A stretch of 64,000 nt of DNA from Rufibacter hautae. Its GTDB lineage: Bacteria; Bacteroidota; Bacteroidia; Cytophagales; Hymenobacteraceae. Where the stretch lies: NCBI RefSeq assembly GCF_008271695.1, contig NZ_VKKY01000002.1, positions 434,001 to 498,000 of the forward strand, given 5' to 3'. The stretch's first letter is position 1. The number at the start of each line of letters is the position of its first letter. Made by a program: the position numbers and the translations under genes. Of the stretch, positions 1-64,000 are shown piece after piece. The notes under the pieces are model-generated. The model saw only the letters and a list, made by a program, of their open reading frames with translations. It searched no databases and was not told where the DNA came from.

Positions 1-2
1 TT

Positions 3-1058
3 ACGCAGACTACTTACAGAGAACAGACGTTGTTTGACCCGTATGCCGCTCCATCTGATAAAAAGAGAATGAGTGATGGCTGGTTTGATAATGGCATGCC
101 TGACATCAATCAGAACAATCCGTTCATGGCCAATTTTATGATACAGAACATGATTTGGTACATACAGGAGTTCGGCATTGACGGCATTCGCATTGATACC
201 TATACTTACAGTGATCTTGAGTTTGCTAACCGATGCAACAAAGCTATTCTGGATGAATACCCTAACATCACCATGTTTGGCGAAACCCGGGTGTTCGGCA
301 CTGCCAACCAGGCTTACTTTAATGCGAATAACCTGAATTTACCGTATAAAAGTAACCTGCAGGCTTCCGTAGATTTCCAGTGCCTTTACCATGGTATTAT
401 ACCTGCGCTAACAGAACCTATCAACTGGACAAACGGAGTAAACAAGCTTTATAATACTGCCAGCAATGATTTCCTTAATAAGAACCCCATGCAAAATGTA
501 TTGCTGCTGGATAACCATGATGAACCACGGTTTTTCTCTGTAGTAGGAGAAGATGTGGAGAAGCAAAAGATGGGGTACCAATGGCTGCTGACCTATCGAG
601 GTATTCCGCAGTTATACTATGGGTCAGAAGTTTTACTAAAAGGCTTTACCAGCCCGTATGATGGGTTAGTGAGATCAGATTTTCCGGGGGGATGGAATGG
701 CGACACTAAAAATGCCTTTACTGGCAAAGGGCTCACGCAGGATGAACGCACAGTTCAGGATTTGGTCAGGAAGTTGGGCAATTTCAGGAAAAACTCCTCT
801 GCTATTAAATCGGGCAAGATGATGCATTATGTTCCGGTTGACGGAGTGTATGTCTACTTTAGGTATGATGATGATCAGACTATCATGTGCGTGATGAATA
901 CAGATAGCAAAGGCCATGAGCTGGATTTCAGCAAGTATGTTGAAAGAACAGGCAGTTTCACTGAGGCAGTTAACATTATCAATAATGATAAAATAAAAAC
1001 CTCAGAGAGAACTTCCATCCCAGCAATGCAGATGTGGGTGCTAGAATTAAAAAAATAG
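3..1058 (+). CDS. Cyclomaltodextrinase/neopullulanase-like alpha-amylase (GH13), 5'-truncated by window edge
   Basis: This is the C-terminal part of a GH13 enzyme that would hydrolyse cyclodextrins or starch oligosaccharides, probably in the periplasm. The frame is open from base 3 to the stop, so the true start lies before the window; the TTG at 30 is internal. Three GH13 signatures are visible: GIRIDTY with the nucleophile Asp (about 195-197), FGET with the acid/base Glu (282-284), and LDNHD with the transition-state Asp (519-521). A beta-sandwich C-terminal domain follows. SusA-type enzymes are usually about 600 residues, so about 350 visible residues fit the latter half. No other starch-utilisation gene is visible downstream. 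The family is clear; the exact substrate is inferred. Confidence 0.88.
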   Translation, partial: TQTTYREQTLFDPYAAPSDKKRMSDGWFDNGMPDINQNNPFMANFMIQNMIWYIQEFGIDGIRIDTYTYSDLEFANRCNKAILDEYPNITMFGETRVFGTANQAYFNANNLNLPYKSNLQASVDFQCLYHGIIPALTEPINWTNGVNKLYNTASNDFLNKNPMQNVLLLDNHDEPRFFSVVGEDVEKQKMGYQWLLTYRGIPQLYYGSEVLLKGFTSPYDGLVRSDFPGGWNGDTKNAFTGKGLTQDERTVQDLVRKLGNFRKNSSAIKSGKMMHYVPVDGVYVYFRYDDDQTIMCVMNTDSKGHELDFSKYVERTGSFTEAVNIINNDKIKTSERTSIPAMQMWVLELKK

Positions 1059-1104
1059 GCACAAAGCGTCCGCACTCTATCCATTAGCAGGTCAGATGAA
1101 TTAG

Positions 1105-1278
1105 CAACAAAACTACATCGCTTCACTAACTTCTTTGCGTGGTATAGCCGCCCTATGGGTCATGCTGTTTCATCTGGATGTGATTTTCTTTTCCAAGGGT
1201 TTTAGTCCTTTGGTGCCGCACGAGCTTACCGGCCTTATTACGAAAGGGTATTTGTGGGTTGAATTACCGGTAACCTAA
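1105..1278 (+). pseudogene. Remnant of an acyltransferase-3 (OatA-like) membrane protein, N-terminal fragment
   Basis: Read in frame 1, this segment encodes about 57 residues beginning YIASLTSLRGIAALWVM and continuing LFHLDVIFF. This is the typical first helix of acyltransferase-3 family proteins, including the Arg-Gly and His of the active-site segment. An in-frame TAG (1102-1104) lies directly upstream, with only a Met-Asn before it. The frame ends at TAA 1276-1278, just where the second helix should continue. Intact members have about 350 residues, so this is a decayed end fragment. It lies between the amylase and tRNA-Glu. Identification is from the motif alone. Confidence 0.6.
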
Positions 1279-1312
1279 TAAAGGTGAATTGCAAAAAGGA
1301 AAAATTTGACTA

Positions 1313-1344
1313 CAAAAAAAGCCGCTCCATTTGCATGAAGCGGC
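1313..1344 (-). terminator. Rho-independent terminator of tRNA-Glu
   Basis: On the minus strand a 10-bp stem (GCCGCTTCAT with ATGGAGCGGC, one G-T wobble) closes a GCAA tetraloop. It is followed by seven T residues and starts a few bases after the tRNA 3' end. Confidence 0.85.
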
Positions 1345-1350
1345 TTTTTG

Positions 1351-1422
1351 TAGTCCGTAGGGGAATCGAACCCCTGTTACCAGAATGAAAATCTGGTGTC
1401 CTAACCCCTAGACGAACGGACC
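1351..1422 (-). tRNA. tRNA-Glu (anticodon TTC)
   Basis: The minus strand folds as a complete cloverleaf of 72 nt. The acceptor stem is GGTCCGT with ACGGACT (first pair G-U), and the anticodon stem is CCAGA/TCTGG around the loop TTTTCAT, giving anticodon TTC. The T arm carries GTTCGAT. CCA is not encoded. A matching promoter lies upstream and a terminator directly downstream, so it is a monocistronic unit. Confidence 0.96.
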
Positions 1423-1442
1423 ATCTTTCGGTTTTGATGGTG

Positions 1443-1473
1443 CAAATATAGAAGGCCGATTTTTATCTGACAA
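1443..1473 (-). promoter_or_regulatory. Bacteroidota-type promoter of tRNA-Glu
   Basis: On the minus strand, TTG (1471-1473), 20 bases, then TATATTTG (1443-1450) match the Bacteroidota -33/-7 pattern TTTG...TAnnTTTG. Predicted initiation is near 1436, about 15 bases before the mature tRNA. Confidence 0.75.
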
Positions 1474-1538
1474 GCATCTTTGTTAAAATAAATGCGTTTA
1501 AACGGTAATTGACTCAAAATGAGGCGGTAAATTTTTAG

Positions 1539-2597
<1,059 letters not shown>

Positions 2598-2624
2598 TTT
2601 CTTAGCCGTTCAACTTATATAGAA

Positions 2625-2657
2625 GTGGTGCTGCCTTCCGGCGGCACCACTTTTTTT
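2625..2657 (+). terminator. Rho-independent terminator of gapA
   Basis: An 11-bp stem (GTGGTGCTGCC with GGCGGCACCAC, one G-T wobble) closes a TTCC loop and is followed by seven T residues, 28 bases after the gapA stop. Confidence 0.9.
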
Positions 2658-2778
2658 GTGTATTTTTACCAAATCGGCTTTAAAACAGAAAAGAGATTCA
2701 GACCTGGTTGCCCGCTTTCCTATTATAATGATAGAAGTCCGTCGCCAGTCTTGCGTTCTATAGAAATCCCTGCTTGCC

Positions 2779-3684
2779 ATGGAAAAACCAACCGCCCCGG
2801 AGAAGGCTTTTTTTATCCTGAACCCTAAATCTGGGGTGCGGAACAACATATCGGTGCCCGATCTTATTGCGCAGCACCTGGATACTTCCCGCTGGACCCC
2901 GGAGCTAGTGTTCACCCAGTACGCCGGCCATGCCCCGGACCTGGCTCGGCAAGCCGCCGAAGATGGCGCGCGTCTGGTAGTGGCGGTGGGCGGAGACGGT
3001 ACCGTGAATGAGGTAGCCCGGGGCTTGAAAGGCACTTCCGCAGCATTGGGCATTCTGCCCAAAGGGTCAGGGAATGGACTGGCCAGGCATTTGGGCATTC
3101 CTTTGGCATTGCCTCAGGCTTTGGCTTTGCTCAACCGGCCCACCTTTCACCGGATTGATTCCTGCGCTATCAACGGGCACCCGTTTTTCTGCACGGCCGG
3201 CATCGGGTTTGACGGACTGGTGAGTTCGGTGTTTGCCAAGAGCACCAAGCGGGGATTGAGCAGCTACGTGCAGTTGGTGGTTCGTGAGTTTCGGTCGTTC
3301 AAAGCTCAGGAAGCCACGGTGAGCATCAATGGGCGGTCGCTTTCGTCAGAGTTCTTCGTGGTGGCATTTGCCAATGCCTCGCAATACGGGAACAACGCCT
3401 ACATCGCGCCCATGGCCAATATCCAGGATGGGCTCATGGATGTCTGTCTCATCCGGCATGTAGGGGTGGCCGAGGCCATTCAACTGGGGTATGGTCTTAT
3501 GACCAAGCAAATTGCGCATTCCAGCCTGGCGGAGTTCCACACGTGCGCCACCGTTCGCGTACAAAGCGAAGAGCCGCAGTATTTCCACGCCGATGGCGAG
3601 TTCATTGGACAGGCGACGGAATTTGAAGTGCAGTTGTTTCCGGAGTCGTTAGAAGTGATTGCCTCCTTGGGGGCCAAAGCATAA
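2779..3684 (+). CDS. Diacylglycerol/lipid kinase (YegS/BmrU family)
   Basis: This 301-residue protein has the DAGK catalytic fold, which phosphorylates diacylglycerol or another lipid alcohol at the membrane face. The phosphate-binding loop AVGGDGTVNEVARGL and the downstream LPKGSGNGLARHL are family hallmarks, and the opening FILNPKSG starts the first strand. The C-terminal half (TAGIGFDGLVSS, then ADGEF) matches the second lobe. The ATG follows a cluster of stops in the other frames. It is followed 4 bases later by the SUI1-type gene, so the two are probably cotranscribed. The substrate cannot be told from sequence: bacterial members include phosphatidylglycerol, diacylglycerol and sphingosine kinases. 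Confidence 0.9.
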   Translation: MEKPTAPEKAFFILNPKSGVRNNISVPDLIAQHLDTSRWTPELVFTQYAGHAPDLARQAAEDGARLVVAVGGDGTVNEVARGLKGTSAALGILPKGSGNGLARHLGIPLALPQALALLNRPTFHRIDSCAINGHPFFCTAGIGFDGLVSSVFAKSTKRGLSSYVQLVVREFRSFKAQEATVSINGRSLSSEFFVVAFANASQYGNNAYIAPMANIQDGLMDVCLIRHVGVAEAIQLGYGLMTKQIAHSSLAEFHTCATVRVQSEEPQYFHADGEFIGQATEFEVQLFPESLEVIASLGAKA

Positions 3685-3688
3685 GAAT

Positions 3689-4033
3689 ATGAGCAAAAAC
3701 AAAAAGAACCGCGAGGGCGTGGTCTTCTCCACCAACCCCGATTTTGAATACGAATACCAGCAGGACCAGGAAATCCAGACGCTGCCTCCGCAGCAGCAGA
3801 ACCTGCGGGTGCAATTGGACAAGAAAAGCCGCGGCGGCAAGCAGGTCACCCTCATCACCGGCTTCGTGGGTCAGGACAGTGATTTACAGACGCTGGGGAA
3901 AACCCTGAAGACCAAGTGCGGAGTGGGCGGGGCCGCCAAAGACGGAGAAATCACCATCCAGGGCGATTTTCGTGACAAAGTGCTGCAACTCTTGTTGGAT
4001 CTGGGCTACAAAGCCAAGAAATCCGGCGGTTAA
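3689..4033 (+). CDS. SUI1/eIF1-like translation factor (YciH family)
   Basis: This 114-residue protein is related to eukaryotic initiation factor 1 and E. coli YciH. The SUI1 fold is seen in the second half: RGGKQVTLITGFVG, then KTKCGVGGAAKDGEI and the IQGDF...LLLDLGYKAKKSGG end. The first 45 residues are a charged, Gln-rich extension (QQDQEIQTLPPQQQ). The start used is ATG 3689, 4 bases after the lipid-kinase stop; a longer frame would overlap that gene. In bacteria the protein has been linked to start-codon fidelity and stress, but its role in this phylum is not established here. It converges on kdsB through a shared palindrome. Confidence 0.9.
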   Translation: MSKNKKNREGVVFSTNPDFEYEYQQDQEIQTLPPQQQNLRVQLDKKSRGGKQVTLITGFVGQDSDLQTLGKTLKTKCGVGGAAKDGEITIQGDFRDKVLQLLLDLGYKAKKSGG

Positions 4034-4064
4034 GGGGGGCACGGGCGTAACTTAAATGCTGCCT

Positions 4065-4100
4065 GTTTTAGGCCTGATTTCTCAGAATCTGGCTTAAAAC
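4065..4100. repeat. Dispersed palindrome, copy 1 (between SUI1-type gene and kdsB)
   Basis: Arms GTTTTAGGCCTGATT (4065-4079) and AATCTGGCTTAAAAC (4086-4100) pair at 13 of 15 positions. The right arm contains the kdsB stop codon (4094-4096). It lies between two convergent genes and could terminate both transcripts. Confidence 0.75.
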
Positions 4101-4837
4101 CGCTTTAGATACTGCAGCGCCTTTTCTACATCCTCGGGCGTATCAATTCCAATGGTTTCCAGCTCAGTCACGGCCGTGATAATCCTGAAGCCGTGCTCCA
4201 GCCAACGCAGTTGTTCTAGCGACTCGGCTTTCTCTAGGATGGAGGGCTGCAACTGGGTTAGTTGGGCCAGCACCTCGCTGCGGTACCCGTAAATCCCGAT
4301 GTGTTTGTAATAGGCATGCTTCGTAAGCCAATCTTGTTGCTCGGCACCGCGCAAATAGGGGATAGGGTGCCGGCTGAAATACAGGGCCTGTTGCTGCGCC
4401 CCGATGACTACTTTGGGGCTGTTGGGATTGAACAACTCCTCTTCTGACTGCACCGGCTTTATAAGCGTGGCAATCTGGTCCTGTGGTTGCGCAAAGCAAC
4501 CTAGCACTTTGTCAATCTGCTCGGGTTGAATAAAGGGCTCATCACCTTGGATGTTGACTACTACCTCAAACTCTTCGCCCAGTTGGGTATAAGCTTCGTA
4601 GCAACGGTCGGTGCCGCTTTGGTGGTGCGCCGCGGTCATGACCACCTTCCCCCCGAAATCCACCACGTGCTGCCTGATGCGCTCGTCATCAGTGGCCACT
4701 ACCACTTCCTGTAGGTTAGCGCTTTTAGCCTGTTCGTACACCCGCTGGATCATGGATTTACCGTCTAGCATCACCAAAGGCTTTCCGGGATAACGGGTCG
4801 AGGCAAATCGGGCGGGAATGATTCCAACAGCTTTCAT
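4094..4837 (-). CDS. kdsB: 3-deoxy-manno-octulosonate cytidylyltransferase
   Basis: This enzyme activates KDO with CTP to give CMP-KDO, the donor for the inner core of lipopolysaccharide; it is cytosolic. The 247-residue length is typical. The N-terminal nucleotidyltransferase motif IIPARFASTRYPGKPL starts at about residue 6, VATDDERI is near residue 48, and the metal-binding NIQGDEPFI is near residue 95. The C-terminal IGIDTPEDVEKA closes the family pattern. No other KDO gene is adjacent. The stop codon is embedded in a member of the dispersed palindrome family. A promoter candidate lies about 60 bases upstream. Confidence 0.96.
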   Translation of the reverse strand: MKAVGIIPARFASTRYPGKPLVMLDGKSMIQRVYEQAKSANLQEVVVATDDERIRQHVVDFGGKVVMTAAHHQSGTDRCYEAYTQLGEEFEVVVNIQGDEPFIQPEQIDKVLGCFAQPQDQIATLIKPVQSEEELFNPNSPKVVIGAQQQALYFSRHPIPYLRGAEQQDWLTKHAYYKHIGIYGYRSEVLAQLTQLQPSILEKAESLEQLRWLEHGFRIITAVTELETIGIDTPEDVEKALQYLKRF

Positions 4838-5188
4838 AGGGGCAGGTCTTTTTTGGGTGGCAGGTTCTTAAACTAACGAAACAAGCTTTTGTTTGCCCAA
4901 AGATATCAATATTTCAGTAGGGCCAACTAGAAGGCGGCTTTAGGTTAGTGGCTCCATTAGATATCTCTACTTTATATAGGTAAGCAGGACTTGGTTGCCG
5001 TTTTTGGGTCGATTTTACGAAAACAGTTTTAAAACAAAGAGGAGTTCTGCTCCTCCTTAAGTTCAAATTCGGATCCCCTAATTTGTGCATTCCCAAGTAA
5101 ATTGAAGTATAAAAGGATTATTGACTAATATGATTATTTGTTGATAAAATTTTATAAATTAGATAAGTATCAACATAAATCTAGCAAA
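4838..5188. other. Intergenic region between divergent kdsB and DUF2905 gene
   Basis: About 350 bases with a candidate kdsB promoter (4898-4925) and an AT-rich right half. A possible minus frame of 60 codons (4914-5096) shows no family features and is not called. Confidence 0.5.
4898..4925 (-). promoter_or_regulatory. Candidate kdsB promoter
   Basis: On the minus strand TATCTTTG (4898-4905) matches the -7 element TAnnTTTG. A TTG at 4923-4925 lies 17 bases upstream, slightly short of the usual 19-21. Confidence 0.45.
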
Positions 5189-5428
5189 ATGCAACCAATG
5201 GACATGCAGCCACTCGGCAAGTTAATGATGGTCCTGGGGGTAATCATTGTGGTCATAGGAGCCATCATTTGGCTGGCAGGACCGCGCATGGGATGGTTTG
5301 GGCGCCTACCCGGCGATGTGCACATAGATCGGCGCAACTTCAAAATCTTCGCGCCTTTCACTACCATGCTGCTGTTGAGCATTCTGTTCAGTTTGGTGTT
5401 TTGGGCTATCCGCCGTTTCTTTGGGTAG
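5189..5428 (+). CDS. DUF2905 small membrane protein
   Basis: This is a 79-residue protein with two predicted membrane helices: about residues 9-28 (LMMVLGVIIVVIGAIIWLAG) and about 53-74 (FTTMLLLSILFSLVFWAI). The loop between them, GRLPGDVHIDRRNF, is the conserved signature of the DUF2905 family. Function is unknown. The start at 5189 (MQPMDMQPLGK) is chosen because the upstream in-frame codons are low-complexity and AT-rich. The following YdcF-like gene starts 85 bases downstream and may be cotranscribed. Confidence 0.85.
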   Translation: MQPMDMQPLGKLMMVLGVIIVVIGAIIWLAGPRMGWFGRLPGDVHIDRRNFKIFAPFTTMLLLSILFSLVFWAIRRFFG

Positions 5429-5513
5429 TTTATCCAAAATGCATTTTTCTGCCAAGGCTAATTTTGGTAGGCCGTAGAGCGCCTGCCAGGTCTTGTGGAG
5501 ATTACCTACGTTT

Positions 5514-6278
5514 ATGTTCTTTCTGCTCTCTAAGCTCCTGCAATTTCTTGTTTCCCCTTTGCTATGGATGGTTGCCCTCTTCGTTTTAGGGTTACTTTTC
5601 AGAAATCAGGCTAAAAAACGATTGGCTTTCCGGACGGGGCTGGTATTGCTGCTGTTCTTCACCAATCCGTTTCTGAGCAACGAGGCCTGGCTGGCCTGGG
5701 AACCGGAGTCGGTGCTCATGAAAGACGTGCCGGTGTATGACGCGGGCATTGTGCTTACGGGCGTGACCGAGGTGAACAAATCACCCCATGACCGGGTGCA
5801 TTACCAGGAGGGCGCCGAGCGGATTTTGGACGCCATCCAGCTCTATAAGATGGGTAAACTGAAGAAGATCCTCATTTCGGGCGGCTCTGGGGCCATCAAA
5901 GACGTGGAACGGACCGAAGCCAGTAATCTGCAACAGACTGCCCTATATGCCGGCGTGCCTGCCGGCGATATCCTGGTGGAAGAACGCAGCCGCAACACCC
6001 ATGAGAACGCCCGGTTCACCAAAGAGCTGTTACAAAACCAACCCCAGCTGAAGAAGTTTTTGCTTATCACCTCGGCGTTTCACATGCGGCGGGCGAAAGG
6101 CTGTTTTGAAAAAGTGGGCCTGAAAACCGACACGTTCCCCGTCGATTTCCAGACCCACGACCGTAGTTTTCATCTAGATGACCTGCTTGTTCCTGATCCC
6201 GAGGCGCTGCAGCAATGGTCTAAGCTGATCCATGAGTGGGTGGGCTATGTCACCTACAAACTGCTGGACTATTCCTGA
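5514..6278 (+). CDS. YdcF/ElyC/SanA-like DUF218 envelope protein
   Basis: This 254-residue protein has two N-terminal membrane helices (about residues 3-27 and 38-53) followed by a DUF218 domain. The domain shows DAGIVLTGV near residue 75, ISGGSGAI near 120, ERSRNTHENARF near 160 and ITSAFHMRRA near 185, the conserved pattern of ElyC and SanA. Those proteins act in envelope and peptidoglycan homeostasis, probably on isoprenoid-linked precursors. ATG 5514 is chosen over upstream TTG codons. The 3' end overlaps the convergent aldehyde dehydrogenase gene by 10 bases, so the two transcripts are antisense at their ends. Confidence 0.88.
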   Translation: MFFLLSKLLQFLVSPLLWMVALFVLGLLFRNQAKKRLAFRTGLVLLLFFTNPFLSNEAWLAWEPESVLMKDVPVYDAGIVLTGVTEVNKSPHDRVHYQEGAERILDAIQLYKMGKLKKILISGGSGAIKDVERTEASNLQQTALYAGVPAGDILVEERSRNTHENARFTKELLQNQPQLKKFLLITSAFHMRRAKGCFEKVGLKTDTFPVDFQTHDRSFHLDDLLVPDPEALQQWSKLIHEWVGYVTYKLLDYS

Positions 6279-7648
6279 GGGTCGCTGACCCAGATGGTTT
6301 TCTGGTTCACAAACTCCCGGATGCCCAAATAAGATAATTCCCGGCCGTAGCCGGATTTCTTCACCCCGCCAAACGGCAGTGCCGGGTCTGAGGCCACAAT
6401 GGCGTTCACGAACACCGCACCGGCCTCTACTTTGCGGGCCAGTTCCTGCCCGCGCTTGATGTCGCTCGTCCAGACGGAGCCGCCCAGCCCAAAGGGAGAA
6501 TCGTTGGCGATCCGGATGGCGTCTTCCGCGTCCTCGGCCACAAACACCAAGGCCACCGGTCCAAAAAACTCCTCCTCGTACGCCGGGTTGCCCGGTTTAA
6601 TATCCGTGAGGATGGCAGGGTGGAAGAGGGCTTTGTCCGGATCTGGCTGACCACCTTCCAGGTACAGTTTTGCTCCTGCGGCTACTGAGCGTTCTACCTG
6701 ATCGGTGAGTTCCTGGGCTAGGTCCACACGGGCCAAGGGTCCGTAGTCAATGTCTTCGTCATTCAAAGGGTCTCCGGTGCGCTTTTTCTGCATGTTTTTG
6801 GCAAAAGCGGCCAAAAACTCTTCGGCAATGGGTTTCTCCAGAATGAAGCGTTTGGCGGCAATGCAGCTCTGACCGGTGTTGATGAGGCGGGCATTGGCCG
6901 CTTTCTTGGCCACTGCCTCCACATCGGCATCGGCTAAGACCACAAAGGCATCGGATCCGCCCAGTTCCAATACCGTCTTCTTGATCTCGTTTCCCGCCAG
7001 GGAAGCCACCTTGGCGCCCGCGCCTTCGCTTCCGGTGAGGGTCACGGCCTTCACGCGCTCGTCTTTGATGAGATGCTCCACTTCCTTGGAGCCAATGAGC
7101 AAGGATTGGAAACATCCCTCGGGGAAGCCCACTTTGTCAAACACCTCCTGAATGGCCAGCGCGCACTGCGGTACGTTGGAGGCGTGTTTCAGCAACCCCA
7201 CGTTGCCCGCCATGAGCGCGGGCGCCGCAAACCGGAACACCTGCCAGAAAGGGAAATTCCAGGGCATCACGGCCAGGATAGCGCCTAGCGGCTCAAAGGA
7301 AATGAAGCTGCGCACTGCGCTGGTCCTAATCTCCTCGTCCTGCAGGAAAGCTTCGGCGTGCTGGGCGTAATAGTGGCAGACCATTGCGCATTTGTTTACC
7401 TCACCGCGGGCCTGGGCCAGAGGCTTGCCCATTTCCAGGGAAATGATTTTGGCGTAATAGTCTGTGTTGCCGGCCAACTCATCTCCGGCACGCTGCATGA
7501 GGGTAGACCGCTGCAGGAAGGACGTGGTGCGCCAGGCCTGGAAGGCATTCTGGGCTCGCTGCAGCGTTTCTTCTATCTCCTGCGCCGTGGCAGGCTCAAA
7601 AGTTTTCTCTACCTGGTTCGTATATGGGTTAATGGATTGGATAGGCAT
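6269..7648 (-). CDS. NAD(P)-dependent aldehyde dehydrogenase (succinate-semialdehyde type)
   Basis: This 459-residue enzyme of the aldehyde dehydrogenase superfamily oxidises an aldehyde to the acid in the cytosol. Motifs in order are AVMPWNFPFWQVFR near residue 130, GLLKHASNVP near 160, LTGSEGAGAKVA near 210, the general base in KTVLELGGSDAF near 235, and the catalytic Cys in NTGQSCIAAKR near 270. The GLLKHASNVP form is typical of the Sad/YneI succinate-semialdehyde subgroup. No aminobutyrate transaminase is adjacent, so the substrate is an inference. It is monocistronic and its 3' end overlaps the convergent YdcF-like gene. Confidence 0.92.
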   Translation of the reverse strand: MPIQSINPYTNQVEKTFEPATAQEIEETLQRAQNAFQAWRTTSFLQRSTLMQRAGDELAGNTDYYAKIISLEMGKPLAQARGEVNKCAMVCHYYAQHAEAFLQDEEIRTSAVRSFISFEPLGAILAVMPWNFPFWQVFRFAAPALMAGNVGLLKHASNVPQCALAIQEVFDKVGFPEGCFQSLLIGSKEVEHLIKDERVKAVTLTGSEGAGAKVASLAGNEIKKTVLELGGSDAFVVLADADVEAVAKKAANARLINTGQSCIAAKRFILEKPIAEEFLAAFAKNMQKKRTGDPLNDEDIDYGPLARVDLAQELTDQVERSVAAGAKLYLEGGQPDPDKALFHPAILTDIKPGNPAYEEEFFGPVALVFVAEDAEDAIRIANDSPFGLGGSVWTSDIKRGQELARKVEAGAVFVNAIVASDPALPFGGVKKSGYGRELSYLGIREFVNQKTIWVSDPQE

Positions 7649-7855
7649 GGGGTTTTACTATATTTGGATGGGACTTTAACCGGGGGGCTGAATAACTAAC
7701 TGGGGCAATGTCCGTAATAATACGGGCCATGTTCTTGCTTTTGTTTGGATGCTCCAAAACATATTCTACATAACTGGGTTAAAAGAGTTACGTAAAGCAG
7801 TGAACTTTCACTCCCCCTGCATAGTCTCCACCGCCTTTTGGCTTAATGATTTTTA

Positions 7856-8404
7856 TTGTTGGACACAACTTTACATATTACCTCTGAAGAGGACCTGGTT
7901 GCGCAATTGCGGGCGCAAGACCAACGGGCCGTTACTCTTCTCTACCGTAACTACTCGGCGGCACTGTACGGGGTTATTCTCCGGATAGTAAAGCAGGAAG
8001 AGGTAGCGGAGGACGTCTTGCAGGAAAGCTTTGTGAAGATCTGGACCGCATTCCCAACCTATGACGAGCAGAAAGGACGGCTCTTTACCTGGATGCTCAA
8101 CATTTCCCGTAATTTAGCCATTGACAAAATCCGCTCAAAGCAATATCGCGTAGGTTCAAAAACGCAGCCCATGGAAAACACCGTGACGTCGCACATGGTG
8201 AGCAGCGAGGGCATTAAGCCAGACCACATTGGGATACAGGAGATGACCCAGCAGCTGAACCCAGACCAGAAGGTGATCATAGATCTGATGTACTTCAATG
8301 GGTTCACGCAAAGTGAGGTGGCCGAAGAGCTTAATATTCCGCTGGGGACGGTAAAAACCAGGGCCCGGATGGCCATCAAGTTTTTGAGCAAATTAATCAA
8401 ATAG
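7856..8404 (+). CDS. ECF-type RNA polymerase sigma factor (SigK-like group)
   Basis: This is a 182-residue sigma factor. Region 2 lies at about residues 25-95 (LLYRNYSAALYGVILRIV, EDVLQESFVKIW, and the -10-binding FTWMLNISRNLAIDKIRS). Region 4 lies at about 130-180 with the helix-turn-helix FTQSEVAEELNIPLGTVKTR. The next gene, 2 bases downstream, encodes its likely anti-sigma factor with an RskA domain. No in-frame ATG precedes region 2, so a TTG at 7856 or 7859 must start it. In related systems such pairs answer envelope or redox stress. The stimulus is not visible here. Confidence 0.9.
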   Translation: MLDTTLHITSEEDLVAQLRAQDQRAVTLLYRNYSAALYGVILRIVKQEEVAEDVLQESFVKIWTAFPTYDEQKGRLFTWMLNISRNLAIDKIRSKQYRVGSKTQPMENTVTSHMVSSEGIKPDHIGIQEMTQQLNPDQKVIIDLMYFNGFTQSEVAEELNIPLGTVKTRARMAIKFLSKLIK

Positions 8405-8406
8405 AG

Positions 8407-9246
8407 TTGAATACACAGGAGTATATAGATTCAGGAGTACTGGAGCTGTACGCAGCCGGTGGTCTTACGCCCTCAGAAAGCGGAGAGGTGGAGGAAATTG
8501 CCGCCCGGTATCCAGAGGTCCACGCGGCGCTGGAAGAGTGCCTGCGCACCATGGAAGCCTATGCGCTCACCCATGCCAAAGCGCCTCGCCCTGAACTAGA
8601 AGACCAGATTCTGCGGCAGTTGCAGGCCCAAACCGCTCCCATTCACCCCAACGGGGCGCCGGTGGGCAAAGTGGTGCCGATGCATAAAGAATCCAGCACC
8701 CATTACCCAGAAAAAGAAACCAGCCGTTGGTGGCAGATAGCCGCCGTGATTTTATTATTGATTAGTGCCGGGGCCAACGTGTACCTATACAGCAACCTGA
8801 GGGAAACCCGCAGTGAATTGATCAGTGCCCGGCAAACCTCCCGCCAATACGCCCTGCAGGTAAGCCAACTTGAAACCCGCAGCCTACAGTCTGAAAGCCT
8901 TTTGGGCATGCTGCGCAATCCGCAGACCTTAGCGGTTCAATTGAACGGCGTAACCCAGCACCCAGAGGCCAAGGCCACCGTTTTCTGGAACCGCGAAACC
9001 AAGGAAGTCTACTTTGACCCTGCCAAACTTCCCGCTGCGCCCACCGGAAAGCAATACCAACTTTGGGCCCTGGCCCAAGGCAAACCCATTGATGCCGGCG
9101 TAGTCAAAGCCACCGACAGCACCCTGCTCAAGATGAAGTCCATTGAAGAAGCCCAAGCCTTTGCGGTAACTTTGGAACCTGAGGGCGGCAGCGTCAACCC
9201 AACCCTGGAGGAAATGTATGTTATGGGCAACAGCGCCGGTCGGTAG
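8407..9246 (+). CDS. Anti-sigma factor, RskA-family membrane protein
   Basis: This 279-residue single-pass protein would hold the preceding sigma factor at the membrane. The cytoplasmic N-terminus (GVLELYAAGGLTPSESGEVE, about residues 10-30) is the conserved sigma-binding segment of the RskA/ChrR-like group. A membrane helix lies at about 116-134 (IAAVILLLISAGANVYLY). It is followed by a short coiled region and a C-terminal RskA domain (VFWNRETKEVYFDPAKLP, KQYQLWALAQGKPIDAGVV). The start is TTG at 8407, 2 bases after the sigma stop, which suggests translational coupling. A strong terminator follows, so this is a two-gene operon. Confidence 0.9.
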   Translation: MNTQEYIDSGVLELYAAGGLTPSESGEVEEIAARYPEVHAALEECLRTMEAYALTHAKAPRPELEDQILRQLQAQTAPIHPNGAPVGKVVPMHKESSTHYPEKETSRWWQIAAVILLLISAGANVYLYSNLRETRSELISARQTSRQYALQVSQLETRSLQSESLLGMLRNPQTLAVQLNGVTQHPEAKATVFWNRETKEVYFDPAKLPAAPTGKQYQLWALAQGKPIDAGVVKATDSTLLKMKSIEEAQAFAVTLEPEGGSVNPTLEEMYVMGNSAGR

Positions 9247-9273
9247 CTATTTATAGGAGTAGTTGGCTTTGCT

Positions 9274-9307
9274 GCTTTTAAGCCGATTTCTCCAAAACGA
9301 GCGAAAA
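9274..9307. repeat. Dispersed palindrome, degenerate copy (after anti-sigma gene)
   Basis: The half-site CTTTTAAGCCGATTTCTCC is clear, but the right arm (AAAACGAGCGAAAA) has drifted. It sits 28 bases after the stop, ahead of a separate strong terminator. Confidence 0.45.
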
Positions 9308-9331
9308 TCTACAAACATCAGAATCTATTTT

Positions 9332-9360
9332 GAAGGCCTCTCCTGAGGCCTTCTTTTTTT
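9332..9360 (+). terminator. Rho-independent terminator of the sigma/anti-sigma operon
   Basis: A perfect 9-bp stem (GAAGGCCTC with GAGGCCTTC) closes a TCCT loop and is followed by seven T residues. Confidence 0.92.
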
Positions 9361-9680
9361 ATAAGTGATTTATAAGATCATCAGGGATAAATTTCAGGCT
9401 TGGGGTTTCAGATTACACTTACCACTAGCAATTCACTTATATAATTAAGATTCAAAATAATCACTTCATGCTATAGCTAACGCCGATGAGTTAAGGGATG
9501 GAACACAGGCTGGATACTTTGCCTGAGTTGTTTGAATTTAGCTTCTGTTTCTAAAAAGGGGTCATAAAACAGCTATCCGCAAATATTCTGATCTTGGTGG
9601 TTTGCGGCAGAAGGCTGCAGAACTTACTTTGCGGAGGACTTGTTCTCACCCACGGCAAAATGCCTAACTCACGAGACCTC
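9361..9680. other. Intergenic region before the DUF2461 gene
   Basis: About 320 bases. I see no gene or RNA structure here. An in-frame extension of the next gene upstream (from 9594) has no family resemblance. Confidence 0.4.
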
Positions 9681-10379
9681 ATGAAAAAGCACTTAGAACC
9701 TTCTACTTTAGATTTCATCCGCGATCTGCGCCTGAATAACCAACGCGAATGGTTTGAGCAAAACCGTAGCCGCTACGAGGCCGCCCGCCAGGACTTCATT
9801 ACTTTCCTGAAAACCTTGCTGCAGGGAGCCGCCCAGTTTGAGCCCGCCCTGGAAGGGCAGGAGCCAAAAGACCTTATGTTCCGGATTTACCGCGACGTGC
9901 GCTTTTCCAACGATAAGCGTCCCTACAAAGACCATATCTGCGCCTACATGGCCGAAGGCGGCCGCAAAACCATCAACCCAGGCTTTTACCTGCACATCAG
10001 CCCCAATGACGGCTCTTTCCTGGCAGGTGGCGTCTGGATGCCCCCGACTCCGGAACTGAAGGCCATTCGGCAGGAAATAGACTATAACTACGAGGAGCTG
10101 AAAGCCCTGCTCAACGACCCGGCATTCAAAAAGTACTATGCGGGTTTAGCCGGCGAGAAACTGAAAACCACCCCCAAAGGCTATGACAGCGACAATCCTG
10201 CCATTGACCTGCTGCGGCACAAAAGCTGGAACACCACCTACATGCTCACCGATGAAGTAGTCACCAGCGAGCGCCTGTATGATGAGGTGCTGGCAGCCAT
10301 GAAAGCAGTAAAACCGCTCAACGATTTCTTCCACCGGCCGATGAAGGAGCTGAAAGAATACAAAGCTGAGGAAGTTTAA
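9681..10379 (+). CDS. DUF2461 (TIGR02453) family protein
   Basis: This 232-residue protein belongs to the DUF2461/TIGR02453 family of unknown function, common in Bacteroidota. Typical features are STLDFIRDLRLNNQREWFEQN near residue 7, DLMFRIYRDVRFSNDKRPYK near 65, and the glycine-rich PGFYLHI...SFLAGGVW near 100. ATG 9681 is chosen because homologues usually start a few residues before the Leu-rich first helix. A second ATG at 9660 would add 7 residues. It appears to be a single-gene unit. A palindrome copy follows the stop. Confidence 0.85.
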   Translation: MKKHLEPSTLDFIRDLRLNNQREWFEQNRSRYEAARQDFITFLKTLLQGAAQFEPALEGQEPKDLMFRIYRDVRFSNDKRPYKDHICAYMAEGGRKTINPGFYLHISPNDGSFLAGGVWMPPTPELKAIRQEIDYNYEELKALLNDPAFKKYYAGLAGEKLKTTPKGYDSDNPAIDLLRHKSWNTTYMLTDEVVTSERLYDEVLAAMKAVKPLNDFFHRPMKELKEYKAEEV

Positions 10380-10383
10380 ACCA

Positions 10384-10418
10384 GTTTAGGAGCCGTTTTT
10401 GCCAAATGGTTTCTAAAC
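10384..10418. repeat. Dispersed palindrome (after DUF2461 gene)
   Basis: Arms GTTTAGGAGCCGTTTT and AAATGGTTTCTAAAC pair apart from a few positions. It begins 5 bases after the DUF2461 stop. Confidence 0.6.
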
Positions 10419-10562
10419 CGTTAGAAGGCTATATTCTTTTCCTAGCTTTAAATGATTGAATAAGAAGAAGCCCCATAGATACAGAGGAGGTGAATTGTGG
10501 AAGGATTTGTCTTTGGCTTGTTGAATATGTTAATTAAAGAGCGCATTTTATCCACTTACCTG

Positions 10563-11447
10563 ATGACCTTTAAACAAAGCCTCCTTACCATTTGCCTTGC
10601 TATGTTCGCCTTAGGTGCCGGTGCGCAGGGTATCCCAGATACCGATATCTATCTGGTCTCCCTTAAGAAGAGCAAAGAGACGGTGCAGGTAGGTACACCA
10701 GCCAACATTACCCAAAGGTCTGGCTATGACAACCAGCCAAGCTTTACCCCAGACGGCAAGTACGTTCTGTTCACCTCGCAACGCGATGGTCAGCAAACCA
10801 ATATTTACCAATACTCTTTGGCGGGGAAGAAGACCGTTCAGCTCACCAATACCCCGGAGGCGGAGTATTCCCCCTTGGTTACGCCAGACGGCAAAAGCTT
10901 TTCGGTGGTGCGCGGAAAGGAGCAGCACCTATGGCGTTTTCCGCTTACCCCCGGAACCGGTGAACCGACTTTGCTGATGGCCATGCCGCAGCTCATTGGC
11001 TACCATGTCTGGTACAACCAGGATTCGCTTTTTGTGGCCGCTTTCCCCGATAATCCGCCCATGGGCATGTACCTGGCCGTACCCAGCTCGAAACAAACCA
11101 TGAAACTAGAGGAATCCATCGGACGGAGCCTGCACAAGGTGCCTGGCAAACAGGCGGTAAGTTACCTGGTTCCTGTCTCAGATTCCGTGGCCGAGATCAA
11201 GCAGTTGCAGGTGAAAACCGGCGAACGCGAGAGTCTCATCCAGGCGCTGCCCGGCTCCCAAGATTATGCCTGGCTCCCGGATGGTGGTTTGCTCATGGCC
11301 CAGGGTGCTAAACTCTACCTGTACCGACCCGGCGCAGAGCGTCGCTGGAAAGAGGTGGCCGATTTCACCCGACAGGGCGTGAAGAACATCACCCGACTGG
11401 CGGTGAGTCCTAAGGGAAACTTTCTGTCCTTTGTAGCCAACCCCTAA
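10563..11447 (+). CDS. Exported TolB-like beta-propeller (PD40 repeat) protein
   Basis: This 294-residue protein starts with a signal peptide (KQSLLTICLAMFALGAGAQ, cleavage near residue 21), so it is exported. At least two PD40/WD40-like repeats follow, each with the core PDGKY or PDGKS: PSFTPDGKYVLFTSQRDG near residue 60 and SPLVTPDGKSFSVV near 105. A further blade near the end reads LAVSPKGNFLSFVA. Such propellers occur in TolB and in the N-terminal parts of S9 peptidases, but no peptidase domain is present. A role as a periplasmic scaffold or binding protein is possible. ATG 10563 is chosen to place the signal peptide at the N-terminus. Confidence 0.78.
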   Translation: MTFKQSLLTICLAMFALGAGAQGIPDTDIYLVSLKKSKETVQVGTPANITQRSGYDNQPSFTPDGKYVLFTSQRDGQQTNIYQYSLAGKKTVQLTNTPEAEYSPLVTPDGKSFSVVRGKEQHLWRFPLTPGTGEPTLLMAMPQLIGYHVWYNQDSLFVAAFPDNPPMGMYLAVPSSKQTMKLEESIGRSLHKVPGKQAVSYLVPVSDSVAEIKQLQVKTGERESLIQALPGSQDYAWLPDGGLLMAQGAKLYLYRPGAERRWKEVADFTRQGVKNITRLAVSPKGNFLSFVANP

Positions 11448-11465
11448 ATACCGCATTAAATGAAG

Positions 11466-11510
11466 AATCCGTTTCAAGCCTCTTTTATAAGAATGGGCCT
11501 GAAACGGATT
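11466..11510. repeat. Dispersed palindrome between convergent genes (probable two-way terminator)
   Basis: Outer arms AATCCGTTTCA (11466-11476) and TGAAACGGATT (11500-11510) pair perfectly. The inner part AGCC/GGGCC keeps the family core. It separates the propeller gene from the convergent amidohydrolase gene. Confidence 0.78.
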
Positions 11511-11532
11511 TTCGTTTAAAAGAAAACCTAAG

Positions 11533-12852
11533 TTAAGGCTGACGGAAGATCTGGCCGCCTTTCATGACCAGGTGGACTTTCCGGAGGGCAGACACGTCCT
11601 GCGTGGGATCACCACTTACAGAAATAAGGTCGGCAAGCAGGCCGGCTTTTACCATGCCCAGTTTTTGGTCCAGGTGAAAGCGTTTGGCGTTGCCCGAGGT
11701 AGCGGCGCGGAGCACGTCCAAGGTGGGCATGCCGTAATCCACCATCAGTTCCAACTCGCGGGCATTGTCACCGTGGGTGAAAACCCCCACATCGCCTCCT
11801 ACCACCATGGGCACTTTGGCGGCTAAAGCGGCTTTGAAGTTGGCGCGTTTCTGCGCAATGCGGGCCGGCTCAGGGTCTTGGCCTTTGCGCCAGCCGCCGT
11901 ATTGCAGAATGGCGTCGCCAGCGGCCAGGGTAGGGCAGAGGGCTACATCTTTTTTGGCCATCAGCTTGAAGACCTCGGCGGTGGCGTTGTCGCCGTGTTC
12001 AATGGTCTCTACCCCTGCTTCAATGGCCCGGCGCATCCCTTCCGGGGTGCTGGCGTGGGCCACTACCGGCCGGCCGGCGCTGGCGGCTACCTCCACAATC
12101 AGTTTCAGCTCGGCTAAGGTGAAGGTGGGCAGGGCCTCGCCATTGGCGCCCCAACGGTAATCGGCGTACACTTTCACAAGGTCAGCGCCTTTGCCCATCT
12201 GGTCGCGCACCACGCGGGTGATGTTGTCAATACCATCGGCAGCCTCGGCGCCCTGCGGCACCTCAAACGCCGGATCGAATCCTTTAGGCCCGTAGCTGCC
12301 GGTGGCAATCATGGCTTTGCCAGCCACCAGCATTCTTGGCCCGGGGATGATGCCTTGGTCAATGGCCTGTTTTAGACCTACATCGGCGTACTCTGCCCCT
12401 TCAGAACCTAAGTCCCTAACGGTGGTGAAACCCGCCAAAAGCGTATTGCGGGCGTGTACGGTAGCCCGTGCCACCCGCAGGGCATCGGCTTCCTTCAGGA
12501 CCTGATCGTTCCAAGAGGTCTCGTTATAGGGGTGTAGCAGCAGATGAGAATGGCCTTCAATCAAGCCTGGCAGCAGGGTTTGCCCCGGAAGGTCAATGGT
12601 GCGGGCGTTCAGCGGGGTGTTAACCGAAGAGGCTGGTCCGGCGGCTAGGATGCGCTCGCCCTGCACCACCACTACCCAGTTCTTCTGAATATCGCGTCCA
12701 TCGAAAACCTGGCTAGGCTTCAGCACAAACACCGAGTCTGTTTTAGGGTTGTTTTGGGCAAAAACGTTTGAAAACGCCAGGACCAGTACCACAAGGGCCA
12801 GAATCTGACAAATTCGATTTATGGGTGATGTTAGAGCTTGCTTATTGCACAT
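11533..12852 (-). CDS. Exported amidohydrolase (imidazolonepropionase/prolidase-like)
   Basis: This 439-residue metal-dependent hydrolase has a signal peptide (ICQILALVVLVLAFSNVFAQ). The amidohydrolase barrel shows the metal ligands HSHLLLH near residue 100, a conserved Lys in DLVKVYADY near 220, His in VVAHASTPEG near 255, IEHGDN near 275 and the metal Asp in VVGGDVGVFTHGDN near 345. The C-terminal GMVKAGLLADLISVSGDP completes the family pattern. Members hydrolyse dipeptides, cyclic amides or imidazolones. The start at 12852 overlaps the end of the PhzF gene by 11 bases, so the two form an operon with likely translational coupling. Confidence 0.9.
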   Translation of the reverse strand: MCNKQALTSPINRICQILALVVLVLAFSNVFAQNNPKTDSVFVLKPSQVFDGRDIQKNWVVVVQGERILAAGPASSVNTPLNARTIDLPGQTLLPGLIEGHSHLLLHPYNETSWNDQVLKEADALRVARATVHARNTLLAGFTTVRDLGSEGAEYADVGLKQAIDQGIIPGPRMLVAGKAMIATGSYGPKGFDPAFEVPQGAEAADGIDNITRVVRDQMGKGADLVKVYADYRWGANGEALPTFTLAELKLIVEVAASAGRPVVAHASTPEGMRRAIEAGVETIEHGDNATAEVFKLMAKKDVALCPTLAAGDAILQYGGWRKGQDPEPARIAQKRANFKAALAAKVPMVVGGDVGVFTHGDNARELELMVDYGMPTLDVLRAATSGNAKRFHLDQKLGMVKAGLLADLISVSGDPTQDVSALRKVHLVMKGGQIFRQP

Positions 12853-13771
12853 ACCATTCTCCTTTCGCGATGAGTTGTACCTGACCGCCAACGTTTAGTT
12901 CGTATTGGTTTTCACCCTGTACCTGGCCTTGCAGTTTGATGGTGGCGTTGCGGCCAATTTCGTACCCTTGCTCTACCAGAAGGTCCAGGCTTTCTTTCCC
13001 GAAATAGGGGTGTTTGAGCAGGTAGGCCAGCAGGCACCCGTTGGCGCTGCCGGTAGCGGCATCTTCAATAACCTGTCCATTCTCCAGCGCCAGCATGCGG
13101 GCGTTCAGTTGGCGGTCCGGAGAATAGGTCTCGGGGCAAAAGAAGTACAAGGCTACGGAAAGACCATCTGCACGCTGCGTTTTGTAGAGTCCGTGCTCCT
13201 GAAGGAAGGATTGAAGCTTATCGGGTTGCAACTGAAGCCGCTGCATATCGGATAGTCTCTGGAGCGGGATGATGAGGAACGGCAAGCCGGTGGAGACCTC
13301 CTGCACCGGAAAATGAGGATGTACTACCTCTATTGGAAGTTCCAGCAGGTCCGCGATGCTTTCCTTCGGTATCGGATTACTGAAGGTGGGGTTGATTTGC
13401 CGCATCATCAGGAAGTCTGGCTTATTTTCCTGATAGGAGAGGGACACGGGAATCTGGCCTACTTTCACGTTCAAACGAAGGTCCGGAACCGCTTTTTGCA
13501 AAATGAACTGTTGAATGACATAGGCCGTGCCCAAGGTTGGGTGCCCTGCGAAAGGCACTTCATATTCCACCGTGAAGATCCTGGTGTCAAACTCATCGGC
13601 TATAGGCTCATCAGATAAAATGAAGGAAGATTCCGCGAAACCAATCTCCTGGGCTATCGCCTGCATTTGGGCCGTGGTTAAGTTGCCAGCCTGAAGAAAC
13701 ACCGCCAACTGGTTTCCCTTGTAAGGTGCACTGGCGAAAACATCTACTATGTAGAAAGGTAACGTTTGCAT
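12842..13771 (-). CDS. PhzF-family isomerase/epimerase
   Basis: This 309-residue protein has the two-lobed diaminopimelate-epimerase-like fold of the PhzF family. The N-terminus FYIVDVFASAPYKGNQLAVF, the catalytic Glu in EIGFAESSFI near residue 45, and the second-lobe motifs VPFAGHPTLGTAYV near 75 and ATGSANGCLLAYLL near 235 are all present. PhzF itself isomerises a phenazine precursor, but most members have unknown substrates and no other phenazine gene is here. It is the first gene of a two-gene operon with the amidohydrolase, which suggests action on a related small molecule. Confidence 0.88.
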   Translation of the reverse strand: MQTLPFYIVDVFASAPYKGNQLAVFLQAGNLTTAQMQAIAQEIGFAESSFILSDEPIADEFDTRIFTVEYEVPFAGHPTLGTAYVIQQFILQKAVPDLRLNVKVGQIPVSLSYQENKPDFLMMRQINPTFSNPIPKESIADLLELPIEVVHPHFPVQEVSTGLPFLIIPLQRLSDMQRLQLQPDKLQSFLQEHGLYKTQRADGLSVALYFFCPETYSPDRQLNARMLALENGQVIEDAATGSANGCLLAYLLKHPYFGKESLDLLVEQGYEIGRNATIKLQGQVQGENQYELNVGGQVQLIAKGEWYVQ

Positions 13772-13870
13772 GGCCGGAAGTTAACTAGTATCTGGCGAAA
13801 GATTGACTTGACCAGTATCTGAACTACCAGGCAAGAGCGTTTTTTAGAAGTCTTTTTTAAAAGGAGGGGT

Positions 13871-13919
13871 AAAACAAAACCGGCGGCTGCTGTCCTTTCT
13901 AGAACAAGAGCCGCCGGTT
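13871..13919 (-). terminator. Rho-independent terminator of the DUF1206 gene
   Basis: Arms AACCGGCGGCT and AGCCGCCGGTT (11 bp, perfect) are followed on the minus strand by GTTTTGTTTT. It lies 18 bases after the DUF1206 stop. Confidence 0.85.
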
Positions 13920-13936
13920 GTCTAGGTTGCTGTAAG

Positions 13937-14761
13937 TTAGTCTACGGAGATATCACTGTATTTAGCCAGCACAAACATGAACACGCCGTAGCCAATTAAC
14001 CCCAAGGCCACAATGCCTAATAATACATTTCCGAAGGGGGAATCTTGTAAAAAAGAGAAGGCGCTTTGGGTACCACCTGCCTCCTGTGGATTCTGCAACC
14101 AGGCCGCTCTTATAAATAGAAAACCAATAATACCAAACACAATTCCCCGTGCGGTAAACCCGGCTTGACCTGCTTTTTTCAATACATCAAACCTGTCTCT
14201 AGGCAAACCTTTAACATCCTTCATAAAGGACGCCGTAGTTCCTTTTATTAGTTGACGTATTCCATTGCCAATGGTAATTAGGCCAATCAATAACACCAAC
14301 CATTTTCCGAAAGGCTGGTCCAAGAGACTTGACACTAAGTCCTTTTCTTTTGATCCTCCACTACCAGATCCACCGCCACTGCCTGATACCAATTTAAAGG
14401 CAGCAAATGCTAATGAGCCATAAATAAGCCCGCTAAAAGCGTAGGCCAATCTCTTGCCAATTCCTTTCGCGTCTGAACCTTTGTGCTCAGTGTCTTTGAT
14501 AGCTTGTAAAAATCTCCAGAGACTATAGCCCACTAACCCAACTGCCAATACAGACAGTAAAAAACCTCCGGCCGGAAAGTCTTTTACCTGAGACAAAGCA
14601 TCTGAACTAGAAGCCTTTTTACCTCCAATTCCGAAAGCAGCCATGGCTGTTAATGCTCCTACCAAAATGTAAATGAACCCTTTTGCAATATAGCCTGCCT
14701 TCGCAAAAGACTCAATCCAATGTTTTCTCTGCTGATTCATGTGTAAAGCTATTGGTTTCAT
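13937..14761 (-). CDS. DUF1206 multi-pass membrane protein
   Basis: This 274-residue inner-membrane protein has six predicted helices arranged as three two-helix DUF1206 repeats. Each repeat opens with a motif like GYIAKGFIYILVG (near residue 25), GKRLAYAFSGLIYG (near 105) and AGFTARGIVFGIIGF (near 205), and ends with GLVGYSLWRFLQA or GLIGYGVFMFV. A short Gly/Ser-rich loop (SGSGGGSGSGGS) separates repeats two and three. Function is unknown. A second ATG at 14740 is possible. The gene is alone, with its own terminator. A -7-like CAAATTTA complement lies at 14792-14799. Confidence 0.85.
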   Translation of the reverse strand: MKPIALHMNQQRKHWIESFAKAGYIAKGFIYILVGALTAMAAFGIGGKKASSSDALSQVKDFPAGGFLLSVLAVGLVGYSLWRFLQAIKDTEHKGSDAKGIGKRLAYAFSGLIYGSLAFAAFKLVSGSGGGSGSGGSKEKDLVSSLLDQPFGKWLVLLIGLITIGNGIRQLIKGTTASFMKDVKGLPRDRFDVLKKAGQAGFTARGIVFGIIGFLFIRAAWLQNPQEAGGTQSAFSFLQDSPFGNVLLGIVALGLIGYGVFMFVLAKYSDISVD

Positions 14762-16389
14762 ATATTCTTATTCTACTTAAGCTTTGAACTACAAATTTAT
14801 TCTCTAAAGATGAAAATTTAATAATGAACTAGTTTCCTGAAATCGTTTGATGTGCTATCGTTGCTAGCGATGTTTATCACTTTGAAGCTGTTGATGTGCT
14901 TACGAAAAGGCCTTTGGTTTGTTGAGCTGAATAAGTTTAGTTGGGTTTAGCAAAAGGGTAATTGTTTATATTACAAAAAATTTCCTAATCCAAAATTTTT
15001 AAGAATTTTGCCAAACGGGGAAATTGTCAAAAAAATTAGCAAAGCAGCTTGAAAGTGAGGTTGTGAGCCTAAACTAAATTAAAAAGTCGGAAGCTAAAGG
15101 TTAAAACGATGCTTAAAGCAGGGTGTGAAATGCCGTGATATAAACAACTGAGGATAAGACCAAGAACATTGTTGTGTTGTAGAATCTGTTAAAGTAGGCT
15201 AGAATCTGATAAGAGGCTCCCTTGAAAATGCTGAGGAATAGGTTCTATGCCCTAGGTTATGCTTCTACAACTCCCCAGGTTTCTGGTTGTAAGGCCATCA
15301 CTGAATAATATATTGTTTATACGTGAAATAACTTTGTAAGTTTATTTGTGGCCATTTTCAGTATAAGATCTTAATGTATTTACCTTTTATGTTTAATGTA
15401 TATCACCCTATAGCAATAACTTCTTGTAGAGGATAATTCAGACCAATTGAGTAGGAGTATTAATTAATATGGTTTAGGGTTTTAAATTTTGTGGAATAAT
15501 TTTTGAGTTTAATAAATGTGTTCGTGGTGATTATATTGCCTATTGTGTTATAATTATTAAGAATTTGATAAGTATAAATAATGCATGTTTTTGAAATATT
15601 AAGCTTTAAAATTTTATATAATAATTATCGCATATACCGTATTTTATTACTTAGGCATTTGTACTTTGAAGAAGCTTGACATATTTTGTATTTAGAATGT
15701 TTTGGCTATGTTAATATGGAGTTACCAGTTTTTTATTTTAAAAAGTTATACAGAATAGAATTAGTAAATCCAAGTAATTTAAATAAAAAAGTGTTTGACA
15801 TTATATTTAAAATTAAATATTTTTTATGTATTGATTTTTTTATTGTAACTATAGTTGTTTATTTGATATAAACTCATGCATGTTTTAATTAGTTAATAAG
15901 GTTGTATTATCAAATAATAAATTCAAGTAAGTTTGTCTTATGAAGTCTGTGTTAAATTGCAAGTGTCTGTGATGTTTAACTAAAGACTTTGTTTCTTCAT
16001 CATATGCTTTAAGATTATTCTGTTTTTTTTATTTTTAAGACATTCTTTGGGTTGATATTATAAATGTTCAAGCTTTATTATTACAAAGAGGTTAAGGTAT
16101 GGCTTTTTTTAATTTGTTTACCTTGTTAAAGTAAAGAGAGGCTTAATGGTGTATTATTCTATATATGGGGATTAACAAAAGTTTTTGTTTAATTTACTGT
16201 GAAATTAACCATGATATGTAAAATATAATTCAGGAGCCGACTTAGTAAGAATTCTTTCATATAGCTTGGACAAATGAGTCCTCCTGCAATGTACTTGGAA
16301 CAGGAAAGTTTTCATCTACCATATTGCTAAATTACGCTACAGAGTACGAGAGCCTTGGGCAAGAGCTTTCAAAAGATTTTTAAAACCAC
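14762..16389. other. AT-rich region without recognisable genes
   Basis: About 1.6 kb. From about 15,300 to 16,250 it is strongly AT-rich and unlike all neighbours. It has frequent stops in all frames. The longest plus frame (15686-15871, 61 codons, TTG start) is the size expected by chance at this composition. A near-palindrome CAAAATTTTT/AAGAATTTTG lies near 14,992. It ends at the tRNA-Leu promoter. No direct repeat of the tRNA 3' end was seen, so integration at the tRNA is not shown. Confidence 0.55.
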
Positions 16390-16420
16390 TTGCAGGTAAA
16401 AAAATGATGCAATACATTTG
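16390..16420 (+). promoter_or_regulatory. Bacteroidota-type promoter of tRNA-Leu
   Basis: TTG (16390-16392), 20 bases, then TACATTTG (16413-16420) match the -33/-7 pattern. The spacing is the same as at tRNA-Glu. Predicted initiation is near 16427, about 30 bases before the tRNA. Confidence 0.75.
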
Positions 16421-16456
16421 TACCACCAAATAAGGAAAAGACCTTGTTTGTGCTTT

Positions 16457-16539
16457 GCGCACGTGGTGAAACTGGTAGACACGCCATCTTGAGGGGGTGG
16501 TGCCCTACGGGTGTGGGAGTTCGAATCTCCCCGCGCGCA
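16457..16539 (+). tRNA. tRNA-Leu (anticodon GAG)
   Basis: A class II tRNA of 83 nt with a long variable arm. The anticodon stem CCATC/GGTGG holds the loop TTGAGGG, anticodon GAG. The T arm GGGAG-TTCGAAT-CTCCC is intact. The acceptor GCGCACG/CGCGCGC has one A-C mismatch at pair 5-68. CCA is not encoded. Confidence 0.95.
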
Positions 16540-16546
16540 CTGTAAA

Positions 16547-16588
16547 ACAGAAAAGCCCAATGGTTCTCCATTGGGCTTTTCTGTTTTT
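16547..16588 (+). terminator. Rho-independent terminator of tRNA-Leu
   Basis: A perfect 17-bp stem (ACAGAAAAGCCCAATGG and its complement) closes a TTCT loop and is followed by TTTTT. It starts 8 bases after the tRNA. Confidence 0.92.
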
Positions 16589-16630
16589 AGCTTGGTTTTT
16601 ATAAATCGGCCTTCAAGCGGAGGCAACGGT

Positions 16631-18193
16631 TTATGCGTGGTTTTGCCGGAAAGGGTTCCCAGGCTTTATTAAAAGCACTTTCTCGCGTTCTACCACCACC
16701 GAGCCCGGCGTGGCGCCTTTGGGCTTCCTAACGTACTTCTTTGGGGTGTATAGGACAGGGCAGAGGCTGTCGTTCTTCCGTTTGGAGTAGAAGGCTGCCA
16801 ATTGGGCTGCGGCTTCCAGTACAGGGGCTGGAAACGGTTTTCCGGGTTGGTTTTTGATGACTACGTGGGAACCAGGTACATCCTTAGCATGGAGCCAGAG
16901 ATCATCTTTGTGCGTGTGCTTCAGGGTGAGCTTGTCGTTGGCTTTGGCATTTCTACCTACGAGAATCTTGAAACCCATGGTCTCAAAAACATAGTAAGGC
17001 AGATCTACCTGATTTGCGACCTGAGCAGGAGTGTGCTGTTTCAGAAAATGACGCAGTTGCTGGGCTGTCTCCAAGCTTTCCAGTTCCTGTAGTTGGCTGG
17101 TGAGGCGTTCCACTTCCTCTTCTTTACGGGAGGCTCGTTCATCCAGTAGCTGCAGTTCAATTTTCTGGTTTTTGGCTTTCCGGTATAGGCGCTCAGCGGT
17201 TTTCTGGGGCGTTTCGGTGGCGTGTAGCTTTATGAGGCGGGTAGCATCCTGGTAGAAGTCATAAAGCTCTATCTCCTTGCTGCCGGCCGGAATGTTGGTG
17301 AGGTTGGCCATGATAACATCAGCCGTTTGGGCATAAGGAGTACCATGGTGCCACTGTTCCAGTTGTTCCTGTATCTGATACCATATTTTCTGCGCGCCTT
17401 CCAGGCGGCGGCTAATTAGCTTGTGCGTAGCCGCGTAATTCTTCTGAAAGTACTCCTGAGACCGGTATTGGGGAACAAACGCATTCAGCGCCGAGATAGG
17501 GTCAGCGAAGGTCTCCAAGATCTCACCCAAAGGAAGCAGTGAGAGGCGTAACTGTTTTTGGTGGGAAATTAGGTGATAGGAGGGATTCTCCAGCATCGCC
17601 ATCATTTCCTGCACCATTTCCCATTGTGCTTCGGCATCTAGCCCAGAATAGCCTTTTTCCTGCAGATAAAGCCAAGGAACATCACCTAGGGTGGGCAGCA
17701 TCTTTCTTAGGTTCTGGGGCGCCTGTAAAAATGCTTCTTTCTCCAGGTGCCAGTTCTGGTCCATTTGCCGGTAGTCCAGTTCCAAGTCTTTGGTGAGTTT
17801 CCGGTGGAAGAGCTCCACGGCCACGTCATTTTCAAACAGCACTACATTGGACCGGTTCCCGAATAATTTGAACAGCAGTACCAATTGGTTCGTGAACCGG
17901 ATGTAAAAGCTCCTCTCTTGCTGGTGGACACGGACTTCCAGAACCTCTTGCCCGAGTAAAATCGGGAAAAGGTCCACTGAGTTCTGCCGGGCCCGGTGAA
18001 AGGTGCTAGGGAACTGGAGGCTGGAGAAGGTGGAAGTCTGGATGGCTTTGATGTAAAATTCCCGCTCTCCTTGGAAGAAAGCCAGCATCAGCTCGTCTTT
18101 CTCTTGGCTGAAAGTTGCCTGTAAGGTATAGCCACGCAGTTCTGAGTCCAGTTTCTGGGCTAGTTTTCGTAAAAAGAAGTAATTCTGGTGCAC
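16631..18193 (-). CDS. rqcH: RqcH-type NFACT protein (ribosome quality control)
   Basis: This 520-residue protein belongs to the NFACT family (bacterial RqcH, eukaryotic NEMF/Rqc2). RqcH binds obstructed 50S subunits and recruits alanyl-tRNA to add C-terminal alanine tails. The NFACT-N domain covers about residues 1-190 (FYIRFTNQLVLLFKLFGNRSN near 100), a coiled-coil helical part about 260-395, and NFACT-R about 405-500 with the signature DDLWLHAKDVPGSHVVIK. It is slightly shorter than Firmicutes members, as in other Bacteroidota. It is third in a run with the PhnP-like hydrolase (2-base gap) and the small unknown upstream, so cotranscription is likely. Confidence 0.9.
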   Translation of the reverse strand: MHQNYFFLRKLAQKLDSELRGYTLQATFSQEKDELMLAFFQGEREFYIKAIQTSTFSSLQFPSTFHRARQNSVDLFPILLGQEVLEVRVHQQERSFYIRFTNQLVLLFKLFGNRSNVVLFENDVAVELFHRKLTKDLELDYRQMDQNWHLEKEAFLQAPQNLRKMLPTLGDVPWLYLQEKGYSGLDAEAQWEMVQEMMAMLENPSYHLISHQKQLRLSLLPLGEILETFADPISALNAFVPQYRSQEYFQKNYAATHKLISRRLEGAQKIWYQIQEQLEQWHHGTPYAQTADVIMANLTNIPAGSKEIELYDFYQDATRLIKLHATETPQKTAERLYRKAKNQKIELQLLDERASRKEEEVERLTSQLQELESLETAQQLRHFLKQHTPAQVANQVDLPYYVFETMGFKILVGRNAKANDKLTLKHTHKDDLWLHAKDVPGSHVVIKNQPGKPFPAPVLEAAAQLAAFYSKRKNDSLCPVLYTPKKYVRKPKGATPGSVVVEREKVLLIKPGNPFRQNHA

Positions 18194-18195
18194 GT

Positions 18196-18957
18196 TTATA
18201 AGGTAAGGGCCAGCCCATCATAGGCCAGCTTCACAAAAGAAGGCAATTCTTTTTCCACCACCCGGTGAAGGCCCAGCAAATGGCTGATGTGGGTGAGGTA
18301 AGCCTGTTCAGGCGCCAACTCCTCCAAGACCGAGATCGCTTCGGAAAGGGAGTAATGGGAGATGTGCGGCTCTTTGCGAAGGGCGTTCAGCACCACTATC
18401 TTGGAACCCCTGATCTTCTCCTTCTCTGCCGCCGAGATGTGATTGGCATCTGTGATGTAGGTGAAATCCCCAATCCTGAACCCGAAGACCGGCAGCTTGT
18501 GGTGCAGTACGTTAATGGGCGTGATGGTGATGCCGTGCACTTTAAAAGGTTCGTTCTGGATAGGGTGCAACTCCACGCGGGGTACTCCGGGGTAGGTGTG
18601 ATTCGTGAAGATGTAGCTGAATTCCTGCTGCAGTTGGTTTAACACCCGCTGGTCGGCGTACAGGGGCATGTCAATGTGCTGCATGAAGTTGAAGGCCCGT
18701 ATGTCATCCAGACCGGCAGTATGGTCTTTGTGCTCATGCGTGAAAAGCACGGCATCTACCCGCTTTATGCGTTCCCTGAGCATCTGCTGCCGGAAATCGG
18801 GTCCGGTATCCACAATCAGGGCTTTTCCGTCTACCTCCACCAGGATAGAGACCCGCAGGCGCTTGTCCCTATAGTCTAAGGAACGGCAAACCTCACATTC
18901 GCAGCCAATGACGGGTACGCCCTGTGAGGTGCCAGATCCTAAGAAAGTTACTTTCAC
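18196..18957 (-). CDS. PhnP-like metallo-beta-lactamase-fold hydrolase
   Basis: This 253-residue cytosolic hydrolase has the metallo-beta-lactamase fold. The start FLGSGTSQGVPVIGCECEVC is typical of the PhnP subgroup, including the Cys pair that binds structural zinc in PhnP. The metal ligands are in FTHEHKDHTAGLDDIR near residue 75, with further His/Asp in INVLHHKLP, YITDANHIS and LTHISHLLGLH. PhnP-like enzymes are cyclic ribose-phosphate or other phosphodiesterases. The exact substrate is unknown. It overlaps the small upstream gene by 4 bases (ATGA) and is followed 2 bases later by rqcH, so an RNA- or translation-related role is conceivable. Confidence 0.9.
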   Translation of the reverse strand: MKVTFLGSGTSQGVPVIGCECEVCRSLDYRDKRLRVSILVEVDGKALIVDTGPDFRQQMLRERIKRVDAVLFTHEHKDHTAGLDDIRAFNFMQHIDMPLYADQRVLNQLQQEFSYIFTNHTYPGVPRVELHPIQNEPFKVHGITITPINVLHHKLPVFGFRIGDFTYITDANHISAAEKEKIRGSKIVVLNALRKEPHISHYSLSEAISVLEELAPEQAYLTHISHLLGLHRVVEKELPSFVKLAYDGLALTL

Positions 18958-19232
18958 GCAGAGGTTATGGTTTGGTGTTTGATGGCCAGGTACAGTTCCT
19001 GGCTTTCAGGACGCAGGCTCTCCGGGCTTAGGTCCACCGCCCGGAGAATCTCTACAAGACAATTGATTTTCCCCTCTAAAGGGAAATATTTATTCACTAC
19101 CGCTACTTTGGTGTCTTTCAAAATACAGAAACCAGATTTGAAAGTACCCTTTTCATAACGCAGCATGTACTCAGACTCGGCAAAAATATCTTCTAACCGG
19201 TTTAAAAAGGACCGGGTATACTTCAGCTGCAT
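18954..19232 (-). CDS. Conserved-looking 92-residue protein of unknown function
   Basis: I do not recognise a named family. The protein is small, soluble and well formed. It has an N-terminal helix (TRSFLNRLEDIFAESEYMLR), three short strands (FKSGFCILKDTKVAVVNKYF) and a C-terminal helical part (GKINCLVEILRAV). There is no signal peptide or membrane helix. It overlaps the PhnP-like gene by 4 bases, so it is translated and probably conserved with that gene and rqcH. It starts 27 bases after the stop of the response regulator gene's opposite end and may be the first gene of the rqcH operon. Confidence 0.75.
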   Translation of the reverse strand: MQLKYTRSFLNRLEDIFAESEYMLRYEKGTFKSGFCILKDTKVAVVNKYFPLEGKINCLVEILRAVDLSPESLRPESQELYLAIKHQTITSA

Positions 19233-19258
19233 ATGGTTTAATAAAATGTAAAGACGTC

Positions 19259-19636
19259 TTAGTGCACGTACTCCTTTACGGTCTGCACCAGCATGTCAAA
19301 GTCCAAAGGCTTTGGCAAGTATGCATTGATACCTGCTTCTTTGAATTGTTCTAATGTGTAGTTGTTCGCGTTTCCGGTCACGGCAATGATCGGAATTTTA
19401 GCGATCTGCGGATCCTGGTTCGCCCGGATCTCTCTGGTGCATTCCATCCCGTTTTTCACCGGAATGTTCAAATCCATGAGAATGGCGTCAATTTTCTGGT
19501 CCTGTACCTTCTTGAGAACTTCCCCGCCGTTTTTAGCCGACACTACCGTGTAGTTCTGCAACTCCAGTATTTTCTTCGTAAGATTCAGAATAACAGAGCT
19601 ATCCTCTGCAATCAATATGGTTTTAGAATCGGCCAT
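19259..19636 (-). CDS. Single-domain response regulator (CheY-like receiver)
   Basis: This 125-residue receiver has no output domain. The acidic pair is in ILIAEDSS near residue 10, the phosphoacceptor Asp in ILMDLNIP near 55, the conserved Thr in AVTGNAN near 88 and the Lys in YLPKPLDF near 110. It starts 2 bases after the stop of the giant hybrid kinase gene, so the two share a transcript. The receiver is the likely partner or an alternative phosphate acceptor for the kinase HPt domain. The output must lie in protein interaction or in another regulator elsewhere. Confidence 0.93.
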   Translation of the reverse strand: MADSKTILIAEDSSVILNLTKKILELQNYTVVSAKNGGEVLKKVQDQKIDAILMDLNIPVKNGMECTREIRANQDPQIAKIPIIAVTGNANNYTLEQFKEAGINAYLPKPLDFDMLVQTVKEYVH

Positions 19637-19638
19637 GG

Positions 19639-22600
19639 TTAGTTCGATAAGAGTTTATTTCGATAGTTTGCTCTAAAATTAGTAAAACTTGATTCTAAAT
19701 CAGAAAAGGTAGTCCTAACAAATGTGAATTTACCCTTTTTAATGTCATGTTCCAGTTCTTGTGCCAAACTTGAAACAGAATCCAGACCTAAAGTGGAGGC
19801 AGTTCCCTTGATTTGATGCAGTGTACTTAAAATACCTTCATAATGTTGTGCAGCCACTTCTTTTTTGGCTTCCTCTAACAATTCAGAAGTTTCCTCCTCA
19901 AATTCAACATACAGCTGCAGTGCAAAATCGTCGCCTCCAATGCTTCTGAGTTGCTCCACCACATTCATGTCCAGTGCCAGCTCGGCTCCCGTTTCAGGCT
20001 GCGGTGCCTCTGCCGCTTTTCCAGCAGGTTCGGTGCTCTTCGGACCACTGTTGCCGAACCACTTTACAATGCGGTCATGCAGGTCAGAGATCTTCACCGG
20101 TTTAGAGATATAATCATCAAGCCCCTCGTTGATGAACTTCTCCGCGTCGTCTTTCATAGAATACGCGGTCATGGCGATAATAGGCGGACAGTTGGTGCCC
20201 ATTAGCTTCTTGAGTTCATGCGTAGCGGTGACCCCATCCATTTCCGGCATCTGGATGTCCATGAAAATTAGATCGTACCGTTTCTGGGTGGCTTTTTCAA
20301 TAGCCTCATACCCATTAGAGGCCACATCGGCGTGGCAACCCATGCGCTCCAAGAGCTTAAGGGCTACTTTCTGGTTTATCTGGTTATCGTCTACCAACAG
20401 GATAACCGGCTCTGGTTCAAACTTCCCGATTTCCTCCAGCTCTTTGGAGGACTGCAGCTGCTCATGGATTTGTTTCACGTTCTCCGCTTCCTGGCACAGG
20501 ATGGTGAACCAGAAGGTACTTCCCTTGCCGGCTTCTGACTCCACGCCGATCTCTCCGCCCAATAACTCGCTCAACTGCTTGGAGATGGCCAAGCCTAAGC
20601 CGGTACCGCCAAACGTTTTGGAAGAGGAGTTGTCTAATTGGGTGAAATTGGTGAACAGCAGTCGGATATCTTCCTCGCAGATGCCTATCCCTGAGTCTTT
20701 CACCTGGAACATAAGCAAGTGGTCCTCGCCTTCACCGCCCACTCTGCTTACCTCCACCCGCACACTGCCTTCATTGGTGAACTTGATGGCATTGGATGTC
20801 AGGTTAGAGAGAATCTGCAGCAACCGGGTTTCGTCTGTGACGATGTACCGCGGCGTGTCTTCTGAGATATCATACGTGAACGAAAGATCCTTCTGGATGG
20901 CCCGGTTGGCAAACAGAGAATGGATCTTATCCAGCGAGTAAGACAAGTCAATGCCCGTCTTGTTCAACTGCAGTTTTCCGGCCTGTATTTTGGAAAGGTC
21001 CAGAATATCATTCAAGATGTCTAGCAGCGCGTTTGAGGAGGTCCGGAGCGTTTCTATGTAGTCCATCTGCTCCTCATTGGAAGCTGTGTGGTGCAGCACG
21101 TCAATCATCCCGATGATGCCGTTCATTGGGGTCCGCAGCTCATGGCTCATGTTAGCCAGGAACTGGTTTTTCACCTGAAGCGAGTTCTCCGCCAGTTCTT
21201 TCGCCCTGATGAGCTCCCGCTGGGTGTCTTTCAGTTCGGTAATGTCACGGGCGACTCCTTCAATGGCCACAGGCTCCTGGTGTTCATTGAGAACCAGGCG
21301 GGAGTTGATCAAAACCTCAATCTGCTGGTTCTGCTGGGTAAGGAAAGAGGTCTCAAAGTTCCGGACGCTTTTCTGGTCAAAAAGCATGCGCAGCAGTTCA
21401 TCGCGGTCACTTGGGTGAGCGTAAAGTTCTTCGGCATTCAAGGTCATCGCCTCGGATGGGGCAAAGCCCAACACTTCCTGCACCGATGGACTGATCAACT
21501 GGAAGGAGCCTTCCATATCTGTTTTGTAGTACAGGTCCTGGAAAGACTCAAAGATTTGCCGGAATTTCTCCTCGTTTACCGCTACCGCAAGCTGAGAAAT
21601 CTTCTTCTCCGTGATATCTAAGGCAATCGCCGATACGTCTTCAAAGCTGCCGTCTTCCAAGTAAATAGGGTTCAGCAGTACTTCTCGCCAAGCACTGGTT
21701 CCGTTAGGATGGTGCAACTCAAGCTCAAATTGCTGGGGCTGACCGGCAAAAGCTGATTCGTACTTCTCCTTGATTAATTGGAAATTCTCCTGGGTCACAT
21801 AGGCGCCTACCATCTGGTTCAGCTTCAAGCCCAAAGAAGGCATAATGCTGGTCCACGACTGGATTTCACTCTGGAAGTTCTGGTTAAAGGAAGTAAGCTG
21901 GAACTGCCGGTTAATGGACCACATCAAGTGGTTGCCGCTTTCAAAAATGGCTTTTAACCGGGCGTTTTGAATGGTAATCTGCTCTTCGTTCCGTTTCCGT
22001 TCAATCGCCAGCGCCACCTGGTTAGAGATAAAGTGTAGGATCTCAATATCCGTTTGTACGTAAGCCTCCGGGTTTTTGTAGTCGCGGACGGCAATCACCC
22101 CAATGATGCGCTCGCCAATGGAAAGCGGGGAGGAGAGCATCACTTCGGGCACCACGCCGTTCACTTCAATCTGGCCTTTCTCCACCAATTCCATAAAATC
22201 GGCTTTGGAGGCGTACAGCGGTTTGCCGGTCTTGATGATGTACTCGGTCATTCCCAGCGAGAAGGGTCTTGGAGCCGCCGGCACGTTGGAAATCTGGTCT
22301 ACATAGTACACGAAGTTGATAAGGTCTTTCTCCTCGTCAAACAGGGCGATGTAGAAGTTATGCGTCTCAATAATCTTGCTCAGCTCACGGTGGATGGCGC
22401 TGTACAAAGAGGGTAAGTCCTTGGAACTGATGGCCAAGTTCGCGATGCTGTAGTATACCTTCTGCAGACGTTCGGCCTTGATCCGGTCCGTGATATCGTG
22501 GAGGATAGCGCGGGTGGCAATGGGCTTGCCGTCCTGCCAGCTGCAGTTGATACTGCCAATCAAGTGAATCGGCTTGCCGCTCTTGGTCAAGAATACGGTT

Positions 22601-24903
22601 TCTATTTTGTTGACATCATCGCCTTTGTACAGGTTGCGGAGTTGGTAAATGAGCTTGGCCTTGTAGTACGGGTGGACAATGTCATTGAGCGTAAGGTTCT
22701 CAATATCAAAATCGTTGTAGCCGAGCTTTTCTTTCCAGGCCCGATTCACGAAGATGAATTTGTTGTCGGTAGAGATGTTTTGGATCAAGTCATGCGCATT
22801 GTCGAACAAGTCCTGGAGGCGGATTTTGTTGTCCTTGAGGGCTTCCATGGCAATCCGTTTGTCGGTCATGTCCTTGCCCACGGCCGTGATGCCCACCACG
22901 TTGCCTTCCACGTCCATCTCAAACATGATGTTCCAGCGCAAGATCTTCACCGACTGCGATTTTGTGATGAGGTCCCACTCATAGTAACTGCGCAACGACT
23001 GGTTTTGCAGTGCCTTCCTGATTTCCTGGATGCGGGTGGCCCTTTCTTTTTCCGGCACGAAGATGTCATAGTAGTTCTGGCCTACCACTTCCTCGCGTTT
23101 GTAGCCGGTATACTGCAGGAAATAGTCATTCACATACACCACGCGTAGGTCCAGGTCCATGCTCACATAAGCCAGGTTCACCTGGCTCAGGAATGACCGG
23201 AACTGGTGCATGGACTCGCGCAGCACCTCCTGCCGTCGGATGAGCGCCTGGGCCTCTTTGCGGGAGGTGATGTCGCGGAGAATGCACTGCACAAAGTTGA
23301 CGCCTTCTAGAATAATGGCGCTAAAACTGATTTCCCCGTCCACAATGCTCCCGTCTGACTTTTCAATGCGCCATTCCAGGTTGCGGGGCTGACCATCCTC
23401 CAGGGTGTTTTCAATCAACTGCAGGGACTTCTCCACGGATGAGGAATTGTCGGCCTGGAGGGCGGGCGAGAAATCAGCGATCCGTTTGCCAATGATGTCC
23501 TGTTTGTCGCAGTCCAGCAACACCGTGGCCTGGAAGTTACAATCGGCAATAAGGGTATGGTTGAGCAGGAAGATGGAATCGTTGCTGGACTCAAACAGGG
23601 TTTTGTACTTGCCTTCTGAGTAATGCAGCTCCTGACGAAGCTCAAACCGGGAGAGGTACGAACTCACCTCAAAGCCAATGTGGTTAATAAACTCGGTGAG
23701 GCTGCTGGTCATGTTCATGGCGTCATCTACCAGCAGGATAATGGTGGCCAGGTATTGCTTATCGGTGCTGATGGGCATGGCCAAAATTTCCCGCTTATTG
23801 AACAGGTGCTGGAAATTCCGGGAGATGCTGAGCAGAGACCGGTTTTTATGCTTGTTTTCTAACTGGGCTAGGAACTCGGGGTTCAAGGCCAGCACGCTTT
23901 TCTCTTTCAGCAGGTAGGACTGATCTCCTTTGTTGCAAACCAACTGCACAATACGCGTGGCCGGTTGGTAGACAAAAACGCCGCCGCCGCAGATGCTGGG
24001 CACCTGGAGAAGCTCACCCAACACCACAGATAGAATGTCCTCGGCGGTTTTCAGGTTGCTGAGCTGCGGCAGGAGCTTGGCCATGAATTCCTGCTGCTCC
24101 TGGCGCTGCCGCCCACCCTCGGTTTGTTGGCGGTTGTCTTCCATGGGTTTGGCGGTGCCCAGGATTACCTCCTGCCCAAAGTATTTTCCGCATCTGAAGG
24201 AAAGCCAAAGCGGGTAATGGGTACCGTCACTGTTTTTAAACCACCAGTCAAAGCGCTGGGTTTTCCCCTCGCAGGCCTGCAAAATCCGGGTTTTAAAAGC
24301 GATCCTTTCCGATGGATTTAAGTCAAACGCCTCAAAAACGCTTTTGCCAATCAGGTCCTGCTTCTCCACCTGGGTAATGGCAACCGTCTGCTTGTTGATG
24401 TCAATGAACATGCCCTTTTTGTCCAGGATGAACATGGGCTCGTTGCTTTCCTCAAAAATGGTGCGGTAGCTAGACTCCGTCGCGAACATGTCGCCGGCGG
24501 GCATTACCTCGGCAGAGGCCGCCCGTACCGCGATGTACAGCAACTCAAAACCTTCCTGCATCACCAGGCTGGACTTGAAATACAGCAGGTTGGTGTCCAG
24601 GAACTTGTCTTTGGGCGGGAAAAAGCCGCTGATGTTCTTGCGGGTCCGGAGGAGGCGCACGTTTCGGTCAAACTCAAACTGCTGCTTCTCATCCAGCAGC
24701 TCCTTTACATTCATGTCGGCGGGAATGTCCTTACCTTCAAAAAAGATATCTTTGGCCTGTTGGTTCGTGCTCAGGAGCGTGCCATCTGGCGTACACACAA
24801 ACATGTATTTCCGGCTGCCACTCACATGCTCCGCAAAATCAATCAAACGCGCGGCAGCTGCTTCCTGTGCTGTCCTATCTACCATGGTGTTGCTGTTTGT
24901 CAT
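19639..24903 (-). CDS. Giant cytosolic hybrid histidine kinase (PAS/GAF array, HisKA, HATPase, REC, HPt)
   Basis: This 1754-residue sensor has no membrane helix. In order I see: PAS-like about 10-130, PAS 145-270, GAF 285-430, PAS 435-560, PAS 575-700, PAS 700-820, GAF 825-985, PAS 990-1105, PAS 1115-1235, HisKA about 1245-1310 (FLANMSHELRTPMNG, His near 1254), HATPase about 1355-1475 (NLTSNAIKFTNEG, FGGTGLGLAISKQL), receiver about 1500-1620 (LIFMDIQMPEMDG) and HPt about 1655-1740 (LHQIKGTASTLG). All phosphorelay residues are present, so it can run a full internal relay. Many stacked PAS and GAF domains suggest integration of several small-molecule, redox or light cues. The glycosyltransferase gene is divergent. 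Its partner receiver follows after 2 bases. Confidence 0.95.
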   Translation of the reverse strand: MTNSNTMVDRTAQEAAAARLIDFAEHVSGSRKYMFVCTPDGTLLSTNQQAKDIFFEGKDIPADMNVKELLDEKQQFEFDRNVRLLRTRKNISGFFPPKDKFLDTNLLYFKSSLVMQEGFELLYIAVRAASAEVMPAGDMFATESSYRTIFEESNEPMFILDKKGMFIDINKQTVAITQVEKQDLIGKSVFEAFDLNPSERIAFKTRILQACEGKTQRFDWWFKNSDGTHYPLWLSFRCGKYFGQEVILGTAKPMEDNRQQTEGGRQRQEQQEFMAKLLPQLSNLKTAEDILSVVLGELLQVPSICGGGVFVYQPATRIVQLVCNKGDQSYLLKEKSVLALNPEFLAQLENKHKNRSLLSISRNFQHLFNKREILAMPISTDKQYLATIILLVDDAMNMTSSLTEFINHIGFEVSSYLSRFELRQELHYSEGKYKTLFESSNDSIFLLNHTLIADCNFQATVLLDCDKQDIIGKRIADFSPALQADNSSSVEKSLQLIENTLEDGQPRNLEWRIEKSDGSIVDGEISFSAIILEGVNFVQCILRDITSRKEAQALIRRQEVLRESMHQFRSFLSQVNLAYVSMDLDLRVVYVNDYFLQYTGYKREEVVGQNYYDIFVPEKERATRIQEIRKALQNQSLRSYYEWDLITKSQSVKILRWNIMFEMDVEGNVVGITAVGKDMTDKRIAMEALKDNKIRLQDLFDNAHDLIQNISTDNKFIFVNRAWKEKLGYNDFDIENLTLNDIVHPYYKAKLIYQLRNLYKGDDVNKIETVFLTKSGKPIHLIGSINCSWQDGKPIATRAILHDITDRIKAERLQKVYYSIANLAISSKDLPSLYSAIHRELSKIIETHNFYIALFDEEKDLINFVYYVDQISNVPAAPRPFSLGMTEYIIKTGKPLYASKADFMELVEKGQIEVNGVVPEVMLSSPLSIGERIIGVIAVRDYKNPEAYVQTDIEILHFISNQVALAIERKRNEEQITIQNARLKAIFESGNHLMWSINRQFQLTSFNQNFQSEIQSWTSIMPSLGLKLNQMVGAYVTQENFQLIKEKYESAFAGQPQQFELELHHPNGTSAWREVLLNPIYLEDGSFEDVSAIALDITEKKISQLAVAVNEEKFRQIFESFQDLYYKTDMEGSFQLISPSVQEVLGFAPSEAMTLNAEELYAHPSDRDELLRMLFDQKSVRNFETSFLTQQNQQIEVLINSRLVLNEHQEPVAIEGVARDITELKDTQRELIRAKELAENSLQVKNQFLANMSHELRTPMNGIIGMIDVLHHTASNEEQMDYIETLRTSSNALLDILNDILDLSKIQAGKLQLNKTGIDLSYSLDKIHSLFANRAIQKDLSFTYDISEDTPRYIVTDETRLLQILSNLTSNAIKFTNEGSVRVEVSRVGGEGEDHLLMFQVKDSGIGICEEDIRLLFTNFTQLDNSSSKTFGGTGLGLAISKQLSELLGGEIGVESEAGKGSTFWFTILCQEAENVKQIHEQLQSSKELEEIGKFEPEPVILLVDDNQINQKVALKLLERMGCHADVASNGYEAIEKATQKRYDLIFMDIQMPEMDGVTATHELKKLMGTNCPPIIAMTAYSMKDDAEKFINEGLDDYISKPVKISDLHDRIVKWFGNSGPKSTEPAGKAAEAPQPETGAELALDMNVVEQLRSIGGDDFALQLYVEFEEETSELLEEAKKEVAAQHYEGILSTLHQIKGTASTLGLDSVSSLAQELEHDIKKGKFTFVRTTFSDLESSFTNFRANYRNKLLSN

Positions 24904-25040
24904 CTCCGTGAATCTGCTTTGGCTTTTGGAGGCCTTTTCCTACAAGTGGCACTAAACTGGAAAAAACCTATTTTAGCAAAAATAACCTAAAAATTGGTTT
25001 TTTACACCTTAGCGCCGCGCAACCTTGCTTATACCTGCCA

Positions 25041-26123
25041 ATGGCTAAATCTATAGTTTTTACGGTCACCACCGATATTAGCCATGACCAACGCATGCTC
25101 CGGACTGCCAACTCTTTAGCATCGGCGGGATACGCGGTAACTTTGGTGGGTAGATTGCTGCCCGGTTCCATAGAATTGCCTTCGCTTCCTTTCCGAAGCC
25201 ACCGCATCAAGTGCCGGTTCCGCAAGGGACCCTTGTTTTACCTGGAGTACAATCTTCGGCTGGTGACCTGGTTTTTTTCGCACCGATATGATATTTACGG
25301 AGCCGTAGATGCCGATACCGCGTTGGCTGGGCTTGTAACTGTTGCCTGGCGCCGGAAACCCCTGGTCTATGATGCCCATGAATTGTTCCCTGAGATGCCC
25401 GAAGTGGTGAACCGACCTTTGGTGAAGAGTTTATGGGCGCTTTTGGAGAAAATAGTCTTTAAACGGGCTACACTGGCTTATACCGTCAGTGGCTCCCTGG
25501 TGACCTACTTCCAGCAGAAATACCGCGGCCCAGTGCACTTGGTCCGGAACATGCCGGTGCGGCAGCTTTCCGCCTCCTTGCCGGCCTCACCGCCTTACTT
25601 TATCTACCAGGGTGCCCTGAATGTGGGCCGGGGATTGGAGAATACCATTAGAGCCATGCAGGGGGTGCCCGCCCAACTGGTTATCTGCGGCACGGGACCG
25701 CTCATGCCCCAACTGGTAGAACTGACACGTGAACTGGAGCTTCAAAACAAAGTGATCTTCAAAGGCAACGTTCCACCCACCGACCTGTCCAGAATTACCG
25801 CAGCCGCTTGGGCCGGAATCATGCTGTTGGATAACCAGGGGCTCAGTTATTACTATTCGCTGGCTAATAAATTCTTTGACTACGTGCAGGCTGGCATTCC
25901 GCAGGTGTGCGTGCCCTTCCCGGAGTATGTGGAACTGAACGCCCACCATGAAGTGGCGCTTTTGGTGAATAACCATGTGGAGGAAGTCCGGGTGGCCCTG
26001 TTAACTTTGTTGCAAGAGGAGGAGGTTTACCAAAAGTTACAGCGAAACTGCCTGCAAGCGCGGGAGGAGTGGACCTGGGAAACTGAGGAAAAGCACCTGC
26101 TCAGCCTTTACGCCGGATTGTGA
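25041..26123 (+). CDS. Glycosyltransferase, GT-B fold (GT4-like)
   Basis: This 360-residue enzyme would transfer a sugar from a nucleotide donor to a cell-surface glycan precursor. The N-terminal domain has VTTDISHDQRMLRTANSLAS near residue 10 and PLVYDAHELFPEMPEVV near 110. The C-terminal domain shows FIYQGALNVGRGLENTI near 195, LVICGTGPLMPQL near 220 and VIFKGNVPPTDL near 245. The acceptor and the pathway are not visible, since no other polysaccharide gene is nearby. Its stop overlaps the ATG of miaA (TGATG), so the two are translationally coupled. It is divergent from the giant kinase gene. Confidence 0.9.
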   Translation: MAKSIVFTVTTDISHDQRMLRTANSLASAGYAVTLVGRLLPGSIELPSLPFRSHRIKCRFRKGPLFYLEYNLRLVTWFFSHRYDIYGAVDADTALAGLVTVAWRRKPLVYDAHELFPEMPEVVNRPLVKSLWALLEKIVFKRATLAYTVSGSLVTYFQQKYRGPVHLVRNMPVRQLSASLPASPPYFIYQGALNVGRGLENTIRAMQGVPAQLVICGTGPLMPQLVELTRELELQNKVIFKGNVPPTDLSRITAAAWAGIMLLDNQGLSYYYSLANKFFDYVQAGIPQVCVPFPEYVELNAHHEVALLVNNHVEEVRVALLTLLQEEEVYQKLQRNCLQAREEWTWETEEKHLLSLYAGL

Positions 26124-27049
26124 TGGAACAACATAGATTCTTACTAGTAGTGGTCGGGCCTACGGCCGTCGGTAAAACTGATTTCTGTGTGCAGTTGGCC
26201 CGCCACTTCCAAACCCAAATCCTGTCTATGGATTCTCGGCAGTTCTTCAAAGAATTAAGCATAGGCACGGCGAAACCCAGCCCAGAGGAGCAGGGTGGGG
26301 TAGTCCATCATTTCATCGACTCCCATTCTATTGTGGAGGAGTACAACGCGGGTGCCTTTGAAGAAGATGCGCTATATTTACTACAGAACCTATTCAAGGA
26401 ACACCAGGTAGTCATCGCCACCGGCGGATCTGGGCTCTATGTGCGGGCGCTTTGCGAAGGGTTGGATGAAATGCCTGAGATTAAACTTGGCATAAGAGAG
26501 GAACTGACAAAAAGACTAGAGGAGGAGGGACTTCCCTCGCTGGTAGAACAACTGCGCGAATTAGACCCGACGTATGCGGCACAGGTAGACGTGCAGAACC
26601 CGCAGCGGGTGGTAAGAGCCCTGGAGGTTTGCCTGAGCAGCGGCCAGCCGTATTCCTCATTCCGGACCAAAAGCAAAGAACGCAGGCGCAATTTCCAGAT
26701 CATCAAAATCGGGTTGAACCGCGACCGCCAGGAGCTCTATGACCGCATTGACCAACGCATGGACCTGATGCTGGAGCAGGGACTTTTAGACGAGGTGAAA
26801 AGCATGGTTCCGTATCGCCAGCACCAAGCCTTGCAGACCGTGGGCTATACCGAGTTGTTCTGTTTTCTAGACGGCGATTATCCCTATGAGGAAGCGGTAA
26901 GGCTGCTTAAGCGCAACAGCCGCCGCTACGCCAAACGCCAATTAACCTGGTTTACCCGCGACCCTGAAATCCAGTGGTTCCATCCAGATCAGTTCACCGA
27001 GGTGTTGGCGTACGTCCAAGATGAAATGGCCAAAGCACAAAAAGGCTAA
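26123..27049 (+). CDS. miaA: tRNA dimethylallyltransferase
   Basis: MiaA adds a dimethylallyl group to N6 of adenosine 37 in tRNAs that read UNN codons. This 308-residue copy has the P-loop GPTAVGKTDF near residue 12, the substrate Asp region SMDSRQFFKELSIGTAKP near 38, GGSGLYVRAL near 105, and the C-terminal QTVGYTELFCFLDG and RRYAKRQLTWF near 275. ATG 26123 shares its A with the preceding stop codon; a GTG one codon earlier is less likely. A 66-bp palindrome separates its stop from the convergent aldo/keto reductase gene. Confidence 0.96.
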   Translation: MEQHRFLLVVVGPTAVGKTDFCVQLARHFQTQILSMDSRQFFKELSIGTAKPSPEEQGGVVHHFIDSHSIVEEYNAGAFEEDALYLLQNLFKEHQVVIATGGSGLYVRALCEGLDEMPEIKLGIREELTKRLEEEGLPSLVEQLRELDPTYAAQVDVQNPQRVVRALEVCLSSGQPYSSFRTKSKERRRNFQIIKIGLNRDRQELYDRIDQRMDLMLEQGLLDEVKSMVPYRQHQALQTVGYTELFCFLDGDYPYEEAVRLLKRNSRRYAKRQLTWFTRDPEIQWFHPDQFTEVLAYVQDEMAKAQKG

Positions 27050-27077
27050 GGTTGCTATCCATTCATCGATTCACTAA

Positions 27078-27143
27078 AAACTAACCCATTGTGCTTTGGG
27101 GCTGTTTTCCGGAAAACGGCCCCAAAGCACAATGGGTTAGTTT
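27078..27143. repeat. Near-perfect 66-bp palindrome between miaA and the aldo/keto reductase (extreme member of the dispersed family)
   Basis: Two 33-base arms meet at 27110/27111 with no loop and one mismatch (27103/27118). The inner part GGGGCTGTTTTCC is the family core. The outer part AACTAACCCATTGTGCTTT extends the stem. The ends are flanked by A and T runs, so it could terminate transcripts from both sides. Confidence 0.9.
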
Positions 27144-27162
27144 CTTCAGCTACAAGCCGCTA

Positions 27163-28215
27163 TTACTTTCTTTTAGGATAAAAAGGAGGCAAGGGGTTGA
27201 GCTTGGTGTTTTGTCTTTGGTGCCAATAAGGATAGATTGGAGGGACCTCACTAGCGGCATCCAGTTTCTTCACCTGTTCCACCGTCAGGTTCCAACCCAC
27301 AGCCCCGAGGTTCTGCTTGAGCTGTTCCTCGTTGCGGGCGCCAATGATGATGCTGGAGACGGTAGGGCGCTGCAGTAGCCAGTTCAGTGCCACCTGGGCT
27401 ACCGTTTTCTCTGTCTCCGCCGCTATTTCATCTAGCGCGTCAATAATGTTGTAGAAAACCTCTTCGTTCACCACGGCTTCAGGGACGGGGCTGCCTCCCT
27501 GTGCAACGCGGCTGTCCTGGGGCATGGGCTGGCCCCGGCGGTACTTGCCGCCCAATCGGCCGGCGGCTAGGGGCGACCAGATGATGCCGCCCACGTTCTG
27601 GTCAAGCCCCAGCGGCATGAGTTCCCATTCGTATTCCCGATTGGTGAGCGAGTAATATACCTGGTGCGCCACGTAACGGTTCCATCCATATTTGTCAGAA
27701 ACTCCCAGTGATTTCATCAGGTGCCAACCCGAGAAGTTGGAGGCCGCGATGTAGCGCACCTTACCGCTTTGCACCAGGTCATCCAGGGTGCGCAGGGTTT
27801 CCTCTACAGGAGTGTTACCGTCAAAGCCGTGCATGTGGTACAGGTCAATGTAATCGGTATTGAGGCGTTTGAGGCTGCCTTCTACTTGTTTCAGGAGGTG
27901 AAACCGGGAGGAACCTTGGTTGTTGGGCCCTTCCCCAAAGGGGAACGTACCCTTGGTGGAGAGGATCACCTCAGAGCGGCCGAGGCCTTTCAAGGCTTGC
28001 CCCAGAATCTCCTCAGACATGCCCTGGGAGTAGATGTCGGCGGTGTCAAAGAAGTTCACGCCGGCATCCATACAGAGGTTAACCATGCGGGTGGCCTCCT
28101 CTACCTGGGTGCTGCCCCAAGCCTTGAAGAATTCGCCGCCTCCGCCAAAAGTGGCGGTTCCAAAACTGAGCACCGGCACCTTTAGCCCAGATGCGCCAAG
28201 TTGTCTAAATTCCAT
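27163..28215 (-). CDS. Aldo/keto reductase
   Basis: This 350-residue NADPH-dependent oxidoreductase has the AKR barrel. The catalytic tetrad is visible: Asp and Tyr in FFDTADIYSQG near residue 57, Lys in VILSTKGTF near 90, and His in DLYHMHGFDG near 130. The cofactor-binding end SSIIIGARNEEQLKQNLGA is near 305. The start at 28215 (MEFRQLGASGLKVP) fits the family; a longer frame adds 21 residues without similarity. Members reduce sugars, aldehydes or ketones, and the substrate is unknown. It stands alone between two palindrome copies. Confidence 0.92.
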   Translation of the reverse strand: MEFRQLGASGLKVPVLSFGTATFGGGGEFFKAWGSTQVEEATRMVNLCMDAGVNFFDTADIYSQGMSEEILGQALKGLGRSEVILSTKGTFPFGEGPNNQGSSRFHLLKQVEGSLKRLNTDYIDLYHMHGFDGNTPVEETLRTLDDLVQSGKVRYIAASNFSGWHLMKSLGVSDKYGWNRYVAHQVYYSLTNREYEWELMPLGLDQNVGGIIWSPLAAGRLGGKYRRGQPMPQDSRVAQGGSPVPEAVVNEEVFYNIIDALDEIAAETEKTVAQVALNWLLQRPTVSSIIIGARNEEQLKQNLGAVGWNLTVEQVKKLDAASEVPPIYPYWHQRQNTKLNPLPPFYPKRK

Positions 28216-28325
28216 TGCTGTTCTTTTAAGATGTTGGGTTAGAAAACGGCATTCCCCTCCATTGGTTTTGTTCAGCAAAGCAAAAGGCTGCCTTAAACTC
28301 AGGCTTCAAAGGGCCATAAAAGAGA

Positions 28326-28368
28326 ATGCGTTTCCAACCCGATTTTTTAAATCAGGCTGAAAACGCAT
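28326..28368. repeat. Dispersed palindrome (after pfkA)
   Basis: Arms of 20 bases (28326-28345 and 28349-28368; outer ATGCGTTT/AAACGCAT) pair at 17 positions. It lies 30 bases after the pfkA stop on the minus strand. Confidence 0.75.
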
Positions 28369-28397
28369 CAGTAATGTTGCAGCGGTTAAAAGGCGCT

Positions 28398-29369
28398 TTA
28401 CACGCTCAGTACTTCCACTAGCTTCAGGAAACTCTCGCTGATGGGCTTTTTCTTGGTGATGGTGTCATGGAACGGGGTGTACACCAGTTCGCCGTTCATT
28501 ACGCCCACCATTTCATTAGAGCGGCCGGCAATCAGGCCTTCCACGGCGGCCATGCCCATTTGGCTGCTCAAAAGACGGTCGGCGGCGGTGGGGGTACCCC
28601 CGCGTTGTACGTGCCCGATGATGGTTACCTTGGCATCCATCTGCGGTAGCGCCTCTTTCACCTTGGCAGCGATCTCGGTGGCACCACCTTCTTCGTCGCC
28701 TTCGGCCACGATGATGATGAAGGAGGTTTTGGAACGACGCCAGCCTTGCTGCAGAGTCTCAATCACTTCAGACATAGAGGTAATCGTCTCCGGGATCATC
28801 ACCATCTCGGCCCCACCACCGATGGCGCAGGGCAGGGCAATGTACCCCGAGTCGCGGCCCATCACTTCCACAAAGAAAACGCGCTCATGGCTGTCGGCGG
28901 TGTCTCTGATCTTGTCAATGGCGTCAAGGGCGGTGTTCACGGCGGTGTCATAACCAATGGTGTAGTCGGTGCCGTAAAGGTCGTTGTCAATGGTGCCGGG
29001 GCAACCGATGATAGGAATGCCGTACTCTTGGTGGAAAATCTGAGCGCCGGTGAAGGTTCCGTTCCCGCCAATGGCCACAATGCCCTCAATCCCGAACTTT
29101 GAAATCTGGTCAAAGGCTCTTTTTCTGCCTTCGGGAGTTTGGAACTCCAGACAGCGGGCCGATTTAAGGATGGTCCCGCCTTTTTGAATGATATTGCTCA
29201 CGGAATGGGAGAACAACCGGTAAATCTCCCCTTGGATCATGCCATTGTAGCCTCTGCCTATTCCGTATACTTCTAATTTATGGTAAACTGCTGTCCGCAC
29301 AACGGCACGGATACAAGCATTCATGCCCGGAGCATCTCCCCCGGACGTAAAAACAGCTATTTTCTTCAT
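28398..29369 (-). CDS. pfkA: ATP-type 6-phosphofructokinase with Asn in the GGDG motif
   Basis: This 323-residue enzyme phosphorylates fructose 6-phosphate in glycolysis. The ATP-binding start VFTSGGDAPGMNACIR, the catalytic PGTIDND near residue 125 and MGRDSGYIA near 170 are intact. The usual magnesium-binding GGDGS/T motif reads AIGGNGTFTG here, with Asn in place of Asp (codon AAC, near 29,060). The Gly after it is the ATP-type residue rather than the PPi-type Lys. ATG 29369 is chosen at the conserved start. The Asn may lower or alter activity, or this may be one of two paralogues. The family call is firm; full activity is not. Confidence 0.92.
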   Translation of the reverse strand: MKKIAVFTSGGDAPGMNACIRAVVRTAVYHKLEVYGIGRGYNGMIQGEIYRLFSHSVSNIIQKGGTILKSARCLEFQTPEGRKRAFDQISKFGIEGIVAIGGNGTFTGAQIFHQEYGIPIIGCPGTIDNDLYGTDYTIGYDTAVNTALDAIDKIRDTADSHERVFFVEVMGRDSGYIALPCAIGGGAEMVMIPETITSMSEVIETLQQGWRRSKTSFIIIVAEGDEEGGATEIAAKVKEALPQMDAKVTIIGHVQRGGTPTAADRLLSSQMGMAAVEGLIAGRSNEMVGVMNGELVYTPFHDTITKKKPISESFLKLVEVLSV

Positions 29370-29671
29370 CTTAACTTCTAAAACGAATCGCAAAGTAAGG
29401 CATTACCTCACAAAACTCAAGCTTTTTTGGTTACTCATCTGCCAAATACCCCCCAATCTTCGCTCTGCAGCCCCGCTTATAATGCAGGACTTTTTACCAG
29501 TTCTACGATTAAAAAGGCGATAAAGAAAAATATAAATACTTTTAAGGAAATGGGGCAGCGATTTTTTTCAAAAGTCCGTAAATTATATCGTGAAATTGGA
29601 CGGGTGCAAAAATTTGCGCAAAGGCCGTGCAACCACTAGAAAAAATTTTCTTCCACCAATCATGTAACTCT

Positions 29672-30103
29672 ATGTTTTCAATTTTTGAGAGTGAAGAAAC
29701 AAAACGGCTCAAGAGCCATATTGTTAATTTAGGGGCGTTGGCTAAAATTGATGGGCACATAGATTCTGCCGAGATGGAACATATCATTGCCATTGGCGCA
29801 CGGAAGGGAATGCGGGCGCAGGATGTGCGGGCCCTGCTGGCCAACTGCGGAAGCGTGAAACTCACCATGCCCAACAATGACATAGACCGGTTTGACCAAG
29901 TCTATGACCTGGTGGAGATGATGCTGGCCGATGGTATTGTGGATGACAGCGAGATGGAGTTCTGCATTGACATTGCCACCAAAATGGGCTTTAGAAAAGC
30001 AGTAGTGGGTGTGTTGGTGAAGAAAATCACCACGGGGGTGAAAGACGGCCTCACCCGGGAAGAGATAAAAGACGAAGCCATCCATTTCCTGGAGCTCCAG
30101 TAA
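29672..30103 (+). CDS. TerB-like acidic helical protein
   Basis: This 143-residue cytosolic protein resembles the TerB/tellurite-resistance helical fold: ALAKIDGHIDSAEMEHIIAIG near residue 22 and LVEMMLADGIVDDSEMEFCIDIATKMGF near 83. The two repeated D-G-x-(I/V)-D-(S/D)-x-E-M segments are typical of this metal-binding fold. The N-terminus MFSIFESEETKR is preceded by an AT-rich untranslated part. It converges with a lipoprotein gene with only 8 bases between the stops and no terminator in the gap. No tellurium-resistance partner is present, so the function is open. Confidence 0.78.
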   Translation: MFSIFESEETKRLKSHIVNLGALAKIDGHIDSAEMEHIIAIGARKGMRAQDVRALLANCGSVKLTMPNNDIDRFDQVYDLVEMMLADGIVDDSEMEFCIDIATKMGFRKAVVGVLVKKITTGVKDGLTREEIKDEAIHFLELQ

Positions 30104-30111
30104 CCAGGCGC

Positions 30112-30744
30112 TTAGTCACCTGTTTCAAATTTCCTGAATTTCCCTTTCTCCCAAACGTAGGTGGCGGTGTAGTTCTCGGCCCCCACGGAAATGCCATCCT
30201 GTGCAATAGTAAAGTGCTGTTTGGTGGCATAGTCATAATACCGATCGGTTTTCTTGGCTAGCCTCAGGTAATGGATACTCCTTTTCTGGTTATCCATATC
30301 ATACAGTTTGTCCCGTTCCAGAAGGAATTCCTGAAAATCGCCCTCAGAACGCATCACAAAGGCATACACAAACGCTGAGTCCCGCTCCATGAGCTGGATG
30401 GCGTAATCTTGCTTTTTATCCCCGTTAAAATCTGCCTGCACGTAGTAAGGCCCTTGTTCTTCCTCCGGAATCCGCTGCAAATCTGTGGGGGTAAGGGTAG
30501 GGAACTGCCAGAGGCCGTGGGTCCGGTCCAGGTGCACCTCCAGTTCGGCCGGAAGCTGTTGCCGTACGTCCAGGGGAACCGTGCTGGTGGCGGTACCGTC
30601 AAGCGAGGCATCGGTCACCGAGTCTGCTACTTCCTCTAGGACGGTATCAGCGGCAGCAATGGGTTCCTCGGCCAGCGTTTCTCGGGCTTTCTCAGGAGAA
30701 CAGCCTAAAAGCAGAAGGGAGACAAACAGGGCAGCGCGGTTCAT
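30112..30744 (-). CDS. Lipoprotein of unknown function
   Basis: This 210-residue protein has a lipoprotein signal (LFVSLLLLGCSPE; lipid-modified Cys near 15), so it is anchored in an envelope membrane. The next 50 residues are acidic and Ala/Thr-rich, probably a linker. The body has a VCBS-like calcium motif VQADFNGDKKQDYAIQL near residue 105, followed by a mixed alpha/beta region rich in Tyr. I recognise no named family. It stands between the TerB-like gene and the SLC13 carrier gene. Its stop is 8 bases from the convergent stop. Confidence 0.75.
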   Translation of the reverse strand: MNRAALFVSLLLLGCSPEKARETLAEEPIAAADTVLEEVADSVTDASLDGTATSTVPLDVRQQLPAELEVHLDRTHGLWQFPTLTPTDLQRIPEEEQGPYYVQADFNGDKKQDYAIQLMERDSAFVYAFVMRSEGDFQEFLLERDKLYDMDNQKRSIHYLRLAKKTDRYYDYATKQHFTIAQDGISVGAENYTATYVWEKGKFRKFETGD

Positions 30745-30809
30745 AGATCGTACACAAAAGTTAGCCTTCTCTGTACGCGTGAATCTGTAAACAGGCTACC
30801 GGATGGCAG

Positions 30810-30849
30810 CTGTTTTAAAGCCGATTCTTCAAAAACAGGGCTAAAACAG
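30810..30849. repeat. Dispersed palindrome (after the SLC13 gene)
   Basis: Arms CTGTTTTAAAGCC (30810-30822) and GGGCTAAAACAG (30838-30849) pair with one bulge. It ends 1 base before the SLC13 stop codon on the minus strand. Confidence 0.75.
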
Positions 30850-30850
30850 A

Positions 30851-32608
30851 TTATAGCGGCCAGAACATAGGCACCATTACCAGGATGATAATCACCAGCA
30901 AAAGCGTAAGCCCTGACCCGATCTTGAGGAAGTCTTTGAACGTGTACTTGCCCGGGCCATACACCAGAATACAGGAAGGCTCAAACGGCGTCACCAAAGA
31001 AACCGAGGCAGACAGCATAATGGCCACGGCAAAGGTACGTGGGCTCACCCCCAGCTGAATGGCTGTTTGCAAGGCCACTGGCAGTACCACCAAAGCGGCT
31101 GCCGCGTTGGACATGGGCTGGGTAAGGAAAACGGTGAGCAGGACAAATCCGGCCATTATGACGATGGTACCAAAGGGTTGCAGAAGGTTCACAATGGCGT
31201 TGGCCAGGAACTTATCGGCGCCGGTGTTCTCCATGGCCATCCCGAAGGCGGTCATTCCGCCAATTAAGATGAGCAAGCGCCAGTCAATCACCTGATAGGC
31301 TCTATCAGTGGAGATGCATTTGAACAGCACGCTGAGCACGGCCGCGCCCAAAAAACAGATTGACAAAGGCAGCAGGTTCAGGCTACCCACTAAAATGGCC
31401 ACGATAAAGAAAGACAGCGTTAAAATACCTTTGCGCCGTTTAAACAGAATAGGTTTGAACTCTCCCAAGACCGTCAAGTGCTGGGTTGTTTTCAGGTGTT
31501 CCACTCGTTCCCCCGATCCCTGCACCAGAAGTAAGTCACCCAGCTGAAGCTGCACATCGCCAATCTTAGTCCTGATGGTTTCGCCCTGTCGGGAGACCGC
31601 CAGCACCACCAACCCGAAACGCCGTAGAAATTCCACCTGCTTGATGGTGTTTTTGAGCAAATCAGACTGGCCCGTAATCAGAATCTCCGCTAGCCGGATG
31701 TCGCCGCCCACCAGATCGTCCTCCACAATCACATCGGCCAGAATCTGGATGCCTTTGGTTTCCTTCACCTTGATGAGGTCGTCCATCTCGCCCTCCACCA
31801 GCAGCACATCATTGCTCCTGATGCGGGTGCGGTAATCGGGCAGGAAGTTTTCTTTGCTCCGGATGATGTTGAGGATGCGGAAACCCATTTTAGAGAGATC
31901 GGAGGTAAACGCCACCTGACCAATCAAAGGCGAATCTTCCTGCACCAGGATCTCGGTGAGGTAGGTTTTGATGTTATAGCGGGTAGTAAGGCCCACCGAA
32001 GCGGTCTGGGGCAGCATGCGCTTCCCGATGGTCATCATGTAGGCGATCCCCACCATGAAAATCACTATGCCAATGCCCGAAAACTCAAAGAACCCGAACG
32101 GCTCATAGCCCGCTTTGCTCATGTATCCGCTCACGGCCACGTTGGTGGAAGTGCCAATCAAGGTACAGGTACCGCCCAAAATAGAGGCATACGCCAGCGG
32201 CATGAGGAATTTTGAACTACTGGCGCGCATTTTCTTGGCCACACCCACAATAGGCGTCACAAAAAGGGCCGTCACGGTGGTGTTGTTCATGAACGCTGAC
32301 ACCAAGCCCGGGAAAAACATGATGGAGAAAAGCAGGGTATTGGGCCGGTGCCCCGCGTGCCGCATAAGCCAGTTCACCAGGAAATCCAGAATACCGGTGT
32401 CTTCCAGCGCCGTCCCAATCACGAAGATAGACGCCAGAATGATGATGAAATCACTGCTGAAGCCGGCAAAGGCCTCGGCGGGCGTGATGATCTGGGTGCC
32501 GGTTAGAATGATGAGGAGAATGAGCGTGACGATGTCTACTGAAAGCTTCTCTGAGGCGAACAGGGCAACAGCAGCCAAAAGTAAGAACAGAACTAAGGCT
32601 ATCTCCAT
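30851..32608 (-). CDS. SLC13/DASS-type carrier with two TrkA-C domains
   Basis: This 585-residue inner-membrane protein has two bundles of hydrophobic helices (about residues 1-200 and 390-585) separated by a soluble insert with two TrkA-C/RCK domains (about 210-375; SNDVLLVEGEMDDL and LGDLLLVQGSGERVEHL). The transport signatures LIGTSTNVAVSG near 150 and TQPMSNAAAALVV near 495 match the two substrate- and sodium-binding SNT motifs of DASS carriers. Members carry dicarboxylates, sulfate or phosphate; the insert form is often annotated as a sulfate or generic anion carrier. The substrate is inferred only at that level. Confidence 0.9.
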   Translation of the reverse strand: MEIALVLFLLLAAVALFASEKLSVDIVTLILLIILTGTQIITPAEAFAGFSSDFIIILASIFVIGTALEDTGILDFLVNWLMRHAGHRPNTLLFSIMFFPGLVSAFMNNTTVTALFVTPIVGVAKKMRASSSKFLMPLAYASILGGTCTLIGTSTNVAVSGYMSKAGYEPFGFFEFSGIGIVIFMVGIAYMMTIGKRMLPQTASVGLTTRYNIKTYLTEILVQEDSPLIGQVAFTSDLSKMGFRILNIIRSKENFLPDYRTRIRSNDVLLVEGEMDDLIKVKETKGIQILADVIVEDDLVGGDIRLAEILITGQSDLLKNTIKQVEFLRRFGLVVLAVSRQGETIRTKIGDVQLQLGDLLLVQGSGERVEHLKTTQHLTVLGEFKPILFKRRKGILTLSFFIVAILVGSLNLLPLSICFLGAAVLSVLFKCISTDRAYQVIDWRLLILIGGMTAFGMAMENTGADKFLANAIVNLLQPFGTIVIMAGFVLLTVFLTQPMSNAAAALVVLPVALQTAIQLGVSPRTFAVAIMLSASVSLVTPFEPSCILVYGPGKYTFKDFLKIGSGLTLLLVIIILVMVPMFWPL

Positions 32609-32769
32609 GTGGCAGGCACCAAGTTAAAAAGGTTGGTAGTTGTATCTACGGATAGGTATGTCAAGGCAGCAGAATAAGCAGAAACTAATTCGTGTCTTGT
32701 ACTGGCACAGGGTCTAAAAGGTTCAGGAATATACTTGGGCTGATTTGTGCTTATTTACGGGAAAACGGC

Positions 32770-33963
32770 TCAAAAACGAACTTCCTCGGCAATAGCCGCC
32801 AGGATGATGTCACAGGCTTCGTCAATCTCAGGAAAGGTAATGGTAAGGGGAGGGGCAATGCGCATGGATTTGTCGCAGAACAGGAACCAGTCCGTGAGGG
32901 CGCCTTTTAGGATGGCATTGTCAATGATAGGTTTCAGGATGTCAAAAGAGTCAAACTCCACCGCCATCATGAGACCCAGGTTCCTGATCTCTTTAATGGC
33001 CGGGTGCACCAACCGCTCTTTGAACCGGGCAGCTTTGGCGTTCACCTGCAGCAGCAATTCTTCTTCTTGAATCACCTGCAGCGTGGCCAGCGAAGCTGCG
33101 CAGGAAACCGGGTGACCGCCAAACGTAGTAATGTGGCCCAGCATGGGATCATTCTTGAGCGAATGCATGATTTCCTGGCGGGAGATAAATGCGCCGATGG
33201 GCATGCCGCCGCCCATGCCTTTGGCACAAGTGAGAATATCCGGTACCACACCAAACTGCTCAAATGCCCAGAACGTGCCGGTACGCCCAAAGCCGCTCTG
33301 AATCTCGTCCAGGATCAGGAGCGCGCCTACTTCTTTGCAGCGAGCCTGGAGCGCCTGAAGATAGTCCACAGAAGGAACCCTGACCCCCGCCTCGCCCTGC
33401 ACCGTCTCCAGAATCACCGCCGCCGTACGCGAGGTGATCTGCGCCAAATCCTCCACTTGGTTATGCCGGATGTGCCGCACATCAGGCAACAGCGGCCGAA
33501 AGGCCCGTTTGAAGCTTTCCGATCCGTTCAAGGACAAAGAGCCCTGGGTGGAACCATGATAGGCATTCTCAAATGCCACCAGCTCGGTGCGGCCGGTGAA
33601 GCGCTTGGCCAGTTTACAGGCCCCTTCCACCGCCTCGCTGCCCGAGGAAACGAAATAGACATTGTCCAGCCCAGCCGGAAGGGTTTGCGCCAGCGCATGT
33701 GCCAGTTGGGCCGGCGGTGCCTGCACAATCTCGCCGTACACCATCAGGTGCAGGTATTTTTCCAGTTGCCCCTGGATGGCCTGCAACACCCTAGGGTGCC
33801 GATGCCCTACGTTGCTTACCCCAATCCCCGAGATCAGGTCCAGGTACCGTTCGCCGTTTGGCCCATACATGTATACCCCCTCGGCCCGCTCGACTTCTAA
33901 AAGCAAGGGAAAATCAGTGGTCTGGGCTTGGTGTTGCAGGAAGAGCTGGCGAGGTGAAAGCAT
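32770..33963 (-). CDS. Class III PLP-dependent aminotransferase (acetylornithine/ornithine type)
   Basis: This 397-residue cytosolic enzyme transfers an omega-amino group using pyridoxal phosphate. Motifs are the Gly-rich SGSEAVEGACKLA near residue 104, the PLP-binding Asp in LLILDEIQSGFGRTG near 215 and the Schiff-base Lys in CAKGMGGGMPIGAF near 245. Substrates could be acetylornithine, ornithine or 4-aminobutyrate. No arginine gene is adjacent. The start at 33963 (MLSPRQLFLQHQAQ) matches the family; a longer frame adds 11 residues. A promoter candidate lies upstream. A half-copy of the dispersed palindrome overlaps the 3' end. Confidence 0.9.
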   Translation of the reverse strand: MLSPRQLFLQHQAQTTDFPLLLEVERAEGVYMYGPNGERYLDLISGIGVSNVGHRHPRVLQAIQGQLEKYLHLMVYGEIVQAPPAQLAHALAQTLPAGLDNVYFVSSGSEAVEGACKLAKRFTGRTELVAFENAYHGSTQGSLSLNGSESFKRAFRPLLPDVRHIRHNQVEDLAQITSRTAAVILETVQGEAGVRVPSVDYLQALQARCKEVGALLILDEIQSGFGRTGTFWAFEQFGVVPDILTCAKGMGGGMPIGAFISRQEIMHSLKNDPMLGHITTFGGHPVSCAASLATLQVIQEEELLLQVNAKAARFKERLVHPAIKEIRNLGLMMAVEFDSFDILKPIIDNAILKGALTDWFLFCDKSMRIAPPLTITFPEIDEACDIILAAIAEEVRF

Positions 33964-33985
33964 AGTGGTCAAGGTTAATCTGGGG

Positions 33986-34018
33986 CAAAGATACAAAGAA
34001 GCGGGTAAGGGCTTTCAA
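33986..34018 (-). promoter_or_regulatory. Candidate promoter of the class III aminotransferase gene
   Basis: On the minus strand TATCTTTG (33986-33993) fits the -7 element. TTG at 34016-34018 is 22 bases upstream, slightly long. Initiation would be near 33979, about 16 bases before the ATG. Confidence 0.45.
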
Positions 34019-34059
34019 TGGGTATGGCTTGTATCAATTAGGAGGGAAGTAGCGGAACT

Positions 34060-34095
34060 GTTTCTAGCCTGTTTTGCCGAAATCTAGGTGGAAAC
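34060..34095. repeat. Dispersed palindrome, degenerate copy
   Basis: The left half GTTTCTAGCCTGTTTT is recognisable. The right half AAATCTAGGTGGAAAC pairs only in part. Confidence 0.45.
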
Positions 34096-34751
34096 GTAAC
34101 CCACCCCAACCCCTCCCAGGAGGGGAATCCCAGAATGCGTGAGGAGGCGGATAAATGGCAGTTCTGGTTGTGGGTGATAACACCATCAAAGGTTGGCACG
34201 ACGAACGGGGTTGATAGGAGGAAGGTAATATGATGTAGGGGCACCTCTTGTGGGTGCCCTTACAGGTAGCTACTGGTTATTGCGGAGACCCCGTTGGAGA
34301 CAAGGCATGCCTTGTCTCTACATTACCAGATAATCCTAGCAGATACCAAGCGCATCTGTTTCCTGCGGCAGGGCAGGGCGAAGGCCTACAGTGAGGCCGA
34401 GGCACGGCCCGCCGCACGGAAGGACAGTTCAGGTGGTAGTGGCCTGCGTAGACTATATAATAGATAGCTTTAGCCAGGTGGTACCTTTACTGAAGCCTCA
34501 CTGTCCGAGCGTCAGCGAGTTTGAGGCTTCTTGATTCTTTTGGTTACTTTTCTCATCAAGGAGAAAAGTGACGAACGCCCGCAGACCCGGCTGCAGCCAA
34601 AGAGTTAGAAGAAAGGGAATAGGAAGTAACTACCTCTAAAGCGGTTCTGAGGCTCGCGCCTCACTGCAGTTGCAAACTGCAGACCATTGTAGGTCCAAGT
34701 TGAAAACTTGAACCAGGAGAAGAGGGGAATTATTTTTAATAATAGGCTAAA
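34096..34751. repeat. Gene-free cluster of short hairpin repeats
   Basis: About 650 bases with no gene, packed with inverted repeats. They include CCCCTCCCAGGAGGGG (34115-34130 area), the perfect palindrome GAGACAAGGC/GCCTTGTCTC (34297-34318 area), GTTACTTTTCTC/GAGAAAAGTGAC (34540-34571 area), GAGGCTCGCGCCTC, CTGCAGTTGCAAACTGCAG (34660-34683 area) and CAAGTTGAAAACTTG (34697-34711 area). It looks like an accumulation site of small dispersed repeats rather than one element. Confidence 0.6.
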
Positions 34752-34778
34752 ACAAAAAGGGAGACTTTCGCCTCCCTA
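34752..34778 (-). terminator. Rho-independent terminator of the sigma/Spy-like operon
   Basis: On the minus strand AGGGAG/CTCCCT form a short stem followed by TTTTTGTTTT, 21 bases after the last stop of the operon. Confidence 0.75.
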
Positions 34779-34798
34779 TTCACACTAAAACCAAATCT

Positions 34799-35254
34799 TT
34801 ATTTCTTAGCCGTCTGCAAACGCTCCAGCAACAGCTTGGTGAACTCGCGCTCTGCACGGTAAAACAAAGCCAGTTGGCGAGGACTGATGATGCGCAGGTA
34901 TTTGTCCATGTATTCTTTTTCCAGGTCCAGTTCTCTTTGGCGGATGTTCAAACGGGCCTCTAATCCAGCCTGAATCTGCTCGTCGGTGAGGGCGTTCAGG
35001 TTCTGTTCTTTGTAGGGGCGGCTTTTCTGGCGCAGATCGTTCCGTTTCCGGTCATGTTCCTGGTAAACGGGCCAGAAACGCTGGGCCTGGTCGCCGGAGA
35101 GGTTTATCTTGTCGGTGATGAAGGCAATCTTGGCCGTCTCTATTTTCTCTATGCGGGCTTTGCGTTCCTCGGGTGTTTCTTTGTTCTGGCCATGGGCTAC
35201 GGCAACCGAGCCGGTGAACAGGAAAAACAGAAACAGCAACTTGGTCAATTTCAT
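34799..35254 (-). CDS. Exported Spy/CpxP-like helical protein
   Basis: This 151-residue protein has a signal peptide (LLFLFFLFTGSVAVAHGQ) and an all-helical, highly charged mature part. Helices include ERKARIEKIETAKIAFITDKI near residue 30 and QAGLEARLNIRQRELDLEKEYMDKYL near 95. The layout matches the periplasmic Spy/CpxP/heavy-metal-sensor family, which bind unfolded proteins or damp envelope-stress signals. It is the last gene of an operon with an ECF sigma factor and a one-helix membrane protein, so it is a plausible sensor or effector. The start at 35254 is chosen to put the signal peptide first. Confidence 0.8.
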   Translation of the reverse strand: MKLTKLLFLFFLFTGSVAVAHGQNKETPEERKARIEKIETAKIAFITDKINLSGDQAQRFWPVYQEHDRKRNDLRQKSRPYKEQNLNALTDEQIQAGLEARLNIRQRELDLEKEYMDKYLRIISPRQLALFYRAEREFTKLLLERLQTAKK

Positions 35255-35264
35255 TCTTTTAGGA

Positions 35265-35711
35265 TTAACGGTAATCATACTCTTCTTCCAACAACTCCTG
35301 GGTATGGGTTTCATTCAGATCATTGCGGCGGACATCCAGGAACTCCAGCGACTGGTTCGGCTTCACGGCCGGTACCTCGGCTAAGTCGGCGGTTTCCAGT
35401 TCTTCGTGGTTCACCAGGTACTGGAAGATATCTTTCTGCGATATCTGGGCCATTACCGCGTCTGTAGACGGGTTGGCGTCAAAGTACTGGGTGGCCAGAA
35501 AAGACACGGCAAACACCACACCCAAAGAGGCGCCGGCTACAGCCGTCCTGAACTGCCAGAACCATGCCACTGGTGACGCTGCACGAGCTGGCGCGGCGTA
35601 GGCCGTCCGCTGCATGATGCGCGTGGGCAGAGCATCAAAATAATGCTCGGGTACTTGAAAGCCCGGGTCCTTGGGTAAATCTGCCATATCTAGCTCCTTT
35701 TTCCTATCCAT
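35265..35711 (-). CDS. One-helix membrane protein of a sigma-factor operon (probable anti-sigma factor)
   Basis: This 148-residue protein has a soluble N-terminal part with FQVPEHYFDALPTRIMQRT (near residue 18). A membrane helix follows at about 53-72 (TAVAGASLGVVFAVSFLATQ), then an acidic C-terminal tail. The VPEHYFDALP segment is common in Bacteroidota proteins encoded directly after ECF sigma factors. It lies 32 bases after the sigma gene and 10 before the Spy-like gene. A role as membrane-bound anti-sigma factor is inferred from position and topology, not from a recognised domain. Confidence 0.7.
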   Translation of the reverse strand: MDRKKELDMADLPKDPGFQVPEHYFDALPTRIMQRTAYAAPARAASPVAWFWQFRTAVAGASLGVVFAVSFLATQYFDANPSTDAVMAQISQKDIFQYLVNHEELETADLAEVPAVKPNQSLEFLDVRRNDLNETHTQELLEEEYDYR

Positions 35712-35743
35712 CTGTTTCTTAGATGTGTTTTGTCTGAAGAGGT

Positions 35744-36283
35744 TTAATCTTTTTTCAAATATTCCTCAATTTTTTTTACCGCAATGTGGTAAGAAGCCTT
35801 GAGCGCGCCCACCGAGGTGCCCAGAATCTCAGAGATCTCCTCGTACTTGAGATCGTCAAAGTATTTCATGTTGAAGACCAGCCGTTGCTTGTCAGGCAGA
35901 CGCAGAAGTGCCTTTTGGAGTTTCAGCTGCACCTCGTCGCCGGAGAGCGTGTCTGTAGAATCCAGCTTCTGCGTGAGCTCGGCGGCCACGTCATGGATGG
36001 GCAGGAAAAAGCGTTTCTTTTTAGCGCTCAGGAAGTTGAGACACTCATTGGTGGCAATGCGGTAGATCCAGGTGTAGAGCTGAGAATCTTTCCGGAAATT
36101 CTCCAGATTGGTCCAGACCTTCACAAACACCTCCTGGGTCAGGTCATCGGCATCGTCATGGTCGATGACCATTTTGCGGACGTGCCAATACACCTTCTGC
36201 TGGTACTTGCGCACAAGCTGGTTAAAGGCCAGGTTCCGGGAATCTGGGTGCTGGAATTTCTCTAAAATCTCTTTGTCTTCCAA
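35744..36283 (-). CDS. ECF-type RNA polymerase sigma factor
   Basis: This 179-residue sigma factor has region 2 at about residues 18-90 (FNQLVRKYQQKVYWHVRKMV, DDLTQEVFVKVW, LYTWIYRIATNECLNFL). Region 4 is at about 120-175, with the helix-turn-helix DDLKYEEISEILGTSVGALKAS. It heads an operon with a one-helix membrane protein and a periplasmic Spy-like protein, a layout of envelope-stress modules in this phylum. A clean -33/-7 promoter was not found upstream, so autoregulation by its own promoter type is possible. It differs in sequence from the sigma factor at 7856 and has an unrelated regulator. Confidence 0.92.
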   Translation of the reverse strand: MEDKEILEKFQHPDSRNLAFNQLVRKYQQKVYWHVRKMVIDHDDADDLTQEVFVKVWTNLENFRKDSQLYTWIYRIATNECLNFLSAKKKRFFLPIHDVAAELTQKLDSTDTLSGDEVQLKLQKALLRLPDKQRLVFNMKYFDDLKYEEISEILGTSVGALKASYHIAVKKIEEYLKKD

Positions 36284-36371
36284 GGGAAGGGCGTGGTTCA
36301 GGTACGTGATGTTTGTGTTTGGCTCAGAGTAGAGGTGTAATCAAATTCAGGTTTGGTTTATGGTGAAATAA

Positions 36372-36421
36372 CGCTTCTGTTTAGGGGCCGATTTCTGGAA
36401 AACGGCCCCTAAACAGAAGCG
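36372..36421. repeat. Dispersed palindrome with extended arms (after transketolase C-half gene)
   Basis: Perfect 18-base arms (CGCTTCTGTTTAGGGGCC, 36372-36389; complement 36404-36421) surround the core GATTTCTGGAAAAC. It lies 42 bases after the stop on the minus strand. Confidence 0.88.
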
Positions 36422-36463
36422 GGATCATTATTTAAGTTATTATTAGCTAGTCACCTCTTGAGA

Positions 36464-37420
36464 TTATTTCTTGCGGGAGATAACGCGCTGAACCGCAGAA
36501 ACAATGCTCTGCTCATTAAGGCCGTACTTCTCCATCAGCTGCTCCGGCGTGCCGCTTTCCCCGAAGGTATCCATCACCGCCACAAACTCCTGCGGCGACG
36601 GTAACTGCTGGGCCAGAACGCGGGCCACCGATTCACCCAATCCGCCGTTGTAGTTGTGCTCCTCTGCGGTCACCACGCAACCGGTCTTGCGTACCGAGGC
36701 CAAAATAGCTTCCGTATCCAGTGGCTTGATGGTGTGGATGTTGATGATCTCGGCATCGATGCCTTGCTCGGCCAGCAGTTTGCCCGCCAGGATGGCTTTC
36801 CAAACCAAATGACCGGTAGCCAGAATGGTCACGTCTTTGCCTTCGTTCAGCATCAACGCTTTCCCAATCTCGAATTTCTGGTCAGCGGGGGTGAAGTTAG
36901 GTACCACCGGTCTTCCGAAGCGCAGGTACACTGGGCCTTCATAATCGGCAATGGCGATGGTGGCGGCTTTGGTCTGGTTGAAGTCACACGGGTTGATCAC
37001 CGTCATGTGCGGCAGCATCTTCATCATGCCCAAATCCTCCAGAATCTGGTGCGTGGCGCCGTCCTCGCCTAGGGTCAAACCCGCGTGCGACGCGCAGATC
37101 TTCACGTTCTTACCCGAATAGGCCACGCTCTGGCGAATTTGGTCATACACCCGGCCGGTAGAGAAGTTGGCGAACGTACCAGTGAATGGGATCTTACCGC
37201 CAATGGTCATCCCCGCGGCCAGCCCAATCATGTTGGCCTCGGCAATCCCCACCTGGAAAAAACGCTCCGGAAACTCCTTGATGAAGTCGCCCATTTTAAG
37301 GGAGCCAACCAGGTCGGCGCACAGGGCCACCACGTTAGGATTGGTACGGCCTAGTTCCAGCAGGCCAGCCCCGAAACCGGAGCGGGTATCTTTAGATTCT
37401 GAATATGGGAAGTCCTTCAT
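36464..37420 (-). CDS. Transketolase, C-terminal subunit
   Basis: This 318-residue protein is the second half of a split transketolase of the pentose phosphate pathway: the pyrimidine-binding domain and the C-terminal domain. The conserved Glu that activates thiamine diphosphate is in FFQVGIAEANMIGLAAGM near residue 58. ASHAGLTLGEDGATHQ near 110 and VYLRFGRP near 165 are typical. The N-terminal half lies 1.4 kb upstream on the same strand with a VWA-protein gene between. This gene starts 1 base after the VWA stop, so it depends on the same transcript. Split transketolases are common in bacteria; the inserted gene is not. Confidence 0.93.
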   Translation of the reverse strand: MKDFPYSESKDTRSGFGAGLLELGRTNPNVVALCADLVGSLKMGDFIKEFPERFFQVGIAEANMIGLAAGMTIGGKIPFTGTFANFSTGRVYDQIRQSVAYSGKNVKICASHAGLTLGEDGATHQILEDLGMMKMLPHMTVINPCDFNQTKAATIAIADYEGPVYLRFGRPVVPNFTPADQKFEIGKALMLNEGKDVTILATGHLVWKAILAGKLLAEQGIDAEIINIHTIKPLDTEAILASVRKTGCVVTAEEHNYNGGLGESVARVLAQQLPSPQEFVAVMDTFGESGTPEQLMEKYGLNEQSIVSAVQRVISRKK

Positions 37421-37421
37421 C

Positions 37422-38816
37422 TTAGTTGAAAAGTTTTATCGTCGTCGTTAAATTCGATTTTATGGTAAAATTCTTTACGTCGGTGAATTGGCTGCCTTTT
37501 GCAGATTTTAGCCTATAAACCACGCGGTAACGGCCGGGCTGCAAGGGTAGGCTTATCTTACTGCTGCCCTCGGGCAGGTTCCAGAGCCAGTCCTGGGTGC
37601 CGTCATTGTTCACCAGGTACAGACTACCGTAGCCTTTCAGGTCCTGTGTGATGTTGAGCGCGCCCGGCGGCGCAAAGGTGATTTCCGTGGCCTGACTCTG
37701 TTTGATGGTTACCGTCTTGCGGATGCGCGGCAAAGTAAGCAATTCCACTTCGTAGGTTCCAGTAAGGTATTTCTGCTGGCTGGGGAAGCGCTGGGTCTCC
37801 AGAATGTACGGACTGCCTTTCTCGCGTACCAGCGCCGTCACGGAGCCGTAGGAGGTGGGCGCATCCTGCCGCAGATACAAGTAGCCCTGTGGCGCTTTCA
37901 CTTTGAACACGTTGTGTTGCCCCGGCTTAATGTTCAGGTTTTTCAGTTCCACCGCGGGCAGCGTGTTTACCACCAGGTCATAAGAAAGCAGCGCGTCAAT
38001 TTCCAGCATATCGGGCTTGCCCGCCAGATCCAGAAAATGCACAAAGTTGTACTCCGGCTGGCCGGTCACGTTGTTCAGGAACGTGAGGTTCACATTGGTT
38101 TCTACCGGCCGGCCGGCGTCATCCGTTAGCTCTACTGACACCGTAGTCTTCTTCAAAGCGATACTGATGACGTTGTCCAGCACCTTCTGGAAGGTTTTGA
38201 TGTCTGAGGCGTTGTAGTACTGGCCCATGCACCCAAACTGCTGCGCGTACCCCGGGTCATCGCCCAAGCCAATAATGAACGGTTTAAGGAAAACCCGCTT
38301 TTTCTGGAGCGCCAGCGAGGTAGCGCAGGGATCTCCGCCGCAGCTTTCCAGACCATCGGTAATGATCACGATCACATTACGCGAATTGGCATCCGCCGGA
38401 AAATCATTCGCGGATTGCTCCAGGGAGTAGGTGATGGGTGTGTTGCCTTTGGGCGTGATCTGCTGCAGCCGCTTTTTAATGGCGGCGGCATTATGGGCGG
38501 CAAACGGAACCTCCAGCTTGGTGTCTTTGCAGTTCTTGAGGTTGACCGGCGTCTGGTGCCCGTACACCCGCAGCGCGATCTCCAGGTTGGCATAAGAGTC
38601 CAGGGAATCGGCCATGCGGGCCAGCATGCGCTGGGCTACTTTCCAGCGGTCGCTGGTTTCCCATTTGGCCTGCATGGAGCCTGAGGCATCCAAGAGAAAC
38701 AACAGTCGCGTCTTCTTGGGCGCCGGTGCCTTGTTTTGCGCAGCCGCAGGCAGAACCGTCATGCCTCCTATAAGAAAGCAGATGAGCCACAGATAAACGG
38801 AGCGCAGGAACGTCAT
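37422..38816 (-). CDS. Exported von Willebrand factor A domain protein
   Basis: This 464-residue protein has a signal peptide (LWLICFLIGGMTVLPAAAQ) and a VWA domain at about residues 36-215 with the metal-ion site LLDASGSMQ (near 41), a Thr in GNTPITYSL near 125 and ITDGLESCGGD near 152. The C-terminal half is a series of beta-rich segments like carboxypeptidase-regulatory or DUF-type sandwiches (GQHNVFKVKAPQGYLYLRQD, GTYEVELLTLPRIRKTVTI). It is probably periplasmic or surface-bound and binds a protein or glycan. Its gene sits exactly between the two transketolase halves with a 1-base gap on one side, a striking place for an envelope protein. Confidence 0.87.
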   Translation of the reverse strand: MTFLRSVYLWLICFLIGGMTVLPAAAQNKAPAPKKTRLLFLLDASGSMQAKWETSDRWKVAQRMLARMADSLDSYANLEIALRVYGHQTPVNLKNCKDTKLEVPFAAHNAAAIKKRLQQITPKGNTPITYSLEQSANDFPADANSRNVIVIITDGLESCGGDPCATSLALQKKRVFLKPFIIGLGDDPGYAQQFGCMGQYYNASDIKTFQKVLDNVISIALKKTTVSVELTDDAGRPVETNVNLTFLNNVTGQPEYNFVHFLDLAGKPDMLEIDALLSYDLVVNTLPAVELKNLNIKPGQHNVFKVKAPQGYLYLRQDAPTSYGSVTALVREKGSPYILETQRFPSQQKYLTGTYEVELLTLPRIRKTVTIKQSQATEITFAPPGALNITQDLKGYGSLYLVNNDGTQDWLWNLPEGSSKISLPLQPGRYRVVYRLKSAKGSQFTDVKNFTIKSNLTTTIKLFN

Positions 38817-38870
38817 ACCTAAGAAGGGAAGATGGGCAGACGCCAGAGCGCCTGCCCGCCAGAGAAATGA

Positions 38871-39728
38871 TTAATAGTCGTTGAGGGTTTCTTTCAGTTG
38901 TACCAACGCCTGCTCCAACTGGGCATCGTTAGGCGCTACGCCATGCCATTTGTGTGAGCCCATCATGAAGTCTACCCCGAAGCCCATTTGGGTGTTCATG
39001 AGAATACAGATAGGTTGACCCTGGCCAGACAAGGCTTTGGCTTCATCCAGCACCGGAATCAGGCTGGCAAAGTTGTTCCCGTTGTCGCAGTTCAGTACTT
39101 TCCAGCCGAAGGCCTCAAACTTGGCGCGCAGGTTACCCAAACTCATTACCGCGTCTACCGGACCGTCAATCTGTTGGCCGTTGTAGTCCACGGTCCAGAT
39201 GAGGTTATCTACTTTGTGGTGGGCGGCGTACATGGCAGCTTCCCAAACCTGGCCTTCCTCCAACTCACCGTCGCCGGTAAGCACATACACCAGTTTGTCA
39301 TCGCCGTTCAGTTTCTTGATCTGCGCCGCTCCAGTAGCCACCGATGGACCCTGGCCCAGAGAACCAGACGCGATCCGGATGCCGGGCAGCCCTTCCTCCG
39401 TGGCCGGGTGGCCCTGCAAACGGGAATTCAGTTTCCGGAAGGTAGCCAACTCTTTTGGATCAAAGTAGCCGGCACGGGCCAGCGTGCTGTACCAAACCGG
39501 GGAGATGTGCCCATTAGACAAGAAGAACAGATCCTCGCCGATGCCGTTCATGTCAAACTCGGGCTTGTGGGTCATCTGCCGGAAGTACAGCGATACCAGG
39601 AATTCGGTGCAGCCCAGCGAGCCGCCCGGGTGGCCCGAGTTCACGGCATGCACCATGCGCACGATATCGCGGCGTACCTGGTAGGCCACGTTCAGCAGTT
39701 GATCCGCGTCGTAGTTGAATGGGTTCAT
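38871..39728 (-). CDS. Transketolase, N-terminal subunit
   Basis: This 285-residue protein is the thiamine-diphosphate-binding half of a split transketolase. The start DIVRMVHAVNSGHPGGSLG (near residue 19) carries the family His residues. The cofactor motif GDGELEEGQVWEAAMYAAHHKVDN (starting near 150) includes the metal-binding Asp and Asn. HGVAPNDAQLEQAL closes the domain. It needs the C-terminal half encoded at 36464-37420 to make an active enzyme. The gene heads a three-gene minus-strand run with the VWA gene in the middle. A palindrome copy lies upstream of the start. Confidence 0.93.
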   Translation of the reverse strand: MNPFNYDADQLLNVAYQVRRDIVRMVHAVNSGHPGGSLGCTEFLVSLYFRQMTHKPEFDMNGIGEDLFFLSNGHISPVWYSTLARAGYFDPKELATFRKLNSRLQGHPATEEGLPGIRIASGSLGQGPSVATGAAQIKKLNGDDKLVYVLTGDGELEEGQVWEAAMYAAHHKVDNLIWTVDYNGQQIDGPVDAVMSLGNLRAKFEAFGWKVLNCDNGNNFASLIPVLDEAKALSGQGQPICILMNTQMGFGVDFMMGSHKWHGVAPNDAQLEQALVQLKETLNDY

Positions 39729-39785
39729 ATGAAAAGGTGGAGGTTTTAAAGGTTGAAAATAGGAAGGCTGGCCTTCAATAAATCC

Positions 39786-39821
39786 GTTTAGCGCCAGAAT
39801 TTAGGAAAATTGGCCTAAAAC
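39786..39821. repeat. Dispersed palindrome (between bcp and transketolase genes)
   Basis: GTTTAGCGCCAGAATT and AAATTGGCCTAAAAC form imperfect arms of the family type. It lies directly next to the bcp terminator. Confidence 0.65.
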
Positions 39822-39863
39822 AAAAAAGAGCTGCCTACCCCAAGGATGGGAGCGGCGGCTCTT
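39821..39863 (-). terminator. Rho-independent terminator of the bcp-type gene
   Basis: On the minus strand AAGAGCCGCC and GGCAGCTCTT pair at 9 of 10 positions and are followed by TTTTTTG, 7 bases after the stop. Confidence 0.82.
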
Positions 39864-39869
39864 CAAACG

Positions 39870-40316
39870 TTATTTCAGCAACTGCGCGGTGTGGTTCTTG
39901 GTGTCTACCTTGGTGATGATGTCCTCAATCTTGCCTTCCTCGTCAATCACGAAGGTGTAGCGCATAGTGCCCATGTATTTGCGGCCGTACATGCTTTTCT
40001 CCTGCCAAACGCCGTATTTCTCCACGATCTCGTGCTCGGTATCGGCCAGTAGGGGGAAGGGCAGCTCAAACTTTTGGATGAACTTCTGGTGTGACTTCTC
40101 ATCGTCCACGCTCACGCCAAGCACCACGTAGCCTTGGGCCAGCAGCGCGTCATAGTTGTCGCGGAGGTTACAGGCCTGGGCCGTGCAGCCCGGCGTGTCG
40201 TCTTTGGGGTAGAAGTAAAGCACCACCTTTTTGCCTCTGAATTGGCTCATTTTCACCGGCGCACCATTTTGGTCTTTCACCTCAAAGTCTGGGGCCGCGT
40301 CACCTATCTGTAGCAT
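39870..40316 (-). CDS. bcp: Thioredoxin-dependent thiol peroxidase (Bcp/PrxQ)
   Basis: This 148-residue cytosolic peroxiredoxin reduces hydrogen peroxide and organic peroxides using thioredoxin. The peroxidatic Cys is in FYPKDDTPGCTAQACNLRD near residue 44; the second Cys, five residues later, is the resolving Cys of the Bcp/PrxQ group. The start at 40316 (MLQIGDAAPDFEVKD) fits the family. Upstream in-frame codons read as Asn/Gln/Thr repeats from a low-complexity DNA stretch and are not coding. It is monocistronic with its own terminator. Confidence 0.94.
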   Translation of the reverse strand: MLQIGDAAPDFEVKDQNGAPVKMSQFRGKKVVLYFYPKDDTPGCTAQACNLRDNYDALLAQGYVVLGVSVDDEKSHQKFIQKFELPFPLLADTEHEIVEKYGVWQEKSMYGRKYMGTMRYTFVIDEEGKIEDIITKVDTKNHTAQLLK

Positions 40317-40323
40317 TCTTTTT

Positions 40324-40490
40324 TGATTGTTAGTTGTTGGTTGTTGATTGTTAATTGTTGAAGCTGTCAATGGTAACTGTTTTAAGGCTTATTTTCTAAA
40401 AACAGGCCTAACGCAGATAGCTAAATTCAGAAGGATCATTGGCTTCTGATTACCAAAAGAAACAATCAGCAATTAACAATCAACAATATT
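40324..40490. repeat. Heptad-like GTTGATT/GTTAATT repeats in inverted orientation around a palindrome
   Basis: On the left (about 40324-40360) a run of TTGTTGATTGTTAATTGTTG-like units; on the right (about 40469-40488) its reverse complement CAGCAATTAACAATCAACAA. The 20-base ends pair with one mismatch over about 110 bases and enclose the palindrome at 40377-40416. Confidence 0.7.
40377..40416. repeat. Dispersed palindrome (between M23 peptidase and bcp genes)
   Basis: CTGTTTTAAGGCTTATTTT and AAAACAGGCCTAACGCAG form the imperfect arms. It lies about 70 bases after the M23 stop on the minus strand. Confidence 0.65.
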
Positions 40491-42405
40491 AAATTTTAGT
40501 AGTGTACACGGCTTCGTTGCCCATGGCATCTTTCACGCGCAGCACTACGTCACCGGCCAAAGGTACAGTTTTATCCAGTCTCTCTGAGGTGAGGGTGGAG
40601 TTTTTGTGTTCCCATTTGAGCAGGAGCCATTGGCCGTTCACCTCGCAGCTCCAATTGGCAATTCCCGACAAGTTGTCCCAGATCCTGAAGCTGAGCTGGT
40701 TCGGAGATTTGCTGACCAGTTTCACGGTAGGCGCCACGGTATCGCTCAGGACTTTGAATTTGCCCAGGTCTTTGGCGCTGAAGGTGATAGCGTCTCCGTT
40801 CCAGGTGCCGCCCAGGAACCCGGCGCCCTTGCCCCAGCCCAGCGCGTACACCGCCGCTTTGGTTTTGTCCAGCGGCAGTTTGGCGGGCCTGATGGTGACT
40901 TTGGCCGGTTGGAACAACGTCGTCAAGGGGTTGTTGATGCTGAAGACATCCTGCGCATCGTGCGAAGTCTGCAGAATCAACGTGTCATACAGCGAGTTCT
41001 TTCCGAAGGTGATGTCCATGAACCGGTTGGAGTACAGGTACTCGGTGCCCGGCGGAATGAGGTGGCTGAAGGGGAACCGCACTCGGGTGCCGCCCACCTC
41101 GGCTGAATCAGGCAGGCCTCCTATCATGTTATACAGGTACACCGATCCCGCTTTGGTGGTGTAAGACGGAATCACCGCATATTTATAGTTGCCGATGTAC
41201 AAGTCCAGGTTACGGGGAGCTTTGGCGGTATCTGCCACCGTGATTTTCAGGAAACTCTCCACTATTTCATGCCCGATTTTGGGTTTGGCTACCTGCGGCG
41301 TTCCCATGGATTTATAGGCACTGCTTTCGCCTTTGAGGTAGAAACGCAGTTGGGTGGTGTTCTTATAAGAGTCGTACAGATCGGCGGTTACCTCGTATAC
41401 CTTGCCTTCCTCAATCCGGAACCGGCCCCGGTTATGGTCAATCTCATAGATGGGCAGGTTATTGCCGTCGGCCATGTACAGCCGCTGGAAAGCCCGGTTG
41501 TTGATCTTGAGCACCGGAAAGTTGATGTGCGCCGATACCTGCCGCTGCTTATCAAACGGCACGCCGTCAATGGTGTGGCGGTAAACCGGTTCTCCATTGA
41601 TCTTCAGTTCCATAGACTGCACGCCGTTGGTGTTGGCCGCGCCGTTGTACTGGTCAATCGCCTGGATTTCCAGCCCCAGCAACCCCGAGGCGGAAAGCGT
41701 ATCTGCGATGGTATAGCTATTGCCTTGTTTCACCGGCGTGAACTCTTGCCGCTTGAATTCGCCTTTCACGCGGGCGTCAATGCTCTGCGGCGTCAGGGCG
41801 AAGTTGTAGACGGTGGGTGGTATCTGGTCCACAATCTCGGGAAAGCCGTAGCGCAGCGGGTTGAGCAGGTTGTTTTTGGCATCCCGTACCTCAAAGTGCA
41901 GGTGCGGCCCGCCGGAGCCGCCCGTGTTGCCGGAGAAGGCGATAACGTCACCTTTCTTTACGGGGAACTGGGCCTCGTTGAAAGACGCCTCCACGTCAAA
42001 AGACTTTTTCTGGTACTGCAACCCCAGCATGTAGTCAGCCAAGGCCGGTACCAAATGGTTCAGGTGGCCGTAGGTAGTGATCAAACCGTTGGTGTGGGTC
42101 ACGAACACCAGGTTGCCGTAGCCGTAGCTGGAGAGCTTCACATAAGAGATGTAGCCATCGCCGGCGGAGTAGACCGGCAAACCTATCTTGCCCTCGGTCT
42201 TGATGTCAATGCCGCCGTGGAAGTGGTTGGGCCTGATCTCACCCATGCTGCCCGAGAGGAAGTTCTGGGTGCCGGGTTTGATGGGGAACGCAAAGGGGTT
42301 GGCGGAAAAAGATGCCTGGGGGGTAGGCTGGGCCTGCGCCAGGGCAGCCCCGCTACTTCCCAGCAGAATGGCAATGAAAAAGGAACGTACGCTACTTAAC
42401 TTCAA
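40489..42405 (-). CDS. Exported M23-family peptidase (LytM domain)
   Basis: This 638-residue protein has a signal peptide (SFFIAILLGSSGAALAQAQ) and an N-terminal M23 domain at about residues 35-195. The zinc ligands are in NHFHGGIDIKTEG near 62 (His and Asp) and in GPHLHFEVRD near 166 (His-x-His). M23 enzymes cut peptidoglycan cross-links or act as activators of amidases. The remaining 440 residues are beta-rich, with no motif I recognise, and end in a domain like WSCEVNGQWLLLKWE. The gene starts inside the end of the FAH hydrolase gene (14-base overlap), so the two are coupled. Confidence 0.9.
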   Translation of the reverse strand: MKLSSVRSFFIAILLGSSGAALAQAQPTPQASFSANPFAFPIKPGTQNFLSGSMGEIRPNHFHGGIDIKTEGKIGLPVYSAGDGYISYVKLSSYGYGNLVFVTHTNGLITTYGHLNHLVPALADYMLGLQYQKKSFDVEASFNEAQFPVKKGDVIAFSGNTGGSGGPHLHFEVRDAKNNLLNPLRYGFPEIVDQIPPTVYNFALTPQSIDARVKGEFKRQEFTPVKQGNSYTIADTLSASGLLGLEIQAIDQYNGAANTNGVQSMELKINGEPVYRHTIDGVPFDKQRQVSAHINFPVLKINNRAFQRLYMADGNNLPIYEIDHNRGRFRIEEGKVYEVTADLYDSYKNTTQLRFYLKGESSAYKSMGTPQVAKPKIGHEIVESFLKITVADTAKAPRNLDLYIGNYKYAVIPSYTTKAGSVYLYNMIGGLPDSAEVGGTRVRFPFSHLIPPGTEYLYSNRFMDITFGKNSLYDTLILQTSHDAQDVFSINNPLTTLFQPAKVTIRPAKLPLDKTKAAVYALGWGKGAGFLGGTWNGDAITFSAKDLGKFKVLSDTVAPTVKLVSKSPNQLSFRIWDNLSGIANWSCEVNGQWLLLKWEHKNSTLTSERLDKTVPLAGDVVLRVKDAMGNEAVYTTKI

Positions 42406-43003
42406 AATTCAAAAGGTTTTTGTCTTCTATAAACGCCTCCAGCCGGTCTCCTATTTTAACGGGGCCTACGCCCGCCGGCGTGCCAGTGAAAATAAGGTCG
42501 CCTTTCTTGAGGGTGATGAACCGGGACATATACGCCAGAATAGCGCCAAAGTCATGGATCATCATGCCTGAATTTCCCTGCTGTTTCAGCTCGCCGTTCT
42601 GTTTCAGGCTGAAGTTGATGTTGTCAAACGCCGGAAATTCCTCCACCGGCAAGAATTCTGAGATGGGGGCGGAGCCGTTAAAGCCTTTGGCCAGGGTCCA
42701 GGGCAGGCCTTTCGTTTTGGCTTTGGTTTGCAAATCACGGGCGGTAAAATCAATGCCAATGCCGATGCCGTCAAAATACTTCGCCGCGAACTTGGGCTGG
42801 ATGTTCTTGCCTTCCTTGCTGATGCGCAGCACCAACTCTACTTCGTAATGGATATCCGTGCTGTAGTCTGGAAAGTAGAAAGGTTCGTTGTTGCGCAGAA
42901 CGGCAGTATCGGGCTTGAAGAAAATCACGGGCTCATCCGGAACCTCGTTTTTCAGCTCAGCAATATGTTCTGAGTAGTTACGGCCTATGGCAAGTATTTT
43001 CAT
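42392..43003 (-). CDS. Fumarylacetoacetate hydrolase (FAH) family enzyme
   Basis: This 203-residue enzyme belongs to the FAH fold group, which cleaves carbon-carbon bonds in acylpyruvates or decarboxylates oxaloacetate. Metal ligands are the Glu pair in DIHYEVELVLRI near residue 66 and Asp in IGIDFTARDLQ near 98; KGFNGSAPIS near 118 and the end FTGTPAGVGPVKIGD near 175 fit acylpyruvase-like members. The start at 43003 (MKILAIGRNYSEH) is at the conserved N-terminus and 18 bases from a good promoter. It overlaps the M23 peptidase gene by 14 bases, which is odd for unrelated functions but common in compact operons. Confidence 0.9.
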   Translation of the reverse strand: MKILAIGRNYSEHIAELKNEVPDEPVIFFKPDTAVLRNNEPFYFPDYSTDIHYEVELVLRISKEGKNIQPKFAAKYFDGIGIGIDFTARDLQTKAKTKGLPWTLAKGFNGSAPISEFLPVEEFPAFDNINFSLKQNGELKQQGNSGMMIHDFGAILAYMSRFITLKKGDLIFTGTPAGVGPVKIGDRLEAFIEDKNLLNFEVK

Positions 43004-43020
43004 GGCTGGTCTTTTGTTTT

Positions 43021-43051
43021 CAAAGATAGGACTTTCTCGTGGTCGCCTCAA
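43021..43051 (-). promoter_or_regulatory. Bacteroidota-type promoter of the FAH-M23 operon
   Basis: On the minus strand TTG (43049-43051), 20 bases, TATCTTTG (43021-43028) match the -33/-7 pattern. Initiation near 43014 gives a leader of about 11 bases. Confidence 0.65.
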
Positions 43052-43231
43052 GTCTGGCAAAAAGACTTGGCTAAAAATAAAATTGGCATGGAATTGTATA
43101 GAGGATTGAAATAGATTTGCGCCGTGATTCTGAAGAGGCCAACACTTTGTCTTCCATTCTCCGTATAGGTCAACGTTCCTAGACAGAGGCAGTGCCACGG
43201 CAGGATCTTTTTGTATTACCTTAACCTATCT

Positions 43232-44032
43232 ATGAAAATGAGCATGTTCAAAAATGCACTCTTCACCTTGGCGGTTCTGCTATTGGCGGGGTGTACCACC
43301 GTTCCTATCACAGGTCGCCGGCAGTTATCGCTGGTGGGTGACCAGGAGGTGATCCAGATGTCTTTCCAGGCCTACAATGACCTGATGAAGCAAAGCAAAC
43401 TTTCTTCCAACGCTACTCAGACCGCCATGGTGAAACGGGTAGGCCAACGCATCCAAGGCGCCGTAGAGAGCTTCATGCGCCAACAAGGTGCCTCGGCTCA
43501 GTTGGAAGGGTATCAGTGGGAGTTTAACCTCATCCAAGACGATAAGCAACAGAACGCGTTTGCCATGGCCGGCGGAAAAACCGCGGTGTACACCGGCTTG
43601 CTGCCCATCACGCAAAATGAGACCGGTTTAGCCGTGGTCATGGGCCACGAGATTGCGCACGCCATTGCCAAGCACTCTAATGAGCGCATCAGCCAGCAAT
43701 TGGCCGCCGAGTTTGGGGGAGCTACCCTGGGTTCTTTGGGCGGAGGTGCCTCTTCGCAGGTGTTGAATACCGCCTACGGGATTGGAGCCGGGGTAGGTTT
43801 GATGAAGTTCGGGCGGACCCAGGAGTCTGAAGCCGACCGCCTGGGGCTGATCTTCATGTCTATGGCCGGGTATAACCCAGAAGCCGCCATTCCTTTCTGG
43901 GAGCGGATGGCTGCCTCCAGCAACGGACAGTCACCACCTGAGTTTCTGAGTACGCACCCTTCCAACGAAACCCGTATCGCGGATATCAGGAAGAACATGC
44001 CGGAAGCGAAAAAATACTACAAAGCCCGCTAA
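43232..44032 (+). CDS. M48-family metallopeptidase lipoprotein (LoiP/YcaL-like)
   Basis: This 266-residue zinc peptidase has a lipoprotein signal (LFTLAVLLLAGCTTVP; Cys near 20) and would be anchored in an envelope membrane. The zinc motif HEIAHAIAKHSNER is near residue 148, and the third ligand Glu is in QESEADRLGLIFMSMAGYNP near 205. The PITGRRQLSLV segment after the Cys is typical of this subgroup. Related enzymes degrade misfolded envelope proteins. ATG 43232 is chosen to set the signal peptide. A 25-codon frame follows 3 bases after the stop. The FAH operon is divergent. Confidence 0.93.
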   Translation: MKMSMFKNALFTLAVLLLAGCTTVPITGRRQLSLVGDQEVIQMSFQAYNDLMKQSKLSSNATQTAMVKRVGQRIQGAVESFMRQQGASAQLEGYQWEFNLIQDDKQQNAFAMAGGKTAVYTGLLPITQNETGLAVVMGHEIAHAIAKHSNERISQQLAAEFGGATLGSLGGGASSQVLNTAYGIGAGVGLMKFGRTQESEADRLGLIFMSMAGYNPEAAIPFWERMAASSNGQSPPEFLSTHPSNETRIADIRKNMPEAKKYYKAR

Positions 44033-44035
44033 GCC

Positions 44036-44113
44036 ATGAAAGCCAGCACCAAATGGTTTGTCTTCAGCGCTGTTCTGATAGCGCTCTTGCTGAAGTCTGA
44101 CAAAGCAAGGTAG
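44036..44113 (+). CDS. Possible 25-residue membrane peptide downstream of the M48 gene
   Basis: ATG 44036 follows the M48 stop by 3 bases and opens 25 codons ending at TAG 44111-44113. The peptide has a basic start (MKASTKW), one hydrophobic helix (FVFSAVLIALLL) and a basic end (KSDKAR). Close spacing and the one-helix plan favour a real small protein. Chance is not excluded at this size. A terminator follows 38 bases later, so it would be in the M48 transcript. Confidence 0.4.
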   Translation: MKASTKWFVFSAVLIALLLKSDKAR

Positions 44114-44151
44114 CCTCCCGCAACTCGTAGAAGATTAATGGATCATTTGAC

Positions 44152-44193
44152 CAGAACGGCCTTCCTCAACAAGGGGAAGGCCGTTCTGTTTTT
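44152..44193 (+). terminator. Rho-independent terminator of the M48 gene
   Basis: A perfect 14-bp stem (CAGAACGGCCTTCC and complement) with a 9-base loop, followed by TTTTT. Confidence 0.9.
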
Positions 44194-44486
44194 AAGCTGA
44201 TTTGATAAGAAAAGGCAATAAATAAAATGCGTATGTAGTATGAACATTCGTAGAGACCAGGCACCGCCTTGTTTCCGCATTATCTGATCAATGTAGAGAC
44301 AAGACGTGGTAATTGCTATTGCCTCTAAGGTTGTTTGCGATAAAACAATGTATCCTTTAGGCCATGAGGGAAGATGTGTACTACGTTGCAGTGAAACGTC
44401 GCTACAGAAAACCAGACAATGTAGCCTTGTTACACGATAACGAGGTACTTCTGCAATAAAAATTGGCCCTGCCACACCTTCAAGAA

Positions 44487-44525
44487 AACAGAAAAGCCTC
44501 TTCCTTTTGAAAGAGGCCTTTCTGT
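44487..44525 (-). terminator. Rho-independent terminator of the exonuclease gene
   Basis: AACAGAAAAGCCTCTT pairs with AAGAGGCCTTTCTGTT apart from one position. On the minus strand it is followed by TTTTCTTG. Confidence 0.7.
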
Positions 44526-44552
44526 TTAGGGGCTGTTTTTAAGAAAACAGCC
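44524..44552. repeat. Dispersed palindrome (after the exonuclease gene)
   Basis: GTTTAGGGGCTGTTTTT and AAGAAAACAGCC show the family core, with the outer right arm lost. It lies about 37 bases after the exonuclease stop. Confidence 0.55.
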
Positions 44553-44588
44553 AAGATTCATAATTTTAAACGGGGTACTTACTCCTAA

Positions 44589-45410
44589 CTACAGTTTCAA
44601 AGCTGTTTGCTTCAAGGCGCCCCTAAGTTTGATGCGGGTTAAGACTTTCTTGGTGTACAGCGGAAAATTTCCCTTCATCATCCAGTCATAATAGCTGGGC
44701 TCTTTCTTGAATACTTCCTCTACGGCTACATTCTTGTGTTTCCCGAAGTTGAAGACTTCCACTCCATGGTTGTTGAAAACAATACAGCCAGAGAGGTCAG
44801 CGGTTTTCTGGAAGGTGAACTTATGCAGCGCCTGCATGTCATTCTGGATCGGGAAAATGGCTTGGTCCTCGGCACCGGGGAGGGGCACCTCCGCGTACAT
44901 CTCAACCTGTGATTTCAAGATTTCGTAAGTGGCAATGGTGTCGGCCTCGGCGGAGTGGGCGTTCTCCAGGGGCTTGTTGCAGTAGAACTTGTAGGCCGCC
45001 GAAAGCGTGCGCTGCTCCATCTGGTGGAAAATGCGGCACACGTCCACGATGGAACGGTTCTCAATGTCAAAGTCAATGTCCACACGCAAGAACTCCTCGG
45101 CCAGCAAAGGAATGTCAAACTTGATGAGGTTAAATCCGCCCAAATCACAGCCTTTCAGGAAATCATCCAGCGACCTCGCCAGCTTCGCGAAAGTAGGGCA
45201 GTCGGCCACGTCATCGTCGTAGATCTTGTGGATCATGCTGGACTCAATGGGAATAGGAATGGTGGGGTTGACGCGCGTGGTCTTGAGGATTTCCTCGCCG
45301 TTGGGCATCACCTTAAGCATGCTTATTTCCACGATGCGGTCGCGGCAGATGTCCACTCCCGTGGTTTCCAGGTCAAAGAAGACAATGGGTTTGCGCAGAT
45401 GTAATTTCAT
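44589..45410 (-). CDS. 3'-5' exonuclease, DnaQ-like (DEDDh)
   Basis: This 273-residue protein has the proofreading exonuclease fold. Exo I is VFFDLETTGVD near residue 10 (Asp and Glu), Exo II is NLIKFDIPLLAEE near 98 and Exo III is NAHSAEADTIATY near 150 (His and Asp). It acts on single-stranded DNA ends or as the epsilon-type subunit of a polymerase. A C-terminal part of about 90 residues (FNFGKHKNVAVEEVFKKEPS, YYDWMMKGNFPL) is typical of Bacteroidota members. The gene starts 11 bases after the mpl stop, so they are probably one operon. Confidence 0.92.
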   Translation of the reverse strand: MKLHLRKPIVFFDLETTGVDICRDRIVEISMLKVMPNGEEILKTTRVNPTIPIPIESSMIHKIYDDDVADCPTFAKLARSLDDFLKGCDLGGFNLIKFDIPLLAEEFLRVDIDFDIENRSIVDVCRIFHQMEQRTLSAAYKFYCNKPLENAHSAEADTIATYEILKSQVEMYAEVPLPGAEDQAIFPIQNDMQALHKFTFQKTADLSGCIVFNNHGVEVFNFGKHKNVAVEEVFKKEPSYYDWMMKGNFPLYTKKVLTRIKLRGALKQTALKL

Positions 45411-45420
45411 AAACCAGGAA

Positions 45421-46803
45421 TTAAGAAGCGGTGATGGTATCTGCCAACTGCTGAAGGTCCAGGTTCCCGAAGTTACCAGACGTCATCATGAGCAGGTTTT
45501 TGTCTTTCCAGTTGTTGTTGAGCAGGTACTCCTGCAGGGCCTGGTTATCGGTGTACACTTCAATCCCCTCGTCGCCAAAGGCGGCTTTCAGATCTTGTGG
45601 GTCCAGCGGAGGCATGCGTTTGTGCTCCAGGGTCTTCGGGTTGAAGTACACAATCTTCACATCCGGCGACAGGAACGTGCCTTTGTATTGCGGCAGGAAG
45701 TCTTTGTTCAAACTGCTGAAGGTGTGCAGTTCCAGGCAGGCAATGAGTTTTCTATCCGGGAACTGTTTCTTCAGAGCCTCAGAAGTTGCTTTCAGTTTAG
45801 ACGGGGCGTGCGCGAAATCTTTGTACACCAGCGTGTGCTCGTTCTCGCCAATTTTCTCTAGACGGCGGGCAGCGCCTTTGAAAGTAGCCAGCGCTTCATA
45901 GAACGCTTGGCCTTTGATCCCGATTTGCTTGCAGACTTCCTTGGCGGCGCTAATGTTCCGCAGGTTGTGCTCCCCGAAAAGCTGGATTTCTACATCGTCC
46001 TTCTTAGTTTTAAGCACGGTTTTGCCGCTCTTCTTGATTTTGTGCTCGTGGATGGTGTATCCGATATAGTTCACATCAGAATCATTCGGCACGCACACTT
46101 CCTGCACCTGCTCATCATCCTGGTTGTAAATAAGGGTGCCGGCCTTAGGCGTCATGTCCACGAAAATGCGGAACTGTTCGCGGTAGTTTTCCTCGGTGGG
46201 GAACACGTTGATGTGGTCCCAAGAGATGCCGCTGATCACGCCAATGTGGTGGTGGTACTTATGGATCTTGGGAACACGCTGGATAGGTGAGGAGAGGTAC
46301 TCGTCGCCTTCAATCACGATGATGGGCGCATCCTCGGTGAGTTTCACCATCAGGTCGAAGCCTTCCAGTTGGGCACCTACCGCGTAATCAAACTTGCGGT
46401 TGTGGTACTTGAGCACGTGCAGGATGATAGACGTAATAGACGTCTTGCCGTGACTACCCGCAATCACAATGCGCTGCTTGTTTTTGGACTGCTCGTAGAT
46501 GAACTCGGGGAAGGAGAAAATAGGAATGTTGTGTTCCTGCGCGTAGAGCAGCTCAGGGTTATCCGGGCGAGCGTGCATGCCCACAATCACGGCATCGGGG
46601 GTAGAATGAAGCTTTTCGGGGAACCAGCCTTCGGCTTCGGGGAGCAACCCTTCGGCGGCCAAGCGGCCTTTTGCCGGTTCAAAAATCTCATCGTCTGAGC
46701 CTGTAACTTTCAGGCCTTTCCGGTGCAATGCCAGGGCAAGGTTGTGCATAATGCTTCCTCCAATGGCAATCATGTGAATGTGTTGATACGCCTCTGTACT
46801 CAT
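45421..46803 (-). CDS. mpl: Mpl ligase (UDP-MurNAc:L-Ala-gamma-D-Glu-mDAP ligase)
   Basis: This 460-residue Mur ligase attaches recycled murein tripeptide to UDP-MurNAc in the cytosol. The N-terminal domain has IHMIAIGGSIMHNLALAL near residue 8. The P-loop is VIAGSHGKTSITS near 114, and the carbamylated-Lys and metal region is IEGDEYLSS near 165. The C-terminal domain has YKDFAHAPSKLKAT near 330 and MMTSGNFGNLDLQQL near 440. SGNFGN rather than SMGAN-type ends separate Mpl from MurC. It heads an operon with the exonuclease. A -7-like element (TACATTTG on the minus strand, 46824-46831) lies 21 bases upstream, without a clear -33. Confidence 0.93.
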   Translation of the reverse strand: MSTEAYQHIHMIAIGGSIMHNLALALHRKGLKVTGSDDEIFEPAKGRLAAEGLLPEAEGWFPEKLHSTPDAVIVGMHARPDNPELLYAQEHNIPIFSFPEFIYEQSKNKQRIVIAGSHGKTSITSIILHVLKYHNRKFDYAVGAQLEGFDLMVKLTEDAPIIVIEGDEYLSSPIQRVPKIHKYHHHIGVISGISWDHINVFPTEENYREQFRIFVDMTPKAGTLIYNQDDEQVQEVCVPNDSDVNYIGYTIHEHKIKKSGKTVLKTKKDDVEIQLFGEHNLRNISAAKEVCKQIGIKGQAFYEALATFKGAARRLEKIGENEHTLVYKDFAHAPSKLKATSEALKKQFPDRKLIACLELHTFSSLNKDFLPQYKGTFLSPDVKIVYFNPKTLEHKRMPPLDPQDLKAAFGDEGIEVYTDNQALQEYLLNNNWKDKNLLMMTSGNFGNLDLQQLADTITAS

Positions 46804-46873
46804 GTAGTCTCAATCAAAGAGAGCAAATGTAGTGATTTTAGAATACGCCCTTCTACGAGACCCGCAACGGATT

Positions 46874-46904
46874 TGTGGATATCTCCCCTAAAATTTGTGG
46901 ATTA
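46874..46904. promoter_or_regulatory. Paired DnaA-box-like motifs, module 1
   Basis: TGTGGATAT (46874-46882) and TGTGGATTA (46896-46904), 13 bases apart. Each differs by one base from the DnaA box TGTGGATAA. The same pair in the same order recurs at 47197-47226. Confidence 0.5.
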
Positions 46905-47196
46905 CTCTCCAAGGTTCACCAAACAAGAGTCTAAAGTTTGGCTAAAATGCATCAGATTTTTAGGCGTTTTAAGCCAATTTTTAAGAAAAGAGACCCCAAA
47001 CCCCGGGCTGATTTCAAGATGTTTGAACAAGCAAATCACTCCTCAGGAATTCTGTTACATCCTAAGCAGCAATCATTATCTTGCTTTTGCACCCATCCAG
47101 GCGGAAAATCCGGAAATTATTTAGCCACGGCTCAGGAGTAGATTCAATTTGAGAATCAAGGGAATAGACAGGTGGTTGAAAAATAAGTGGCTGGAG
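46905..47196. other. Region between the two DnaA-box-like modules
   Basis: About 290 bases in the gap between mpl and dnaB. It holds an outward-facing version of the family half-sites (TTGGCTAAAA ... TTTTAAGCCAA, 46938-46976). No gene is called; one plus frame of 67 codons (46938-47141) has no family features. Confidence 0.4.
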
Positions 47197-47226
47197 TGTG
47201 GATATGTAGGTCTTTTTTGTGGATTA
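47197..47226. promoter_or_regulatory. Paired DnaA-box-like motifs, module 2 (33 bases before dnaB)
   Basis: TGTGGATAT (47197-47205) and TGTGGATTA (47218-47226), 12 bases apart, copy the order and spacing of module 1. They may control dnaB or be part of an origin. Confidence 0.5.
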
Positions 47227-47258
47227 CCTGAGGCCCGAACTTAGTTACATTTGCTTTT

Positions 47259-48830
47259 ATGGAGGAGATGAAATTAAAAGCGACGCGGGGTAAGGCTGCC
47301 TGGAATCCCAAGCAGACCGTAACACCCGGAATGGGAAAGCTTCCGCCGCAGGCGTTGGAGTTGGAAGAGGCGGTGTTGGGTGCGCTCATGTTGGAGAAAG
47401 ACGCCCTCACGGCCGTAATTGACTTATTAAAACCCCAAAGTTTCTACAAAGACGCGCACCAGCGCATATTCAAGGCGATTCTGGCCCTTTTTGACAAATC
47501 AGAGCCAATCGATATTTTAACGGTAACCCAGGAACTGCGCGAGCAGGGCGAACTGGAGTTTGTGGGCGGGGCCTTTTATGTGACCCAGCTCACCACCCGT
47601 ATCAACTCGGCGGCGAACATTGAGTTTCACGCCCGTATCATCACCGAGGCCGCCATCAAGCGCGATCTCATCAGTATCTCTTCTGAGGTGCTGGGCCGTG
47701 CTTACGAAGATACCACCGACGTATTTGACCTGCTGGACAGCACTGAGGCCAAGTTGTTTGAGGTGTCTGAAAGCAACATCCGGAAGAACTTCGATGACAT
47801 GCAGTCCTTGATGCACAAGGCCATCAAGGAACTGGAAGCGAAGAAAAGTCAGAAAGAAGGGTTGACGGGGGTACCAAGCGGCTTTACCGCCCTGGACCGC
47901 GTGACTTCTGGCTGGCAGCCCTCTGACTTAGTGATTCTGGCCGCCCGTCCGGCGATGGGAAAGACAGCCTTCGTGGTTTCGGCCATGCGAAACGCCGCCG
48001 TGGACTTCAACAAAGGAGTAGCGATCTTCTCTCTGGAGATGTCGTCCATTCAGTTGGTGAACCGTCTTATCTCCGCTGAGGCGGAGCTGGAAGGGGAGAA
48101 GATAAAGAAAGGAAACCTCGCGGATTACGAGTGGGCGCAGTTGAACCACAAGATTTCCCGCCTGAGCCAAGCCCCTATTTTTATCGATGATACCCCGGGT
48201 CTTTCCATCCGGGAGCTCCGCACTAAATGTCGTCGTTTGAAGGCGCAGCATGACATCCAGATGGTCATCATTGACTACCTGCAGCTCATGAGCGGAAACA
48301 CCGAGGGCAAAGGCGGCGGTAACCGTGAACAGGAAATCGCGTCTATCTCCCGGGCCTTGAAACAGCTGGCCAAAGAATTGAACGTACCGGTGATTGCGCT
48401 TTCGCAGTTGAGCCGGGCCGTGGAAACCCGTGGAGGAGACAAAAAACCAATGCTTTCCGACTTACGTGAATCTGGATCCATTGAGCAGGATGCCGACATG
48501 GTAGTGTTCCTGTACCGTCCGGAGTACTATGGTATCACCGAGGATGAGATGGGTAACCCAACCTTGGGCGTGGGGGAAGTGATCATTGCCAAGCACCGGA
48601 ACGGTGAAGTGGGCAGTGTGCACCTCAAGTTTATTGGTAAGTATACTAAGTTCGGGAACCTTGAAGATGGCTTCGGCGGCGGCATGGACGGCGGCGGCGG
48701 CGGGTTTCCGACCTCTGACTTTGATGGACCACCCTCAGCGGGAGGACCAAATACCATTAGATTAGGCAGTAAGATGAACGACGGTGGCGGGTTCCCAGCC
48801 TCCTCGTTTGACGATGCTCCTCCGTTTTAA
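47259..48830 (+). CDS. dnaB: Replicative DNA helicase DnaB with SSB-tip-like tail
   Basis: This 523-residue hexameric helicase unwinds DNA at the replication fork. The N-terminal domain is at about residues 28-130 (LPPQALELEEAVLGALML), a linker near 175-205 and the RecA-like domain about 205-455. Walker A is AARPAMGKTAF (Lys near 235), with MVIIDYLQLMSG near 345 and RESGSIEQDADMVVFLYRPE near 415. From about residue 465 a Gly/Asp/Phe/Pro-rich tail follows, ending SSFDDAPPF, which looks like the acidic-aromatic tip of single-stranded-DNA-binding protein. ATG 47259 is used; a second ATG at 47268 is possible. Gene orientation changes here. Confidence 0.96.
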   Translation: MEEMKLKATRGKAAWNPKQTVTPGMGKLPPQALELEEAVLGALMLEKDALTAVIDLLKPQSFYKDAHQRIFKAILALFDKSEPIDILTVTQELREQGELEFVGGAFYVTQLTTRINSAANIEFHARIITEAAIKRDLISISSEVLGRAYEDTTDVFDLLDSTEAKLFEVSESNIRKNFDDMQSLMHKAIKELEAKKSQKEGLTGVPSGFTALDRVTSGWQPSDLVILAARPAMGKTAFVVSAMRNAAVDFNKGVAIFSLEMSSIQLVNRLISAEAELEGEKIKKGNLADYEWAQLNHKISRLSQAPIFIDDTPGLSIRELRTKCRRLKAQHDIQMVIIDYLQLMSGNTEGKGGGNREQEIASISRALKQLAKELNVPVIALSQLSRAVETRGGDKKPMLSDLRESGSIEQDADMVVFLYRPEYYGITEDEMGNPTLGVGEVIIAKHRNGEVGSVHLKFIGKYTKFGNLEDGFGGGMDGGGGGFPTSDFDGPPSAGGPNTIRLGSKMNDGGGFPASSFDDAPPF

Positions 48831-48851
48831 TAAACAAACACTTAAAATATT

Positions 48852-48886
48852 AAAAGGCCGCTTCTGCAAAGGAACGGCCTTTTTGT
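48852..48886 (+). terminator. Rho-independent terminator of dnaB
   Basis: AAAGGCCG and CGGCCTTT with an imperfect upper stem, followed by TTTTTG-type sequence, 22 bases after the stop. Confidence 0.85.
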
Positions 48887-49033
48887 TTTAACATCAATTA
48901 GTAAAAATAGCCCTAAACTGATTTTCGATAGTATATTAGAAGTCTTTAATATTCCGTTGAGGGAAAGGCAGTCACTTTTTCTAAGCATTCCTGCTCCTTC
49001 TACTTTTAAGATTTTATACCATATTAAACCTTC

Positions 49034-49765
49034 ATGAAAAGAATCGCTTATTCCATTCTATTAGCATCATTGTCATGGTCTTGCACCAAAGAAGTTCAGA
49101 AGTCGGAAGAGGTTTTACCCGCGGAGAAAGTTTACCTGGGGAGCACTGAGGGTAAAATCCAGAAGTACCGCGAAGACTCCCAAAAATACTGGGATAAGGG
49201 TGATTCTGAGAATGCCCAGAAATACCGCGATTCTATCAAAGCCGTCGTTGTCAATACCTATCTCAAAGAATATACCTTCACGTCCCTGAGCGGATCTGTT
49301 TTTGAAACGGCCAGGCAACCCAAACCGATGCTCCTGCAGATCACCGCTTCCTGGTGTGTGCCTTGTCGGGCAGAGATTCCTGCTTTAAACCAGATTGTAG
49401 AGAAGTTCCAGGACCAGATTGACTTTGTTCTTCTGTTCCAAGACCAAGCCGATGGGCTTACAAGTCTAGCCAAAGAATACAACTCCGCCATTACGTTGGT
49501 ACCTTCCCATAAGGAAGTTTCAGACCCCAATACCATTGACATTGCCGGGTTCAGGCACACCATGGGTTTTCCAAGCAACTACCTCGTTACCGCTGAAAAC
49601 AAGGTGGTCAACTTTACCCAAGGAGCGCAGGCCCCTAGGAATTATACCGGCGAGGATGGAAAAGAAGTCATCATCACCGTGGAAGAGGCAAACCGCCAGA
49701 ACTTTGAGCGGTTAGAAGCGGAAATCAAAGACTTGCTTCAGAAATCAGCCGTGCACAATTTCTAA
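49034..49765 (+). CDS. Thioredoxin-like lipoprotein (TlpA/redoxin type)
   Basis: This 243-residue protein has a lipoprotein signal (AYSILLASLSWSCTKE; Cys near 17) and a thioredoxin-fold domain at about residues 85-225. The redox motif is ITASWCVPCRAEIPALN near 105 (Cys-Val-Pro-Cys), typical of TlpA/ResA-like thiol-disulfide proteins of the periplasm. Between them a charged helical stretch (KIQKYREDSQKYWDKGDSEN) forms a stalk. It is likely to reduce cytochrome c or other exported disulfides. No cytochrome maturation gene is adjacent. The gene is flanked by non-coding sequence and is probably monocistronic. Confidence 0.87.
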   Translation: MKRIAYSILLASLSWSCTKEVQKSEEVLPAEKVYLGSTEGKIQKYREDSQKYWDKGDSENAQKYRDSIKAVVVNTYLKEYTFTSLSGSVFETARQPKPMLLQITASWCVPCRAEIPALNQIVEKFQDQIDFVLLFQDQADGLTSLAKEYNSAITLVPSHKEVSDPNTIDIAGFRHTMGFPSNYLVTAENKVVNFTQGAQAPRNYTGEDGKEVIITVEEANRQNFERLEAEIKDLLQKSAVHNF

Positions 49766-49900
49766 GGCAGTCCTTTTAAGGCTAGGCAGATGGAGGATAG
49801 CTGATGTTGCCTCCAAGTGGCCACTATAAAAAATATGGCTTAAAACGAATGCATAGGGGGAGTACTACTTCAACATATCTTGTCGTTTAAAGACCACTAC

Positions 49901-50452
49901 ATGAAAAAGGCACTTCTGAACTGGAGCATTGCTTTAGGAGCTACCTTGGTTACCGGGGGAACGTGTTATTTCCTTGCCAATAGCTTTGGGGCTGATAGTT
50001 TTGTGTTCAGTTGGGTGCTCAATTTTATGCTAATGGCATGGTACACGCTGGTAGTTAACCTGTTTGCCCCAAAATTGGATTTCAATTACTTTAAAGCCAA
50101 GAAATTTGAGCGAGGCGGAAAAATCTACGAATATTTGGGAATACGTTTCTACCGAGGTTTACTGGAAAGGATTGGCTGGGAAAAACTAAACAACAAAGCC
50201 TATCCCATAAGGAAGGATTTGGCGGTCCTGAAAGCGCGTGAACGGAATACCCGCATTTCTGAACTGGGCCATTTAGTTATTGCTGTTATCGTTTTCTGTA
50301 CTATGCTTTTGGTTTGCGATTCTTTACTAGAAGCAAAATGGCTATTGGTGCTGAATGTCTTGTTAAACATTTATCCCATCTGGTTGCAGCGGTATACCCG
50401 TCCTAGGTACACCAGAATATTAGCGATTGTTATGAGATCTAAAGTCCGTTAG
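49901..50452 (+). CDS. CrtO-like glycosyl-carotenoid acyltransferase family membrane protein
   Basis: This 183-residue protein has four predicted membrane helices (about residues 4-24, 30-50, 118-137 and 141-157). The segment YLGIRFYRGLLERIGW near 85 and the end NIYPIWLQRYTRPRYTRI near 155 resemble the CrtO-type acyltransferase family named for the glycosyl-diaponeurosporenoate acyltransferase of staphyloxanthin synthesis. ELGHLVIAV near 115 supplies a conserved His. No carotenoid gene is adjacent, so the acceptor is unknown. ATG 49901 is chosen over a TTG at 49880. Family assignment is from motif memory only. Confidence 0.65.
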   Translation: MKKALLNWSIALGATLVTGGTCYFLANSFGADSFVFSWVLNFMLMAWYTLVVNLFAPKLDFNYFKAKKFERGGKIYEYLGIRFYRGLLERIGWEKLNNKAYPIRKDLAVLKARERNTRISELGHLVIAVIVFCTMLLVCDSLLEAKWLLVLNVLLNIYPIWLQRYTRPRYTRILAIVMRSKVR

Positions 50453-50505
50453 CCGAAGCAAGAAAGGTCTTTTGAATTAAAAACTTCATAGTATTCAAAC
50501 TTACA

Positions 50506-50541
50506 GTTTTAAGCCTGTTTTCTTGAAATCCGCTTTAAAAC
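50506..50541. repeat. Dispersed palindrome between convergent genes (CrtO-like and GH15)
   Basis: GTTTTAAGCCTGTTTTC and GAAATCCGCTTTAAAAC are the arms, with outer GTTTTAA/TTAAAAC pairing. It lies 54 bases after one stop and 11 before the other. Confidence 0.75.
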
Positions 50542-50551
50542 GAAATCTGAC

Positions 50552-52393
50552 CTAGATAAATAGATCGCGGTACCCGTTTTTCTTTTCTCCGTTGAGTTGG
50601 CGGTTGAGTTGGTAAGCGGCGCTGATGAGGGCCAGGTGAGTGAAGGCTTGGGGGAAATTACCCAGCTGCTCGCCTTGTTTGCCTATCTGCTCAGAGTAGA
50701 GGCCCAGGTGGTTGGCATAGCCCAGCATGGTCTCAAACTGAAGGCGGGCTTTGTGGTGCTGACCGGCCTTGGAAAGATTCTCGGCGTACCAAAAAGAGCA
50801 CATACTGAAGGTGCCTTCATCACCAGATAATCCATCCTGGGCGCCGTCGGTGAGGTTGTAGCGGTACACCAGGGACCCGGCCATAAGTTCTTCCTCAATG
50901 GCTTTGAGGGTAGACAGCCATTTGGGATCTACGGGGCTGATCATGCGCACCAGAGGCATCAGGAGCACGGCGGCATCCAGGGTGGTGGCGCCCCTGTACT
51001 GCACAAAAGCCTGCTTTTCCTCGCTCCAGTGTTTCTCATAGACTTCTTCGTACACCGTGTCGCGTTCCTTGATCCACTTCTCCAGAGGGGCAGGGAAGGA
51101 CCGGCTCTGCGCAATTCGTATGCCACGGTCCAGGGCTACCCAGGCCATGATCTTAGAATAGGTGAAATCCTGCTTTTCGCTGCGCACTTCCCAGATGCCG
51201 TGGTCGGGCCGGCGCCAGTTGTCGGCCACGAAATCAACCAGGGAGCAAAGGGCTTTCCAGAAAGAGTAGGTGATGGGGCCACCATACTTGTTGTAGAGGT
51301 AGATGGTGTCAATGAGCTCGCCATAGATGTCCAACTGGAACTGCTGGGAGGCTTTGTTCCCGATGCGCACTGGTCCCGACTGGAAATAACCCTCCAAATG
51401 ATCCAGCGTGGATTCGTGCACATCTGTGGAGCCGTCCACGGCGTACATCAGTTGCAGGTCAGAGGGTTGGGGCATGTCTTTGCAGCGGTCCATGACCCAG
51501 AGGCAGAATTTCCGGGCTTCGTCCATGTAACCCAGGCGCAGAAACGCGTAAATGGTGAAGGCGGCGTCCCTGATCCAGGTGAAGCGGTAATCCCAGTTGC
51601 GCACGCCGCCAATGGCCTCGGGCAGGCTGAAGGTAGCGGCCGCCACGGTGGAGCCGTAGGTGCAGGAGGTGAGCAGTTTGAGCGTGATAGCCGACCGCAT
51701 GACCATCTCCTGCCAATAGCCCTGGTAAGTAGACTTCGCCACCCAATTATGCCAGAACCGGAAAGTTTGCTTCAGGGTATCGTCAAAGTACGTCATCAGG
51801 TCCTGCGGGAGCCCTTTTTCCTGGGCGGTTGGCCCTTCCAACACAAAACAGATGGTCTCGTTTTTAGCCAGGGTCCAGGTGCCTTTAAGATCGCCTTTGA
51901 CTACCGTGCAAGGTTTGCTGGCCGAAAACCTGATTTGGGTCTTGTCTTTGCCTTCGCTTTGGATGAGGAAGGTTTGGTTTCCCTGCCGGTTGACCACGTG
52001 CGGAGCCCGGGCATAGTCAAATTCCGGTTTAAAATCCATCCGGAAGGTCATCTCTCCTTTCACCACTTTCACCATGCGCACAATGACCCCGCTGTTTTCC
52101 TGGTCTTTGATCGGCATGAAATCAAGCAGCTCGGCCATCCCGTTCTGGGTAAAGAACCGGGTCTGCAGAATGGCGGTGTCTGGGATGTACTGCTGCCTGC
52201 TTCTAAACTCCTTGGCGTCAGGCTGGATAGCCCAAAACCCGCCTTTCTTGTGGTCCAGCAAGCGGGCGAAAAGGGTAGGGGCATCGAACCGGGGGAAAGG
52301 GAGGTAATCCAGGGAGCCGTATTTGGAGACCAGCGCCACGGTGTGGAGATTCCCAATCAGGCCGTATTTCTCAAGGGGTAAGTAGTGTTGCAT
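50552..52393 (-). CDS. GH15-family glucoamylase/trehalase-like hydrolase
   Basis: This 613-residue enzyme of glycoside hydrolase family 15 has no signal peptide and is probably cytosolic. The N-terminal beta-sandwich is about residues 1-215 (GLIGNLHTVALVSKYGSLDYLP), and the alpha/alpha barrel 235-600. Barrel motifs are GGVRNWDYRFTWIRDAAFT near 265, WRRPDHGIWEVRSEKQ near 393 (general acid Glu) and GEQLGNFPQAFTHLALIS near 575 (general base region). Bacterial members act as glucodextranases, trehalases or glucoamylases. Intracellular forms in this group often hydrolyse trehalose. Genomic context gives no further help. Palindrome copies flank both ends of the gene. Confidence 0.9.
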   Translation of the reverse strand: MQHYLPLEKYGLIGNLHTVALVSKYGSLDYLPFPRFDAPTLFARLLDHKKGGFWAIQPDAKEFRSRQQYIPDTAILQTRFFTQNGMAELLDFMPIKDQENSGVIVRMVKVVKGEMTFRMDFKPEFDYARAPHVVNRQGNQTFLIQSEGKDKTQIRFSASKPCTVVKGDLKGTWTLAKNETICFVLEGPTAQEKGLPQDLMTYFDDTLKQTFRFWHNWVAKSTYQGYWQEMVMRSAITLKLLTSCTYGSTVAAATFSLPEAIGGVRNWDYRFTWIRDAAFTIYAFLRLGYMDEARKFCLWVMDRCKDMPQPSDLQLMYAVDGSTDVHESTLDHLEGYFQSGPVRIGNKASQQFQLDIYGELIDTIYLYNKYGGPITYSFWKALCSLVDFVADNWRRPDHGIWEVRSEKQDFTYSKIMAWVALDRGIRIAQSRSFPAPLEKWIKERDTVYEEVYEKHWSEEKQAFVQYRGATTLDAAVLLMPLVRMISPVDPKWLSTLKAIEEELMAGSLVYRYNLTDGAQDGLSGDEGTFSMCSFWYAENLSKAGQHHKARLQFETMLGYANHLGLYSEQIGKQGEQLGNFPQAFTHLALISAAYQLNRQLNGEKKNGYRDLFI

Positions 52394-52476
52394 GTCCTGA
52401 AGCAGTATTTACACTGTAACGGCTCAGGAAAAGGAGTGTTCATCTTTCTGTAAAGGCACAAGCCTAGGTGGGTCCT

Positions 52477-52512
52477 GTTTCAGGCCCGTTTTTGGGAATT
52501 CCGCCGGAAAAC
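52477..52512. repeat. Dispersed palindrome (upstream of GH15)
   Basis: GTTTCAGGCCCGTTTTT and CCGCCGGAAAAC are weakly paired arms. This is one of the few copies far from a stop codon, about 84 bases upstream of the GH15 start. Confidence 0.55.
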
Positions 52513-52623
52513 GGCAAGCCGCCTTAGCCTCGGCTTTGGATTTTCGTATAGCAAGAGCCCACGGGTTTTCGTTTTTGAATCTGTTGTGGTATGTTCGTGG
52601 TAGCGAGGGCTTAGTTTGATCAG

Positions 52624-53073
52624 ATGAACACGTTTCAGTTAAAAAGAGGAAGTTTACGAATAGAGGGGGACCGCATCTTCATCAATGGTGAGCAAGCCAA
52701 GTATGTGAAAGTATTGCACCTGGTAGCCTCCCTGTGCTGGACGGTGTTTTTCTCTCTGCAGGCCCAGAAGCACTATAAAACCTACCTGCTCACCCACCAA
52801 CTCTACCAGTTGCTTTTTGCCGGCATCACGGCTGGCATAGTGGTGTTCTGGCTTTACGTGGGCTACACCCGCGGCATCAAAGACTCTGGGCGGGATGAGA
52901 TTGACCTCAAGCAGATTGTGAAGGCCCAGAAAAAGCTGCGCGGCTCTGATGAAGTGCCCATGATCACCCTTTTTTTAAACGATAACCGCCGAAAGACTCT
53001 GGAGTTCAACAACCTGGATGACCTCCATTTTGCCGATTCCTTGGCCGGGCGCGGCGTACTCATTGTGGAATAG
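52624..53073 (+). CDS. Two-helix membrane protein of unknown function
   Basis: I do not recognise a family. The 149-residue protein has a soluble start (FQLKRGSLRIEGDRIFINGE), two membrane helices (about residues 29-47 and 62-80) and a soluble C-terminal part (KKLRGSDEVPMITLFLNDN, KTLEFNNLDDLHF). The start resembles the strand-turn-strand of pleckstrin-like or DUF-type regulatory proteins, with the helices inserted as a hairpin. It is flanked by non-coding stretches on both sides, and a palindrome copy starts 40 bases after the stop. Base composition matches the neighbours, so it is probably a native gene. Confidence 0.7.
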   Translation: MNTFQLKRGSLRIEGDRIFINGEQAKYVKVLHLVASLCWTVFFSLQAQKHYKTYLLTHQLYQLLFAGITAGIVVFWLYVGYTRGIKDSGRDEIDLKQIVKAQKKLRGSDEVPMITLFLNDNRRKTLEFNNLDDLHFADSLAGRGVLIVE

Positions 53074-53112
53074 CAAAATAAGCCCAACCTTACACCGTTT
53101 AACAGGTAATAG

Positions 53113-53153
53113 TCCGTTTTGGGTTTGTTTCTCCAAAACAGGCGTAAAACGGA
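53113..53153. repeat. Dispersed palindrome (between two-helix protein and S41 peptidase genes)
   Basis: Outer arms TCCGTTTT and AAAACGGA pair perfectly, and the inner GGGTTTGTTTC and CCAAAACAGGCG pair in part. It starts 40 bases after the upstream stop. Confidence 0.75.
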
Positions 53154-53268
53154 TTTTGATCTTTCTACAAGCCACAAAAAGGAGCGGCGCCTTTTGCACA
53201 AGCGCTTTTGGAATGGACGGCAAATCACCCTTGTTTCCTTAGTAGCCAGGCAGGAAAAGACGTTTATT

Positions 53269-55254
53269 ATGAGAAACAGCTACAGAACACCACCCCTTGT
53301 CTATATAGAACCCCGCTTTAGGTTTAAGCTCCTGATGCTCCTGTGGATTATAGGCGTTGGCCTTCAAAGCCAAGGAAAGGCTTGGGCCCAGGAGAAAGAC
53401 AACCTGGACACCGATAAGCAGTTGTACTTCTTCCGGATTTGGGGGCACCTCAAGTACTACCATCCGACCTCGGCCATGGGGCAGCTAAATGCCGATTCTT
53501 TGTTTCTGGCCAACCTGCCCAAGGTAGACTCGGCTAAAACAGAAAAGCAGGTGAACGCCGTATTCAAACAACTCCTGAAGGAAGTGGGTGTGCCGGCCGG
53601 CGACAAATCAAGTCCGCAGAAAGACAATCCCAAAGGCGCTTTCCTGCTCAAGAACCTGGACGATACCTGGCGCACCAAATCAAAATTCCTTTCCTCTGAT
53701 AACCGCAAAATGCTCAACCAGATCTTTGAGCGGCGCTATACCGGGGAGAAACACTACTACACCTACATCCGCAACAACCCATACGGCGGCACCATGCCCC
53801 ACGAGCCGGAATATGCCTTAGAGCCCAAGGAGAACCTGCCGTATCCGCTCCGCATGCTGGCTCTGGCCAAATTCAAGGCCTTTGTAGACTACCTGTTCCC
53901 TTACAAGCACCTCATGGACGAGAGTTGGGATGCTGTCATAGGCCAGTACCTTCCGCAGTTTGCCCAATGTGATTCCCGTGAGGAGTACGAGCGGCTGTTG
54001 TTAGGCGTGAACGCGCGCCTGGATGATACCCAGGCCTATTCATTCTTCAGGCAATTGAACCACCGCGAGAAACTCTTCAAGAACCACTACTACCCACCCT
54101 TTGACTACCAGGTGGCCGAGAAGAAGATTGTGGTCACCGCCATCATTGACGAGGCCCTCTGCAAACGCTCCAACATCCGCCGCGGCGATGTGATAGAAGG
54201 TCTGGACAGTGTTTCGGTGGCCGAGTGGGTGGGGGCGTTGGATGCGCTGCTGTCGGTGTCCAATGAATCCAGTCTGTGGGCGCGGGTAGGCGAGTGGGGC
54301 GATAACCTGCTGTTCCGCTCAGAGGATGCTACCATGAAAGTACAGCTCACCCGTGGCGAGGAACAGCTTACCACCACGCTTCGGCTGATGGATCCCTCGG
54401 TCGCTGCCAAAGCCAAACTCATTGACGCGTACTTTAAAAAGACGCAGGCAGTGCCGGCCAAGAAAAGCAAAGGCCTGGCGTACGCGGCCAAAGGCATTGT
54501 GCACTTCAAAATAGACGATACTTTCCGGCTTATCAAAGACGAGACTTCTGAGGAGGATTACCGCCTGATGGACTCCCTGTTCACCCGCGCCATGAAGGCC
54601 AAAGGCATCATTTTTGACATGCGCGGCGAGCCAGATAACAGCGATTTCGTTTTCCATTACGCCTACAAGAAATTCGGGAAGAAGAACCACTACTTCGCCC
54701 GTTATTTTCAGTTGAACCCTTACCAGGTAGGTTCTTACCGTCTGCTCACCCAGCCCGAAGTCTATTATCCTACGGACATCACGCCTAATGAGGAAGAGTA
54801 TAACGGCAAAGTGGTGATTCTGGTGAACGGTACCACCCAAAGCATTAGTGAGTGGCACACCATGAGCCTGCAACGCCTGTTCCCCAACAGCATTACCTTG
54901 GGCGAGCAAACCGCCGGCGCCGACGGCGATGTGAAGCGGATCATGTTGCCCGGCAAGTACCTGGTGGCGCTCTCTGGCAACGGCATCTATTACCCCAACA
55001 ACAACGTTACCCAACGCCTGGGGGTGCGCCTGGATGAGCAGGTGCGTCCTACCCTTATGGGCGTGCTCGGCAAAAAAGACGAGTTGCTGGCGAAAGCCAT
55101 TGAACTCATTGGCGAAGAAGAGAAATCCGCCGATCAGGAAAAGCCAACGGAAGCGAAAAAGCCAGAAATAAAGAAGGCTGAATCCAAGAAAACCGAAACC
55201 AAGAAAATAGAGGCGAAGAAAGCAGAGCCCAAGAAAAGCAAGGCTTCCTTGTAA
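53269..55254 (+). CDS. Exported S41-family (C-terminal processing) peptidase with Lys-rich tail
   Basis: This 661-residue protein has a signal-like hydrophobic segment (LLMLLWIIGVGLQSQGKAWA, about residues 20-40). A helical N-terminal region (IWGHLKYYHPTSAMGQ near 57), a PDZ-like part (IRRGDVIEGLDSVSVAEW near 305) and an S41 catalytic core (GIIFDMRGEPDN near 447, VVILVNGTTQSISEWHTMS near 520, GEQTAGADGDVKRI near 548) follow. The Ser in TTQSISEW is the likely nucleophile. The last 40 residues repeat KKxEx units (EAKKPEIKKAESKKTE), a charged tail unusual for the family. ATG 53269 is chosen because upstream codons fall in a palindrome. Confidence 0.88.
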   Translation: MRNSYRTPPLVYIEPRFRFKLLMLLWIIGVGLQSQGKAWAQEKDNLDTDKQLYFFRIWGHLKYYHPTSAMGQLNADSLFLANLPKVDSAKTEKQVNAVFKQLLKEVGVPAGDKSSPQKDNPKGAFLLKNLDDTWRTKSKFLSSDNRKMLNQIFERRYTGEKHYYTYIRNNPYGGTMPHEPEYALEPKENLPYPLRMLALAKFKAFVDYLFPYKHLMDESWDAVIGQYLPQFAQCDSREEYERLLLGVNARLDDTQAYSFFRQLNHREKLFKNHYYPPFDYQVAEKKIVVTAIIDEALCKRSNIRRGDVIEGLDSVSVAEWVGALDALLSVSNESSLWARVGEWGDNLLFRSEDATMKVQLTRGEEQLTTTLRLMDPSVAAKAKLIDAYFKKTQAVPAKKSKGLAYAAKGIVHFKIDDTFRLIKDETSEEDYRLMDSLFTRAMKAKGIIFDMRGEPDNSDFVFHYAYKKFGKKNHYFARYFQLNPYQVGSYRLLTQPEVYYPTDITPNEEEYNGKVVILVNGTTQSISEWHTMSLQRLFPNSITLGEQTAGADGDVKRIMLPGKYLVALSGNGIYYPNNNVTQRLGVRLDEQVRPTLMGVLGKKDELLAKAIELIGEEEKSADQEKPTEAKKPEIKKAESKKTETKKIEAKKAEPKKSKASL

Positions 55255-55641
55255 GGCCTTGATCTGCCTCTAACACTCCCCGTTGGAAAGCTTATATAAC
55301 AAATTATAGAATTAAATATTGAAGGGAATTTAAGCACTTGGTGCGAATGACTTTAATTGGAACCTGAAGTAAATGCTGCAGATTAAGACTGTAGGTTTAA
55401 AAAAGCAGCAAGTCACTAAAATCCCATTCCCTTTTACTTCCCATAGGTTTGACGGTATCCTGTGTCCGCTTGAAAATCTTTTTGCATTGGCTATATTGGC
55501 AAGTAAATATAAGGGACGGCCCTTCGGTAAAGGAGTTCTGTAAATGGGTGTTTGGAAGGGAAAGCGACTATACCCAATGTTTTAATAACCGGAACTGCTC
55601 CTTATACACAATAGTTGTGTAGCATTTAATAAAATCTAGAA
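55255..55641. other. Intergenic region before the AT-rich accessory genes
   Basis: About 390 bases. No gene or terminator is evident. Composition becomes AT-rich towards the right end. GTTGTGTAGC at 55614-55623 is the reverse complement of GCTACACAAC at 56343-56352. Confidence 0.45.
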
Positions 55642-56340
55642 ATGTTAATTGTACCAGAGGAAGAAGTTTATATTGATAAAGAAGATCAAGACGGTTATAA
55701 ATCAATAGGAATAGTAACTGAAAAGCTTGATATCTGTATTCAAAAATATAAACAGGAAAACTTTAATGGAATATTTGGTCATCCTAATTTTGGGTTCAAG
55801 AATGAGGACTTTGGTTTTATAAAGGACTTTAAGGAGGCGAAACGCATTTGGTTTTGGGATATTAATGTTTCTGATGTTTCAGGATTATACACTCTAGAAA
55901 ATCCAGAATATTTCGGCGTGATGGGAAAAAGGCCAATGCTAGATTTTTTCCATTTTGCTAGTTTAAAAACTTTAGTACTTGAATGGAATTCAAAAGACAG
56001 GAACTTACAAACCTGTAAAAATCTAGAATTATTCAATCTGTGGAACCATAAGCCAAAAGAAAAGTCATTTATAAATTTTAATTTTCCAAACGCGGCTAAA
56101 GAGGTTGGACTCTATTGGACTAATATTGAAGATTTAACCACGATGAATGGTTTAAGAGGTTTAAATAAAATTTCAATTGAAAGGTCAAGAAATCTAAAAA
56201 GTTTAAGAGGACTGGAAAAATACTCCAATTCTTTAGAAAGCATTTTTATTGATACCTGCGGAAAATTAACAGATTATACTTTTGTCCTAGAGTTTCCGAA
56301 TCTTAAAAGTGCTACAATCAATAGAGTAAAATTAAAATAA
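55642..56340 (+). CDS. Leucine-rich-repeat-like protein of unknown function (AT-rich)
   Basis: This 232-residue soluble protein has a degenerate leucine-rich-repeat pattern in its second half (HFASLKTLVLEWNSKDRNLQ, LRGLNKISIERSRNLKSLRG, FPNLKSATINRVKLK). The first half is acidic with aromatic residues (FWDINVSDVSGLY). It has no signal peptide. The gene is clearly richer in A and T than the genes to its left. An exact 10-base inverted repeat flanks it (55614-55623 and 56343-56352). Similar stand-alone LRR-like proteins occur as immunity-type genes, but no toxin is adjacent, so this is only a possibility. Confidence 0.65.
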   Translation: MLIVPEEEVYIDKEDQDGYKSIGIVTEKLDICIQKYKQENFNGIFGHPNFGFKNEDFGFIKDFKEAKRIWFWDINVSDVSGLYTLENPEYFGVMGKRPMLDFFHFASLKTLVLEWNSKDRNLQTCKNLELFNLWNHKPKEKSFINFNFPNAAKEVGLYWTNIEDLTTMNGLRGLNKISIERSRNLKSLRGLEKYSNSLESIFIDTCGKLTDYTFVLEFPNLKSATINRVKLK

Positions 56341-56400
56341 ACGCTACACAACACCAGCTAAAAAGCATTAAAACGCTTTTTAGCCGCGGACCGTTAGCAC
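56341..56400. repeat. Cassette-boundary-like hairpin between two accessory genes
   Basis: GCTACACAAC (56343-56352) is followed by a hairpin GCTAAAAAGC (56357-56366) with GCTTTTTAGC (56375-56384), then CCGTTAGCAC (56391-56400) just before the next gene. A hairpin with a GTTAGC-type end resembles integron attC sites or similar gene-cassette joints, but the GTTRRRY core is not matched exactly. Confidence 0.4.
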
Positions 56401-56408
56401 AAATAAAA

Positions 56409-56660
56409 ATGAATAAAGAAGAACAGAATTGGCGAGCAGTATTTGTAATAATACCAATAATTCTAGGATACAATCTTGCCAATGTAATAGCACCAGAGGA
56501 TAACAAGGAATTTCTTTATGCTGCCCTTTTTGGTGGTGCTGGAGCGTTGATTGGGGCAGGTGTTTACTACCTCATTAAAGAGAAAAGCAAAAAACTAAAG
56601 ATTGCTTCAGCAGTTGGTCTTTTCACTATTGGAGTACTAGCCCTTTATCTGGCAGTATAA
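56409..56660 (+). CDS. Small two-helix-plus membrane protein (AT-rich)
   Basis: This 83-residue protein has three hydrophobic stretches: VFVIIPIILGYNLANVI near residue 11, LYAALFGGAGALIGAGVYYLI near 37 and ASAVGLFTIGVLALYLAV at the end. Charged segments (KEEQNW, KEKSKKLK) lie between them. I recognise no family. It follows the boundary-like hairpin by 8 bases and is AT-rich like its neighbours. It could be a cassette-type gene of unknown role. Its small size and composition make the coding call moderate. Confidence 0.6.
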   Translation: MNKEEQNWRAVFVIIPIILGYNLANVIAPEDNKEFLYAALFGGAGALIGAGVYYLIKEKSKKLKIASAVGLFTIGVLALYLAV

Positions 56661-56727
56661 GAAACGGCAGACGTGCAAATTTTGAAAAGGTTATAACACA
56701 GTTCTATAATTAATAAAACAATAAATC

Positions 56728-57120
56728 ATGTCAAGAGCTTTCATTGCTTTATTTATTCTTTTACAAGTCTTAACAAGCTGTACTCAAAAAGTAGCCCAAC
56801 AAAGTAGTGAAACATTAAATTCTAATCTTTCCCAGTCCGATTTAAAAACATTCATTCTTAAGGAGACTGAAGCAGGAGGCAAACTCGACTACTTCACATC
56901 AATCAAGGGACACGAATACGACGGAATACAGGTAAAACCAGGGATCTACGATACCAAAATAGGATTGGCGATTTATAAATGGGGCAAAGCAAACTATGAT
57001 GCTGGCGTAAAATCTCTAGAAGAAGTATATGCTATCTTTTCTGAATATAAGAAGCGACCAGTAAATGAAATAGAAAAAACCTATTTAAAAATGGGGTTCG
57101 GTAGAGAATTAGAAAAATAA
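56728..57120 (+). CDS. Small lipoprotein of unknown function (AT-rich)
   Basis: This 130-residue protein has a lipoprotein signal (ALFILLQVLTSCTQKV; Cys near 18). The mature part has a Ser/Gln/Asn-rich linker, then a compact region with LDYFTSIKGHEYDGIQVKPG near residue 54 and a helical end (GVKSLEEVYAIFSEYKKRP). No family is recognised. It lies in the AT-rich block with the other short genes and has its own start 67 bases after the previous stop. Confidence 0.6.
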   Translation: MSRAFIALFILLQVLTSCTQKVAQQSSETLNSNLSQSDLKTFILKETEAGGKLDYFTSIKGHEYDGIQVKPGIYDTKIGLAIYKWGKANYDAGVKSLEEVYAIFSEYKKRPVNEIEKTYLKMGFGRELEK

Positions 57121-57284
57121 CTTCTGGCAACAACGTGTAAACGCCCGGTTCGGCCAACAGCCTTGCCGTCCTTTAGTTCAGTTAAAGGTCGATGGTACCT
57201 GTATCTAAAAAGTGCATTAGCCATCCAGCGTCTAATGCAAGTGCCCACCTTCTATAAAAGTACCTTTCCAGTAGATAACCTTAA

Positions 57285-58277
57285 ATGAATTTTTATATAC
57301 GAATTGTTTCAATTGCTTTACTTCTTTCAGGGTGTGTTTATGAAAGGGATTACTCAGAAGTGCTTGATATCAGCCAATTGAAGAATACTTCTTTTGTTCC
57401 AACTCTAGAACAAGCCATTGACAAAGGTAAAAATCAAATATACTGCTCTACTTTACTTTTTGCCTGGAACGAAATAAGGGAGGAATCGAGCAGTAATATA
57501 GAAATTAGAAAAGCAACTGAACAGTTAATTTTTATCAATGAATCAACCTTATTCAGAAACTCCCTTTCTGAAAATGAGATTAATAACCAAGTCGCCATTG
57601 AAGATGATTTGATAAGTGCTAAATCTGAGTTCTCTAAGTCATTACCATTTATCTTTCATTTTGAAAGGAATAACAAGAATCTGAGGTTTGGTGCTAACCT
57701 TGTAGAGTCCTTCGGATTCAATGGAAGTAGCCCTGAACTTGCTTCCCAGGTTGAAGTCTTGTTTTACTGCAGTGAAAAGGAATTTGCCATTAGATTGAAA
57801 CCTAAGGCAGAAGATCAAGAAGTACTTCTTTATTTACCTTCAAAAACATCTGGTTCCTTTGAGAAGTTGTTGCGTAAATTAAATCAAAGCATTAAAACAT
57901 TCTCTAAATCACGATCGGCAGAGAAGGATTATTGGAGATATTACTTTTCTGAGCAAGACACATTGAGTATCCCAATCTTAAATTTTAATTTAGAGAAGAA
58001 TTATAATACATTGGTAGGTAGTAAGGTGGCGATAAATGGTAAAGAGTTTACTGTCCAAGAAGTAAATCAGCAAATTGCCTTAGTTCTTGATCATAAAGGA
58101 GCAGAAGTGCAAAGTGAGGCAGAAATCGGACTTGTAACTGGAGAGATAGCAGACTTGCCAAAATCTAAAAGGATCATTTTTGACAAACCCTTTTTAGTGG
58201 TGTTTAAAAAGAAATCCTCTGTAAACCCTTACCTAGTAGCCTGGATAACAAATGCAGAACTAATGAATAAAAAATAA
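57285..58277 (+). CDS. Lipoprotein of unknown function with a serpin-like C-terminal segment
   Basis: This 330-residue protein has a lipoprotein signal (IVSIALLLSGCVYE; Cys near 17). The body is mixed alpha/beta with no recognised domain. Near the end KRIIFDKPFLVVFKKKSS (near residue 300) resembles the F-x-x-x-(H/R/K)-PF-L-x-x-x-x stretch close to the C-terminus of serpins, and IPILNFNLEKNY near 230 resembles the preceding serpin strand. The rest does not show a clear serpin hinge. The gene is AT-rich and lies in the accessory block. The serpin link is a guess. Confidence 0.6.
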   Translation: MNFYIRIVSIALLLSGCVYERDYSEVLDISQLKNTSFVPTLEQAIDKGKNQIYCSTLLFAWNEIREESSSNIEIRKATEQLIFINESTLFRNSLSENEINNQVAIEDDLISAKSEFSKSLPFIFHFERNNKNLRFGANLVESFGFNGSSPELASQVEVLFYCSEKEFAIRLKPKAEDQEVLLYLPSKTSGSFEKLLRKLNQSIKTFSKSRSAEKDYWRYYFSEQDTLSIPILNFNLEKNYNTLVGSKVAINGKEFTVQEVNQQIALVLDHKGAEVQSEAEIGLVTGEIADLPKSKRIIFDKPFLVVFKKKSSVNPYLVAWITNAELMNKK

Positions 58278-58366
58278 AAGTACCTGTACCATACGAACCT
58301 ATGGCGCAGTGAAACGCTCATATCCTAAATCATTACCAGTAAGCATTACTATAAAAAGAAATAAAT

Positions 58367-58738
58367 ATGAAATTAGGCGCCTTTTCTATTAGTCTCAATG
58401 TCAAAAGCCTGGAGACCTCAAAGCAATTTTATGAAAAATTAGGGTTCACCGTTTTTGCGGGCAGTCTTACTCATAATTACCTTATTATGAAGAATGACAA
58501 ATCCCTTATTGGTCTCTTCCAAGGTATGTTTGAAGGCAATATTTTAACGTTCAATCCAGGTTGGGATGAAAATGCCACTAATACAGAAAGTTTCGACGAT
58601 GTTAGAGAAATTCAGCGCCACTTAAAAAATGGAGGAATTCAACTACTGGGCGAGGCAGATGAAGAGACTTCCGGACCCGCAAGTTTTATGGTAACTGATC
58701 CAGATGGAAACACCATTTTATTTGACCAACATCGGTAA
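58367..58738 (+). CDS. VOC-fold (glyoxalase/bleomycin-resistance-like) protein
   Basis: This 123-residue protein has the vicinal oxygen chelate fold with two beta-alpha-beta-beta-beta units. The first reads FSISLNVKSLETSKQFYEKLGF near residue 5, and the second REIQRHLKNGGIQLLGE near 83 with the closing SFMVTDPDGNTILFDQ near 106. Metal-type residues (one His in LTHNYL, Glu or Asp at the strand ends) are only partly conserved, so it could be an enzyme or a binding protein. It belongs to the AT-rich run of short genes. Confidence 0.8.
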   Translation: MKLGAFSISLNVKSLETSKQFYEKLGFTVFAGSLTHNYLIMKNDKSLIGLFQGMFEGNILTFNPGWDENATNTESFDDVREIQRHLKNGGIQLLGEADEETSGPASFMVTDPDGNTILFDQHR

Positions 58739-59068
58739 GAAGCCTTCAAAAAACAAATTTTGAAAGTAATACAGTTTAACCGGCAGTCAACCAATGTTAA
58801 AAGACTAAACGTAAGTCATATTTCAGCCCCGAATACGGTTTTGTTAAACTAGATTACAATAATATAGATCAAAGTAGAATATTATTATAGTTGATACAGG
58901 TGAGAAACGCCCAATCAGGAACAATGCTTCCCTTTAAAGAACTACAAATTCAATACTACCAAAACCTTCATCAATTTTAAAAGCCAGGCTCTACTCTAAT
59001 GCCAGTGCTTATGAAAAACGTTGCAGGCATACGAAGGGACAATTCTGCTTTACTAAACCAAACCGGAA
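58739..59068. other. Intergenic AT-rich region between VOC and DUF4180 genes
   Basis: About 330 bases. Stops occur in all frames. No RNA, repeat or gene is recognised. Confidence 0.4.
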
Positions 59069-59428
59069 ATGGAGATTATTACGCACGATGTAAAAAATAT
59101 AAAAATTGCCGAAGTTATTACAGATGAGGTTGTTTTGAAAACCACTGAAGATGGGCTGGATCTACTTGGAAATTTAGCTTATCAGGAATTTGATAAGATC
59201 ATCATTCACGAAAAGAATATTACGCCTGCGTTTTTTGACTTAAAAAGCAGAATAGCAGGTGAAATCCTACAAAAGTTTACACAGTACCAAATGCCTTTAG
59301 CCATAGTTGGAGATTTCTCTAAGTTTAAAGGTAAAAGCTTGAAAGATTTTATTCTTGAAAGCAATAAGGGCAAGCAAGTCAATTTTGTTTCTTCAACTGC
59401 TGAAGCCTTAAACTCTCTTTCCAAATAG
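59069..59428 (+). CDS. DUF4180 protein
   Basis: This 119-residue protein matches the DUF4180 family: KIAEVITDEVVLKTTEDGLDLL near residue 12, FDKIIIHEKNITPAFFDLKS near 41 and IVGDFSKFKGKSLKDFILESN near 78. It is cytosolic and compact. The function is unknown; members occur as single genes in many bacteria, often near transcription regulators. It is the last gene of the AT-rich block and ends about 170 bases before a strong hairpin. Confidence 0.82.
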   Translation: MEIITHDVKNIKIAEVITDEVVLKTTEDGLDLLGNLAYQEFDKIIIHEKNITPAFFDLKSRIAGEILQKFTQYQMPLAIVGDFSKFKGKSLKDFILESNKGKQVNFVSSTAEALNSLSK

Positions 59429-59807
59429 ATAAGGAATAATTAGTAGTGGAAAAAGGATGAGGGCACTTTTGAAAAATCCGGGCTTAAAATGCTTTGTGTT
59501 CAAAGTGAGGCTTAGGAAAGTTAATGTAATTATTTCAGAATAAGAAAACTTCACCCGCTAACATCAACTATCTCAATTATAGCTTAGTTGTTAAAAATGA
59601 AAGCAAATACCTATACACCAATTAATGTATAGGTATCTGCTTTTAAGTCTTGCGCTCATCATAGGCGAGCACTATTCACTTATATTGTTCTTCAAATATT
59701 AGCAAGCCTTTGAATACCTCTGATTGTAGCCTGAAGGTTACTGCTTGCGCTAGTGGAACCAATGTGATCATTATTGGTCCCATGTTTAAAGCCAAAGGAG
59801 GTAATTA
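59429..59807. other. Intergenic region between DUF4180 and S9 peptidase genes
   Basis: About 380 bases holding one strong hairpin (59600-59643). No gene is seen. Confidence 0.5.
59600..59645. terminator. Hairpin terminator between convergent genes
   Basis: Arms AAAGCAAATACCTATAC (59600-59616) and GTATAGGTATCTGCTTT (59627-59643) pair at 16 of 17 positions. A-rich and T-rich ends would suit both directions. Confidence 0.75.
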
Positions 59808-61901
59808 CTATTCTACTGGTAAGGCTGGTTCTTTTTCTCCAAATAGGTAGTGGTTAAACCATTGCCAGTTGTGCCAGGTAGCCGCTAAACGCTCTTTTGG
59901 TTTATTGATGCCGTGCCCGAAGCCTTTGTAGACAATCAGTCTGGAAGGAATACCCCGGTCCTGTAAACCACGGTAGAGCTCATAAGCGTTTGGAATGGGC
60001 ACCCTTTTGTCAAATTCGCCGTGCTGGATCAAGGTAGGGGTGCTGGCTTTGTTAATGTTGGTCATGGGAGAAGTCTTGAGGTAAATATCCATATCGCTCC
60101 AGGGGGTGGCTTGCAGGTATTGGCGGGTAAACGGCGTGATGTCGGTGTTGACGTAATAGGTGATCCAGTTGGAGATACCGGCGCCTACCGAGATGGCTTT
60201 GAACCGGTTGGTGTTGGTGGTGAGAAACGCTGAGATATAACCACCCTGGCTCCAGCCCATGGAACCCATGCGCGTAGTGTCAATCATTCCTTTCTTATCC
60301 AGGTAGTCTACGCCGCTCATCACATCCCACATATCGCCCACGCCCAGGTTGCGTACGTTAAGCGACCGAAACTTCTCGCCATAGCCAGCGCTGCCCCGGT
60401 AATTCACCCGCAACACCAGGGCGCCTTTCTCCACCCATTGCAGCATGGGGTACACGTAAGAAGGGGTAGGATCTGGCAGGTCAATGCCCGTTGGGCCCCC
60501 ATGAATGACAATGAGCAAGGGGTATTTCTTGTTGGCGTCATAGTTGCGCGGTTTCAGCAGCACGCCGTCAATAGAAGCGCCATCGGTACTTTGCCAGGTA
60601 ATGACCTCGTTCAGGGGCGTGTTCCAGCCCTTGATCTGCCCGGTGTTGTTCGTGAGTTTTTTCAGGGGCTTGTTCAACTTGCCGGTGTAGATTTCCCCCA
60701 GGTCGGCGTGGTTCCTGCCGCTTACCGCCACCAGATCGGTGTTTTTGCTGAAGGCCACATAGTTGACCAGATCCAGCGCCAGCGGTAAGGCTTTGCTTTT
60801 ACCGGTTTTAGGGTTTACCTCAAATACCTTCTGCCTTGTTTTTTCCAAAGCATTGACGTAAATGCCGTTCTTATTCCACTCCATCACAGATTTGTTTTCA
60901 TCAATGGCTTGCGCTACCTCCTGGCTTTTGCCGGTTGGGGTGTCATAGATGAACAGGCGGTTGTTCTTGAAGAAATAAGTGGTGGAATCATCCAGGGAAC
61001 TGCTGTACACAAAAGCCTTTCCGTCTGGGCTCCACTTACTGAAAAAATCTCCGGTAGGGTTGGAGATTAGGGTTTTGACTTCTTTGGTGTCTGCGTTGAC
61101 GAGAGCAATGTCTGACCGCAGGCTACTGGTGATTAGCGGATTGGGTTGCTTGTTGAAAGCGATGGTTCTGCCGTCTGGGTTCCAGGCAAAGCTGGTGACG
61201 TGGAAATCACCGGAGGTAATCTTGCGGGCTACGGGCAGTTTATAGCAATCTTGTGAAGGAACAACCGATGTGGTGCTTGCCTGGAGCGAGTCTTTCTTAA
61301 CAGGGTAGCAGGGCACTTGCCCGGCCAGGGCCACGGAGTCATAGTGGAAGTTGAGTAACCAGAGATGGCTTTGCTTAAATTCTTCGCCTTCAATGGCGAA
61401 GGCTCCGTAGCGCTCCTTCGTAGTTTTCTCCTTTTTGCTTTCTACCTCGGCTTTGGTATAGGCTAGCCGGTTACCAGTAGGGCTCCATTCATAACTTCCC
61501 ACGCCATCCTCGTCTTTGGTGACCTGCAGCGCCTCCCCACCGGTGACCGGAATGATGTACAGCTGATTTTTCTCACCCCGGTCGGTTAGAAAGCTCACGA
61601 ACTTGCTGTCTGGGGTAATGCGTGCCGAGGTGCTGCTGCCTTTGGCGGTGCGGGTAAGGGGCAGGGGAGCGGCGCCGTCCCTTGACAGCCAAAGCTCCGT
61701 ATCATAGGTATTATTCGTCCAATCGGTGCTGGTGACACTGTACACCACGGTTTTCCCATCAGGCGAAATAAGGGGAGCACCTACTTGCTTCAGGCTGATG
61801 ACTTTTTCAAAGGAGATGGAAGCGCCCTGCTGGGCCCAAACGCTTCCTGTACAACCCAGGAAAAGGAGAAAAAGTAACCCTATTTTCATAACTATAGTCA
61901 T
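59808..61901 (-). CDS. Exported S9-family (prolyl oligopeptidase-type) peptidase
   Basis: This 697-residue serine peptidase has a signal peptide (IGLLFLLFLGCTGSVWAQ). A beta-propeller covers about residues 30-410 (PD40-like ISPDGKTVVYSVTS near 45, WSPDGKAFVYSSS near 290) and an alpha/beta-hydrolase domain about 425-690. The nucleophile Ser is in GSMGWSQGGYISAF near 545, the Asp in HGEFDKRVP near 635 and the His in KGFGHGINKP near 665. It likely trims proline-containing peptides in the periplasm. A Met codon at 61889 is an alternative start. The signal-peptide region has a decayed second copy at 63723-63837. Confidence 0.93.
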   Translation of the reverse strand: MTIVMKIGLLFLLFLGCTGSVWAQQGASISFEKVISLKQVGAPLISPDGKTVVYSVTSTDWTNNTYDTELWLSRDGAAPLPLTRTAKGSSTSARITPDSKFVSFLTDRGEKNQLYIIPVTGGEALQVTKDEDGVGSYEWSPTGNRLAYTKAEVESKKEKTTKERYGAFAIEGEEFKQSHLWLLNFHYDSVALAGQVPCYPVKKDSLQASTTSVVPSQDCYKLPVARKITSGDFHVTSFAWNPDGRTIAFNKQPNPLITSSLRSDIALVNADTKEVKTLISNPTGDFFSKWSPDGKAFVYSSSLDDSTTYFFKNNRLFIYDTPTGKSQEVAQAIDENKSVMEWNKNGIYVNALEKTRQKVFEVNPKTGKSKALPLALDLVNYVAFSKNTDLVAVSGRNHADLGEIYTGKLNKPLKKLTNNTGQIKGWNTPLNEVITWQSTDGASIDGVLLKPRNYDANKKYPLLIVIHGGPTGIDLPDPTPSYVYPMLQWVEKGALVLRVNYRGSAGYGEKFRSLNVRNLGVGDMWDVMSGVDYLDKKGMIDTTRMGSMGWSQGGYISAFLTTNTNRFKAISVGAGISNWITYYVNTDITPFTRQYLQATPWSDMDIYLKTSPMTNINKASTPTLIQHGEFDKRVPIPNAYELYRGLQDRGIPSRLIVYKGFGHGINKPKERLAATWHNWQWFNHYLFGEKEPALPVE

Positions 61902-62205
61902 TGATTGTATACACCTTCCGGAATAACTCTAAATAGTTAGAGCTGAATAAATTAAACACTTTTATTGCATATAGGCCAGTGACTGAAAATATTAATATAT
62001 CTGGTACTTTACCAGCCTCGTACTAAAACTCTAAAGATATAGGCTTACTTGCAGCCATACAGTGGAACGTGGGCGCCGGTAGCCAGAAAGAGTACTTAGG
62101 AAATACGGAATGCTCCTCACCAGCGAGGAGTAAATAAAATCAGGTTTCAGACTGTTCCGGCACACGTTAATTTTTACCACTTAACGGCTCATCTTCATAG
62201 GAACT
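61902..62205. other. Shared upstream region of the S9 and CBM-nucleoside-hydrolase genes
   Basis: About 300 bases. Its left 100 bases (to about 62,003) match 63838-63958 with small gaps, so this part is duplicated. No clear -33/-7 pair was found. Confidence 0.55.
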
Positions 62206-63687
62206 ATGGCAAAACTCAGGGCACTTCTTTCGTTGAGCATCTTGGCGCTTGATATTGATCCATTCACCGCTGTGGGGCAGCAGAGGCCTTATTTAGGGGC
62301 ACCACTTGAGCTTCCAACCCGCGTGGAAGGCGAGAACTTCGACCGCGGCGGCATGAATGTCGCCTACTACGATACAACCCCAAAAAACCGCGACCAAGCT
62401 TATCGCACGGGCGAGGACGTGGACATAGCCCGAAACGTCCACACCACGGGCCATCACATCAGTGCCATCCGGAAAGGCGAGTGGCTGGAATACACGGTCA
62501 ATGTCGCGGCGGCCGGTGAGTATGATTTCACGGCATCCGTAGCAACCACCGGTTCCGGCAAGAGCTTCCAGATGCTCATTGACGGTGTCAACCGGATGGG
62601 GAATATCAAGGTTCCCAACCGGGGAAGCTACCAAAGCTACTCTCTCACCGCCGTCAAGCGCGTGAAACTTAGCGCAGGTCGGCATCTGCTGCGGTTCCAG
62701 ACGAAGTCTCAATATTTTGATGTAGATTACTTCGAATTCAAAAAAGTAAGCAAAGATCCTCCTCCTCCTGCTCAGACGCCATCTACGAGCAAAGTGAACC
62801 TGATCCTGGACTTGGATATCTTCAACGACTCAGACGATGCGGGGGCTCTGGCCGTTTTGCACAGCCTGATTCGGTCCGGCGAGGTCAATGTGCTGGCCAT
62901 GATGGTTACGGTGTCTTACCCGTACAGCGCCCCGGCCACTGATGCAATCAATACGTATTTCGGACTCCCGAATATCCCCATCGGGATTCTGAGGGATAAT
63001 ACCCTTCTCCCCACCGGCGGCTGGTACAGTCAAATTTCCGCCAATTACCCCCAAGATCTCGTCAACGCGCCCAATGCCACGACCCTCTATGAGCAAATCT
63101 TATCCCGACAGCCGGATAATAGTGTCGTGATCGCAACCATCGGTCCGCTCCGCAACCTTGATAACCTGATGGCTTCCTCCGAAGGCATGGATCTGATCCG
63201 ACGGAAAGTGAAGAGGCTGGTCGCCGCAGGGGGGTGGATAGACGAAGACGGCTCTTCCGGAACTTCCTTTAACTACAAACTGGCGGCCTCCAGCACCCAA
63301 CGGGTCATCAACCATTGGCCGGGGGAGGCTTGGTTTGTGCCCAACCAAGTGGGGGATAAGATCAAGACAGGAAATCGCCTCCTGGCCACCAAATCCAACG
63401 CCAATCCTGTGCGCAAGGCCTATGAAATTGCTAAGAACCGTTACCATGGCCCCGATTTCCGGCCGAGCTGGGACCAAATGGGCGTGCTGATTGCCGTGCG
63501 GGGCCTATGGGGCGGGAGGTTTACGTCCGAGACCAACGGACAGCTGAGATCCGACCCGGGCGGGAACGTCTCCTGGAAATATCCTTCCTTCCACCACCCA
63601 GACAAAAACCACCACTGGATCAAGCTCAACACTAGCCCGTCAAAGATGAGCGTCATCGTTGAGAATATGATGATGCTTGATCCGTGA
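62206..63687 (+). CDS. Carbohydrate-binding module fused to a nucleoside-hydrolase-like domain
   Basis: This 493-residue protein has a weak hydrophobic N-terminus (LSLSILALDIDPF), a CBM6/35-like beta-sandwich at about residues 38-183 (RVEGENFDRGG, AIRKGEWLEYTVNVAAAGEYDF, HLLRFQTKSQYFDVDYFEF), a Pro-rich linker (DPPPPAQTPSTS) and a nucleoside-hydrolase-like domain at about 198-493. The calcium/ribose site LDLDIFNDSDDAGAL near 204 matches the DxDxxxDD pattern, and ATIGPLRNLDNLM near 310 and RPSWDQMGVLIAVRG near 424 fit the family. It may act on a ribose- or sugar-linked surface polymer. It is bracketed by a duplicated S9 segment, so it looks inserted. Confidence 0.82.
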   Translation: MAKLRALLSLSILALDIDPFTAVGQQRPYLGAPLELPTRVEGENFDRGGMNVAYYDTTPKNRDQAYRTGEDVDIARNVHTTGHHISAIRKGEWLEYTVNVAAAGEYDFTASVATTGSGKSFQMLIDGVNRMGNIKVPNRGSYQSYSLTAVKRVKLSAGRHLLRFQTKSQYFDVDYFEFKKVSKDPPPPAQTPSTSKVNLILDLDIFNDSDDAGALAVLHSLIRSGEVNVLAMMVTVSYPYSAPATDAINTYFGLPNIPIGILRDNTLLPTGGWYSQISANYPQDLVNAPNATTLYEQILSRQPDNSVVIATIGPLRNLDNLMASSEGMDLIRRKVKRLVAAGGWIDEDGSSGTSFNYKLAASSTQRVINHWPGEAWFVPNQVGDKIKTGNRLLATKSNANPVRKAYEIAKNRYHGPDFRPSWDQMGVLIAVRGLWGGRFTSETNGQLRSDPGGNVSWKYPSFHHPDKNHHWIKLNTSPSKMSVIVENMMMLDP

Positions 63688-63722
63688 GGTGGAGAACTAG
63701 GATTTTGAAAGTGAAACTAGGC

Positions 63723-63837
63723 TGCTTCAGGCTGATGACATTCTATCGGGAGAGCAAGGAGCCTGTTAAACCCAAATGCTTCCTGTACAACCCAGGATAA
63801 GTAGGAAACCCGAACCGATTCTCCTAAAACCAGCCAT
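63723..63837 (-). pseudogene. Decayed copy of the S9-peptidase signal-peptide region
   Basis: On the minus strand from the ATG at 63837 the frame reads a signal-like segment FLLILGCTGSIWV and then stops at TAA (63766-63768). The intact gene reads LFLLFLGCTGSVWAQ. DNA similarity runs on past the stop to CAGCCTGAAGCAG and then ends. The flanking 63838-63958 also matches the intact gene's upstream region. It is the truncated start of a second S9-type gene. Confidence 0.75.
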
Positions 63838-64000
63838 TAGATATAGACACCTTCCAGATTGGCTCTAAATACCAGATTGGCTCTAAATAGTTATAGCTGA
63901 ATTAATTAAATACTTTACTTGCATACAGACTAGTATCTGGTAAATTTAATATATCTGGGTAGGCGTAGTCATCTGGCTTCCACCATGGCCTCTTATCCGT
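63838..64000. other. Duplicated upstream region and window end
   Basis: 63838-63958 is a diverged copy of the S9 gene's upstream region and contains an 18-base tandem repeat (CCAGATTGGCTCTAAATA, 63854-63889). An ATG at 63985 is too near the edge to judge. Confidence 0.5.

Follow-up and report, generated by a model that had tools for sequence, protein, structure and literature searches.

The question raised by this locus is how the start of one gene came to be repeated on the far side of another, apparently unrelated one. Near the right-hand end of the stretch of Rufibacter hautae DNA analysed here (the window, 64,000 nucleotides; C2:434001-498000 in genome G000), the beginning of a gene for an S9 (prolyl oligopeptidase family) peptidase recurs in diverged form beyond NH, a gene for a protein with a CBM6 module and a nucleoside-hydrolase-like domain. 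We propose, with a probability of roughly 80%, that the locus is the scar of a horizontal acquisition of NH, which had been joined once to a 5' fragment of a bPH_1 gene. A search of the literature found no account of this locus, nor of proteins in which a CBM is fused to a nucleoside hydrolase, and within the literature searched the locus appears to be undescribed.

A duplicated S9/bPH junction

The S9 gene is intact (697 aa; 59808-61901, minus strand; PF00326, E 1.2e-47), and its signal-peptide region together with the intergenic sequence upstream forms the first repeat copy (61786-62004, minus strand). S9', the second copy, comprises a dead 5' S9 fragment with its upstream region and lies at 63723-63958, again on the minus strand. 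In an ungapped repeat search the two are in-register direct repeats, composed of blocks of 31 nt (81% identity), 110 nt (73%) and 102 nt (75%), and their gapped local alignment scored 139 against a best of 29 among 1000 dinucleotide shuffles, which bears out the claim of a first-pass annotation that about 200 bases of the S9 start and upstream region recur, diverged and in the same orientation. The same annotation gave the second copy an early stop after about 35 codons; the fragment is indeed dead, but the frame from the ATG at 63837 (63766-63837, minus strand) stops after 23 codons, and similarity to S9 reaches approximately codon 39 in R. hautae.

As had also been noted, the CBM-nucleoside-hydrolase gene lies between the copies (NH ORF, 62206-63687, plus strand), and it is followed by the remains of its downstream terminator (63688-63728, plus strand), recognized by alignment of downstream regions. 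The second copy does not belong to an intact gene outside the window, the outcome that the annotation had said would refute its reading, since the next gene is an unrelated bPH_1 on the plus strand (126 aa; C2:498021-498401, L007:10022-10402), whose upstream region begins in the last bases of the window (63959-64000, plus strand) and whose ORF starts 21 bases beyond the last position of the window. What had been missed is a second duplicated piece, PH' (62039-62200, plus strand), a decayed fragment that covers the 5'-most ~163 nt of a bPH_1 gene, foreign as judged by alignment and the approximately unbiased (AU) test. The order at the locus is S9 (minus), PH' and NH (plus), S9' (minus) and bPH (plus). 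The entire S9/bPH junction, and not S9 alone, is therefore duplicated around NH, which is bracketed by direct copies of its target region, the S9 start with S9' on the one hand and PH' with bPH on the other.

Some later remodelling of these flanks may also be discerned. The NH terminator hairpin is complete in R. latericius R-22-1 (G003), in Sabulibacter ruber SYSU D00434 (G011) and in a plasmid-like copy from R. latericius (G003b); in R. hautae its right arm is missing and the junction to S9' falls at a shared TGCTTC, which suggests that a later microhomology deletion at TGCTTC removed the right arm and part of S9'. Across the S9 start and the region upstream of it (61811-62000) R. hautae and its closest relative, G014, share 62% identity, compared with about 86% in the body of S9, and exchange between the two repeat copies may explain the low identity at the S9 start and in the left intergenic region. 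At the other end of the S9 gene, between it and the convergent DUF4180 gene, an 18-nt inverted repeat (94%, 8-nt loop; 59600-59643) is possibly a bidirectional terminator.

The bPH fragment ahead of NH

PH' was detected through a bPH protein search, which gave short matches directly 5' of NH in R. hautae and in the other NH-bearing relatives. Aligned with the resident bPH the segment 62039-62200 scored 217, and aligned with the bPH of S. ruber it scored 379, the shuffle maximum being 115 in both cases. In all five copies PH' breaks off at about nucleotide 163 of bPH, 6 nt 5' of the NH ATG. The R. hautae fragment has lost its start codon and contains in-frame stops; start codons are missing in three of the five copies and frames are broken in most, so that translation of PH' is unlikely in most copies. 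We also considered that PH' and NH might be fused in frame into one protein, and discarded the idea given the absence of a start codon from most copies and the shifted frames.

In a tree built from these ~163 decayed sites, the five PH' sequences form one group (support 92/97) beside the bPH of S. ruber (79/89). AU tests on the same short and decayed alignment rejected trees in which PH' stands beside the resident gene (p 0.00012 for R. hautae, 0.00002 for R. latericius), as well as the one that unites every fragment with the bPH genes of the three Rufibacter genomes (p 0.0067). Identity of PH' to the S. ruber bPH is 69-83%, or 70-83% when taken over the chromosomal fragments, and to the resident bPH it is 57-67% (R. 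hautae, R. latericius and G014); the PH' of S. ruber itself, at 78%, is thus no closer to the S. ruber bPH than is the PH' of G014 (83%). The source of PH' is therefore a Sabulibacter-like bPH and not the resident gene, and since the fragment is phylogenetically foreign, it came with NH and not through a local duplication.

The last 55 nt of PH', those nearest NH, are the best conserved among the fragments (88%, against 70-74% elsewhere in PH'), and in the intact bPH genes the same stretch, at 81%, falls below that value. This conservation is compatible with a leader role for these 55 nt, and NH may be expressed from the bPH-derived leader.

NH and its relatives

The NH protein (493 aa) carries a CBM6 domain (PF03422) at 75.5 bits, above the curated cut-off of 28.9, and a hydrophobic N-terminal segment that looks like a signal peptide. 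It shares with IU-type nucleoside hydrolases a DLDIFNDSDD motif, resembling the nucleoside-hydrolase aspartate motif, and a weak match to PF01156 (24.0 bits); it differs from them in that this match stays below the curated Pfam cut-off of 34.2 and in that, in the searches made, its close full-length relatives are found only within the Rufibacter/Sabulibacter genus group. No NCBIfam model corresponds to NH, a PDB sequence search gave matches confined to the CBM6 parts of proteins, and a search of a plasmid collection returned no relative spanning 80% of the query. As to function, NH might reasonably be guessed to be a secreted hydrolase that acts on ribosides in the vicinity of polysaccharides. 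Values of dN/dS of 0.09-0.21 indicate purifying selection, and therefore that the protein is maintained.

Of 16 genus members searched, four have full-length NH: R. hautae, R. latericius, G014 and S. ruber. R. latericius and G014 have the same order as R. hautae (S9, PH'-NH, S9', bPH), and in both of them S9' extends to about codon 124-132, which would represent a common original endpoint. S. ruber lacks S9 and has an acetylesterase-like gene, then PH'-NH, then bPH; the acetylesterase-like gene (644 aa, L049:4004-5938, reversed strand; named by eye) takes the place of S9 to the left of PH', and a 38-nt terminator-like stretch is present on each side of NH in this genome. All four chromosomal NH copies thus lie directly upstream of bPH, with either of two left neighbours, S9 or the acetylesterase-like gene. 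In G002, the sister of S. ruber, bPH is present and the acetylesterase-like gene, PH', NH and S9 are all absent from the site. The first-pass annotation had proposed looking among related genomes for the site without NH. G008 has S9 beside bPH and no NH, but an extra 129-aa ORF separates the two, for which reason it was set aside as an empty site. No clean empty site (S9-intergenic-bPH) was found among the relatives examined.

The divergence of NH is low relative to that of the genes around it. NH dS is 0.49-0.60 whichever two of the four chromosomal copies are compared, against neighbour-gene values of 0.92-2.3 in pairs with S. ruber and of 0.71-1.6 for R. latericius against R. hautae or G014. 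The combination that would mark horizontal acquisition, divergence below that of the neighbours together with patchy presence, is accordingly seen in pairs with R. latericius or S. ruber and not between R. hautae and G014, the closest pair, where NH is as diverged as its neighbours; this pair may therefore have inherited NH together, and vertical inheritance since its arrival is possible there. Because PH' is foreign and NH dS is clearly below that of the neighbours between the more distant carriers, we conclude that NH entered from outside by horizontal transfer, already linked to PH' in one foreign unit.

A second NH, the plasmid-like copy G003b, is present in R. latericius on a contig of 166,891 bp (G003:C4). 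This copy is 94-95% identical to the NH of the window, with a dS of 0.27, the nearest being to R. hautae, and it is preceded by PH' and just ~15 codons of the S9 start, in the arrangement S9 start-intergenic-PH'-NH. The contig encodes a Rep_3 initiator, a relaxase and resolvases and is therefore most likely a plasmid, a status that for this draft contig is judged by gene content only; NH thereby also has a copy on what is probably a mobile replicon. A serine resolvase gene (L043:6550-7332) lies ~1.3 kb 5' of the S9 start, and palindromes occur at L043:8136-8189 and 8316-8378. The contig also encodes a SIR2+STALD protein between two ORFs that are TIR-like by eye (L043:3332-5890), a set that resembles the Thoeris anti-phage system.

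Proposed history and its alternatives

We suggest the following history. In a Sabulibacter-like relative, a single event would have placed NH after the initial ~163 nt of a bPH_1 gene, and the resulting PH'-NH unit would have moved among Rufibacter and Sabulibacter species, probably on plasmids. A donor carrying S9 start-intergenic-PH'-NH would then have recombined with a resident S9-bPH junction, by a single crossover or by insertion-duplication, to yield S9-PH'-NH-S9'-bPH. S9' and PH' would have decayed after integration, and in R. hautae a short-repeat deletion would have shortened S9' and removed half of the terminator of NH. That plasmids were the vehicle, and that integration proceeded by homologous recombination, we infer from the comparisons above. 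No donor with the exact order NH downstream-S9'-intergenic-PH' was found among the copies examined; S9' is of Rufibacter type, and a tree that combined S9 sequences with the S9' remnants did not separate a resident from a donor origin. The lack of S9 in S. ruber is compatible with more than one order of events between the lineages.

Several other readings have to be weighed against this history. The first-pass annotation considered that a tandem S9 duplication had been interrupted, which fails in that form, the duplicated block being the S9/bPH junction and PH' being foreign (AU p 0.00012 in R. hautae). A wider version supposes a local duplication of the S9/bPH junction in an ancestral Rufibacter, with NH subsequently entering the joint or taking its place; it would account for the geometry of the arrangement with its insert at the joint and for the S9' endpoints at codon 124-132 common to R. 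latericius and G014. Against it, PH' falls beside the Sabulibacter bPH in the trees, away from the resident gene (AU p 0.0067 to 0.00002), and an identical PH'/NH join is found in Sabulibacter, where S9 is absent, and on the plasmid-like contig; for the bPH part the trees reject such a duplication, and as a whole we regard it as very improbable. We give still less credence to the movement of NH by a transposon, an integron or a resolvase-borne cassette: the serine resolvase and palindromes near the plasmid-like copy would speak for it, but at both ends the unit consists of host-gene fragments, and the chromosomal copies have neither an adjacent recombinase gene nor shared terminal repeats.

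A far more credible alternative, though one that we rate at somewhat below even odds, is that S9-PH'-NH-S9'-bPH originated a single time as a complete allele, which Rufibacter species then exchanged through ordinary homologous recombination in its flanks, in place of repeated integrations. The common S9' endpoint in R. latericius and G014 would fit such a spread, as would an NH dS below that of the flanks; on the other side, sliding windows between these two genomes show no raised identity in the S9 flank beside NH, and the left neighbour differs in S. ruber. Allele exchange is in any case compatible with the acquisition of NH as a PH'-NH unit proposed here, as it touches only the later steps. 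The annotation's second suggestion, that the gene arrived with recombination between the copies, was vague in its wording; it comes near the mark insofar as NH did come from outside and its flanks resemble a recombination product.

Direct chromosomal repeats are known to arise through recombination with incoming DNA, as described in pneumococcus (PMC3784515, Johnston et al. 2013). The locus is like the merodiploid formation, or insertion-duplication, of that system in having a directly repeated stretch with other sequence at the joint; it differs in that the Rufibacter event would be old, its repeats are short and decayed, its donor is probably plasmid-borne, and it is known from sequence alone.

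Insertion hotspots occur beside conserved genes. The interval from the S41 peptidase gene to bPH (window position 55254 to C2:498021) varies across the genus from ~0.15 to 8.8 kb, and its content varies with it; it is an insertion hotspot whose end is the start of bPH. The NH locus resembles other hotspots in this, that the content differs by genome and ends at the bPH start; unlike them, its NH cargo bears a truncated copy of the flanking gene, an outcome not expected of plain exchange through full-length flanks.

The kind of event proposed here is an ordinary and known one; its footprint is unusually readable. The locus offers a clear natural example of a gene linked to the beginning of another, of its spread between species and of duplicated flanks in decay, in which the foreign origin of a 163-nt relic reveals the outside source of the unit. 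The position of the four chromosomal copies, each directly upstream of bPH and next to one or the other of two left neighbours, together with the conservation of the last 55 nt of PH', leads us to speculate, as an unlikely extension, that PH'-NH is a homology-guided mobile unit in which the bPH start serves as both leader and homology arm, and which plasmids deliver repeatedly to one site in different species without an integrase. Should the unit indeed be delivered again and again to one site by means of the homology arm that it carries, this would represent a simple, site-preferring form of gene mobility that needs no integrase.
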